Below, in pieces: positions 1 to 34,473 of a DNA stretch of 34,473 nt (positions within the stretch are counted from its first letter, which is position 1; each line of letters opens with the position of its first letter). A model generated the notes under the pieces. It did not search any database. It was not told where the DNA came from and worked only from the letters and a program-made list of their open reading frames with translations. This DNA comes from a virus. The stretch is taken from positions 1-34,473 of IMG/VR virus record IMGVR_UViG_3300042298_004611; one strand, 5' to 3'. The position numbers were made by a program, and so were the translations under genes.

Positions 1-1163
1 GTGGGAGGTGAACCAACTAACGAACGATTACTTGGGAACACCGGAAATGCCCATTTACCACATTTCTTGTATTTACCCGTATGATTTGACGGAAAATCTG
101 CGTCAAAATCTATCCAATTGCCATTTTTATCTTCAAAACGCATTTGATCCTGCATACCACCTGTTACGTTAGCTATAATAGGAGTACCTACAATCATAGC
201 TTCAGTAAGTGACAACCCCCAACCTTCATTTGATGTCAAAAGAATTTGAGCATCTGCCATATTATAGAAAAAATTAAGTTGATTAGCGGCAATTTTGCTA
301 GTAGAAAAAATTATATTTTTATAATCCTTTCCAAATAAATAATTATTAACTGCTAATAAATCTGTGCCAGCATCTGATACTAATTCAGTATGAAGAATAA
401 AAAGACATTTATCTGCTTTTTCTTTTGGAAGTTGGTCTATAAAATATTTCCAGGCTAATAGAGTATCAGGAATAGATTTACGACGAATATTTCTTGAATT
501 AAAGAATAAAATAAAATCAATATCTCGCTTTCCTAAAACATTAGATTTAAATAATTTATAATCATTGTAATCAGGAGATTCTTCAGTTATAGGTCTAAAA
601 ACTTTAGTGCTTACACCATGAGGTACGTAATCAATTACCTTATTTTTAACCTTATCACCTAAAACAAGTTTATTAATATTAACTGTTTGTTTTGAAATGC
701 CTAGCAAGGCATCACATGACTCATAGTAAGGTTTATTATACATTGGAGCTGGGTAATCGTCCCAAATGTTAAGGTATACTATTGGGAGTTTTTTACGAAT
801 TTCGTTTTCAATAGAAAATAACCAAGTAAAGTAACGAGGATCCGTAATTAAAAAGATAGCATCAATCTTATCGTGTTTGATAATACTTCTAATAAGATTT
901 GCATCTCCATATCCATTATTAGGAATAACATGAACATAAGCATCTTCAATTCCTAACATTTGGTTTACTTCATTGCTAATATCAAGGCGTTTACCTTGAT
1001 CAGGATGTTGAACAGCTGCCCCAATATTAATCCAATTGTAATGGTGAGCGGTGTTTAACACCAATTCTTTTCCCATGTTTCCTACTCCAGATGGGAGACG
1101 AATATCGTCTGTAAGCAATAGAATTTTTTTTCTTTGCTCTTGAGGGATATAACCTTCTATCAT
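1..1163 (-). CDS. Glycosyltransferase family 4 (GT-B), 3' end cut off by window edge
   Basis: This gene starts at ATG 1163 and is open without a stop for 387 codons to the window edge, so its C-terminus lies outside. The N-terminus reads KILLLTDDIRLPSGVG, a typical first strand and glycine-rich loop of a GT-B glycosyltransferase. At roughly residues 310-325 there is an EGWGLSLTEAM stretch, which has the E-x7-E spacing of the GT4 nucleotide-sugar binding site, followed by GTPIIANVTGG. The enzyme would transfer a sugar from an NDP-sugar in the host cytoplasm. The acceptor cannot be told from sequence; host surface glycan, virion glycan or modified DNA are all possible. It follows the small RHH-like gene by 3 bases and is probably cotranscribed with it. 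Family call is secure, substrate is unknown. Confidence 0.85.
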   Translation of the reverse strand, partial: MIEGYIPQEQRKKILLLTDDIRLPSGVGNMGKELVLNTAHHYNWINIGAAVQHPDQGKRLDISNEVNQMLGIEDAYVHVIPNNGYGDANLIRSIIKHDKIDAIFLITDPRYFTWLFSIENEIRKKLPIVYLNIWDDYPAPMYNKPYYESCDALLGISKQTVNINKLVLGDKVKNKVIDYVPHGVSTKVFRPITEESPDYNDYKLFKSNVLGKRDIDFILFFNSRNIRRKSIPDTLLAWKYFIDQLPKEKADKCLFILHTELVSDAGTDLLAVNNYLFGKDYKNIIFSTSKIAANQLNFFYNMADAQILLTSNEGWGLSLTEAMIVGTPIIANVTGGMQDQMRFEDKNGNWIDFDADFPSNHTGKYKKCGKWAFPVFPSNRSLVGSPP

Positions 1164-1166
1164 TTA

Positions 1167-1352
1167 TTAAATATCTAAATCGTTGTGATTATGTAATTGT
1201 TTTCTAAAACTTTCATCGGTAAGATACAAATGAATTGCTCGATCGGCAAGTTTTTGGAATGAAAACTTTCGTTTTACACACTCAATTTTAAATGTTTCGA
1301 AAAGACCACTTTGGATCTTTACGCTTGTTAGTGTCATTTCTTTTTTATTCAT
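1167..1352 (-). CDS. Small ribbon-helix-helix-like protein
   Basis: A 61-residue protein. It begins with a few polar residues, then TLTSVKIQ as a possible beta strand, then two predicted helices (about residues 17-32 and 33-50) with many basic residues. That size and strand-helix-helix order fit an Arc/MetJ-type ribbon-helix-helix DNA-binding protein, which would act as a dimeric repressor. ATG 1352 is used here; a second ATG five codons later (MTLTSV) would give a tighter RHH domain and is equally plausible. It sits between the RecB-like nuclease (35-base gap) and the GT4 gene (3-base gap). The fold is inferred from pattern only, so other small helical phage proteins are not excluded. Confidence 0.5.
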   Translation of the reverse strand: MNKKEMTLTSVKIQSGLFETFKIECVKRKFSFQKLADRAIHLYLTDESFRKQLHNHNDLDI

Positions 1353-1387
1353 AACATATTATTTGATATACATATATAGGGATTCGA

Positions 1388-2335
1388 TTAAAGTTGATTT
1401 TTATCGCAAAGAGTCATATCATTGTTAAATGAACAAAATTGACAATTCCACTTTGACGGAACCTTTAGTTGTGGACCTGTATTATACGAACCATCTTTGT
1501 GGAAGGCAAATTCTATAAACTCATTTAGTCGTTTAATTGCTTTATTAATTTTAATTTTACCTGAGGTTGGGATATGGATTTGGATTCTTTTTTCAGGATA
1601 GTCTCCACCTTCATATATTTTTCTTTTAACAATGAAATATTCAATATTAATATTATCTACGGGGAAATCATATTGTTGGGAAAAGAATTGTTTGTAGAAA
1701 ATTAGTTGCATGTTTTTAACTTCATCAGCTTTTTCTTTATCTTTCCAGCCGCGAGTAGAAGTTTTGATGTCAATAATCTTTATAGTTCTTTCTTGTTCAT
1801 TGTATAATACAACATCCAGAAATCCGCGATAAATAACGTTTTTAAACGCGGGGTTAGGTGTTAATTGGATAGGCACTTCACACCCAACAATCCACCAGTT
1901 TTTCTTTTTAAAATACAGATTTTTTTTCTTTTTAAACCAATTGATAATAGCTATACCATCATCAAAAAATTCTTTTAATTCTGTAGAATTTGAAAAGTGT
2001 ACTTTGTTATTTTTTTCGTAATCTTCTCTATATTGCTTTCTAAGTGTTTCTTCAAAGTGAGCTACTAAATCAATTCGGTCTGCAGATGCTGTACTTTGTT
2101 CATACATTGTAGTTAAATACAATTGTAATGACTCATGAATTGCGGTTCCAAAAGTCATATGAATAGAAGATTCGGTTTTTTTATGCCCATCCCGATATTG
2201 GAGTGCCCACTTGTGTGGGCAGCTTTCAAACATCGAGAATTGACTAAACGATATCGATTTTTGATATCTATAATCAATGTCGGGGGGAGTAGATTGTTGT
2301 ACCTCTTTAATTATTGAGGGAGTCTTTTTTTTCAT
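1388..2335 (-). CDS. PD-(D/E)XK exonuclease, RecB/Cas4-like, with probable Fe-S cluster
   Basis: A 315-residue nuclease. Residues 29-48 carry SFSQFSMFESCP, the usual start of RecB/AddB-type nuclease domains. GTAIHE (63-68) matches the conserved His motif. The catalytic core is D174 (GFLDVV) followed by D189-I-K191 (IIDIKTS), and Q210xxxY214 is the QhxxY motif. Four cysteines (C39, C298, C301, C310) have the one-plus-three spacing that holds a 4Fe-4S cluster in AddB and Cas4 proteins. It is therefore likely a DNA exonuclease used in recombination, end processing or host DNA degradation. Its start overlaps the end of the upstream glycosyltransferase by 29 bases. Family assignment is strong; the biological role is inferred. 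Confidence 0.85.
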   Translation of the reverse strand: MKKKTPSIIKEVQQSTPPDIDYRYQKSISFSQFSMFESCPHKWALQYRDGHKKTESSIHMTFGTAIHESLQLYLTTMYEQSTASADRIDLVAHFEETLRKQYREDYEKNNKVHFSNSTELKEFFDDGIAIINWFKKKKNLYFKKKNWWIVGCEVPIQLTPNPAFKNVIYRGFLDVVLYNEQERTIKIIDIKTSTRGWKDKEKADEVKNMQLIFYKQFFSQQYDFPVDNINIEYFIVKRKIYEGGDYPEKRIQIHIPTSGKIKINKAIKRLNEFIEFAFHKDGSYNTGPQLKVPSKWNCQFCSFNNDMTLCDKNQL

Positions 2336-3170
2336 ATTTGTTATTTAGTCCTGAGAGTTTAAATTGTTCATCCCCGGGTTCATACCAAGTAAAAGATTTA
2401 TTGAGGAGTACTTTTACAGGTAAAAATAAACATTTATTATTCCAAGAAAAATAAATTTGCATAAAAGAATTTTCATTACTACTTCCCATAGAATGGTATA
2501 CTTTATAATCCTCTCTAACGTCATATAAATCATAACCAAATTCAGTAAATACTAAAGTATGAGCTACTTGACCATTTGGGTGTACTTCTCCCCCAATATG
2601 TTTTTGAGTATAATCGTCCATTTCACCCAAAAGACGACCATATTTTTGATAAATTTGATTTAAGATTTTAAATGAAGATATACCAAAGGCATGAGCAGCA
2701 TGTTTAGGGTAATCATTACCCCCTTCATACACTACTCCACAAAAATATCCACAATTTTCATATGTGTTAAATTTTTCTACCAGGTAAGAATCCCAATTAT
2801 GATCATTTACAAAACAATCATCTTCATTAAAGATGTAATAATCAAAATAATCCTGGTATTCTACAAATATGTCTGACCAGGCTCCATAACTCATTCCTTT
2901 ATTTTCTCTAAAACGTAGTTCTACAGGAGTACCTTTAATTTCTTTAGGGGTAATTTTAACTATATCATTTAAATAATGAAAATCTTCAGGTCTAAAATTA
3001 AAATTAAATATAATTTTAGTTAAAGATTGTTCATATTTAGTTAAAGTATCAATATGAAGTTTTAAAAATAATAATCTATCATTTTTTTGTTCTTCAATTT
3101 CAACTCTTCTATCTCCTAGATAAAAATTAGATATATAACATACTCTAGATTTCATTAATTGTGTATTCAT
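2307..3170 (-). CDS. Putative GT-A-like glycosyltransferase
   Basis: A 287-residue protein. Residues about 90-125 contain ENKGMSYGAW and then YYIFNEDDCFVND. This looks like a GT-A glycosyltransferase with an acidic, DxD-like metal and nucleotide-binding motif (NEDD). The remainder has aromatic-rich stretches but no other motif I recognise. ATG 3170 gives the longest form. A second ATG at 3155 (MKSRVCYISNFYLGD) looks like a more natural N-terminus and shortens the overlap with the upstream GT2 gene to 11 bases. It is placed directly after the GT2 gene, so the pair may add successive sugars. Certainty is moderate for the fold and low for the substrate. Confidence 0.6.
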   Translation of the reverse strand: MNTQLMKSRVCYISNFYLGDRRVEIEEQKNDRLLFLKLHIDTLTKYEQSLTKIIFNFNFRPEDFHYLNDIVKITPKEIKGTPVELRFRENKGMSYGAWSDIFVEYQDYFDYYIFNEDDCFVNDHNWDSYLVEKFNTYENCGYFCGVVYEGGNDYPKHAAHAFGISSFKILNQIYQKYGRLLGEMDDYTQKHIGGEVHPNGQVAHTLVFTEFGYDLYDVREDYKVYHSMGSSNENSFMQIYFSWNNKCLFLPVKVLLNKSFTWYEPGDEQFKLSGLNNKYEKKDSLNN

Positions 3171-3891
3171 TATTATTATCTTTAAATCTATTTCCTAACT
3201 GGTCTTCAAATACTCCTTTGTATTGGCCATAAGTAAAAGTTGGATAACAGTATCCATATTGATTATATATTTTTGAAAATATAGCAGCATCTAAATTCCG
3301 AGTCTGAGGTGAGGGGTAAAATATGTTACCTTCTTTAAATACTTTAGTCCTAAATGATACTTGAGATCCATCTACTTTGCAATAGGGGTAAATAGGTTCT
3401 TCGTATTGATTTAAAATATTATAAATTGAACCTTGGTGGGTATAGTTTGTAGTGGGGGTGCTTTGAGAATAATGATCTAATGAAGGATTAAAAAACATTA
3501 CTTTAGAATAAGCCCAATTTACCTCAGGATTAAGGTTATAGTATTCATTTAAATACTCAAAATAACCATCTATAATAGCATCATCATCACATAAAATTAT
3601 AACCGCATCCGAATCAGAATTATGAATAGCATTATTCATAAAATCTCCGTGACGGGAACCTCCTTGAGATGATTTTTGTTCTTCGGAATCATATATAGCT
3701 ACATAATTAACTTTAGAATTATCTAAGCCATAATTTAATAATGTAGATTTAAAGTTATCATCTCCAGAATCGTCTATAAATTCTAAATTCCAGTTTTGGT
3801 AAGATAGATTTTTAATACTTTCTAGAGCATTTAAAACCATTTTAGGACGCTTGTAATAAGCTAAAATAATTAAAAACTTTAAATCTTTCAT
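3145..3891 (-). CDS. Glycosyltransferase family 2
   Basis: A 248-residue protein. It opens with FLIILAYYKRPKMVLNALESI, the standard GT2 first strand and helix, then has LEFIDDSGDD (about residues 36-45). The metal-binding acidic triplet is ILCDDDAII at about residues 99-107. These are the hallmarks of an inverting GT-A transferase using a UDP- or other NDP-sugar. It overlaps the SDR gene by 4 bases (ATGA type) and the next glycosyltransferase by 26, so it belongs to the same transcription unit as the biosynthetic cassette upstream. The acceptor is unknown. The closest alternative is a GT2-like protein with a non-sugar role, which I consider unlikely. Confidence 0.8.
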   Translation of the reverse strand: MKDLKFLIILAYYKRPKMVLNALESIKNLSYQNWNLEFIDDSGDDNFKSTLLNYGLDNSKVNYVAIYDSEEQKSSQGGSRHGDFMNNAIHNSDSDAVIILCDDDAIIDGYFEYLNEYYNLNPEVNWAYSKVMFFNPSLDHYSQSTPTTNYTHQGSIYNILNQYEEPIYPYCKVDGSQVSFRTKVFKEGNIFYPSPQTRNLDAAIFSKIYNQYGYCYPTFTYGQYKGVFEDQLGNRFKDNNNEYTINEI

Positions 3892-4529
3892 AACCCACCA
3901 GTTAATTTAATAGTAGTTCCATTAATGTATTCATTGTTAATAATAAAATCAATAGTACTAGCTATTTCTTTAGGAGTACCTAAACGTTTAGCTGGGATAG
4001 TGTTTATAGTAGTTTGGATAAATTCTTCTGGAAGAGTATAAGTAAGCCCACCATCCATATAACCTAACTGGATGCAATTAGCTGTAATGCCTTTTGAAGC
4101 ATTTTCTAGAGCAATAGTTTTTACTAAGTTTTCATAGTAGGCTTTAATAGCAGCATAGACTGAGGTTCCTATAATATTTCGATCTACTGTAATACTTGAT
4201 GCTATAATGATTCTCCCATATTCTTTAGCTCTCATATCTTTTAAAGCTCGAGCTATGCATTCTGTAACACCTTTAATATTAATTTCTATTTGTTTAGAAA
4301 GTTCAATACTATTAGATTCATACTTATGAATAAATGAATTATAGTTATAATTAGAAAATATAATTACTACATCAGTATCAGGATTTTTAGAAAAATAATT
4401 AGATATGTCGTGTTCTTTAGTAAAATTTACCAATGTTGAACTTATAGAATTTACATCATATTGATTTAAAAACTTTATTACTTGAGAACCTAATCCACCA
4501 GAACCTCCAAAAAACGCTATTTTTTTCAT
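3888..4529 (-). CDS. Short-chain dehydrogenase/reductase, FabG-like
   Basis: A 213-residue SDR. The nucleotide-binding loop GGSGGLG is at residues 8-14. The catalytic set is N84, S112, Y125 and K129 (YAAIK), and the C-terminal GG pair follows TTIKLT. At 213 residues it is somewhat shorter than FabG (about 245). SDRs of this group reduce ketones with NAD(P)H. Because its ATG overlaps the stop of a ketoacyl-ACP synthase III gene by 4 bases, the simplest reading is that it reduces the 3-ketoacyl product of that enzyme. Reduction of a keto-sugar in the same cassette is an alternative. Family call is firm, substrate is inferred from context. Confidence 0.85.
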   Translation of the reverse strand: MKKIAFFGGSGGLGSQVIKFLNQYDVNSISSTLVNFTKEHDISNYFSKNPDTDVVIIFSNYNYNSFIHKYESNSIELSKQIEINIKGVTECIARALKDMRAKEYGRIIIASSITVDRNIIGTSVYAAIKAYYENLVKTIALENASKGITANCIQLGYMDGGLTYTLPEEFIQTTINTIPAKRLGTPKEIASTIDFIINNEYINGTTIKLTGGL

Positions 4530-5458
4530 TTATAATCTAATTTTAAATAAGCTACTCCATAAGTCCATCCAGACCCAATAGCTGCTAGAATCAATTCACT
4601 ACCAGTTTTAATAAGATTATTTTTAATTAACTTATATAAAGCCATAGGTACTGAAGCTCCAGCAGTATTAGCATATTCTATCATATTAAAACATACTTTA
4701 GATTCCGGAAAGTTTAAAATTTTAGCCGTTTCTTTAAGTACATTATGAGATGGTTGGTGTGGAACCATATAGTCAATTTTATTAATATCTATATTATTCT
4801 GGGAAAGTAATAGATTTATTTCACGAGGCAAAGTTATAGTTCCAAACTTATATACCTCTTTACCATTCATATTAAATTTAGAATCTCTATCGCAATTAAA
4901 ATTTTCCCACCCAGTACCATCAGCTCCTAATTTACTAACAAAATTTAAATTATTAGATTGAGTTAAAATTAAAGCTGCAGATCCATCTCCAAAAAAACAA
5001 GAATTTTTATCATTCCAATCTGTAATTTTAGAGTAGGTTTCAGTAGATATTAGTAAAATATTTTTATAATTAGATAAAAGATTAGAAGCTAATTCTAAAC
5101 CATATATAAACCCGGAACATACAGCATTAATATCAAAAGCAGGGCATATAGCTCCTAATTTGTTTTGAATCATACATGCTACTGAAGGTGAAACTTTATC
5201 GGCTGATGATGTATTGACTATAATTAAACTTATTTCTGTAGGAGAAATATTAGCATCTTCTAAAGCTTCAATAGCAGCATTAGTACCTAAGGTAACTACA
5301 TTTTCTTCTAAACTTGCTATATGACGTTGTTTAATTCCTAATTTTTCTTCAATCCATTTAGCCTTACTTCCTGGGGTAGTACTTTCAATATCAGAATTAG
5401 TAATTATATTTCGAGGGACAGACTGACCTATTCCTAATATTTTTATATTAGATTTCAT
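4526..5458 (-). CDS. 3-oxoacyl-ACP synthase III-like enzyme (KAS III)
   Basis: A 310-residue thiolase-fold enzyme of normal KAS III length. The catalytic triad is intact: C114 in NAVCSGF, H234 in VPHQPS and N264 in YANTAGAS. GDGSAA (157-162) and the C-terminal IGSGWTYG also match. KAS III enzymes condense an acyl-CoA with malonyl-ACP; some relatives instead transfer acyl groups to hydroxyl or amino groups of sugars and natural products. No acyl carrier protein gene is visible nearby, so host ACP or CoA would be needed. The gene overlaps the SDR by 4 bases and the PhyH-type dioxygenase by 11. An intact KAS III in a phage is unusual, and its base composition looks like its neighbours. No frameshift is seen. 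Confidence 0.9.
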   Translation of the reverse strand: MKSNIKILGIGQSVPRNIITNSDIESTTPGSKAKWIEEKLGIKQRHIASLEENVVTLGTNAAIEALEDANISPTEISLIIVNTSSADKVSPSVACMIQNKLGAICPAFDINAVCSGFIYGLELASNLLSNYKNILLISTETYSKITDWNDKNSCFFGDGSAALILTQSNNLNFVSKLGADGTGWENFNCDRDSKFNMNGKEVYKFGTITLPREINLLLSQNNIDINKIDYMVPHQPSHNVLKETAKILNFPESKVCFNMIEYANTAGASVPMALYKLIKNNLIKTGSELILAAIGSGWTYGVAYLKLDYK

Positions 5459-6317
5459 AATTTAAAATATCTTTCTTAGATAAATCTTTTTCAGCGTACA
5501 TACCATTAGCAATATCTGAGAACATTGGGGAATAATAATGATTACACCCTTCAAAGTAATAATGTGTAGCCTGGGCGTATCGAGTTGAGTTAGGATCTAA
5601 GATAGAAGCACCCCCATGAAGTAGATTAGATGCCCAAATTATAGTTTGACCTTTTTTTCCTATCCACTTTTTTTTATAACCGTTCATAACTTCAACTAGT
5701 TGTAATAGAAAATTTTCATATTCATGATAATTATCAAATTGATTTCCAAATTCAACAACTGGGAGATTTAAATGTTGGAAATTATAATGGGGCCATTTAT
5801 GGCTACCTGGAACGATATTTAATGGACCACAATCTTCAGTTATATCTTGTAGTGCGGTCCAAGTTCCAACCATCCAACGTTCAGGCTGAGTGTAGAAATG
5901 AATAGAATCTTGATGTAGCGGTTGATTACTTCCATATAAAAAATTAATGGTTTGAAATGGGATAGGTTTACGGTTGTATAATAATTCTAAAGTATTTAAA
6001 ATTTTAGGATGTTGGGCAATACCTAAAATATAAGGATTAGTTTTCCATCCTTCAAAAATACGAGGTGCTTCTGAGTAGTGATATCTAGAATCTTGAGTGG
6101 GTAAAGTTTCTAATTCTTTAAATACTTGTTTTAATAAGTTATTGATATAATCTTCTGTAAGCTCTAGATCAATTACTATATATCCTTTCTCATTATATTC
6201 AATTAATATAGATTTTTCTTCTTCAGTGTAATTAGAATTTTTTAATAATTGAGGAAAGAAAGGGGATTCAATCCAAGGAATATCTAAAGAGTTTTTATCA
6301 GTAAAATAATTTTTCAT
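5448..6317 (-). CDS. Phytanoyl-CoA dioxygenase family protein (2OG/Fe(II))
   Basis: A 289-residue enzyme with the facial triad of PhyH-type oxygenases: H135 and D137 in LHQDSIHF, and H234 in NLLHGGA. R246 (STRYAQATHYY) would bind the 2-oxoglutarate carboxylate. The GPLNIVPGSHKW stretch (165-175) is also typical of the family. These enzymes hydroxylate small molecules, including acyl chains, amino acids and natural-product intermediates. Being wedged between a KAS III and a hexapeptide acyltransferase, it may hydroxylate the acyl or sugar product of the cassette (inference). Catalytic residues are complete, so it is probably active. Confidence 0.85.
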   Translation of the reverse strand: MKNYFTDKNSLDIPWIESPFFPQLLKNSNYTEEEKSILIEYNEKGYIVIDLELTEDYINNLLKQVFKELETLPTQDSRYHYSEAPRIFEGWKTNPYILGIAQHPKILNTLELLYNRKPIPFQTINFLYGSNQPLHQDSIHFYTQPERWMVGTWTALQDITEDCGPLNIVPGSHKWPHYNFQHLNLPVVEFGNQFDNYHEYENFLLQLVEVMNGYKKKWIGKKGQTIIWASNLLHGGASILDPNSTRYAQATHYYFEGCNHYYSPMFSDIANGMYAEKDLSKKDILNYEI

Positions 6318-6874
6318 TTTTTAAAATTTGGATCATTAGATAATCTAATAGTATTTTCTTTATTTCTAGATTTATGGAGCTTAGCAGGTTGTCCTAAATA
6401 TACTCCCCAAGATTTTAATTCATTTTTAGTATAAACAAAACTTTTAGCTCCTACAGCACAACCCTCAGGAAGAGTAACTCCGGGAAATACCATAACATCA
6501 GAAGCAATACCCGAATAATCTTCAAAAGTAATATCACCACGGTAAATTTTATTACTTCCCCAGAATTCATTTACGGGACCAAATTCACCTGTGTAATCTT
6601 CAGAGGCACAAAATAATTTTGAACCATACCCGATCCAAGACCAATTACCTAATTTAATTTTATGTGCTCGTCCTCCTCCTAAAACAGCATGAGAACAAAT
6701 TTGAATATTATCGCCGGTTTCTAAAGCTGTGGTAATTAAAGTAAAAGGATCAATACGAACATTATTTCCTAAATGTACATTACTAGGATTAGTAAAAATT
6801 ACATTATGACCAATAAAAACATTTTCACCACAAGAACCTAAATGTTGTTTTATTTCTTCATTCCAACCTATCAT
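6314..6874 (-). CDS. Left-handed beta-helix acyltransferase (hexapeptide repeat)
   Basis: A 186-residue protein made largely of hexapeptide-type repeats, for example VFIGHNVIF, VHLGNNVRI and IQICSHAVLGGG. The C-terminal coil ends with AVGAKSFV and YLGQPAKL, as in WbbJ and maltose O-acetyltransferase relatives. Such trimers move acetyl or other acyl groups from CoA to a sugar hydroxyl or amino group. H67 (CSHAVLGGG) is a candidate catalytic histidine, though the usual position could not be confirmed without alignment. It overlaps both neighbours by 4 bases. In this cassette it likely acylates the amino sugar made by the DegT enzyme (inference). Confidence 0.8.
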   Translation of the reverse strand: MIGWNEEIKQHLGSCGENVFIGHNVIFTNPSNVHLGNNVRIDPFTLITTALETGDNIQICSHAVLGGGRAHKIKLGNWSWIGYGSKLFCASEDYTGEFGPVNEFWGSNKIYRGDITFEDYSGIASDVMVFPGVTLPEGCAVGAKSFVYTKNELKSWGVYLGQPAKLHKSRNKENTIRLSNDPNFKK

Positions 6875-7557
6875 AGTTTTGTAATTTTAAAAATTTCATG
6901 TGTGTGTCCACTTTGAGATACAAAGTCCATCCATTTAGTAAGATTTAAATTGTAGCTTTCACAATAATTTTTTAATTCTTTTAATTCTATAAAACTATCA
7001 GAATAATAATTTGAATTGATATAATTTTCTAAATATCCAATTCTTGGGGAATCGGATGTAAAACAAGAAAATACAATACTAGCATTTTCATTATAATCAA
7101 ATATTGTTTTAAGTTCATCTAAAATTAAAAATGAATCTTTGATTTGTAAATGAGTAAAAACAGAAATTAAGATAACTGCATCAATTTTATTATGTTGTAT
7201 AATAGTTTTATAATCTTCAACAAATCCAAAATTTACTCTAGGATCATTAAAATATTTTTTTCCAGTTTCTATTCTTTGGGGACCCCATCCCGTACTAGGT
7301 TCTAATCCAAAATATTTAAATTCATTTAATCTTTCACTTATAAAGTTAGATAAAATTCCGGCGCCACATCCATAATCAATAATTGAAAGATTTTCTTTAA
7401 AATCATTTTTTATAGCATCTGTAAAGCAGGACATACCTATAGAAGCTAAAGGTTCAATGTTAGAACCACCATACGCTTCTGATGGGGGTGATTGAAATAA
7501 GGGTAAATTTTTAGTAGTTGACCAATATTCAAACCAGTGTTTATATTTATTATCCAT
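6871..7557 (-). CDS. Class I SAM-dependent methyltransferase
   Basis: A 228-residue protein. Motif I is clear at residues 59-68 (IIDYGCGAGI). The acidic residue ending strand 2 lies in FGLEPS. DAVILISVFTHL fits motif IV and the following strand. No DNA-specific target motif (such as DPPY or NPPY) is visible, so a small molecule or sugar is the more likely substrate than DNA. The N-terminus, rich in aromatic residues (HWFEYWSTT), is not informative. It overlaps the acyltransferase gene by 4 bases. Upstream is a short gap holding a heptamer repeat. The methyltransferase fold is well supported, the acceptor is unknown. Confidence 0.8.
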   Translation of the reverse strand: MDNKYKHWFEYWSTTKNLPLFQSPPSEAYGGSNIEPLASIGMSCFTDAIKNDFKENLSIIDYGCGAGILSNFISERLNEFKYFGLEPSTGWGPQRIETGKKYFNDPRVNFGFVEDYKTIIQHNKIDAVILISVFTHLQIKDSFLILDELKTIFDYNENASIVFSCFTSDSPRIGYLENYINSNYYSDSFIELKELKNYCESYNLNLTKWMDFVSQSGHTHEIFKITKL

Positions 7558-7571
7558 TATTTTATTATTTA

Positions 7572-7598
7572 TTATTTGTTATTTGTTATTTGTTATTT
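7572..7598. repeat. Heptanucleotide tandem repeat (TTATTTG), about 3.9 copies
   Basis: Three exact copies of TTATTTG (7572-7578, 7579-7585, 7586-7592) are followed by TTATTT. The repeat fills most of the 40-base gap between the DegT aminotransferase stop and the methyltransferase start. It lies in the leader of the methyltransferase, where a change in copy number could alter ribosome access. No other tandem repeat of this kind was noticed in the window. Confidence 0.9.
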
Positions 7599-8791
7599 TA
7601 CCATCCTTTTTTAATACAGTCAACAATATATTCTCTTTCTTCAGGAGTAACCCACCAACCAACTGGAATAGCAACTACTTTCCCAATTGTTTTATCTAAA
7701 TTTGGAAGAAAAGAACGATATTCTTTAACACAAGTGTGTTTATCGTTTCGTTCATGAACTTGAGAAACGGCAATTTTACATTCATCCATCCATTTATAAA
7801 ATCCATCTCGGTTTTCAACTAACATTGAATAAATCCAAAATGCTGAATTGTGTCCTTTTTCACGTTTTAATAGAGTTATACCAGGGATGTTTTGGAGGTG
7901 TTCATCATAGTAAGCAGCATTTTCTCTGTGTTTAGAAACAATTTCTTTAGCGTGTTTAAAATTTTCAATTCCTATGGTAGCATTAACATCATTCATATGG
8001 AACTTATATCCCCATTCTTCAATATTAGCTTCACAACGAAAATCTTTTCTGTCTCCATCACGATCAATTCCATACCAACGAATTAATTTACCTCTATTGT
8101 GAAGATCTTTATGAGGTGCAAGTAATAATCCACCATCTACTGAAGTGATATGTTTAATAGCTTGTAAAGAAAACATAGTTAAATTACCATGAGTACCAAT
8201 TGGTTTACCTTTATAAGTAGATCCAAATGAATGAGCACCATCTTCAATTACTGCAGGTTTAAAACCATACATATGGTAAGCTTTATCTTGAATTTTTCTA
8301 ACTTTATCGAGGTCATTAGGGTAACCACCCCAATGCACTAACATGATAGCTTTAGTAGTTGGAGTAATTTTACGTGCTAGATCATCTAAATCCATATTTA
8401 AAGTTTCAGGATCAATATCTACCCACTTAATTTTTAAACCATGAGCTAAAATAGGCCAGTTAGAAGCAGTACAAGTCATAGCTGTAGCTAATACTTCATC
8501 ACCAGGTTGTAAACCAGGCCATTCAGTTTCATATCCAATAACTCCTTCATAGGTTTTATTGTATTTTACTGGTTTTTTAAGTAAATGAAGAGCCAAATGC
8601 AGAGCTGAGGTACCAGAATTTACGGTTTGGACATAGTCATGATTAAAATATTTTTTAAGTTGATTTTCAAATTCTTCAACTTTTGGACCTTGTCCAATAT
8701 AACCACTATTTAATACTTTAGATACTTCTTCAGCAGTCGTATCAGCCATAAAGACTTTAAATAGGGGGATTTTATTTTCTGGGCTAAACAT
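7598..8791 (-). CDS. DegT/DnrJ/EryC1/StrS-type PLP aminotransferase
   Basis: A 397-residue enzyme of usual family length. NSGTSALHLAL (58-68) is the cofactor phosphate-binding region. D184 in IEDGAHSFGS pairs with the pyridine nitrogen, and the Schiff-base lysine is K213 in SLQAIKHITSVDGG. These enzymes transfer an amino group from glutamate to a keto-sugar nucleotide, giving amino sugars for O-antigens, capsules or antibiotics. The gene lies two bases upstream of the end of the GDPD-like gene and leads into the methyltransferase and acyltransferase genes. It is one of two DegT-type genes in the window. All catalytic residues are present. Confidence 0.9.
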   Translation of the reverse strand: MFSPENKIPLFKVFMADTTAEEVSKVLNSGYIGQGPKVEEFENQLKKYFNHDYVQTVNSGTSALHLALHLLKKPVKYNKTYEGVIGYETEWPGLQPGDEVLATAMTCTASNWPILAHGLKIKWVDIDPETLNMDLDDLARKITPTTKAIMLVHWGGYPNDLDKVRKIQDKAYHMYGFKPAVIEDGAHSFGSTYKGKPIGTHGNLTMFSLQAIKHITSVDGGLLLAPHKDLHNRGKLIRWYGIDRDGDRKDFRCEANIEEWGYKFHMNDVNATIGIENFKHAKEIVSKHRENAAYYDEHLQNIPGITLLKREKGHNSAFWIYSMLVENRDGFYKWMDECKIAVSQVHERNDKHTCVKEYRSFLPNLDKTIGKVVAIPVGWWVTPEEREYIVDCIKKGW

Positions 8792-8792
8792 A

Positions 8793-9233
8793 TTATTTAT
8801 ATTTTTCTATATAATCACTACAAATACCTAATGTTGTTTCAATCGGTTCTTTATTAAAAACTTCAGGCATAACTAAAATACCTTTATCAAATAACTCAGT
8901 TGACCAAATATAATTACGAGAAGTTAAAACTCCAAGGTCACTTTCATGCATAAAGTAATTTAGTTTAGAACCAACAGGATCTAATTCATTTAACTTAGAA
9001 AGAGCATCCATGTTTTTACAATGAAACCACAACTTAGAGTAATGATTTTGCATTAATTCAAAAGGAAATTCATACTGAGGTTTATCATGTCCTAACATAA
9101 ATTTACCATCTGTAAACCAAACATCAATTTCAACTTCATATCCAGCTTGAATAGCAGCCCAGATATAATCTGGGTGATTTTCTTGTTCAGGATTAGGACC
9201 TGAAATATTTCCTCTGTGACTAATTAGAATCAT
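8793..9233 (-). CDS. Short GDPD-like phosphodiesterase (PI-PLC-like fold)
   Basis: A 146-residue protein. It starts ISHRGN (H6, R7), continues with E35-I-D37 (YEVEIDV) and has H49 in LGHDKP. This is the catalytic order of glycerophosphodiester phosphodiesterases: HR, ExD, H. Full-length GDPDs are about 240-300 residues, so this is a shortened version, possibly with only the first half of the barrel. Proteins of this short type occur in polysaccharide loci, where they may act on a phosphodiester-linked sugar (inference). It overlaps the cupin gene by 4 bases. Activity is uncertain because of the short length. Confidence 0.7.
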   Translation of the reverse strand: MILISHRGNISGPNPEQENHPDYIWAAIQAGYEVEIDVWFTDGKFMLGHDKPQYEFPFELMQNHYSKLWFHCKNMDALSKLNELDPVGSKLNYFMHESDLGVLTSRNYIWSTELFDKGILVMPEVFNKEPIETTLGICSDYIEKYK

Positions 9234-9556
9234 TTTATTTCAAAGCTTATTTTATCGTTTGCTGAGGGGGTTTTAACACAAATAATTTTACAATCAGTAA
9301 GAAATTCGGGGTCTGCTATTTCGAATGGATGTAATGTAAAAATATCTCCTGAGGTAAGTAACTTATTTTGTAAAGTCATTTCTCCTTGAATTAAGTAATT
9401 AATTTCAGTTACTTCAGTGTGATAGTGAAAATCCCATTTTTCACCTTTAGGGTGAACTTTATATGATACTTCGAATTCGGGTGTTTTATAAGCTGTAGGT
9501 TCAAAATTACCTATGAACCAACCACCTTTCATATCTTCAATCCTATTAACCTTCAT
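9230..9556 (-). CDS. Small cupin-domain protein
   Basis: A 108-residue single-domain cupin. Cupin motif 1 is WDFHYHTEVTEINYLIQG, giving H44, H46 and E51 as metal ligands. The second motif supplies H76 (FTLHPFE). One metal ion would be bound in a small beta barrel. Cupins of this size in sugar loci act as isomerases, epimerases or dioxygenases, or only bind ligand. It overlaps the GDPD-like gene by 4 bases and the HAD/nucleotidyltransferase gene by 11. The fold is well supported, the reaction is not determined. Confidence 0.8.
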   Translation of the reverse strand: MKVNRIEDMKGGWFIGNFEPTAYKTPEFEVSYKVHPKGEKWDFHYHTEVTEINYLIQGEMTLQNKLLTSGDIFTLHPFEIADPEFLTDCKIICVKTPSANDKISFEIK

Positions 9557-10913
9557 AATTTTCTAAATAATAATTTAAATCTTCAGGTGTTCCCAAACCC
9601 CACATTTTATCTGCTTCAATATCAAAATTTAAAATTTGTTTTCCATCTTGAATAGCTTCATTGTAAACAGGACAAACGTAAAATTCGTTATTAACACGAA
9701 TATCTTTTTTAATCATTTGTTCAGTATATTTTACATAATCTGAACCATGTTTCCAATAGTAAATACCTGCGGTTGCTTTATTAGATATAGGTTTCTTTTC
9801 AGCTACTTCTAAAACAACATTATTATCATTAGTTTTAGCAAAACTCCATTTTGGATGAGTAGCAGGAAAAGATACAATACCCCCATCAAAATCTTTTTCA
9901 TTCATTTGATACATAAACTCAGTTGAGTTCCAATCAATAAACTGATCTGAGTTTGTAATTATAAGGGAGGAATTATTATTTATATAATCTTTAGCTAATA
10001 AAGTAGTAACAGCTGCTCCTTCAGTAATACCTTCAATTTCTACTATTTTACAATTAGGAGTAATTAAATTAAGTAAGGCATCTAAATTATATTTTTCTCT
10101 ATGAGATTTTTGAACAATATAAATAAAATTAGCTTCAATATTTAAAGATTCAGCTACAACCTGGATCATAGGTTTACCTTTAACATCAATTAAAGGTTTA
10201 GGAAACGTATAACCTACATCAGCAAATCTTGAACCGGCACCAGCCATTGGAATAACTATATTTAAATTTTCATCGTGCCACTTATTCACGATTTTCTTTT
10301 TAAATTTTAGCCTTTTATTAATTTTTTCTAAATCAACATCTGAAGCATTTTTTACTCTAATTACATCTGCTTTAGAACGTGTAGCAGCTAATAAGCCCTG
10401 AGGAGAATCTTCTATAATTAAGGTTTCATCAGGAAGACACCCCATCATAGACATTGCTTTCCAGTATATTTCAGGATGAGGTTTTGGGTTTTTAACGTCA
10501 TCATTAGTTACAATAACATCAAGATATTCAATGACTCCTACTTTAGCTAAAGCTACTAAAGCTGTTTTACGAATACAATTAGTACAACAACCTAGAAGAT
10601 AACCTTCTTTTTTAAGTGTTTTAAAAATATTTCTCATCCTATTATCTATAGGAATTTGAGTAAAATGATGAATAGTTAAATCTTGTTTTTGATCATAGAT
10701 CTGTTGATGAGCAGTATGAGGTAATCCTTTTTCTTCACTTAACATCTTAAGTTTAGTACCGGTTTTTAACCCATCATAACGTGATAAATGTTCATGTTCT
10801 GTAATTATAAAATCAGGATTAAAAGATGCTATCGCGTCGTTTAATGCCTGATAATGAATATGTTTAGTATCGGTTATTACACCGTCTAAATCAAACAGAA
10901 CTAATTTTTTCAT
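9546..10913 (-). CDS. Fusion of HAD phosphatase and sugar-phosphate nucleotidyltransferase
   Basis: A 455-residue two-domain enzyme. Residues 1 to about 195 are a HAD hydrolase: D8/D10 in LFDLDGVITD, T111 in CCTNC, K144 region in NPKPHPE, and the acidic pair in IIEDSP. From about residue 215 there is a nucleotidyltransferase with PMAGAGSRF (222-230), the PKPLIDVKGKPM sugar-nucleotide loop and a metal-binding D323 in TNSDQF. It could dephosphorylate a sugar phosphate and activate a sugar-1-phosphate to an NDP-sugar. A GTG two codons upstream is possible, but ATG 10913 overlaps the preceding stop as ATGA and starts the HAD strand directly, so I chose it. It is the natural first enzyme for the cassette downstream. 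Confidence 0.88.
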   Translation of the reverse strand: MKKLVLFDLDGVITDTKHIHYQALNDAIASFNPDFIITEHEHLSRYDGLKTGTKLKMLSEEKGLPHTAHQQIYDQKQDLTIHHFTQIPIDNRMRNIFKTLKKEGYLLGCCTNCIRKTALVALAKVGVIEYLDVIVTNDDVKNPKPHPEIYWKAMSMMGCLPDETLIIEDSPQGLLAATRSKADVIRVKNASDVDLEKINKRLKFKKKIVNKWHDENLNIVIPMAGAGSRFADVGYTFPKPLIDVKGKPMIQVVAESLNIEANFIYIVQKSHREKYNLDALLNLITPNCKIVEIEGITEGAAVTTLLAKDYINNNSSLIITNSDQFIDWNSTEFMYQMNEKDFDGGIVSFPATHPKWSFAKTNDNNVVLEVAEKKPISNKATAGIYYWKHGSDYVKYTEQMIKKDIRVNNEFYVCPVYNEAIQDGKQILNFDIEADKMWGLGTPEDLNYYLENYEG

Positions 10914-11272
10914 TTCCACTTATCTTTCATCACTAACTGGGCAATAATCCCATAATTAGAAATGTCTATAAAACTATCAATCATTGCTTCCCCCTTAACA
11001 TAATTTTTTCCATTACGTTGGAGTAAATTTTTTAAACGATTGATTTTATCATTGCAACGAAGCCAGATACCTGTAATAGATAGACTAATGTCTTCTTCTT
11101 TTTCTAAGGTAGAACCTAAAGAAATGTTTGAAAGACCATAGTCCATCATTTTACTAGCAAATAATTCATACTGTTCTCTTTGAATCTGTTGAAATTCCTT
11201 TGCTAATTCAGGGTATGTTTTTTCAAAATCTGCAACTGCTTTTAGATTGCCGTAACCTACTTGTTCTTCCAT
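10910..11272 (-). CDS. DUF1599-like / nucleotide-modification-associated protein
   Basis: A 120-residue, mostly helical protein. The region from residue 35 to the end has KMMDYGLSNIS, WLRCNDKINRLKNLL and then SFIDISNYGIIAQLV. This pattern (F-x-K-x-x-DYG, R-x-x-DK-x-x-R, D-x-x-NY) recalls the DUF1599 family, which is common in phages and Bacteroidota and is sometimes named nucleotide modification associated domain 1. The biochemical role is not established. It sits between the clamp-loader small subunit and the HAD/nucleotidyltransferase gene, with an ATGA overlap at its end. The family call is from memory of the pattern, not from a search. Confidence 0.6.
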   Translation of the reverse strand: MEEQVGYGNLKAVADFEKTYPELAKEFQQIQREQYELFASKMMDYGLSNISLGSTLEKEEDISLSITGIWLRCNDKINRLKNLLQRNGKNYVKGEAMIDSFIDISNYGIIAQLVMKDKWK

Positions 11273-11273
11273 T

Positions 11274-11702
11274 TTATTTTATTTTAAATAACTTATCTTG
11301 TTCCTTTATATCAACTCCCATTTCTCCAAGAAGGCCTCGCACTCCTGTTTCTCTTAAAATATCAATATAATGATCTGCTTCTCCTAAGGAGCATTCAAAA
11401 TATTTTGCTACGTATTCTACTAGTTCTTCTTTCTTCTTGGGTGTTTGACTCTTAACATACTTAAGCCAAACTTTTTGTTTTGGTATCATTTCGCGGTAAA
11501 TGGAATATATTTGTTTTTTATTCTGTGGATTTATCTTTTGGACATAATTTACAATATCAATGTAATTTATATCCATAGATAAATATCTATGAATCATATA
11601 ACTATTCCAAGAGTCCCATGACTCTTCCGTGAAATCCCAAATAGATGCTTTAGTTTGCGTTATCTGGTTTAACCAGTCGAAGATTGTTTTCGGGTTGTGC
11701 AT
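11274..11702 (-). CDS. Clamp-loader small subunit, T4 gp62-like
   Basis: A 142-residue helical protein. Aligned by eye to T4 gp62 it shares the order SYMIHRYLSM, then a long helix, then IPKQKVWLKYVK (gp62 has VPRGKRYGKWAK), then VAKYFECSLGEADHYIDIL (gp62 has a similar YQVNTNDAINYKSIL end). gp62 is the non-ATPase subunit that joins the gp44 ATPase ring to load the sliding clamp. The gp44-like gene lies about 1 kb upstream and the clamp 4.7 kb upstream. ATG 11702 is used; a GTG one codon earlier also exists. Either start overlaps the preceding gene by about 53 bases in another frame, which is long for this window. Identity is low, so position and partners add weight. Confidence 0.72.
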   Translation of the reverse strand: MHNPKTIFDWLNQITQTKASIWDFTEESWDSWNSYMIHRYLSMDINYIDIVNYVQKINPQNKKQIYSIYREMIPKQKVWLKYVKSQTPKKKEELVEYVAKYFECSLGEADHYIDILRETGVRGLLGEMGVDIKEQDKLFKIK

Positions 11703-11916
11703 CACGCAGTTCTTTTGGTAGAGTATCTTGGAAGATTTCGCCGGTTTTTGGATCGTAAAATACGGGGATGGGCATTACGGCGTCTTCAGAAGTACCTGTA
11801 ATAAATTTAGATACTTTACGAATTATAAATCCTTGTTGCCATACTTTACCACCTGAAGGGGTTAGAACTTCCTGAGTATTTTTCAGGTCAAAATTCATAT
11901 TAATTTGATTTTCCAT
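11650..11916 (-). CDS. Uncharacterised 88-residue protein
   Basis: No family recognised. The middle contains MPIPVFYDPKTGEIF followed by TLPKELRD, which reads like a conserved surface loop or short linear segment rather than an enzyme site. The C-terminal 18 residues are read in a different frame over the start of the clamp-loader small subunit. Its own start overlaps the small membrane protein gene by 17 bases. The location between replication genes suggests a helper of replication or a simple passenger. There are no membrane segments and no cysteines. Confidence 0.6.
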   Translation of the reverse strand: MENQINMNFDLKNTQEVLTPSGGKVWQQGFIIRKVSKFITGTSEDAVMPIPVFYDPKTGEIFQDTLPKELRDAQPENNLRLVKPDNAN

Positions 11917-12094
11917 TTTGTTTATAATCTATAATAAAACCAATCGCTACAATTAAATTCATACCTACACTAGCGATTATTTCGTGTAAGTCTTGATAAA
12001 CATTTGTACTTAAATGTACGTGTCCAACCATCCAGAAAGGTATGGAAAGGTTTTGGCTAATCCAAACTATAGTATACTTAAAAAATTGTTTCAT
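11900..12094 (-). CDS. Small membrane protein, 64 residues
   Basis: A short protein with two hydrophobic stretches, about residues 8-28 (with an interrupting SQNLS) and 40-56 (IASVGMNLIVAIGFIID). It ends in a charged tail. It could be an inner-membrane protein with both ends on one side. Histidines in MVGHVHLS are a possible metal or ligand site but could be chance. The ATG overlaps the methyltransferase stop by 4 bases. No function can be assigned; a holin-like role is unlikely given its distance from the lysis genes. Confidence 0.6.
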   Translation of the reverse strand: MKQFFKYTIVWISQNLSIPFWMVGHVHLSTNVYQDLHEIIASVGMNLIVAIGFIIDYKQNGKSN

Positions 12095-12744
12095 TTAAAA
12101 GTTAAAACAGGATGCCAATATGTTTTTTTATTAGGGTTAAAATAAGCAATGTGAGTTGGATCAATTTCTATAGAAGTAAAATTTATATTAAAACGAAAAA
12201 ATACTTCAGGATTAAGAGGACCTTTTTCCCAATACTCATCTATAGGACTTTTAATTATTTCTTGTAGTGCTAAATAGGGATAATTAAATTCTTCTGCAGC
12301 AGTATCAAGATTATTAAAAAAAGAATATATACCCTTAGGATTTAAAATGTTATGAACATATTCATGAAATGGAACTTGGTTTTCTCCATAAGTATCAAAA
12401 TAAATTCCATCAAATTTAGGTAATTTAGTTAAAACTTCTTGCCAAGGTTCAAAAATAAGTTTAACATTTTTTTTATTTCCCCAACCCTCATTTAACATTT
12501 TTTGCTGTACTTGAGGGTGGCCTTCTATAATCCAGTGTTCATTAACATTATATTCTTGGATATAGGAGTCAATAATACCCATACCAAACCCAACATTTAA
12601 TACTCTACCCCTATTTTTACATATATCTTTAGCAGCTTGTTTCATAATAGGATTTTCATGTCCTATCATAACAAATCCACCTTCTTCATCTTGAATAAAG
12701 TCTGAAGTAAATGTTAAATTATGTAAAAGATAAGGTTTATTCAT
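12091..12744 (-). CDS. GAMT/RMT2-like methyltransferase
   Basis: A 217-residue SAM-dependent methyltransferase. Residues 47-56 read RVLNVGFGMG, then IIEGHP (72-77), then FDGIYFDTYGE (111-121). This set closely matches guanidinoacetate N-methyltransferase and fungal arginine methyltransferase 2, where the VGFGMG loop and IIE hold SAM and the FDGI..DTY strand shapes the guanidino pocket. The natural substrate of bacterial relatives is mostly unknown. It overlaps the gp44-like gene by 8 bases, so it is expressed with the replication genes. A guanidino or amidino compound is the obvious substrate guess. Confidence 0.75.
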   Translation of the reverse strand: MNKPYLLHNLTFTSDFIQDEEGGFVMIGHENPIMKQAAKDICKNRGRVLNVGFGMGIIDSYIQEYNVNEHWIIEGHPQVQQKMLNEGWGNKKNVKLIFEPWQEVLTKLPKFDGIYFDTYGENQVPFHEYVHNILNPKGIYSFFNNLDTAAEEFNYPYLALQEIIKSPIDEYWEKGPLNPEVFFRFNINFTSIEIDPTHIAYFNPNKKTYWHPVLTFK

Positions 12745-13666
12745 TAATAATTTGTGGTTTAGCTAATTCTATTAGTTTAGCTATTAAAGCCATAACATTA
12801 ATTTCCTTATCAATTCTGAAGTTAGCTTGGTAAGAATATTCATTAATATAAACTGCTACCATTCCTTCCCGCCCCCCAGCATACAAACCAGCGTTCTCGT
12901 AAAGGTAGCGGTATAGTTCTTCAAAATCCTGAACATTAGCATCTAGTATAATTTGGCGGATATTGGACCAACTTGGTTTTTTTTGAACAAGTTCTCTAAG
13001 TACTTGATCCATATACCTAGAAGAAACAAGTATTGATTTATCAATTATAAGTTTATTATCTTGGGTAGATAATTGAATTGTATTAAGACATTTACGTAGA
13101 TCAGGATAAAACTGATTAGTAATAGCTTTAATATCTTCTAATTGATACTTAGTTTCCTCCTTATCTAAAATACAAGCTAGATGTTGTGCAACTAGTGATT
13201 TTGAAGGGGGTACAATTTTAAGTACTTGGCAACGTGATTGTAAAGGATCAATGATACGTTCCACGTAATTACACGTTAGAATAAAACGTGTATTACGTGA
13301 AAACGTTTCAATGACATTACGAAGAGATGCTTGTGCCTGTATAGTTAGAAAGTCAGCCTCATCTAAAATAACTACTTTAAGAGGCTTGAACGACGCTGTT
13401 GAAGCAAACCCTGCTACCTTTTCCCTAATAGTTTCAATTCCTCTTTCGTCTGAGGCATTGATGTAAAGGTGATCACAATTAAGGTTATTAACAATGAGTT
13501 TAGCAAGAGTAGTTTTACCGGTTCCAGCGGGTCCATAGAATATTAGGTTTTGAATATCATTCTGTGATAGATACTGAGTGATAATTTGTTTAATATTCTG
13601 GTTACCTACATACTCGTCTAATGATTTAGAGCGATAACGTTCAACTAACAGGGTATGATCTTTCAT
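12737..13666 (-). CDS. Clamp-loader large subunit, AAA+ ATPase, T4 gp44-like
   Basis: A 309-residue AAA+ protein. Walker A is GPAGTGKT (45-52), Walker B is VVILDEAD (98-105), and the SRC arginine-finger motif is at 144-146. TCNY (131-134) fits sensor 1. The C-terminal third is helical and would form the collar. In T4, four gp44 copies with one gp62 load the gp45 clamp onto primed DNA. The gp62-like and clamp genes are both nearby, which supports the identity. It is separated from groEL by nine bases. Confidence 0.92.
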   Translation of the reverse strand: MKDHTLLVERYRSKSLDEYVGNQNIKQIITQYLSQNDIQNLIFYGPAGTGKTTLAKLIVNNLNCDHLYINASDERGIETIREKVAGFASTASFKPLKVVILDEADFLTIQAQASLRNVIETFSRNTRFILTCNYVERIIDPLQSRCQVLKIVPPSKSLVAQHLACILDKEETKYQLEDIKAITNQFYPDLRKCLNTIQLSTQDNKLIIDKSILVSSRYMDQVLRELVQKKPSWSNIRQIILDANVQDFEELYRYLYENAGLYAGGREGMVAVYINEYSYQANFRIDKEINVMALIAKLIELAKPQIINE

Positions 13667-13675
13667 ATCCTAAAT

Positions 13676-15580
<1,905 letters not shown>

Positions 15581-15584
<4 letters not shown>

Positions 15585-15862
15585 GCTTTTACAAGGGTTT
15601 TAAATTGTTCATAAACTGATTCATATTGATTTACAAATTCTTTTAGAGAATCGTAATTGTTTAACTTAGCTTTATCGCGAGCCATTGCTTCAAGACAACC
15701 ATTTAGACTACCATAATGACCAATAGTCATTTGGTATTCTTTACCTGATTCGGAATAAGTTGATTTTTGGGCAATATAGCAATAGTCATCCAATTGGATG
15801 TAATAGGGTTCCATTGCTGGGTCTTTGATAAAGCGCAAGTTGGATTTGCTTGGTTTGGCCAT
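15581..15862 (-). CDS. Uncharacterised 93-residue protein
   Basis: I recall similar phage proteins of unknown function but cannot name the family with confidence. The first half is likely beta-rich (PYYIQLDDYCYIAQKS, then MTIGHYGSL). The second half is helical with NYDSLKEFVNQY. It is the first gene after a clear promoter-like region and is followed with a 4-base overlap by groES, so it shares the transcript of the chaperonin genes. ATG 15862 lies 24 bases after the -7-like element. No membrane segment or catalytic motif is seen. Confidence 0.65.
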
Positions 15863-15875
15863 AACTTTTATTAAT

Positions 15876-15883
15876 TATTTATA
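15876..15883 (-). promoter_or_regulatory. TATAAATA, T4-type late promoter match (tentative)
   Basis: The minus strand reads TATAAATA, identical to the T4 late promoter consensus, 13 bases upstream of ATG 15862. It sits just downstream of the host-like promoter in the same gap. The octamer is also expected by chance in AT-rich DNA, and no gp55-like sigma gene is in the window, so this is only a possibility. Confidence 0.25.
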
Positions 15884-15886
15884 GGG

Positions 15887-15918
15887 TAAATATACGAAAG
15901 AGACCCTAGGGAACCAAA
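15887..15918 (-). promoter_or_regulatory. Bacteroidota-type promoter, TTTG-N20-TATATTTA
   Basis: Minus strand: TTTG (15918-15915), 20-base spacer, TATATTTA (15894-15887), then 24 bases to ATG 15862. This fits the -33 TTTG / -7 TAnnTTTG pattern of Bacteroidota. The spacer holds the perfect palindrome CCCTAGGG, a possible operator. The segment GGGTAAATATACGAAAG (plus, 15884-15900) recurs exactly at 31942-31958. It would drive the 93-residue protein, groES and groEL. Confidence 0.6.
15891..15911 (-). repeat. Inverted repeat copy A (CCCTAGGGTC-CTTTCGTAT element)
   Basis: Read on the minus strand this is CCCTAGGGTC, then TC, then TTTCGTATA. Its partner lies on the plus strand at 16404-16421 and differs mainly by lacking the TC. 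The two copies face each other across hsp20, about 500 bases apart. The CCCTAGGG core is a perfect 8-base palindrome with no loop, so it is a protein-binding site candidate rather than an RNA hairpin. Confidence 0.7.
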
Positions 15919-15925
15919 TTATAAC

Positions 15926-16348
15926 TTACTTGATTTTAAGGGTTTTTGGTTTTGCTTCTTCAGCATAAGGAATACGAATTGCAAGCAATCCATTCTCCAT
16001 CATTGCTTCAGCTTGTGAAAGATCAAACTTAGAGGCAATTTTATAACCTAGATTAAACGAACGTTTAGCTACACCTTGATGGATGTAGGTACGATCTTCA
16101 TATTCTTTTTTTTCAAATCGTTGATATGAAATTTTAAGAATATCCCCTTCGATGTTTAATTCAACATCTTCTTTTGAGAGACCAGTACATGCTACTTCAA
16201 AATGAAGTCCATGTTTGGTTTCAAAAATATCTACGGGGTGGGAAATTTTGGCTTCAGTAGCCGGTTGAAAGTCTAGTTCAGACTTAAAGAAATCTCTAAA
16301 TAGGAGATCAAATGGAGTGAGCTTACGCTCTAAAAATAGTGTACTCAT
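15926..16348 (-). CDS. Small heat shock protein, Hsp20/alpha-crystallin family
   Basis: A 140-residue sHSP. The N-terminal arm LTPFDLLFRDFF is followed by an alpha-crystallin domain from about residue 38 to 130. It contains VACTGLSKEDVELNIEGDILKI and the closing ENGLLAIRIPY, in which the G-L-L-x-I motif is diagnostic. It ends KPKTLKIK with a short IxI-like tail (LKIK). It forms oligomers that hold unfolding proteins for other chaperones. It lies in a single-gene unit flanked by a promoter-like gap on each side and by an inverted repeat. Together with GroEL and GroES it completes a chaperone set. Confidence 0.92.
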   Translation of the reverse strand: MSTLFLERKLTPFDLLFRDFFKSELDFQPATEAKISHPVDIFETKHGLHFEVACTGLSKEDVELNIEGDILKISYQRFEKKEYEDRTYIHQGVAKRSFNLGYKIASKFDLSQAEAMMENGLLAIRIPYAEEAKPKTLKIK

Positions 16349-16364
16349 ATCACATTAAATTTGT

Positions 16365-16381
16365 GCTGTCCGAAGATCAGC
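16365..16381 (-). promoter_or_regulatory. 5'-UTR hairpin with UUCG tetraloop before hsp20
   Basis: The transcript would read GCUGAUC-UUCG-GACAGC: six pairs closed by a stable C(UUCG)G tetraloop with one bulged A. It ends 16 bases before ATG 16348. There is no U-tract, so it is not a terminator. It could protect the mRNA 5' end or affect initiation. Confidence 0.5.
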
Positions 16382-16403
16382 GGGTTAAACATTAAATTAC
16401 GTG

Positions 16404-16421
16404 CCCTAGGGTCTTTCGTAT
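16404..16421 (+). repeat. Inverted repeat copy B (CCCTAGGGTCTTTCGTAT)
   Basis: Plus-strand copy of the element seen on the minus strand at 15891-15911. In this copy the positions matching TTTG and TATATTTA read AATT and TATTCTGT, so promoter function on the plus strand is doubtful. It lies within the 87-base gap upstream of hsp20, which otherwise holds the UUCG hairpin and no clear -33/-7 pair on the minus strand. Confidence 0.65.
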
Positions 16422-16435
16422 TCTGTTATACATAT

Positions 16436-17176
16436 CTAAATGTCTGCTTTTCTTACAATATAATAAACACTTTCCCAATTATCACCCGAAAATTCTAGTT
16501 TCATTAATCCTTGGGTATTAACATTAAATGTAGCTGAGGTAGCATCTTTATTATTGTTCAAGATGGTTTTAACCATAGCAGAATTAAATGGGATTTTAGT
16601 TCCATAAGCAACACTATTTAAACTAGCATCTGGGAATTGGTAATCAATTTTATTAGTATGATTTGAGTTATCACCAAATGTAAGAATTAAACAATCTTCA
16701 TCATCTAAATTTTGACCAATACGAACAATCATATTATCGCTTTCAAGTGCGTTGTGTGCCTTAATAATGGCACTAATCTTTTCTTCATCTAAAATACCGG
16801 TAATTTCATAATTATTAGGATCAGTTACACTACCTAAATCATGAATTAAAAGCAAATCTGTAAGTGAAAAATTAAGAGTATAGTTAGAATCTGAAATAAT
16901 GAGTTTAGTGTAAACTGCTTGGGTTTTTTCTAGTTCTAATACTACTTCCCCACTAGTAATCCCTAATAATTTATTTAATTTAGACGTATCATACACGGCA
17001 ATTACGCTATTTTCTAGCGGAAAATTCGTGTGTTTAACGCGTCCAATCATGTCTTTATTGGGTGATTGGAAATCAATATCTAACGCGTTATTTTCGGTAG
17101 TCCATTTTACTGATTCTATTATACCATTTAGGAAATATTTGTTTATAACCGATTGTAGTTCTAACTTATTTACCAT
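16436..17176 (-). CDS. DNA polymerase sliding clamp, T4 gp45-like
   Basis: A 246-residue protein (T4 gp45 is 228). VYDTSKLNKLLGI (61-73) and the C-terminal block GLMKLEFS followed by YYIVRK resemble the gp45 clamp fold, with two similar processivity domains per subunit. The acidic overall charge is usual for clamps. It forms a ring on DNA that tethers the polymerase and, in T4, also serves late transcription. It overlaps the unknown gene upstream by 11 bases. The clamp-loader genes are downstream after the chaperones. Confidence 0.85.
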   Translation of the reverse strand: MVNKLELQSVINKYFLNGIIESVKWTTENNALDIDFQSPNKDMIGRVKHTNFPLENSVIAVYDTSKLNKLLGITSGEVVLELEKTQAVYTKLIISDSNYTLNFSLTDLLLIHDLGSVTDPNNYEITGILDEEKISAIIKAHNALESDNMIVRIGQNLDDEDCLILTFGDNSNHTNKIDYQFPDASLNSVAYGTKIPFNSAMVKTILNNNKDATSATFNVNTQGLMKLEFSGDNWESVYYIVRKADI

Positions 17177-17879
17177 TTGTTTCTAATTTTTCATTAATAA
17201 CAAATAATCCCTTAATTGTTTCTTCTGGGGTTCTAGTAAGATCATAAATGGGGTCTAAAATATTAGGACCAAAAATAATATCTCTAATAATTTCTTTATC
17301 ACTTAAAGTATGAGGAGGCCTTGGATGCCACCAGTTGTAGTACTGAATATCTGATTTGTGTGTCATAATATCTGTTCTATTTGGTTCACTTAAATCTCTA
17401 CAGATATTATATCCTAAATAATTAGATCTTAAAGCAACTTTAGGCATTTCAGTATAAAAATGTAATTCAGGAAAACTATTAGCTAATACATTAGCATAAT
17501 CTGATTCAATTTGAGCTTTACAATTAAATTTTTCTGAGTATTCTTTAATTGTATTACACCATACAAAATGGGTTTCAATAGGTTCACCTGAGAGTAGATA
17601 GAAATTAGTTGTTGTACCATATCTTTCATTAGTTATTTCATCTATTTGGATAACCTCACCATTAATCATTTCATAAACTTGGAATTTAGTTGGTCGATAC
17701 CATAAAGGACCATACCAAGCTACCTCATCATTACTTAAAGAATATGCTCCCGAATATCCCCAAAGATTACCTCTTTTACTCAAAGCTAAGATGTATAAAG
17801 TTTTACCGGGATCGCATTTAACACTAAGGGTAATCCCTTCTTTAGTGCCATTAAAATTAACTATTAACTTCGATTTCAT
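17166..17879 (-). CDS. Uncharacterised 237-residue protein linked to carbamoyltransferase
   Basis: No family recognised. ATG 17879 is chosen; a TTG nine codons further upstream would only add lysine-rich residues over the end of the carbamoyltransferase. The N-terminal third looks beta-rich (LIVNFNGTKEGITLSV, KTLYILALS). The middle is rich in Trp and Tyr (WYGPLWYRP). Later there is YYNWWHPRPPHTLSD. The aromatic content suggests carbohydrate or nucleobase contact, but this is a weak hint. It overlaps the carbamoyltransferase by 23 bases and the clamp by 11, so it is translated between them. It may act on the same substrate as the carbamoyltransferase (inference). Confidence 0.65.
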   Translation of the reverse strand: MKSKLIVNFNGTKEGITLSVKCDPGKTLYILALSKRGNLWGYSGAYSLSNDEVAWYGPLWYRPTKFQVYEMINGEVIQIDEITNERYGTTTNFYLLSGEPIETHFVWCNTIKEYSEKFNCKAQIESDYANVLANSFPELHFYTEMPKVALRSNYLGYNICRDLSEPNRTDIMTHKSDIQYYNWWHPRPPHTLSDKEIIRDIIFGPNILDPIYDLTRTPEETIKGLFVINEKLETNGK

Positions 17880-19527
17880 TTTTTTCTTCTTTATAATATA
17901 TTCCAAATTCGGTAACTAAATAATCTATAACTCCATCAACTAAATGCTTAAATACTTGATCAGGATAAACATTAATAGGTTCCCCATGAGCATTAAATGA
18001 AGTATTTAACAATACAGGAATTCCTGAAAGTTTTTGGTATTCTTTTAATACGTTAAAAAATACAGGATTATTATGTTCGTATACTAATTGGGGTCGGCCT
18101 GTATTATCTACTTTATGGATTACTGCTGGGATTTTTTCTACCCATTCATCTTTACATGTGTAACAAATTGTCATAAACTCAGATGTATGTTCAGATCCGT
18201 TAATATTAAATATATTATGTGCTTCTCCACCTAATACAAAAGGTGCAAATGGCATAATTTCATTTCGTTTTAGACGTTCATTTAACATTTCATGGGTTCC
18301 TGAATCTGTAGCTCTAACCATAATAGATCTAGAACCCAATGCTCGAGGACCAAACTCAAATCGACCATGATATAAACCTAAAACTTTACCTTCATGGAGA
18401 AATTTAGCTATTGTTTTATAATCAAAATCCATTTTAGCTAATCCTTTATGTTGAAAAGCTTCAGCTTCAATCTGATCCTGGTTGTAAGAAAAACCTAAAA
18501 ATGTATTTTCTAATTTATAGGGCTTCCAATCACCTGCATCTAATGAAGCTAAAATAGAGGCTCCCATAGCAATACCTTCATCACCCATTCCAGGTGTAAC
18601 AAAGATATTATCAAAACAACCCATTTCATTTATTACTTGGTTCATCTTAACGTTAGCAAACAAACCACCTGCAAAACAAATATTTTTATAATCAGGATAT
18701 CTTTGGGCTATGTCTGTAAGGTAAGCAACTATATTTTCTTCTAGATGTTGTTGCATAGCATAAGCAACATCAGCTTTACCTTGTTCAGTTTCAAACCATC
18801 CATCTTTTTCTAATTCATTAAAGAACCACTCGTAGATATGATCATGACTATTAGGAGAAAAAGTTAAATATCCTTTATCATAACTAAGTAATGATTTAAA
18901 TCCTCGGTACAAACGATCATTATAATTGCCATGGCCAGCCATACCCATAATTTTACCTTCATCCTTATTACCTACAAAACCAAACTTAGGGCAAGAGTAA
19001 TACCAAATAGTAGCTAATGAATTAGCATTAACGTGCATATCTAACGTATGGACACGATGCATTTTTAATCCATTACCTAATTGTATAGTTCCTAATTCGT
19101 GTTCACCGTTACCACCATCTAGTGTTACTACTAAAGCTTTATCAAAGCCTGATAGATAGTAGGTTGAAGCAGCATGGCAATCGTGGTGAGTATAATACTT
19201 AATTTTAGCGTTAGATTTTTTAAGTCTTTTAAGTATTTTAACTATATCTGCTTTATATTTTTCATTATGGTCTCCTTTATTAAAACCATTATAATAAGAA
19301 TGGATTAAGTTAAAATCTCCAATAGCAACATAATCAGCATCTTCAATAGAAACACCAGTAGCATCTTCAATAGCATTTAAAGAAGTATGAGATGCCCAAC
19401 CCCAAATCCAAGGGGTTTTAGTACGCATCATTTTATCGTCTTCGACTGCATAAATAATTTTACCATCCTCAATATAAACTGCTGAGTGGTTGTGAAATGG
19501 GAATCCTATCCCGTAAATTTTTGCCAT
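17857..19527 (-). CDS. Carbamoyltransferase, NodU/CmcH/TobZ family
   Basis: A 556-residue two-domain enzyme. The N-terminal Kae1-like part has H14 (NHSAV), the metal-binding HHDCHAAS (114-121) and VVTLDGGNGE (133-142). GMGDEGIAMGA follows in the second half of that domain. The C-terminal YrdC-like part carries FGPRALGSRSIM and NTSFNAHGEPI, which bind the carbamoyl-adenylate intermediate. The enzyme uses carbamoyl phosphate and ATP to carbamoylate a hydroxyl group, classically on sugars or antibiotics. In phages the acceptor could be a surface sugar or a modified base. It is placed between the polymerase C-part and the clamp, not in the sugar cassettes. All expected motifs are intact. Confidence 0.92.
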   Translation of the reverse strand: MAKIYGIGFPFHNHSAVYIEDGKIIYAVEDDKMMRTKTPWIWGWASHTSLNAIEDATGVSIEDADYVAIGDFNLIHSYYNGFNKGDHNEKYKADIVKILKRLKKSNAKIKYYTHHDCHAASTYYLSGFDKALVVTLDGGNGEHELGTIQLGNGLKMHRVHTLDMHVNANSLATIWYYSCPKFGFVGNKDEGKIMGMAGHGNYNDRLYRGFKSLLSYDKGYLTFSPNSHDHIYEWFFNELEKDGWFETEQGKADVAYAMQQHLEENIVAYLTDIAQRYPDYKNICFAGGLFANVKMNQVINEMGCFDNIFVTPGMGDEGIAMGASILASLDAGDWKPYKLENTFLGFSYNQDQIEAEAFQHKGLAKMDFDYKTIAKFLHEGKVLGLYHGRFEFGPRALGSRSIMVRATDSGTHEMLNERLKRNEIMPFAPFVLGGEAHNIFNINGSEHTSEFMTICYTCKDEWVEKIPAVIHKVDNTGRPQLVYEHNNPVFFNVLKEYQKLSGIPVLLNTSFNAHGEPINVYPDQVFKHLVDGVIDYLVTEFGIYYKEEKNEIEVNS

Positions 19528-19531
19528 AGTA

Positions 19532-20461
19532 TTAAAAGTTAAAAAATAAATTTCTATAAGGGTTTAGATTTAAGTCCCAACCTAAATCACTATAAAACCC
19601 TTGTAATTTACTTTCTAGTATTGTTTCAAATGATTTGTTTTTATCTGCGTATTCATTTAATAATATACGAATTTTTTCTGGCATATCAAAGTCTAAAAAT
19701 GCAAGTGCTTCTATTTTATAAGGATTATCTTTTAAGTAAATCCATTTAACTTTATCACCTTGAACAATTTTAGAGTGTTGTCTATCTAATTTCCAAAATG
19801 CAAGTAAGTCATTATATTTAATAGCTGCTTTTACAGAAGCGGGGGCACCTTGAGCTACAATAGAAAACATTTCCCCTACTTTAGATTTAGAAGCTATATA
19901 TTTGTCTAAGGTATTTACACGAGTAGGATTACCTAAAATAGCAATGTCGGTATCGGAGGATAAAACTTTAGTTCTAAATGTTTTTAATAATTCATCAATT
20001 TCAGTTTTAGGAGCACCTTTAATTACTCGTTGTAATACATCTTTAAAGAAATCTCCAAATATTTTAGGAAAGTTAGCTTTCATAAACTCTAATCCCTTAA
20101 TATCTAAATCGTCTTTAGATACACCTTCTTTTTTAGTAATCCACTGAGCATAACGGCGAGTAGCTCTAAAATAACCAGAGCGGATAATACACTCTGTTTT
20201 CATTTCAAAACGATGATCCTGGATATTAAATGCTTCTTTAGTTAATGTATTATAATACTCTGTAATTAAGTCTTGGTATTTAAGGGCGATTTCTTCGAGT
20301 TTATTATCTCTTTCTTCCTCTTCCATATCATTAAAGTTAGGATAGAGATGCCTAAGCAAAGGTTCAGCATTATAATAATTAGAGTCTGTATCAACATAAA
20401 CACAATAATTTATATCTTCTTTATTTGCTATAAACCAAGGAGTAGTTTCTAACTGTATCAT
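19532..20461 (-). CDS. DNA polymerase family B, C-terminal part (motif C and thumb)
   Basis: A 309-residue protein that is the missing C-terminal end of the polymerase encoded at 20923-22635. Motif C is YVDTDS (22-27), which supplies two catalytic aspartates. TRRYA (101-105) matches the KKRYA motif, and the rest fits the thumb of T4 gp43. The ATG overlaps the stop of the Smr-like gene (ATGA), so it is translationally coupled. 570 + 309 residues equals a normal T4-type polymerase (about 880-900). Alone it cannot be active; it must assemble with the N-part. No intein residues occur at the break. Confidence 0.92.
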   Translation of the reverse strand: MIQLETTPWFIANKEDINYCVYVDTDSNYYNAEPLLRHLYPNFNDMEEEERDNKLEEIALKYQDLITEYYNTLTKEAFNIQDHRFEMKTECIIRSGYFRATRRYAQWITKKEGVSKDDLDIKGLEFMKANFPKIFGDFFKDVLQRVIKGAPKTEIDELLKTFRTKVLSSDTDIAILGNPTRVNTLDKYIASKSKVGEMFSIVAQGAPASVKAAIKYNDLLAFWKLDRQHSKIVQGDKVKWIYLKDNPYKIEALAFLDFDMPEKIRILLNEYADKNKSFETILESKLQGFYSDLGWDLNLNPYRNLFFNF

Positions 20462-20682
20462 TCTATGATTTGTATTTCACCTGAATTATGAGGGGGAATA
20501 TAATAATCAAATTCATTTTCTTCAAGCCATTCTATTACTATTTTTTTCATAATAGCAGAATTACCTGTAATTATTACTGTATCTTTAGGATTAGTACCTT
20601 CCCAAAAATAAAAATCAATCAATTTGTTTTCTACTTCTGAGTGTTTAACTCCGTGTAGATCAAGCGTTGTTTTCTTCTTCAT
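20458..20682 (-). CDS. Smr-domain-like protein inside the split polymerase gene
   Basis: A 74-residue protein. It starts KKKTTLDLHGVKHSEV with the LDLHG signature of Smr domains at residues 7-11. VIITGNSAIMKKIVIEWL matches the later strand and helix, where most Smr proteins have HGxG; here it is TGNS. Smr domains have nicking or RNA-cleaving activity or bind nucleic acid. ATG 20682 was chosen, since the upstream in-frame codon is TTG. It overlaps the 87-residue gene by 23 bases and the polymerase C-part by 4. Its last codons (G-E-I-Q) repeat the last codons of polymerase part N. Function in the insert is unknown. Confidence 0.7.
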   Translation of the reverse strand: MKKKTTLDLHGVKHSEVENKLIDFYFWEGTNPKDTVIITGNSAIMKKIVIEWLEENEFDYYIPPHNSGEIQIIE

Positions 20683-20923
20683 TATGAAATACTCCTTCAA
20701 TTTCTCCTTTTTGGTTATAAATCTGTTCGGGGACAGTAATATAAAATTTTTCTCCTTTAATACTAAAGCGCCCCCCTTGCTTAAGCATCTTTTTAAAAAA
20801 TAGTACTTCTTTATCAGACCATTTTTCTGATTTATTAATAATAGTATCTTTATCTAAAAGATTTTCTTGAGCAAAGATAGATACTCCTCTACGAATTGAT
20901 TGTTTTGAGATTTTATTTTCCAT
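20660..20923 (-). CDS. Uncharacterised 87-residue protein inside the split polymerase gene
   Basis: No family recognised. It is basic in the first two thirds (SKQSIRRGV, KMLKQGGRFSIKGEKFYI) and acidic at the end (EEENNA). A possible small helix-then-beta fold with a nucleic-acid-binding face fits the composition, but no motif proves it. Its ATG overlaps the TAA of polymerase part N (TAATG), and its 3' end overlaps the Smr-like gene. It is therefore one of two genes that interrupt the polymerase. No homing-endonuclease motif (LAGLIDADG, GIY-YIG, HNH) is visible. Confidence 0.65.
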   Translation of the reverse strand: MENKISKQSIRRGVSIFAQENLLDKDTIINKSEKWSDKEVLFFKKMLKQGGRFSIKGEKFYITVPEQIYNQKGEIEGVFHNEEENNA

Positions 20924-22635
20924 TATAATTGAATTTCTCCTTTTATTACTTTATTCATATGTGTATTAGCAAATAATGCCGATTCTTGGATGATACGTTG
21001 TCCTGTTAAAGTGATACTTTCACTTAAAATTACGTTACCATATCTAAAGCTACCAAGAGCTGTTGCACCATATAAGCTATTTAACAAAATTTTCATTGTA
21101 TGTTGTTTTAGGTGCATTTGTTCGCCTAATTCAGGATTATCTGATTTATAGGCTTCTTTCATTGCGTTTTTATATATAACTCGTTCATCAAACCATTTAG
21201 ATAGAATAGTTTTTAGTACTGAATCATAATCAGTTCTATACATCACCCCATTAGCGGAAACTGATAGTTTTTCGGTTTCGATTAGTTTAATAATATCTTT
21301 AACTTTAATTTGAGCTAATTTACGTTTTGAATTTTGAATATTTAAAATTCTATCCTGATCCATTCGTTTTAAATCATTCAAAGCATATCTACAGTTGAAA
21401 ATTTCTTTACCTTCAACTACTATTTTTTCATCAGGCATTACAATTCGGCCTACTAAAGTTTCCTTACCAATATTTAAAGACATAATAATTGAAGGATATA
21501 GTGAAGTTAAATCCTCATCAAACATATATTTAAAGATACCGGCTGTAGGGCAAAACAAATAACCACCTGCATAATTCTTTTTAGTAATAGGATTTCTATC
21601 GCGTGCCGGGGGGACAATACCTTTAGATAAAAGATAAGCTGAAATAGCACCATCATGAATCATACTATTTTTATAGACGTCACTATAGTTAATTTTACCT
21701 TTATGTGCTAGGTTTTTAGTAAGAGATAAATATTGAAATTTTTCATCTAATGCTTTTAAGATTTCAACGTCTCGAAAGTTATATTGAATGAATGTTTGAA
21801 TGTCTTCTTCAAATAATCGATCTAAAGAACCATTGTATTCAATCTTATTTAGATTACAATATTTTTCTCCTAAAGCATCTAATTTAAATGATGGTTCATC
21901 TTTAAAACTAAACTTCTTATGAAGTTTCATATAATCTAAAGATTCAACCCCGGCAATACGGAGCCAACCATCATTATTCCAACTAGATTCATCTTTAATT
22001 TTACCAATTGGAGATAAACGATAAGCTTCATTTTTACCTAATACATTATTAATTCTGTAAAAAAGATAAGGAATATCAAAATAATCACTATTATATCCTA
22101 CTAAAATATCAGGTTGAATTTCACCTAATCTATCTAACCATCTACGAAGTAATTCATCTTCAGTACGACAAGGGATAATCTCGCGATTTTTTGCTTTAGT
22201 GTGTTTTAGCTGATTTTTAGTGTCTAAAATTAAGATAGCCCATTCATCAGTTTGTTTATCCCACCAAGCAATTGAAGTAACAGGTTTTGGAGCATTACGA
22301 ATATATTCTTCAGTAAGTGCTCCCCCCATTTCAATCTCGATATCAAAAAATATCTCGCGGTGTGTTTTAGAAGGTTCGTCATTATTACTATACAAATCAA
22401 TTAAGAAACGTTGATAAGGACGAATATCGTGAAAATGGAGTTTAGGATTTTCTTTATCCCAACCTATTACTTTACGTAGAGTTTCTCCTCGTAGCCCTAT
22501 AAAGTCACCTTTTTCGGTTTCTTCAAAAGCAGGGTAAGACCAATTTAGAGTTTTGTAACCATTATCAGCCCAAAGGTGAACTCGATAATTGTTATTCCCT
22601 TCAGAAGGTTCTACGTAACATGACTTGTAAATCAT
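20923..22635 (-). CDS. DNA polymerase family B, N-terminal part (exonuclease, motifs A and B)
   Basis: A 570-residue protein holding most of a T4 gp43-type polymerase. The 3'-5' exonuclease has Exo I D98/E100 (FFDIEIE), Exo II in GYNSDYFD (180-187) and Exo III Y285xxxD289. Polymerase motif A is DLTSLYPSII (375-384) and motif B is KILLNSLYG (515-523). It then stops at residue 570, before motif C. The remaining part is at 19532-20461. Its start overlaps the MazG-like gene (ATGA). Both active sites have all residues, so the split enzyme is likely functional when joined non-covalently. Confidence 0.94.
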   Translation of the reverse strand: MIYKSCYVEPSEGNNNYRVHLWADNGYKTLNWSYPAFEETEKGDFIGLRGETLRKVIGWDKENPKLHFHDIRPYQRFLIDLYSNNDEPSKTHREIFFDIEIEMGGALTEEYIRNAPKPVTSIAWWDKQTDEWAILILDTKNQLKHTKAKNREIIPCRTEDELLRRWLDRLGEIQPDILVGYNSDYFDIPYLFYRINNVLGKNEAYRLSPIGKIKDESSWNNDGWLRIAGVESLDYMKLHKKFSFKDEPSFKLDALGEKYCNLNKIEYNGSLDRLFEEDIQTFIQYNFRDVEILKALDEKFQYLSLTKNLAHKGKINYSDVYKNSMIHDGAISAYLLSKGIVPPARDRNPITKKNYAGGYLFCPTAGIFKYMFDEDLTSLYPSIIMSLNIGKETLVGRIVMPDEKIVVEGKEIFNCRYALNDLKRMDQDRILNIQNSKRKLAQIKVKDIIKLIETEKLSVSANGVMYRTDYDSVLKTILSKWFDERVIYKNAMKEAYKSDNPELGEQMHLKQHTMKILLNSLYGATALGSFRYGNVILSESITLTGQRIIQESALFANTHMNKVIKGEIQL

Positions 22636-23249
22636 TCAAAAAACTTCTTTAGATTGGGTCTAAAATAGTTAATATTTTTCATTACTTTACGGTCTCGAGT
22701 ACGATATACAACGTACTTGTCAGCAACTTGTTCATAGTGACATGCCTCGCCTTGTTCTTGGGAACGTAAGTCAACAGTCTTTTGTGCCTCTTCTTGTGTA
22801 GAGCAAGCTTTTGAAAGATTTGATGCTTGTACTTCCATATAAGCGGGCCAAATTTTATCCTTAAGACCATGAAGCATAGCACCGTTCCCAAGGGATACAT
22901 AAGCAATGTCACACAATGCATCCAAAACTTCCACGATGTCTTGTTTTTCGCAAGCTTGTTTATACTCCTCAAGTTCTTCCAGAACGAAGTTGTAAACAAA
23001 ATCCCATTCATGTTTAGCTGGTATAACTGGTTCATAGTTGTTAGGTTTATTCATTAAGCTATTGAATTCTTCAACCTCGCTGACGAATGGTACATATTGT
23101 GAGTTAAATAAATTTGTAATTCTTTCTGCAGTAGTTTCAGCCCAATCCATTTCAGGGTTGCGTCCTGCTTCATCTCGGTCTGAGAATGAGCGAAGTTTAC
23201 CTAAACTATTAATTAGTTCAATAGTGATTAAATCTTTAAATTGAGACAT
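22632..23249 (-). CDS. MazG-like nucleotide pyrophosphohydrolase
   Basis: A 205-residue protein with a central all-alpha NTP-PPase signature: FVLEELEEYKQACEKQD followed by EVLDALCDIAYVSLG. This is the EExxE ... ExxD pattern that binds magnesium. The family removes pyrophosphate from non-standard or surplus (d)NTPs. The C-terminal third (EQVADKYVVYRTRDRKV) is outside the core and may bind substrate. ATG 23249 was chosen because the codon nine residues earlier is TTG. It overlaps folE by 14 bases and the polymerase by 4. Next to FolE and the queuosine-type genes it may tune GTP or modified-nucleotide pools. Confidence 0.8.
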   Translation of the reverse strand: MSQFKDLITIELINSLGKLRSFSDRDEAGRNPEMDWAETTAERITNLFNSQYVPFVSEVEEFNSLMNKPNNYEPVIPAKHEWDFVYNFVLEELEEYKQACEKQDIVEVLDALCDIAYVSLGNGAMLHGLKDKIWPAYMEVQASNLSKACSTQEEAQKTVDLRSQEQGEACHYEQVADKYVVYRTRDRKVMKNINYFRPNLKKFFE

Positions 23250-23940
23250 GTCCGTTATTGATTTTAAGTGAGTCAAAAAATTCTTTACGTGCTTGATTAT
23301 TGTTGTCCATAAACACTCCAGAGGCTTTAGTAGTTACCATTGCTGCTCCTTGGTGTTTTACACCTCGGCAAGATACGCAAGAGTGAGTAGCAACCACAGT
23401 TACAATTACACCACGATTATCTTCGCAAACCTTATCTACCGCTTGGTGAATGGCTGTTGTAAGTTGCTCCTGAATGGCTCCTCTACGTCCAAAATGTTCT
23501 ACAATGCGGTTTAGTTTACTTAATCCAATAACTCGTCCGTTTTCACCTGCAATATATCCTATATGAACTACACCATTAATAGTTTGGTGATGGTGCGAAC
23601 ACATAGAGGTAAGAGGAATGTTACGTTCGATAACAATTCCATCATAACCGTCTGAGGGGAATGAAGTGATTTCAGTAAATTTTTCGTAGCGACCTTTCCA
23701 CAGATCATAAACGTATGCTTTAGCTACGCGACGAGGTGTTTCCATTGAATTGGGATCGTTTCTCCAATCGCATTTTAGGGCATCAAGAAACTTACCAAAA
23801 TGTTCGGTTGCCTCTTCTACCATCTGTTGTTTTTGCTCATCCGAGAGTGGGAAATCTCCTGCAACACCATTGGCAAAGCCGGGTTGAACACACTCTATAT
23901 TGTCGTACTTCTTACGACGTTTGTTTTCAATATTTTCCAT
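23236..23940 (-). CDS. folE: GTP cyclohydrolase I
   Basis: A 234-residue enzyme, first step from GTP to dihydroneopterin triphosphate and here to preQ0. Zinc ligands are C114 and H117 in TSMCSHHHQT and C188 in THSCVSCRG. VIGLSKLNRIVEHF and QEQLT are the standard core motifs. ATG 23940 is chosen over an upstream TTG because it places the start 15 bases after a promoter-like -7 element, and the extra residues look unconserved. The insert before the core (WRNDPNSMETPRRVAKAY) matches the usual TPxRVA motif. It is the first gene of a unit leading into MazG and the polymerase. Confidence 0.95.
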   Translation of the reverse strand: MENIENKRRKKYDNIECVQPGFANGVAGDFPLSDEQKQQMVEEATEHFGKFLDALKCDWRNDPNSMETPRRVAKAYVYDLWKGRYEKFTEITSFPSDGYDGIVIERNIPLTSMCSHHHQTINGVVHIGYIAGENGRVIGLSKLNRIVEHFGRRGAIQEQLTTAIHQAVDKVCEDNRGVIVTVVATHSCVSCRGVKHQGAAMVTTKASGVFMDNNNQARKEFFDSLKINNGHVSI

Positions 23941-23955
23941 ATAACTTATTTTATA

Positions 23956-23986
23956 TAAATGTACGAAATAATCTTTACAGAGCAAA
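23956..23986 (-). promoter_or_regulatory. Bacteroidota-type promoter, TTTG-N19-TACATTTA
   Basis: Minus strand TTTG (23986-23983), 19-base spacer, TACATTTA (23963-23956), then 15 bases to ATG 23940 of folE. The TTTCGTAyATTTA part is shared with the elements at 15.9 and 31.95 kb. The -33 part lies inside the end of the phosphoribosyltransferase gene. Confidence 0.55.
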
Positions 23987-24499
23987 GATTGATTTTAAAT
24001 TTCTTTTATAACCTCCTGTTGAATCCATCCCATAACCAATTAACCATTCATCCTCGCATTCAAAAGCATGCCTAAAAGATGAAACGTGGCTTTGTGGGTT
24101 GATTGGATTAAACTCGTTTTTAGATCGTTTTACTAAAGTAACGATATTGATTGTTTTAGCTCCTTTTAAATTAAAGTATTTAGCTAAAAATTTCATTGTT
24201 TCTCCTGAATCGAAAATATCATCTACCAGATAAACGTGTTTACCATGTACTGATATTTCAACATCTTTAGTGAGTTGAATGCTACCTCGTTCTTTACCTG
24301 AATATGATTTAACTCGAATAAAGTCACATTCTATATCAATGTCCATGTTGCTAACTAGATCGGAGTAAAACATAAAAGCTCCATTTAATACTCCTACCAT
24401 CACTACTGGTGTAGCATCGTATTGGTGTTCTCGAGAGATTTGTTGAGCAATAATTTTAGTTTTAATGTCTATATCGTGAGCAGAATATAACTCAATCAT
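23975..24499 (-). CDS. Hypoxanthine-type phosphoribosyltransferase
   Basis: A 174-residue PRTase of normal HPRT length. The PRPP loop is VYLVDDIFDSGETM (89-102), with the paired acidic residues. VGVLNGAFMF (35-44) is the first loop, and FIRVKSYSG (60-68) is the flexible flap. The C-terminal DEWLIGYGMD fits the purine-binding end. It would convert hypoxanthine or guanine plus PRPP into IMP or GMP, possibly salvaging host purines or a 7-deazaguanine base. Its ATG overlaps the small zinc-ribbon gene's stop (ATGA). Confidence 0.9.
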   Translation of the reverse strand: MIELYSAHDIDIKTKIIAQQISREHQYDATPVVMVGVLNGAFMFYSDLVSNMDIDIECDFIRVKSYSGKERGSIQLTKDVEISVHGKHVYLVDDIFDSGETMKFLAKYFNLKGAKTINIVTLVKRSKNEFNPINPQSHVSSFRHAFECEDEWLIGYGMDSTGGYKRNLKSIFAL

Positions 24500-24633
24500 T
24501 TTTTCTTACATTTTTTACAAATCCAAACAAAGTGAGGAATACCAAAGTTATTTCTCTCTACTCTAAATGCTGTTTTAAAAGCCACAGTATCTAAACAGTT
24601 ATGACAAACTATATTTTCAGAACTTTTAACCAT
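24496..24633 (-). CDS. Small zinc-ribbon protein (45 residues)
   Basis: A short gene found by reading the gap between the GNAT and phosphoribosyltransferase genes. ATG 24633, 45 codons, TGA 24498-24496. Two CxxC pairs (C10/C13 and C39/C42) make a classic zinc ribbon. The C-terminus is lysine-rich (CKKCKKK). The stop overlaps the next ATG as ATGA and the start is four bases after the GNAT stop, which supports a real coupled gene. Such proteins often bind nucleic acid or act as adaptors. No specific role is known. Confidence 0.75.
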   Translation of the reverse strand: MVKSSENIVCHNCLDTVAFKTAFRVERNNFGIPHFVWICKKCKKK

Positions 24634-24637
24634 TTTA

Positions 24638-25030
24638 TTAGGTTTTTTTATAATAAATTTGCTTTTCCCAACCTAATTTTTCAAATACTTTTTGAGAAGC
24701 AATATTATTTACTTTTACATAAGCATTAATATCACTAAAAGATTTACTAAATTCTTTAATCATAAAAGACCCTATCCCTTGGTTATGAAAATCGGGATGA
24801 ACACAATACGTAATTTCATGACCATGCAATAAACCAATATACCCAGCAGGTTGATTATCTGTTAAACAAATTTTATACTTAGACCAATTATGAGTCATAA
24901 ACTCTTTTTGCTGTTCTGGGGTAATATTAGCTTGGGTAAAGAATCCCTCTTGGTTTGTGGGATTCATCCTAAGAAGTCTTACAAATTCCCAATACTTTTC
25001 TGTACAATTTACTAATTGTAAATTTACCAT
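24638..25030 (-). CDS. GNAT family N-acetyltransferase
   Basis: A 130-residue GNAT. ITYCVHPDFHNQGIGSFMI (about 73-91) is the acetyl-CoA binding motif A with the Q-G-I-G loop, and KVFEKLGWE is the closing motif B. It follows the second DegT aminotransferase with a 7-base overlap, as in loci where GNATs acetylate the new amino group of a sugar nucleotide. That role fits the context but is inferred. Protein or antibiotic acetylation is an alternative. Confidence 0.82.
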   Translation of the reverse strand: MVNLQLVNCTEKYWEFVRLLRMNPTNQEGFFTQANITPEQQKEFMTHNWSKYKICLTDNQPAGYIGLLHGHEITYCVHPDFHNQGIGSFMIKEFSKSFSDINAYVKVNNIASQKVFEKLGWEKQIYYKKT

Positions 25031-26181
25031 TTTGCAGCTTTTTTAACTATTTCAATTACTTTTTGAACATCTTCATTAGTTAAAAACATATGAAGTGGAA
25101 GAGAAATTACTTCTTGACTTAATTTAGCAGCATTAGGACAAGTACCTTGTCCGTAAGAATACATTTCATATTGAGTATTATCTTTATAGTGCACACCCGG
25201 AAATATATCGTTGGCATTTAAAAATTCCATTACTTGATCCCTATTAGCTACTCGTATTTGGTAAATATGGCGTGATGAAATACATTTAGGATTATGTTTA
25301 ATAGGAATAATATCGTTTTCTCCTAAAAATCCTTGATCGTATATTTCACAAATTTCTCTCCTACGAGTATTATCTTCTTCAAGATATTTTAGGGCAACTA
25401 AACCCATAGAAGCCATAATTGAATTACCGTGAGCTTTGAATCCTAAATCAATTACGTCATAATCCCACTTATAACTACCTTTTGAATTAGTACGATTAAA
25501 AGTATCTTTATCTATTCCTAACCAAGATAGTTTACGAGCTAAGGTGTCATAATCTTTATTTTTAAAACAAATCATACCCCCATCTGCTGTAGGAAGATTT
25601 TTTACAGATTGAAAACTAAATACTGAAACATCAGCATCCCATCCTGCATGAGATTTAGTTATAGCTACACCATTGTATACTCTATCGACTTGAGTTCCGG
25701 CCATATGGGCTGCATCTAAAATGAGTTTTAAGCCATATTTATCACAAATTTGTTTAATTTCATTATATTGACCAATATTACCTCCTAAACCTACGTACAT
25801 TACTGCTTTAGTTTTTTTAGTAATACGTGCCTCAACACTTTTAGGGTCTAAACAAAGTTGATCATCAACATCTGCAAACACCGGGTGGAGATTATTATAA
25901 AGTATAGCATGATTTGAAGATACAAAAGTAAGTGGCGTAGTAATAATTTCATCACCGTTTTTCCACTTATTAGCATCTTTTAATACTTTAAGTGCAATTT
26001 GGAGACCTACTGTATTTGATGCTACAAAGTGAGCATTTTCAAAATCAGTATATTTTTTCCACGCTTCTTCAAATTTTTCAGTTTTAAATCCAAGACCAGT
26101 CCATCCAATTTCAAGACACTCTTCGATTTCTTTTAATACTTCTTGAGTGCGATATTTAGGTTTAAAAACTTGTATTGCCAT
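25024..26181 (-). CDS. Second DegT/DnrJ/EryC1/StrS-type aminotransferase
   Basis: A 385-residue PLP enzyme. ASNTVGLQIALKVL (54-67) is the phosphate-binding region. D156 in LILDAAHMAG binds the pyridine nitrogen, and K194 in SFQSVKNLPTADGG is the Schiff-base lysine. It is only distantly similar to the first DegT protein (7598-8791), so it is not a recent duplication. It likely aminates a keto-sugar nucleotide, which the downstream GNAT may then acetylate. It sits five bases after the 2OG oxygenase gene. Residues needed for activity are present. Confidence 0.9.
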   Translation of the reverse strand: MAIQVFKPKYRTQEVLKEIEECLEIGWTGLGFKTEKFEEAWKKYTDFENAHFVASNTVGLQIALKVLKDANKWKNGDEIITTPLTFVSSNHAILYNNLHPVFADVDDQLCLDPKSVEARITKKTKAVMYVGLGGNIGQYNEIKQICDKYGLKLILDAAHMAGTQVDRVYNGVAITKSHAGWDADVSVFSFQSVKNLPTADGGMICFKNKDYDTLARKLSWLGIDKDTFNRTNSKGSYKWDYDVIDLGFKAHGNSIMASMGLVALKYLEEDNTRRREICEIYDQGFLGENDIIPIKHNPKCISSRHIYQIRVANRDQVMEFLNANDIFPGVHYKDNTQYEMYSYGQGTCPNAAKLSQEVISLPLHMFLTNEDVQKVIEIVKKAAKW

Positions 26182-26186
26182 GTATG

Positions 26187-26771
26187 TTATTTTAACATAT
26201 TTTTTACATCAGCTGGGTATTGAGACCATAGGTTAATGGCAACAGCATGTCTAATTCCTTTAGTTACTTCTTGTACAGCGTGTAATTTTCCGGCATCAAA
26301 TATAATTAAACGGTTAAATTTAGGTTTAATTAATTCGTATGGGAGGTTTGTAGTATTTGAATCGTAAGTGTCCCAAAGTTGAAGATATCCTCCTTCAGAT
26401 TCATCTATTGCAGGGTCAAAATAGAATACTGTACCAATTTTAGGTCTAATAATTTCTCCAGTTTCACCCCATACTTTTTCATCTTTATCAAAATGATGTT
26501 TTAGATGATGTTTAAAACCAAAATTTTCAGTTACTTTTCCATCACCAGGTTGGTAAACCCCTACCCAGTGTTCAAATCCTTGAATTTCAAATCCTTCTTT
26601 AAGTGGGCAATTATCACGCCAAATATAAGTAATAAGCTCATGGCGAATTGAAGAAATAGGTTCACTCCACCAACCACCCCACCAGTGGTAACCTTCAGTT
26701 AAAAAGCGTTTGTCTAATGCTATTTTAGTTAGCAATCGTTTATCTTGTATAAAATCGTCTATTATAATCAT
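26187..26771 (-). CDS. 2OG-Fe(II) oxygenase, prolyl-hydroxylase-like
   Basis: A 194-residue double-stranded beta-helix enzyme. H93-F-D95 (KHHFDKDEK) and H164 (GKLHAVQEV) form the iron triad, with R174 (GIRHAVAINLW) for 2-oxoglutarate. GGYLQLW fits the family core. Substrates of such enzymes include proteins, nucleobases and small molecules. It overlaps the sulfotransferase gene by 4 bases. It differs from the PhyH-type oxygenase of the first cassette. A role in hydroxylating the sugar or lipid made nearby is only inference; base modification is another option. Confidence 0.8.
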   Translation of the reverse strand: MIIIDDFIQDKRLLTKIALDKRFLTEGYHWWGGWWSEPISSIRHELITYIWRDNCPLKEGFEIQGFEHWVGVYQPGDGKVTENFGFKHHLKHHFDKDEKVWGETGEIIRPKIGTVFYFDPAIDESEGGYLQLWDTYDSNTTNLPYELIKPKFNRLIIFDAGKLHAVQEVTKGIRHAVAINLWSQYPADVKNMLK

Positions 26772-27361
26772 ATTTTTTTAATCATTTCGTAGTTAAATAA
26801 CTCAAAGTCTCGTTCATACATATTATTAATAAGATTTAATTGATCTTGAGTAAGTTGGTTAAATTCTTCTTGCCAAGGCTTTCGATTTTCGGTTTTGTTA
26901 GAGACTGGAAGAACTGTTTTAATTTTATATTTAGCTGTTTTATTATATTCTTCAGCAAAATTTTTCCATTCTTCATATAGATTTTCGTATCTGATTAATT
27001 TATCTACCAAAATCTTATTACCTAAACAGATAAAACGGTTTTGAGTATAAAATGCTTCATTTATGTCTAGTTCTGTATAATAAATTTCTTGATCAATTAT
27101 TTCTTGAAGAGATTTATTTTTGTTTTCTTCATTATCTCTTCTTATTTGATTACAAGCAGAAAAAAATCTATCATAAGGATTTCTAATTATAGCTAAAGAT
27201 AAATAAGATGATAATAAATCCAAATCGTGATAACCATACTCTTCAACAAAAGTTAAATGATTATGGTACTGATCTGTTTTATTTTTTAAAAGATTATAAA
27301 TGCTGGTAGAGGCATTTTTTGTAATACCGGTAATAATTAGTTTATATTTGTGAAATATCAT
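26768..27361 (-). CDS. Sulfotransferase-like protein
   Basis: A 197-residue protein. LIITGITKNASTSIYNLL has K15 and S/T residues at the position of the PAPS 5'-phosphosulfate loop. AIIRNPYDRFFSA (58-69) is the 3'-phosphate motif RxPxxRxxS. This is the signature of carbohydrate sulfotransferases (Sulfotransfer_2-like). It would move sulfate from PAPS to a hydroxyl or amine, which suits glycan decoration. It is the first gene of the second sugar cassette. PAPS would have to come from the host. Confidence 0.8.
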   Translation of the reverse strand: MIFHKYKLIITGITKNASTSIYNLLKNKTDQYHNHLTFVEEYGYHDLDLLSSYLSLAIIRNPYDRFFSACNQIRRDNEENKNKSLQEIIDQEIYYTELDINEAFYTQNRFICLGNKILVDKLIRYENLYEEWKNFAEEYNKTAKYKIKTVLPVSNKTENRKPWQEEFNQLTQDQLNLINNMYERDFELFNYEMIKKI

Positions 27362-27362
27362 T

Positions 27363-27542
27363 TTATTTTAATTCTTTTACTTCGTAAATATTACCTGAAG
27401 TGGTATTAGCCTGAAATAGTTCAGCTAGCTTAGTAGCGTAATCTAAAGAATCAAATTCCATAGAAATACCCTCGTTATCATTTACTAAAATAGTACGAGG
27501 AGTGCCCTGTATGATAGTGTGTTTTAGAATTATGTAAGGCAT
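27363..27542 (-). CDS. Small uncharacterised protein (59 residues)
   Basis: An open frame found in the gap between queE and the sulfotransferase gene. ATG 27542 overlaps the queE stop (TAATG) and the TAA at 27365-27363 is one base from the next gene. It starts MPYIILKHTI and has MEFDSLDYATKLAELF in the middle, suggesting a beta hairpin plus a helix. Tight coupling at both ends argues for a real gene. No family recognised. Confidence 0.6.
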   Translation of the reverse strand: MPYIILKHTIIQGTPRTILVNDNEGISMEFDSLDYATKLAELFQANTTSGNIYEVKELK

Positions 27543-28324
27543 TATACTTCTCTTTTAGTATCGAAAGCAATGATATGTTCACGGCCTGTGAAGTTGTACA
27601 TATTTTCGGTACACCAATTAATTACCATAGGATAAACACGGATTAGTTCTTCACGATTATCACCCGGGGGCATAATCCAAATTTTATCTTTTGGTACCTC
27701 TAGCTCATCCATAAACGCCCTAATTTCAGTCCAGACATCGGGACGTTCAACCGGATTAACAACTACCTTCATATGATAATCTGAGTGGTAAGCCATTGAT
27801 TGCTTAATAGAATCTTTGTTTAAACGTAAGCGATTATGAGTGTCAATAAACTTTTGATCTACAACATTTCCTAAGGGTGTAGTAGCTCCCAATACAGGTA
27901 CGCTATTACTAAATTTAGGACTGAAGCTAATAAGGCCAAGAGGGTAATCAGTTTCGACGAAATGACTTCCTTCAGTCTCAATCGTAATGATGATTTGTCT
28001 CTCATTTGCAAAATGGGTTAGTTCATTTACAATAGTAGGGTGCATAGTGGGAGAACCTCCCGTTAGCATCATCTCCTTAATTTCAGGATTAGCATCGTAA
28101 ATATTAATAATATCTTGGAAGCTATATTTACCTTTCTCAGGGTGAATACTTGTATACCATGAATCACACCAACCACCTTCACCAAAGTAACAGCGGTGAG
28201 TACAACCCGTAGTACGGACAGCAACAGTGGGACGACCTGCACGGCTACCCTCTGATTGGATACAAGTGTATAATTCTACAATAGGTAGAATTTTATTATA
28301 GTCTTCTATTCTTTTTATTGCCAT
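27542..28324 (-). CDS. queE: 7-carboxy-7-deazaguanine synthase (QueE), radical SAM
   Basis: A 260-residue enzyme. The Fe-S cysteines are C41, C45 and C53 (TGCTHRC, then GGWC), so the C-x3-C-x7-C spacing is longer than the usual radical-SAM C-x3-C-x2-C. QueE members are known to vary here. EMMLTGGSPTMH (84-95) is the SAM-binding GGE-like region and ITIETEGSHF follows. ELYTCIQSEGSRAGRP is the QueE-specific start. It rearranges carboxy-tetrahydropterin to CDG. It lies two bases after queD and completes the pathway with FolE, QueD and QueC. Confidence 0.93.
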   Translation of the reverse strand: MAIKRIEDYNKILPIVELYTCIQSEGSRAGRPTVAVRTTGCTHRCYFGEGGWCDSWYTSIHPEKGKYSFQDIINIYDANPEIKEMMLTGGSPTMHPTIVNELTHFANERQIIITIETEGSHFVETDYPLGLISFSPKFSNSVPVLGATTPLGNVVDQKFIDTHNRLRLNKDSIKQSMAYHSDYHMKVVVNPVERPDVWTEIRAFMDELEVPKDKIWIMPPGDNREELIRVYPMVINWCTENMYNFTGREHIIAFDTKREV

Positions 28325-28326
28325 GA

Positions 28327-28791
28327 TTATCCTTTATAAAATGCTGTGTTTTTTTCATTTTCGCGGAATTCAACTTGAATTACCTTTACGCGTCCTTCTG
28401 TTTCAATTTGAACAAAATCGTTTAGTTTATTATAAAAATATTCGGCAAAACGTTCTGCCCCAACAGCTGGGAGGATTCGGAGTTGGATAACTCCAAGTTT
28501 TTCTAATTCTTTAAATTTTTCTAGTTCGGGGTCATCCTCTGTTATAATAGTAGTATGGTCTAGCATGTAATCCATCCATTCTTTAGGATTTCTACCATCA
28601 ATGGTATTTTTAGCACGTTTCATGCCTCCAAAATCCCAAACCCAATTGCGTTCGTCAAGTTCACCTTCAAACCATACTCTAAGGCTTACCCCGTAACCAT
28701 GTAGGAAACGGCAGTGGGTTCCTTCAGCTTTCCATTGACGAAATACTGTTGAATATCCATCAAATACTTTTGTTGATCTAAAACTTCCCAT
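28327..28791 (-). CDS. queD: 6-carboxy-tetrahydropterin synthase (QueD), variant metal site
   Basis: A 154-residue QueD/PTPS-fold enzyme. The catalytic cysteine matches C27 in THCRFLHGYG, and D78/H79 in LDHTTI matches the catalytic LDH motif. GAERFAEY (PTSE-like) is the substrate glutamate region. Compared with canonical QueD, the second histidine of HGH is Y33 and the first zinc histidine (AAH motif) is not seen; H26 and H31 remain. It may bind metal differently. It converts dihydroneopterin triphosphate to carboxy-tetrahydropterin. It is two bases from queE. Confidence 0.88.
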   Translation of the reverse strand: MGSFRSTKVFDGYSTVFRQWKAEGTHCRFLHGYGVSLRVWFEGELDERNWVWDFGGMKRAKNTIDGRNPKEWMDYMLDHTTIITEDDPELEKFKELEKLGVIQLRILPAVGAERFAEYFYNKLNDFVQIETEGRVKVIQVEFRENEKNTAFYKG

Positions 28792-28792
28792 A

Positions 28793-29047
28793 TTACCGAG
28801 TAAAGTTTTTATAATTTTCTAGTATCATTGATTTTTGCTGGATTCCAATATGACGTGATAATTCTTTACCATTTTCGTTAACTAATACAATAGTGGGAAC
28901 GCTACGAACAGCATACTGCATAGCCAAATCATTTTCGTCATCAACGTTAACTTTTTGTACAGAAATTTCTTTAGCTATTTCTTCCATAATAGGACCAAAT
29001 GCTTTACAGGGCCCACACCACGGAGCTGAAAAGTATAAATATTTCAT
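28793..29047 (-). CDS. Thioredoxin/glutaredoxin-like protein
   Basis: An 84-residue thioredoxin-fold protein with the WCGPC motif (C11, C14) and the cis-proline P51 in SVPTIV. It is shorter than bacterial thioredoxin (about 105), lacking the N-terminal strand-helix, as phage thioredoxins often do. It is a reductant for ribonucleotide reductase or other thiol enzymes; here it sits in the queuosine block between queD and queC, so it may serve one of them. It overlaps the small unknown gene by 1 base. Confidence 0.88.
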   Translation of the reverse strand: MKYLYFSAPWCGPCKAFGPIMEEIAKEISVQKVNVDDENDLAMQYAVRSVPTIVLVNENGKELSRHIGIQQKSMILENYKNFTR

Positions 29048-29274
29048 TATTTACGTATAAATTGGTAATTAATAAAAAGGAACATAAGAGCAGCAGCCGT
29101 TAACCAACTATTAATTGATGCTTCAAAAAGTGAGCTAAATAAAAAGCTCCAGTGTCCATACTTTAAAAATAAAGTTTCAATTTTTTTCATTTTTTTGTTT
29201 TTTTGTTCTTCTTTCCAGTGTTTTTTGTTTGTGCCATTAAAGATATCTCTATATAAATTATCTCTATCGCTCAT
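29047..29274 (-). CDS. Small uncharacterised protein with C-terminal membrane helix
   Basis: A 75-residue protein. The first 40 residues are strongly charged (KKHWKEEQKNKKMKK), and residues about 55-72 (NSWLTAAALMFLFINYQF) form one likely membrane helix. The Lys-rich segment would lie in the cytoplasm. It overlaps queC by 11 bases and thioredoxin by 1, so it is translated with them. No family recognised. Confidence 0.55.
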   Translation of the reverse strand: MSDRDNLYRDIFNGTNKKHWKEEQKNKKMKKIETLFLKYGHWSFLFSSLFEASINSWLTAAALMFLFINYQFIRK

Positions 29275-30070
29275 GACTTTCTAGTACTTTAGTTACTTCT
29301 GTTACTACATGTTCCCAACTTACTTCACCAGTTTCATCTTCGTATTGAACAGGATCTGGACGATCTAAAAGGATAAAAGCTTCAATACGTTCAACACTTG
29401 AGGCCGATTTATAATCAGAATTACCTGAAGGGTAGGGTTTGTAAGAGGTATTAGTACGTTTGTAAACTTCGTTGAAGTTAACCCCTAATTCTTTACATAA
29501 TTTCTCTCCATCTTGGAGAATTATAAATTTATCACCTTCAAGATATGGTGTAAAGTAACCTACTTTTTCAGAACCCCAGTTACCCATTCTAAAGGCATGA
29601 TCATCTGCATCTCGGAATTCTTGACGACAATCAGGATAAATTGCGTGGTCACCTGCGTGAATACCCATCGCTATATCGCACATTTCACCTGTTTTATCAG
29701 CAATTGAAAGTGCAACTGCTTGAGCAATTGAAGAGAAAATTTTATTACGATTAGGAACAACTGTTGCTTTCATATTTTCTTCAGCATAATGTCCTTCAGG
29801 TACATCATCTCCACCTGTTACTAGTGCTGAATTAAGAAGGTCAGCTAATCCATTTAATTGGATTTGTTGGTAACTTAATTTACTGGAATCCTCAGTAGCG
29901 TTAACCCATAAATAAGCTATTAATGATTCAGCTCGTTCAAGCTCTACTCTATGTTTTTGACCATAATCAAATGAAAGTGCTGTTACTGTATCGTACTCTT
30001 TTAAGCAACGAAGCAACAATGTTGAGGAATCCATTCCCCCGGATAATGAAACTACTACGTGTTTTGCCAT
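29264..30070 (-). CDS. queC: 7-cyano-7-deazaguanine synthase (QueC), lacking the zinc cysteines
   Basis: A 268-residue PP-loop enzyme. SGGMDSS (10-16) is the ATP pyrophosphate loop and SFDYGQKHRVEL (33-44) the QueC signature. DCRQEFRDAD and YFTPYLEG also match. The C-terminal zinc site, normally TCY plus CGxCxxC, is replaced by NTSYKPYPSG and SDYKSASSVER, so all four cysteines are gone. VERIEAFILL still aligns with the usual VxRxxAF end. It converts CDG to preQ0 with ATP and ammonia. It starts just after an AT-rich 14-base sequence repeated at the window end. Confidence 0.9.
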   Translation of the reverse strand: MAKHVVVSLSGGMDSSTLLLRCLKEYDTVTALSFDYGQKHRVELERAESLIAYLWVNATEDSSKLSYQQIQLNGLADLLNSALVTGGDDVPEGHYAEENMKATVVPNRNKIFSSIAQAVALSIADKTGEMCDIAMGIHAGDHAIYPDCRQEFRDADDHAFRMGNWGSEKVGYFTPYLEGDKFIILQDGEKLCKELGVNFNEVYKRTNTSYKPYPSGNSDYKSASSVERIEAFILLDRPDPVQYEDETGEVSWEHVVTEVTKVLESHER

Positions 30071-30071
30071 G

Positions 30072-30085
30072 TTTGTTATAAATAT
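30072..30085 (-). repeat. 14-base repeat upstream of queC, shared with 34449-34462
   Basis: Minus strand ATATTTATAACAAA, three bases before the queC ATG codon region. The same 14 bases occur at 34449-34462 upstream of the first lysis gene. It may be part of a promoter or leader, but no TTTG at the right distance is seen here. Confidence 0.4.
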
Positions 30086-30121
30086 TTAATGTGCCAGGTA
30101 TTGTGAGCGTATAGGCAAACG

Positions 30122-30319
30122 CTATTTAATTTTATCACCGGTTAAAATAAACCTACTATTCGGACCTTCTTTTGTTTCTACTAATTCTAATTTACCACAC
30201 ATTTCCTCATAAACTTCATTCCAGCCTTCGCCGCCTTTTTCAGCTAGAATGTACTGCTCTTGAGTAAGTTCTACTTGGTAGATGCGTTCAGTTCTTTCTA
30301 TTACAGTTAATGTAGGCAT
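30122..30319 (-). CDS. Small uncharacterised protein (65 residues)
   Basis: ATG 30319 is chosen, 10 bases after the stop of the DpdA-like gene; a GTG further up would overlap that gene. The sequence has TLTVIERTERIYQVELTQEQY and then ELVETKEGPNSRFILTGDKI, suggesting an alternating strand-helix-strand small fold. No motif or family recognised. It lies between the putative base-exchange enzyme and queC and is likely part of the same transcript. Confidence 0.6.
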   Translation of the reverse strand: MPTLTVIERTERIYQVELTQEQYILAEKGGEGWNEVYEEMCGKLELVETKEGPNSRFILTGDKIK

Positions 30320-30329
30320 AATTTTATTT

Positions 30330-31118
30330 TTACAGATCATTAATTTCACGAAATTTCAGAATGTTATAAGATAAAAGTTCATAGTCAACTTGATCTGACA
30401 ACATAAAAAAGTAATCGTTCATGTTTGCTTTAGGTTTTTCAGTTAGGCCTGAATTGTTGTAACGCATACCCTCTAAAGCAGCCATTACTGGGTTTGATGT
30501 ATCAATAGATTCAATAAAATTAAAGCCACGATACCACCCAAATTCCTGTGGTACTTGACAACCCAACAAGTGTACTCGATCATTTAAATCAATAGTTCCA
30601 GTTTTATGTAGAGCTGAAATTACGGACAGGCGACCAAGTGCTTTGCCTAAGTTTTTATTAGGGTGAGGTACTACATCATTGTAATAGGAAGCACCATACG
30701 AGAACGCAATCTTTTTGTAACCTAGATCTTTATAGGTTTGGTAACAAGTAGCAGCTTCATGAATTGTAGTTGCTTGAACTACTGCTACTTTTTCTACTCC
30801 TTTAGGTAATTCATACTGGGACCATTGACGAGCATTAACCACTGATTTGTCTCGGTTTTCCCAAACATCAGGAACAATAAACTCATTGGGACGTAACTGA
30901 TCAATCCAGTATAATAGACGATTGCTATCATATGCTTCACCTAATTCATGAAGCGAATTATCCATTATAATATAGCGCCCTTGTGCCTTAGAGGTTGTAA
31001 AATAGTCTTGATACCCTTGTTCTTGATCAAGCAAGTGGGGGAGACAATAATCGTAATCATTGAATAGACGACTATCCTCTAGTAAACATAGAGGGGTTTC
31101 GTGGGATATTTTAATCAT
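30330..31118 (-). CDS. DpdA/TGT-like putative DNA base-exchange enzyme
   Basis: A 262-residue protein with the strand-by-strand pattern of a TIM-barrel transglycosylase. D53 in IMDNSLHELG may match the base-binding Asp of TGT. IVPDVWEN gives D84, VAVVQATT gives Q115, HLLGCQVP (183-190) lies where TGT has its VGG-like loop, and D206 in ESIDTSNP is a candidate nucleophile. It is shorter than tRNA-TGT (about 375) and lacks the C-terminal zinc site, as expected for phage DpdA proteins that insert preQ0 derivatives in DNA. The queC, queD, queE and folE genes support this. The assignment is by pattern and context, not search. Confidence 0.55.
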   Translation of the reverse strand: MIKISHETPLCLLEDSRLFNDYDYCLPHLLDQEQGYQDYFTTSKAQGRYIIMDNSLHELGEAYDSNRLLYWIDQLRPNEFIVPDVWENRDKSVVNARQWSQYELPKGVEKVAVVQATTIHEAATCYQTYKDLGYKKIAFSYGASYYNDVVPHPNKNLGKALGRLSVISALHKTGTIDLNDRVHLLGCQVPQEFGWYRGFNFIESIDTSNPVMAALEGMRYNNSGLTEKPKANMNDYFFMLSDQVDYELLSYNILKFREINDL

Positions 31119-31136
31119 AACTTAAATATAAATATT

Positions 31137-31670
31137 TTATTTGGGGTAGGCAAGTTTCTTTGGACGGCCTCGTTTACGAATTTCAATTGAGGTTGGAGTA
31201 CCAAACTCGTCAAGTGATTCATAAAACGATAGTAAATCATGAGACCAGTTACATAACCGATCGAGTAACTCTTCACGACTAATTTTAAAAGAGGTAGTAA
31301 AAGCATCAAGTATAGCCTCGATACGAGCGTTTTCTTCCTTTTCAAAATCAGCTAGCAAACGACGGTAACGAGCAACGTCAACAGTAACTTTTTCGTATTG
31401 TGACTGGTAGTCATCCTTGTCTAAATCGAGCTTTTTACGCGCATTAATCGCAGCACTCTGTGCTTGCCAATAGTAGCATGAAAAATCAAAGTCACCATTT
31501 ATAATGCGGTCTTTTAACGGAGCACGTTTACCTAATGGTACACCGTGTTGAGCGTGAGTACGCCACCACATAAACTTGTTGTAATTAAGTGGTTTGAGTT
31601 TAGATAGTTCTTTATCGACAACCTCTTCGGGTTGAGTAATAAATGTATCTAAAAAGCAATTAAAAGGCAT
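31137..31670 (-). CDS. Uncharacterised protein with AT-hook-like tail
   Basis: A 177-residue protein. Residues about 80-125 are helical with many charged residues (EKVTVDVARYRRLLADFEKEEN), possibly a coiled coil. The C-terminus reads RKRGRPKK at 165-172, a good AT-hook (GRP core with flanking basic residues), which binds the minor groove of AT-rich DNA. The first third has several aromatic and proline residues (YNKFMWWRTHAQ). A DNA-binding or packaging-related role is possible. Overlaps the 30-residue gene by 11 bases. Confidence 0.65.
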   Translation of the reverse strand: MPFNCFLDTFITQPEEVVDKELSKLKPLNYNKFMWWRTHAQHGVPLGKRAPLKDRIINGDFDFSCYYWQAQSAAINARKKLDLDKDDYQSQYEKVTVDVARYRRLLADFEKEENARIEAILDAFTTSFKISREELLDRLCNWSHDLLSFYESLDEFGTPTSIEIRKRGRPKKLAYPK

Positions 31671-31752
31671 CCTCGATTGTTCCTGGTTTATTTTTCAATA
31701 TTTCACGTAAGGTACGAAGAGAGGAGTGGTTAACCAACTCCTCGTCTTGCAT
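31660..31752 (-). CDS. Tiny open frame (30 residues) bridging two genes
   Basis: ATG 31752 starts one base after the upstream stop, and the TAA (31662-31660) lies inside the start of the next gene. It fills exactly an 80-base gap in a window with almost no gaps. It encodes MQDEELVNHSSLRTL followed by REILKNKPGTIEDAF, likely one helix. It could be a real microprotein or a spacer; translation is not proven. Confidence 0.45.
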   Translation of the reverse strand: MQDEELVNHSSLRTLREILKNKPGTIEDAF

Positions 31753-31753
31753 C

Positions 31754-31924
31754 TTATTGACCCAGTTTGGCTTCGATTTCGACTTTGCGTTCGGCCAACG
31801 CTTTGAATTCTGATACCACATCTATTTGTTTGGGGTTTTCGGGATGGTAGAGGTAAAGCTCATCCATAATTTGAATAGTTGACATTAGTTCGTCTAGCAA
31901 TTGCATTTGTTCCTTTTGGTCCAT
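31754..31924 (-). CDS. Small uncharacterised coiled-coil protein (56 residues)
   Basis: ATG 31924 is chosen. A longer frame beginning at TTG 31975 would read straight through the promoter element at 31945-31976, so it is rejected. The protein is mostly helical and acidic (MDQKEQMQLLDELMSTIQ, then EFKALAERKVEIEAKLGQ) with heptad-like leucines. It would be the first gene of the transcript entering the 7-deazaguanine block. No family recognised. Confidence 0.6.
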   Translation of the reverse strand: MDQKEQMQLLDELMSTIQIMDELYLYHPENPKQIDVVSEFKALAERKVEIEAKLGQ

Positions 31925-31944
31925 AACTTGATTTTTTATTTGGG

Positions 31945-31976
31945 TAAATATACGAAAGCCCTTACGGGCTTCCAAA
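31945..31976 (-). promoter_or_regulatory. Bacteroidota-type promoter, TTTG-N20-TATATTTA
   Basis: Minus strand TTTG (31976-31973), 20-base spacer, TATATTTA (31952-31945), then 20 bases to ATG 31924. Spacing and sequence match the element at 15887-15918, including 17 identical bases (GGGTAAATATACGAAAG on the plus strand, 31942-31958). It would drive the genes from the 56-residue protein toward the queuosine block. Confidence 0.65.
31956..31971 (-). terminator. 6-bp hairpin in the promoter spacer (weak terminator or operator)
   Basis: AAGCCC-GTAA-GGGCTT on the minus strand, with a GNRA-type GUAA loop in RNA. It follows the stop of the membrane gene by eight bases, so it could end that transcript, but only a short TTTCG follows instead of a U-tract. 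It also lies in the spacer between -33 and -7, where a repressor could bind. Confidence 0.4.
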
Positions 31977-31978
31977 TT

Positions 31979-33130
31979 TTAATAATTAATAGTTAAATCA
32001 TCATCAGATTTTGATTTATTAACTATTTGTTTAAGTTTATTTATTTTTGAATTAAATTGATCTTTTCTCCATTGGTCTATAGTAGGTAAACTTTCCCCAA
32101 TATCTGACATTTGATTAAGAATTTGGTCTATTTCTTCTTTTTCTACTTTACCATCACCATTTAAATCAAAAATATTTTCTTCATCAACAATTTTCCAATC
32201 TTTTGTTTCATCTTCTAAACCATCCATTAAAGTTACATCCCAATCTTTTAATTCTTCTAATTCTTTTTCAGTATAGATATCAGTTCCTTCATTATCGTAT
32301 AATCCTTCCTCTTCTTGAATTTTAGTAAGTTCATTTAAAGCATCGTGTGTACGTAATTTAGTAAAAGCAAAGTTAGCCGCAATTACTAGAGCGATTGCTA
32401 GAGGGTCAAATACAAAAATAATTATTAAGAGTAACCAATTAATAATTCGGTTCATCTCTACTCCAGTTAACTCTGAAAGGTATTTAAGTGGGCCCAATTC
32501 ACTTGCTGCTTCACTATTCACTCGAGTTTCTAGAATTTTTGTTTCAAGAGAAAATATAGAATCGTTTACAACATCTAGTTTAGTGGCTAGTCTTTCGTTT
32601 TCTTTAGCTGTTGATTCAATGTTTCGGATAGCTGAGTTATTAGTTCTAACTACTAGATTACCATTTTTGTCTGTAAATTGGGTAGTTGAACCTTTAGAGA
32701 GTGTACCTCTAAGCTCGTTATTTGATTTCCTATCTGCTAAAAAATTATCTCTTGTTTCCTCATACAATGCCTTTTTAGTTTCTAAAGCAGTAATTTGTTG
32801 AGTTACGATACCTTCTTTATTAGCTGTTTCCTGATACGCCCCAGATAAAAAACCATAGATACCTGCTGAGGTAATTAATATAAGCACACAAGTTGCTACT
32901 GCTAGGTATGTTCTTAAACCTTTATTTAAGGAATCCCAGTATTGGTAAAGTAGGGAAGCAATTACAAGTTTAGCTACCTCAAGTGAAGAGGCCATGATAA
33001 TGACCTCAAGTGACGCCCCAGCAAAGAGTTTGCTAAGGCCGCTAACTGAATAGAAAGCGGCCGAAGCAGATACTGACAGGGCAGATAATGCTATTAAAAG
33101 CGGAAATATTTTATTCTTTAGATTCTTCAT
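31979..33130 (-). CDS. Four-helix membrane protein with coiled coil and EF-hand
   Basis: A 383-residue protein. Membrane helices are likely at about 8-30, 40-62, 74-95 and 230-256. Between the third and fourth is a long charged coiled-coil region (about 100-215). The C-terminal part is acidic and contains a textbook EF-hand loop, D322 to E333 (DLNGDGKVEKEE), which should bind calcium. The gene overlaps the holin-like gene by 20 bases. The layout resembles conserved membrane proteins of marine myoviruses, of unknown function. A role in sensing divalent ions or in the lysis membrane complex is only speculation. Confidence 0.75.
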   Translation of the reverse strand: MKNLKNKIFPLLIALSALSVSASAAFYSVSGLSKLFAGASLEVIIMASSLEVAKLVIASLLYQYWDSLNKGLRTYLAVATCVLILITSAGIYGFLSGAYQETANKEGIVTQQITALETKKALYEETRDNFLADRKSNNELRGTLSKGSTTQFTDKNGNLVVRTNNSAIRNIESTAKENERLATKLDVVNDSIFSLETKILETRVNSEAASELGPLKYLSELTGVEMNRIINWLLLIIIFVFDPLAIALVIAANFAFTKLRTHDALNELTKIQEEEGLYDNEGTDIYTEKELEELKDWDVTLMDGLEDETKDWKIVDEENIFDLNGDGKVEKEEIDQILNQMSDIGESLPTIDQWRKDQFNSKINKLKQIVNKSKSDDDLTINY

Positions 33131-33548
33131 CTCTTATACCTTTATGTTTATCTATTTTATCCAAGATTTGGTTTAATAAACTCATCTGGATAAATCCCGC
33201 CATAGATGCATTTTTAAGTGCACTTATGAGCTGGAACACCATAAAAGGTACAACAATTACTTCACTAAGCCAAGCTGTACCAGCAAAGCCTTGCTCAACC
33301 ATTAAAATAACTGTTAAAATAACTAACCACGCAACGGTGTTTCTTAGTACTTTAATTGCTTTACGTGTTTGAAATCCTTCTCTTCTAGTACCAGCAATCA
33401 TACCAAAGATACCATCTAAAAACATTACTCCCACTATAGCTAGATACTGATCAGAATTTGCCATTGTTAGATTCATAAAATATGAACACATAAAGGTTAT
33501 ACCTGCTGTAAAAGATGTAATAGCTAATAGTGGGAGGCTTAGTTTCAT
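33111..33548 (-). CDS. Phage holin-like membrane protein
   Basis: A 145-residue protein with about three hydrophobic stretches (5-27, 36-52 and 72-110). FLDGIFGMIAGTRREGF, VAWLVILTVILMVEQG and the FQLISALKNASMAGF end follow the layout of the phage holin_4 family (DxxxG, then helix, then ENA-like motif). Holins open the inner membrane at a set time so that the endolysin can reach the cell wall. It follows the GH19 endolysin by six bases. The charged C-terminal tail (DKIDKHKGIRDEESKE) is typical. Confidence 0.7.
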   Translation of the reverse strand: MKLSLPLLAITSFTAGITFMCSYFMNLTMANSDQYLAIVGVMFLDGIFGMIAGTRREGFQTRKAIKVLRNTVAWLVILTVILMVEQGFAGTAWLSEVIVVPFMVFQLISALKNASMAGFIQMSLLNQILDKIDKHKGIRDEESKE

Positions 33549-33554
33549 AATAGT

Positions 33555-34166
33555 TTATTTAACGTATTCGTAATACTTTTTAGTTTTAGCGTTTCTGTCT
33601 TCTAAACCATGAGTACCACCATTGATACGTTTTGTAAGTTCTAAGATAGCAGCATCGTTAATACCCTTATCGCAAATTGTCCATAGCTTATTTCTTTCAA
33701 AGAAGAACATTGCTGATTCAAAAGCATATTTTGTAGCAACTGTATCTGGATTTTTTAAAACTTCATCGTTGCCTAAGTACTTAGCAAAGGCTTCGTAGTT
33801 GGCTTTACCTGTTAATTGTAGAGCTCCTCTACCTCTAAACTTCCAACCATCACCTGAAGTCTCGTCTCCGTTACCCATACGAGATGCATAAACACGGTTA
33901 GCGATTTTTTCTGGTTGGCGAGCATAAGACTCTTCTAGAGTACCTGGGAAATACTTTCCAAAGATACCTTGTAAACCTTGTGCTGAGTAATTTAAATTTT
34001 CTGAGAAGGCTTTAAAACCACCTGTCTCGTGGGCTGTTTGAGCAAAGAAGTGTGCTGCTCTAACTGGAGTAAGTTTGTAAAACTCCATTGCTTTTTTCAT
34101 TGTACCTGGACCGAATGCACCGTCTGCGCCTACTCCGATCTTCTCTTGTAAACTTTTTAAGCTCAT
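33555..34166 (-). CDS. Endolysin, glycoside hydrolase family 19 (chitinase-like muramidase)
   Basis: A 203-residue protein. Residues 1-30 look like a short peptidoglycan-binding repeat (LQEKIGVGADGAFGPGT). The GH19 core has E47 in TAHETGGF as acid and E102 in GNGDETSGDGW as second acid, and KFRGRGALQLTGKANY is the family signature. It would cleave the glycan strands of host peptidoglycan. It lies between two membrane genes in a lysis cassette. There is no signal peptide, so it needs a holin. Confidence 0.92.
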   Translation of the reverse strand: MSLKSLQEKIGVGADGAFGPGTMKKAMEFYKLTPVRAAHFFAQTAHETGGFKAFSENLNYSAQGLQGIFGKYFPGTLEESYARQPEKIANRVYASRMGNGDETSGDGWKFRGRGALQLTGKANYEAFAKYLGNDEVLKNPDTVATKYAFESAMFFFERNKLWTICDKGINDAAILELTKRINGGTHGLEDRNAKTKKYYEYVK

Positions 34167-34168
34167 AA

Positions 34169-34405
34169 TTATTCTTCTTTTTTATTTCCACCAAAAATCT
34201 TACCTGCTTCAGCAATACCGAAAGCACCAAGAGTAATGATTACAAATGAATTAAAAATTGTATCACTGATTACAAGATGATTACCCATAATGCCTGTTAC
34301 TACGTCAGCTCCGGCAAAAATTGCCATAACTGTAAATGATAAAAACCCTACGATAGTTTTTTCGTTAAAATCACTCTTGTCTTTGAAAATATCTGAAAAT
34401 GCCAT
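34169..34405 (-). CDS. Small two-helix membrane protein of the lysis cassette
   Basis: A 78-residue protein with two hydrophobic stretches (about 18-38 and 46-66) joined by a short turn, and a charged C-terminus (GGNKKEE). Its start KDKSDFNEKTIVGF is hydrophilic. This is the form of class II holins and of small accessory membrane proteins. Placed two bases before the endolysin, it is a second holin candidate. It could equally be an antiholin or a structural membrane protein. Confidence 0.6.
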   Translation of the reverse strand: MAFSDIFKDKSDFNEKTIVGFLSFTVMAIFAGADVVTGIMGNHLVISDTIFNSFVIITLGAFGIAEAGKIFGGNKKEE

Positions 34406-34473
34406 AATTTAAATTTAAGTTAGTTAAATACAACTATTGGATAAAACATTTGTTATAAATATAAAAAAGAATA
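34406..34473 (-). promoter_or_regulatory. AT-rich leader of the lysis cassette with TATATTTA
   Basis: No gene is seen. The minus strand holds TATATTTA about 50 bases before ATG 34405, identical to the -7 element of the other promoters. The -33 position falls outside the window, so it cannot be checked. The 14-base repeat shared with the queC leader (34449-34462) overlaps it. Confidence 0.4.

What the first reader, a model, noticed from the sequence alone, without database searches (positions are those of the whole stretch)
19532..22635. DNA polymerase split between motifs B and C by a two-gene insert
Seen: polymerase part N (20923-22635) has exonuclease sites and motifs A and B, then stops. 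Part C (19532-20461) begins just before YVDTDS. Between them lie an 87-residue basic protein and an Smr-like protein, joined by TAATG at the left end and ATGA at the right, so all four genes are coupled. Known: some T4-like phages split gp43 with homing endonucleases. Here no homing-endonuclease motif is visible, and an Smr-type domain takes that place. Either this is a new kind of intervening element or the two small proteins take part in replication.
Basis: partly seen in the sequence, partly recalled or inferred. Interest (0 to 1): 0.85.

Follow-up and report, generated by a model that had tools for sequence, protein, structure and literature searches.

The report
Split phage DNA polymerase, swappable insert
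In a large group of uncultured marine phages the gene for the copying enzyme (DNA polymerase) has been cut in two just before its catalytic aspartates, and the gap has become a slot into which other genes are repeatedly inserted and lost; the two small genes seen here are exchangeable passengers of that slot.

Summary
A T4-type family B DNA polymerase is encoded as two ORFs (570 + 309 aa), broken between motifs B and C, with an 87-aa gene and an Smr-like gene between them, all overlapping or coupled. It is not an assembly error: 153 other IMG/VR contigs carry the same break, with the catalytic motifs kept and dN/dS of about 0.03-0.13 in both halves. The interpretation needs changing. The small genes are not tied to the split. 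In 32 of 153 contigs the halves abut (mostly a 4-nt ATGA overlap), in others one or both genes are missing, and p87 also lies elsewhere, even in a phage with an undivided polymerase. The same slot in other relatives holds metabolic and glycosyltransferase-like genes, and in some a GIY-YIG or HNH/EndoVII endonuclease; one such insertion is recent and has converted about 100 nt of the neighbouring motif-C exon. So this is the known split-gp43/homing-endonuclease theme (Aeromonas phages 25 and 44RR) at a different break point, fixed across a large clade and used as a gene-exchange slot. Ten undivided relatives nest beside split ones, so the break either happened twice at one spot or was once re-fused. 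An active two-subunit polymerase is inferred, not shown.

The parts
20923..22635 (-). polN: N-terminal part of a gp43-like family B DNA polymerase (exonuclease motifs, polymerase motifs A and B)
   Evidence: ORF; PF00136 8.4e-20, PF03104 7.3e-16; phrog_262 8.6e-112; RB69 gp43 1.1e-46
20660..20923 (-). p87: 87-aa protein of unknown function, most frequent occupant of the slot
   Evidence: ORF; relatives in over 100 phage contigs; no Pfam, PHROG or fold match
20458..20682 (-). Smr-like 74-aa protein with invariant DLHG
   Evidence: ORF; PF01713 in 11 of 16 family members, best 2.2e-7; alignment A4
19532..20461 (-). polC: C-terminal part of the polymerase (motif C YVDTDS, rest of palm, thumb, C-terminal LFFNF tail)
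   Evidence: ORF; phrog_262 1.7e-44; profile alignment to RB69 gp43 through YGDTDS
16436..17176 (-). sliding clamp (context): the usual next gene after polC in relatives, here displaced by two genes including a carbamoyltransferase
   Evidence: tblastn with the clamp of L031, 53% identity, 3e-82; profile hits PDB sliding clamp/PCNA weakly, E 0.016 and 0.053
22632..23276 (-). MazG-like nucleotide pyrophosphohydrolase, usual upstream neighbour of polN (context)
   Evidence: PF01503 2.6e-8; same upstream family in 73 of 96 relatives

Best explanation
The polymerase is made as two separately translated subunits that fold together without a covalent link (inferred). The break lies in a surface loop between the helix after motif B and the beta strand of motif C, so each half keeps whole structural elements. 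polN supplies the exonuclease, palm part A and fingers; polC supplies the motif-C aspartates, thumb and clamp-binding tail. The break is old and shared by a large marine phage clade. The new gene boundary inside the polymerase then became a slot where homing endonucleases and other genes land, are exchanged and are lost, while selection keeps both halves intact and in one operon (shown by comparison). p87 and the Smr-like gene are the present occupants and have their own, unknown, functions; neither is needed for the split or for the polymerase (shown by relatives lacking them). That endonuclease homing drives the exchange is indicated by one recent case and inferred for the rest.
For: Same break in 153 contigs plus the window, motifs ExoI-III, A and B intact in 154/154 and motif C in 153/154 (one truncated start). 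dN/dS 0.03-0.13 in both halves. AlphaFold model of an undivided relative (pLDDT 82; top PDB match RB69 gp43, E 5e-39, TM 0.75): junction 575/576 lies between helix 540-569 and strand 593-596, with pLDDT below 50 at 581-589. Slot contents change at least 29 times on the polymerase tree, against 7 and 8 for the flanking junctions; by single neighbour, 14 and 23 against 7 and 8. Empty slots with ATGA overlap. L020/L023: 91-100% identical except at the 5' end of the compared region, but for an HNH/EndoVII-like gene and about 95 nt of replaced polC start. GIY-YIG genes in L065/L066/L082 and L080, with an altered polN end in L065. Precedent: 43A/43B of Aeromonas phage 25 co-purify and are active (PMC2988022).
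Against: No biochemistry: association and activity of these two halves are untested. Most slots hold no endonuclease, so homing as the general driver is inferred. Loci were found by searching with polN, p87, Smr or an undivided polymerase, so occupancy frequencies are biased. Flanking-junction calls can miss inserts shorter than 400 nt. Slot-state counts depend on a tree with some weak forks.
Confidence: 0.82

Rival explanations
1. p87 (and perhaps the Smr-like protein) is a functional partner of the split polymerase, for example a small subunit bridging or regulating the halves, and is kept in the slot for that reason.
For: p87 is by far the commonest occupant, usually directly after polN; it is under purifying selection (dN/dS 0.06-0.32); it is translationally coupled to its neighbours here.
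Against: Absent from the slot in at least 32 split contigs and not found on most of those contigs tested, up to 110 kb long; present 4-7 kb away in a phage with an almost empty slot (L264) and in one with an undivided polymerase (L263), there next to a membrane-protein gene; occurs in other phages far from any polymerase hit.
Confidence: 0.12
2. The two halves are joined after translation or at RNA level (split intein, trans-splicing, intron), so the split is only at gene level.
For: Inteins sit at the motif-B and motif-C sites of the related huge-phage polymerase LR756508.
Against: polN and polC of the window end and begin in ordinary polymerase sequence with no intein or Hint match; no Rfam match including group I introns; relatives with a 4-nt overlap leave no room for any such element.
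Confidence: 0.03
3. On history: the split arose twice at the same point, and the undivided clade keeps the ancestral state (against one old split followed by one re-fusion). This concerns the origin, not the present function.
For: Undivided clade of ten is sister to split L185-L201 with support 100/99; a single clade of split rows is rejected (AU p 0.009) with the junction columns left out. Parsimony alone does not separate the two histories. LR756508 shows that a second, separate split in the same interval can happen.
Against: Both split groups share the same break, a homologous polC leader (E..PWxIC) and p87 in the slot, and the undivided linker is longer than in Mel-JY01 and T4-like polymerases and aligns with that leader, which favours split then re-fusion.
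Confidence: 0.35
4. Decayed polymerase or assembly artefact.
For: None found.
Against: Same arrangement in 153 independent contigs, intact motifs, strong purifying selection.
Confidence: 0.01

Closest known systems
Split gene 43 (43A/43B) of Aeromonas phages 25, 44RR2.8t and CC2 (Petrov, Ratnayaka and Karam 2010, as reviewed in PMC2988022)
   Same: gp43 PolB split into adjacent genes, keeping motifs; GIY-YIG endonuclease between the halves in phage 25, no gene between them in CC2; halves of phage 25 reported to co-purify and be active.
   Different: Their break is in the fingers, upstream of motif B (query residue about 497); here it is downstream of motif B in the loop before motif C. Here the slot carries ordinary and metabolic genes in many members and the break is shared by a large clade.
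Homing-endonuclease insertions into essential phage genes (mobE in nrdA of Aeh1, mobA in T4 gene 60; GIY-YIG seg family; EndoVII-type F-CphI)
   Same: GIY-YIG and EndoVII/HNH-type genes occur in this slot, in one case with conversion of the flanking exon at an active-site motif.
   Different: The window itself and most members have no endonuclease there; non-endonuclease cargo dominates.
Archaeal split PolB of Methanothermobacter (Kelman et al. 1999, cited in PMC2643942)
   Same: Two-gene family B polymerase that works as a complex (from memory).
   Different: Cellular; the exact break was not compared here.
Split DNA polymerases of OM43 phages MEP401/402 (PMC10580990)
   Different: A separate, Zobellviridae-related phage group; no relation shown, and its polymerase family was not checked here.

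Membership tests
T4 gp43-like family B DNA polymerase | Exonuclease motifs I-III and polymerase motifs A, B, C; sequence and fold match to RB69 gp43 | tested here: met
   fold of an undivided relative
T4 gp43-like family B DNA polymerase | Polymerase activity of the assembled enzyme | not testable with these tools
   Needs protein work
43A/43B split gp43 of Aeromonas phages | Two adjacent ORFs together covering gp43 | tested here: met
43A/43B split gp43 of Aeromonas phages | Break point in the fingers upstream of motif B | tested here: not met
   Here downstream of motif B; Aeromonas 43A ends before motif B
Homing-endonuclease-split gene | Endonuclease ORF between the halves in the window | tested here: not met
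   p87 and Smr-like only
Homing-endonuclease-split gene | Endonuclease ORF in the same slot in relatives, with conversion of flanking sequence | tested here: met
   L023 against L020; L065, L080
Smr domain (PF01713) | Profile match above the curated cut-off | tested here: inconclusive
   Window protein 16.6 against cut-off 25.7 bits; 11 of 16 family members match, best 2.2e-7
Smr domain (PF01713) | DLHG motif and a second GxG-type motif | tested here: inconclusive
   DLHG invariant; second motif is G(N/K/D)S instead; the GxG feature is from memory
Intein or group I intron | Splicing domain or ribozyme at the junction | tested here: not met

The most novel reading that the evidence does not exclude
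The break inside the polymerase is a long-lived gene-docking site: an essential enzyme stays split because the internal boundary, kept identical by selection and serviced by homing endonucleases, lets phages of this clade trade cargo genes by recombination through the conserved polymerase flanks; at least once the gene was closed again into one polypeptide.
Probability: 0.4. Interest if true: 0.65.

Novelty: new variant of a known kind. Interest (0 to 1): 0.52.

Why it matters
Split replicative polymerases in phages are known from a few cases attributed to homing endonucleases or untranslated inserts. Here is a clade with all stages side by side: undivided, split with nothing between, split with an endonuclease and fresh exon conversion, and split with other genes as cargo. 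That makes the route from parasite insertion to stable two-subunit enzyme to cargo slot testable by comparison, and gives a natural two-piece PolB broken next to the catalytic aspartates.

Tried and rejected
p87 function: Pfam, PHROGs, PDB fold and BFVD gave nothing; its model (pLDDT 80, helix-helix-hairpin) could suggest a winged helix, not supported by Foldseek. Smr profile against PDB: no Smr hit. A first alignment for structure prediction (A1) misplaced polC starts and was discarded. A single-origin clade of split rows excluding the undivided ones was my first reading and was overturned by wider sampling. Introns, inteins and joining by splicing were considered and rejected for the window. 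Host assignment: MAG bins point mostly to Flavobacteriales but also to a Pelagibacter bin; not settled. One p87 tree mislabels the window's own copy (L175) as lying far from the polymerase because of its strand; its counts are used only loosely.

Full report
OBSERVATION. On the minus strand the window encodes polN (22635-20923, 570 aa), p87 (20923-20660), an Smr-like protein (20682-20458) and polC (20461-19532, 309 aa). Junctions are TAATG, a 23-nt overlap and ATGA, so the four genes form one coupled block. polN and polC match the N- and C-terminal parts of one family, gp43-type PolB; the polC profile aligns through RB69 gp43's YGDTDS.

REAL, NOT AN ARTEFACT. 153 further IMG/VR contigs, from searches with polN, p87, Smr and an undivided relative, have the break at the same place: polN ends shortly after HMNKV..., polC starts about 23 residues before motif C with a leader like MxxLExTPWxIC. 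Motifs ExoI-III, A and B are present in 154/154 and motif C in 153/154, the exception having a truncated start. dN/dS is 0.03-0.13 for both halves. Both halves are therefore genes under selection for function.

WHERE THE BREAK LIES. The undivided relative L071 was modelled from an alignment with both kinds of halves (A3): pLDDT 82, top PDB match RB69 gp43. The point equivalent to the break (575/576) falls between helix 540-569 and the motif-C strand 593-596, in a stretch whose confidence drops below 50 (581-589). The Aeromonas phage 25 and CC2 splits end in the fingers before motif B, so this is a different site.

THE SLOT. Content between the halves: nothing (32 of 153 contigs at 20 nt or less, mostly a 4-nt ATGA overlap), p87 alone, Smr alone, p87+Smr, or these with DUF2452- or DUF6165-like proteins, a cupin, RmlC-like, KdsA/DAHP-synthase-like, transaldolase, cysteine-synthase-like, glycosyltransferase, epimerase or methyltransferase genes, and endonucleases (GIY-YIG in L065/L066/L082 and L080; EndoVII/HNH-like in L023). 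Some of these names rest on my reading of the sequence; Pfam-tested are GIY-YIG, DAHP_synth_1, TAL_FSA, DUF6165 and DUF2452. On the 99-row tree the slot needs at least 29 changes of state; the upstream junction (MazG or a membrane protein) needs 7 and the downstream one (sliding clamp in 88 of 99) needs 8. Counting only the immediate neighbour, the slot's two sides need 14 and 23. Caveats: the loci were partly chosen with p87, and short inserts at the flanking junctions may be missed.

DISPENSABILITY. L012 and L013 are about 95% identical through polN, polC and downstream, yet L012 lacks Smr. L046 and L053 (about 90%) differ by 1.26 kb of cargo against none. p87 was not found on the 100-110 kb contigs of L053 and L054 (which may be incomplete genomes), lies 4.7 kb from the polymerase in L264, and about 6.8 kb from an undivided polymerase in L263, there beside a membrane-protein gene. 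In other phages p87 sits beside the same membrane-protein family with no polymerase hit near. So p87 is a gene with its own role that often, but not always, sits here.

HOMING. L020 and L023 are mostly 91-100% identical across polN, p87, Smr, polC and about 800 nt downstream, except for an inserted EndoVII/HNH-like gene directly after Smr and the first ~95 nt of polC, which fall to 57% and resemble another lineage's allele (L049). This is the footprint expected of homing with co-conversion, at codons for motif C. EndoVII-type homing endonucleases are known (F-CphI, PMC6083498). In L065 a GIY-YIG gene follows polN, whose last codons are altered.

HISTORY. First tree: all split rows one clade, undivided outside. 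With more relatives, ten undivided polymerases (including two from MAG contigs) form a clade sister to split L185-L201 with 100/99 support, and a single clade of split rows is rejected (AU p 0.009), junction columns left out. Either the gene split twice at one point, or split once and was re-fused in the undivided clade. The shared leader, shared slot occupant and the long linker of the undivided form favour re-fusion; this is not settled. The huge phage LR756508, sister to the undivided Mel-JY01 polymerase, has a split in the same interval with about 3 kb of cargo and two inteins.

MECHANISM. Shown: break position, conservation, exchange of contents, one recent endonuclease insertion. Inferred: two polypeptides associating into an RB69-like enzyme (precedent: phage 25 43A/43B, PMC2988022); the polC tail (LFFNF and similar) acting as the clamp-binding tail by analogy with gp43 (established knowledge); homing as the general entry route.

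VERDICT. Confirmed observation; a new variant of a known kind (split gp43). The p87/Smr pair is not a new kind of intervening element.

Noticed in passing
L174:2364-10288 (LR756508.1, 484-kb uncultured phage): Polymerase split in the same interval with about 3 kb between halves, plus an apparent intein at motif B (polN) and another at motif C (polC); spliced polC would read YCVYTDTDS.
   Followed up: partly
window 13676-15584: Phage-encoded GroEL (phrog_5725 1e-155) and GroES (phrog_3188) genes.
   Followed up: no
window 23236-23985, 27542-28324, 28327-28791, 29264-30070: GTP cyclohydrolase I, QueE-, QueD- and QueC-like genes: a complete-looking preQ0 (7-deazaguanine) set, suggesting DNA modification.
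   Followed up: no
window 16436-19527: A carbamoyltransferase-like gene and a second ORF are inserted between polC and the sliding clamp, which are adjacent in most relatives.
   Followed up: partly
L083:3353-5040: polN appears in two overlapping frames (residues 1-309 and 315-570), a possible frameshift or further break; not checked.
   Followed up: no
L006:885-2729, L093, L222, L237, L249: Some polN proteins carry unrelated C-terminal extensions beyond the break.
   Followed up: no
L112, L115, L134, L135, L142: p87 relatives beside a conserved membrane-protein gene in other marine phages, a possible ancestral location.
   Followed up: partly
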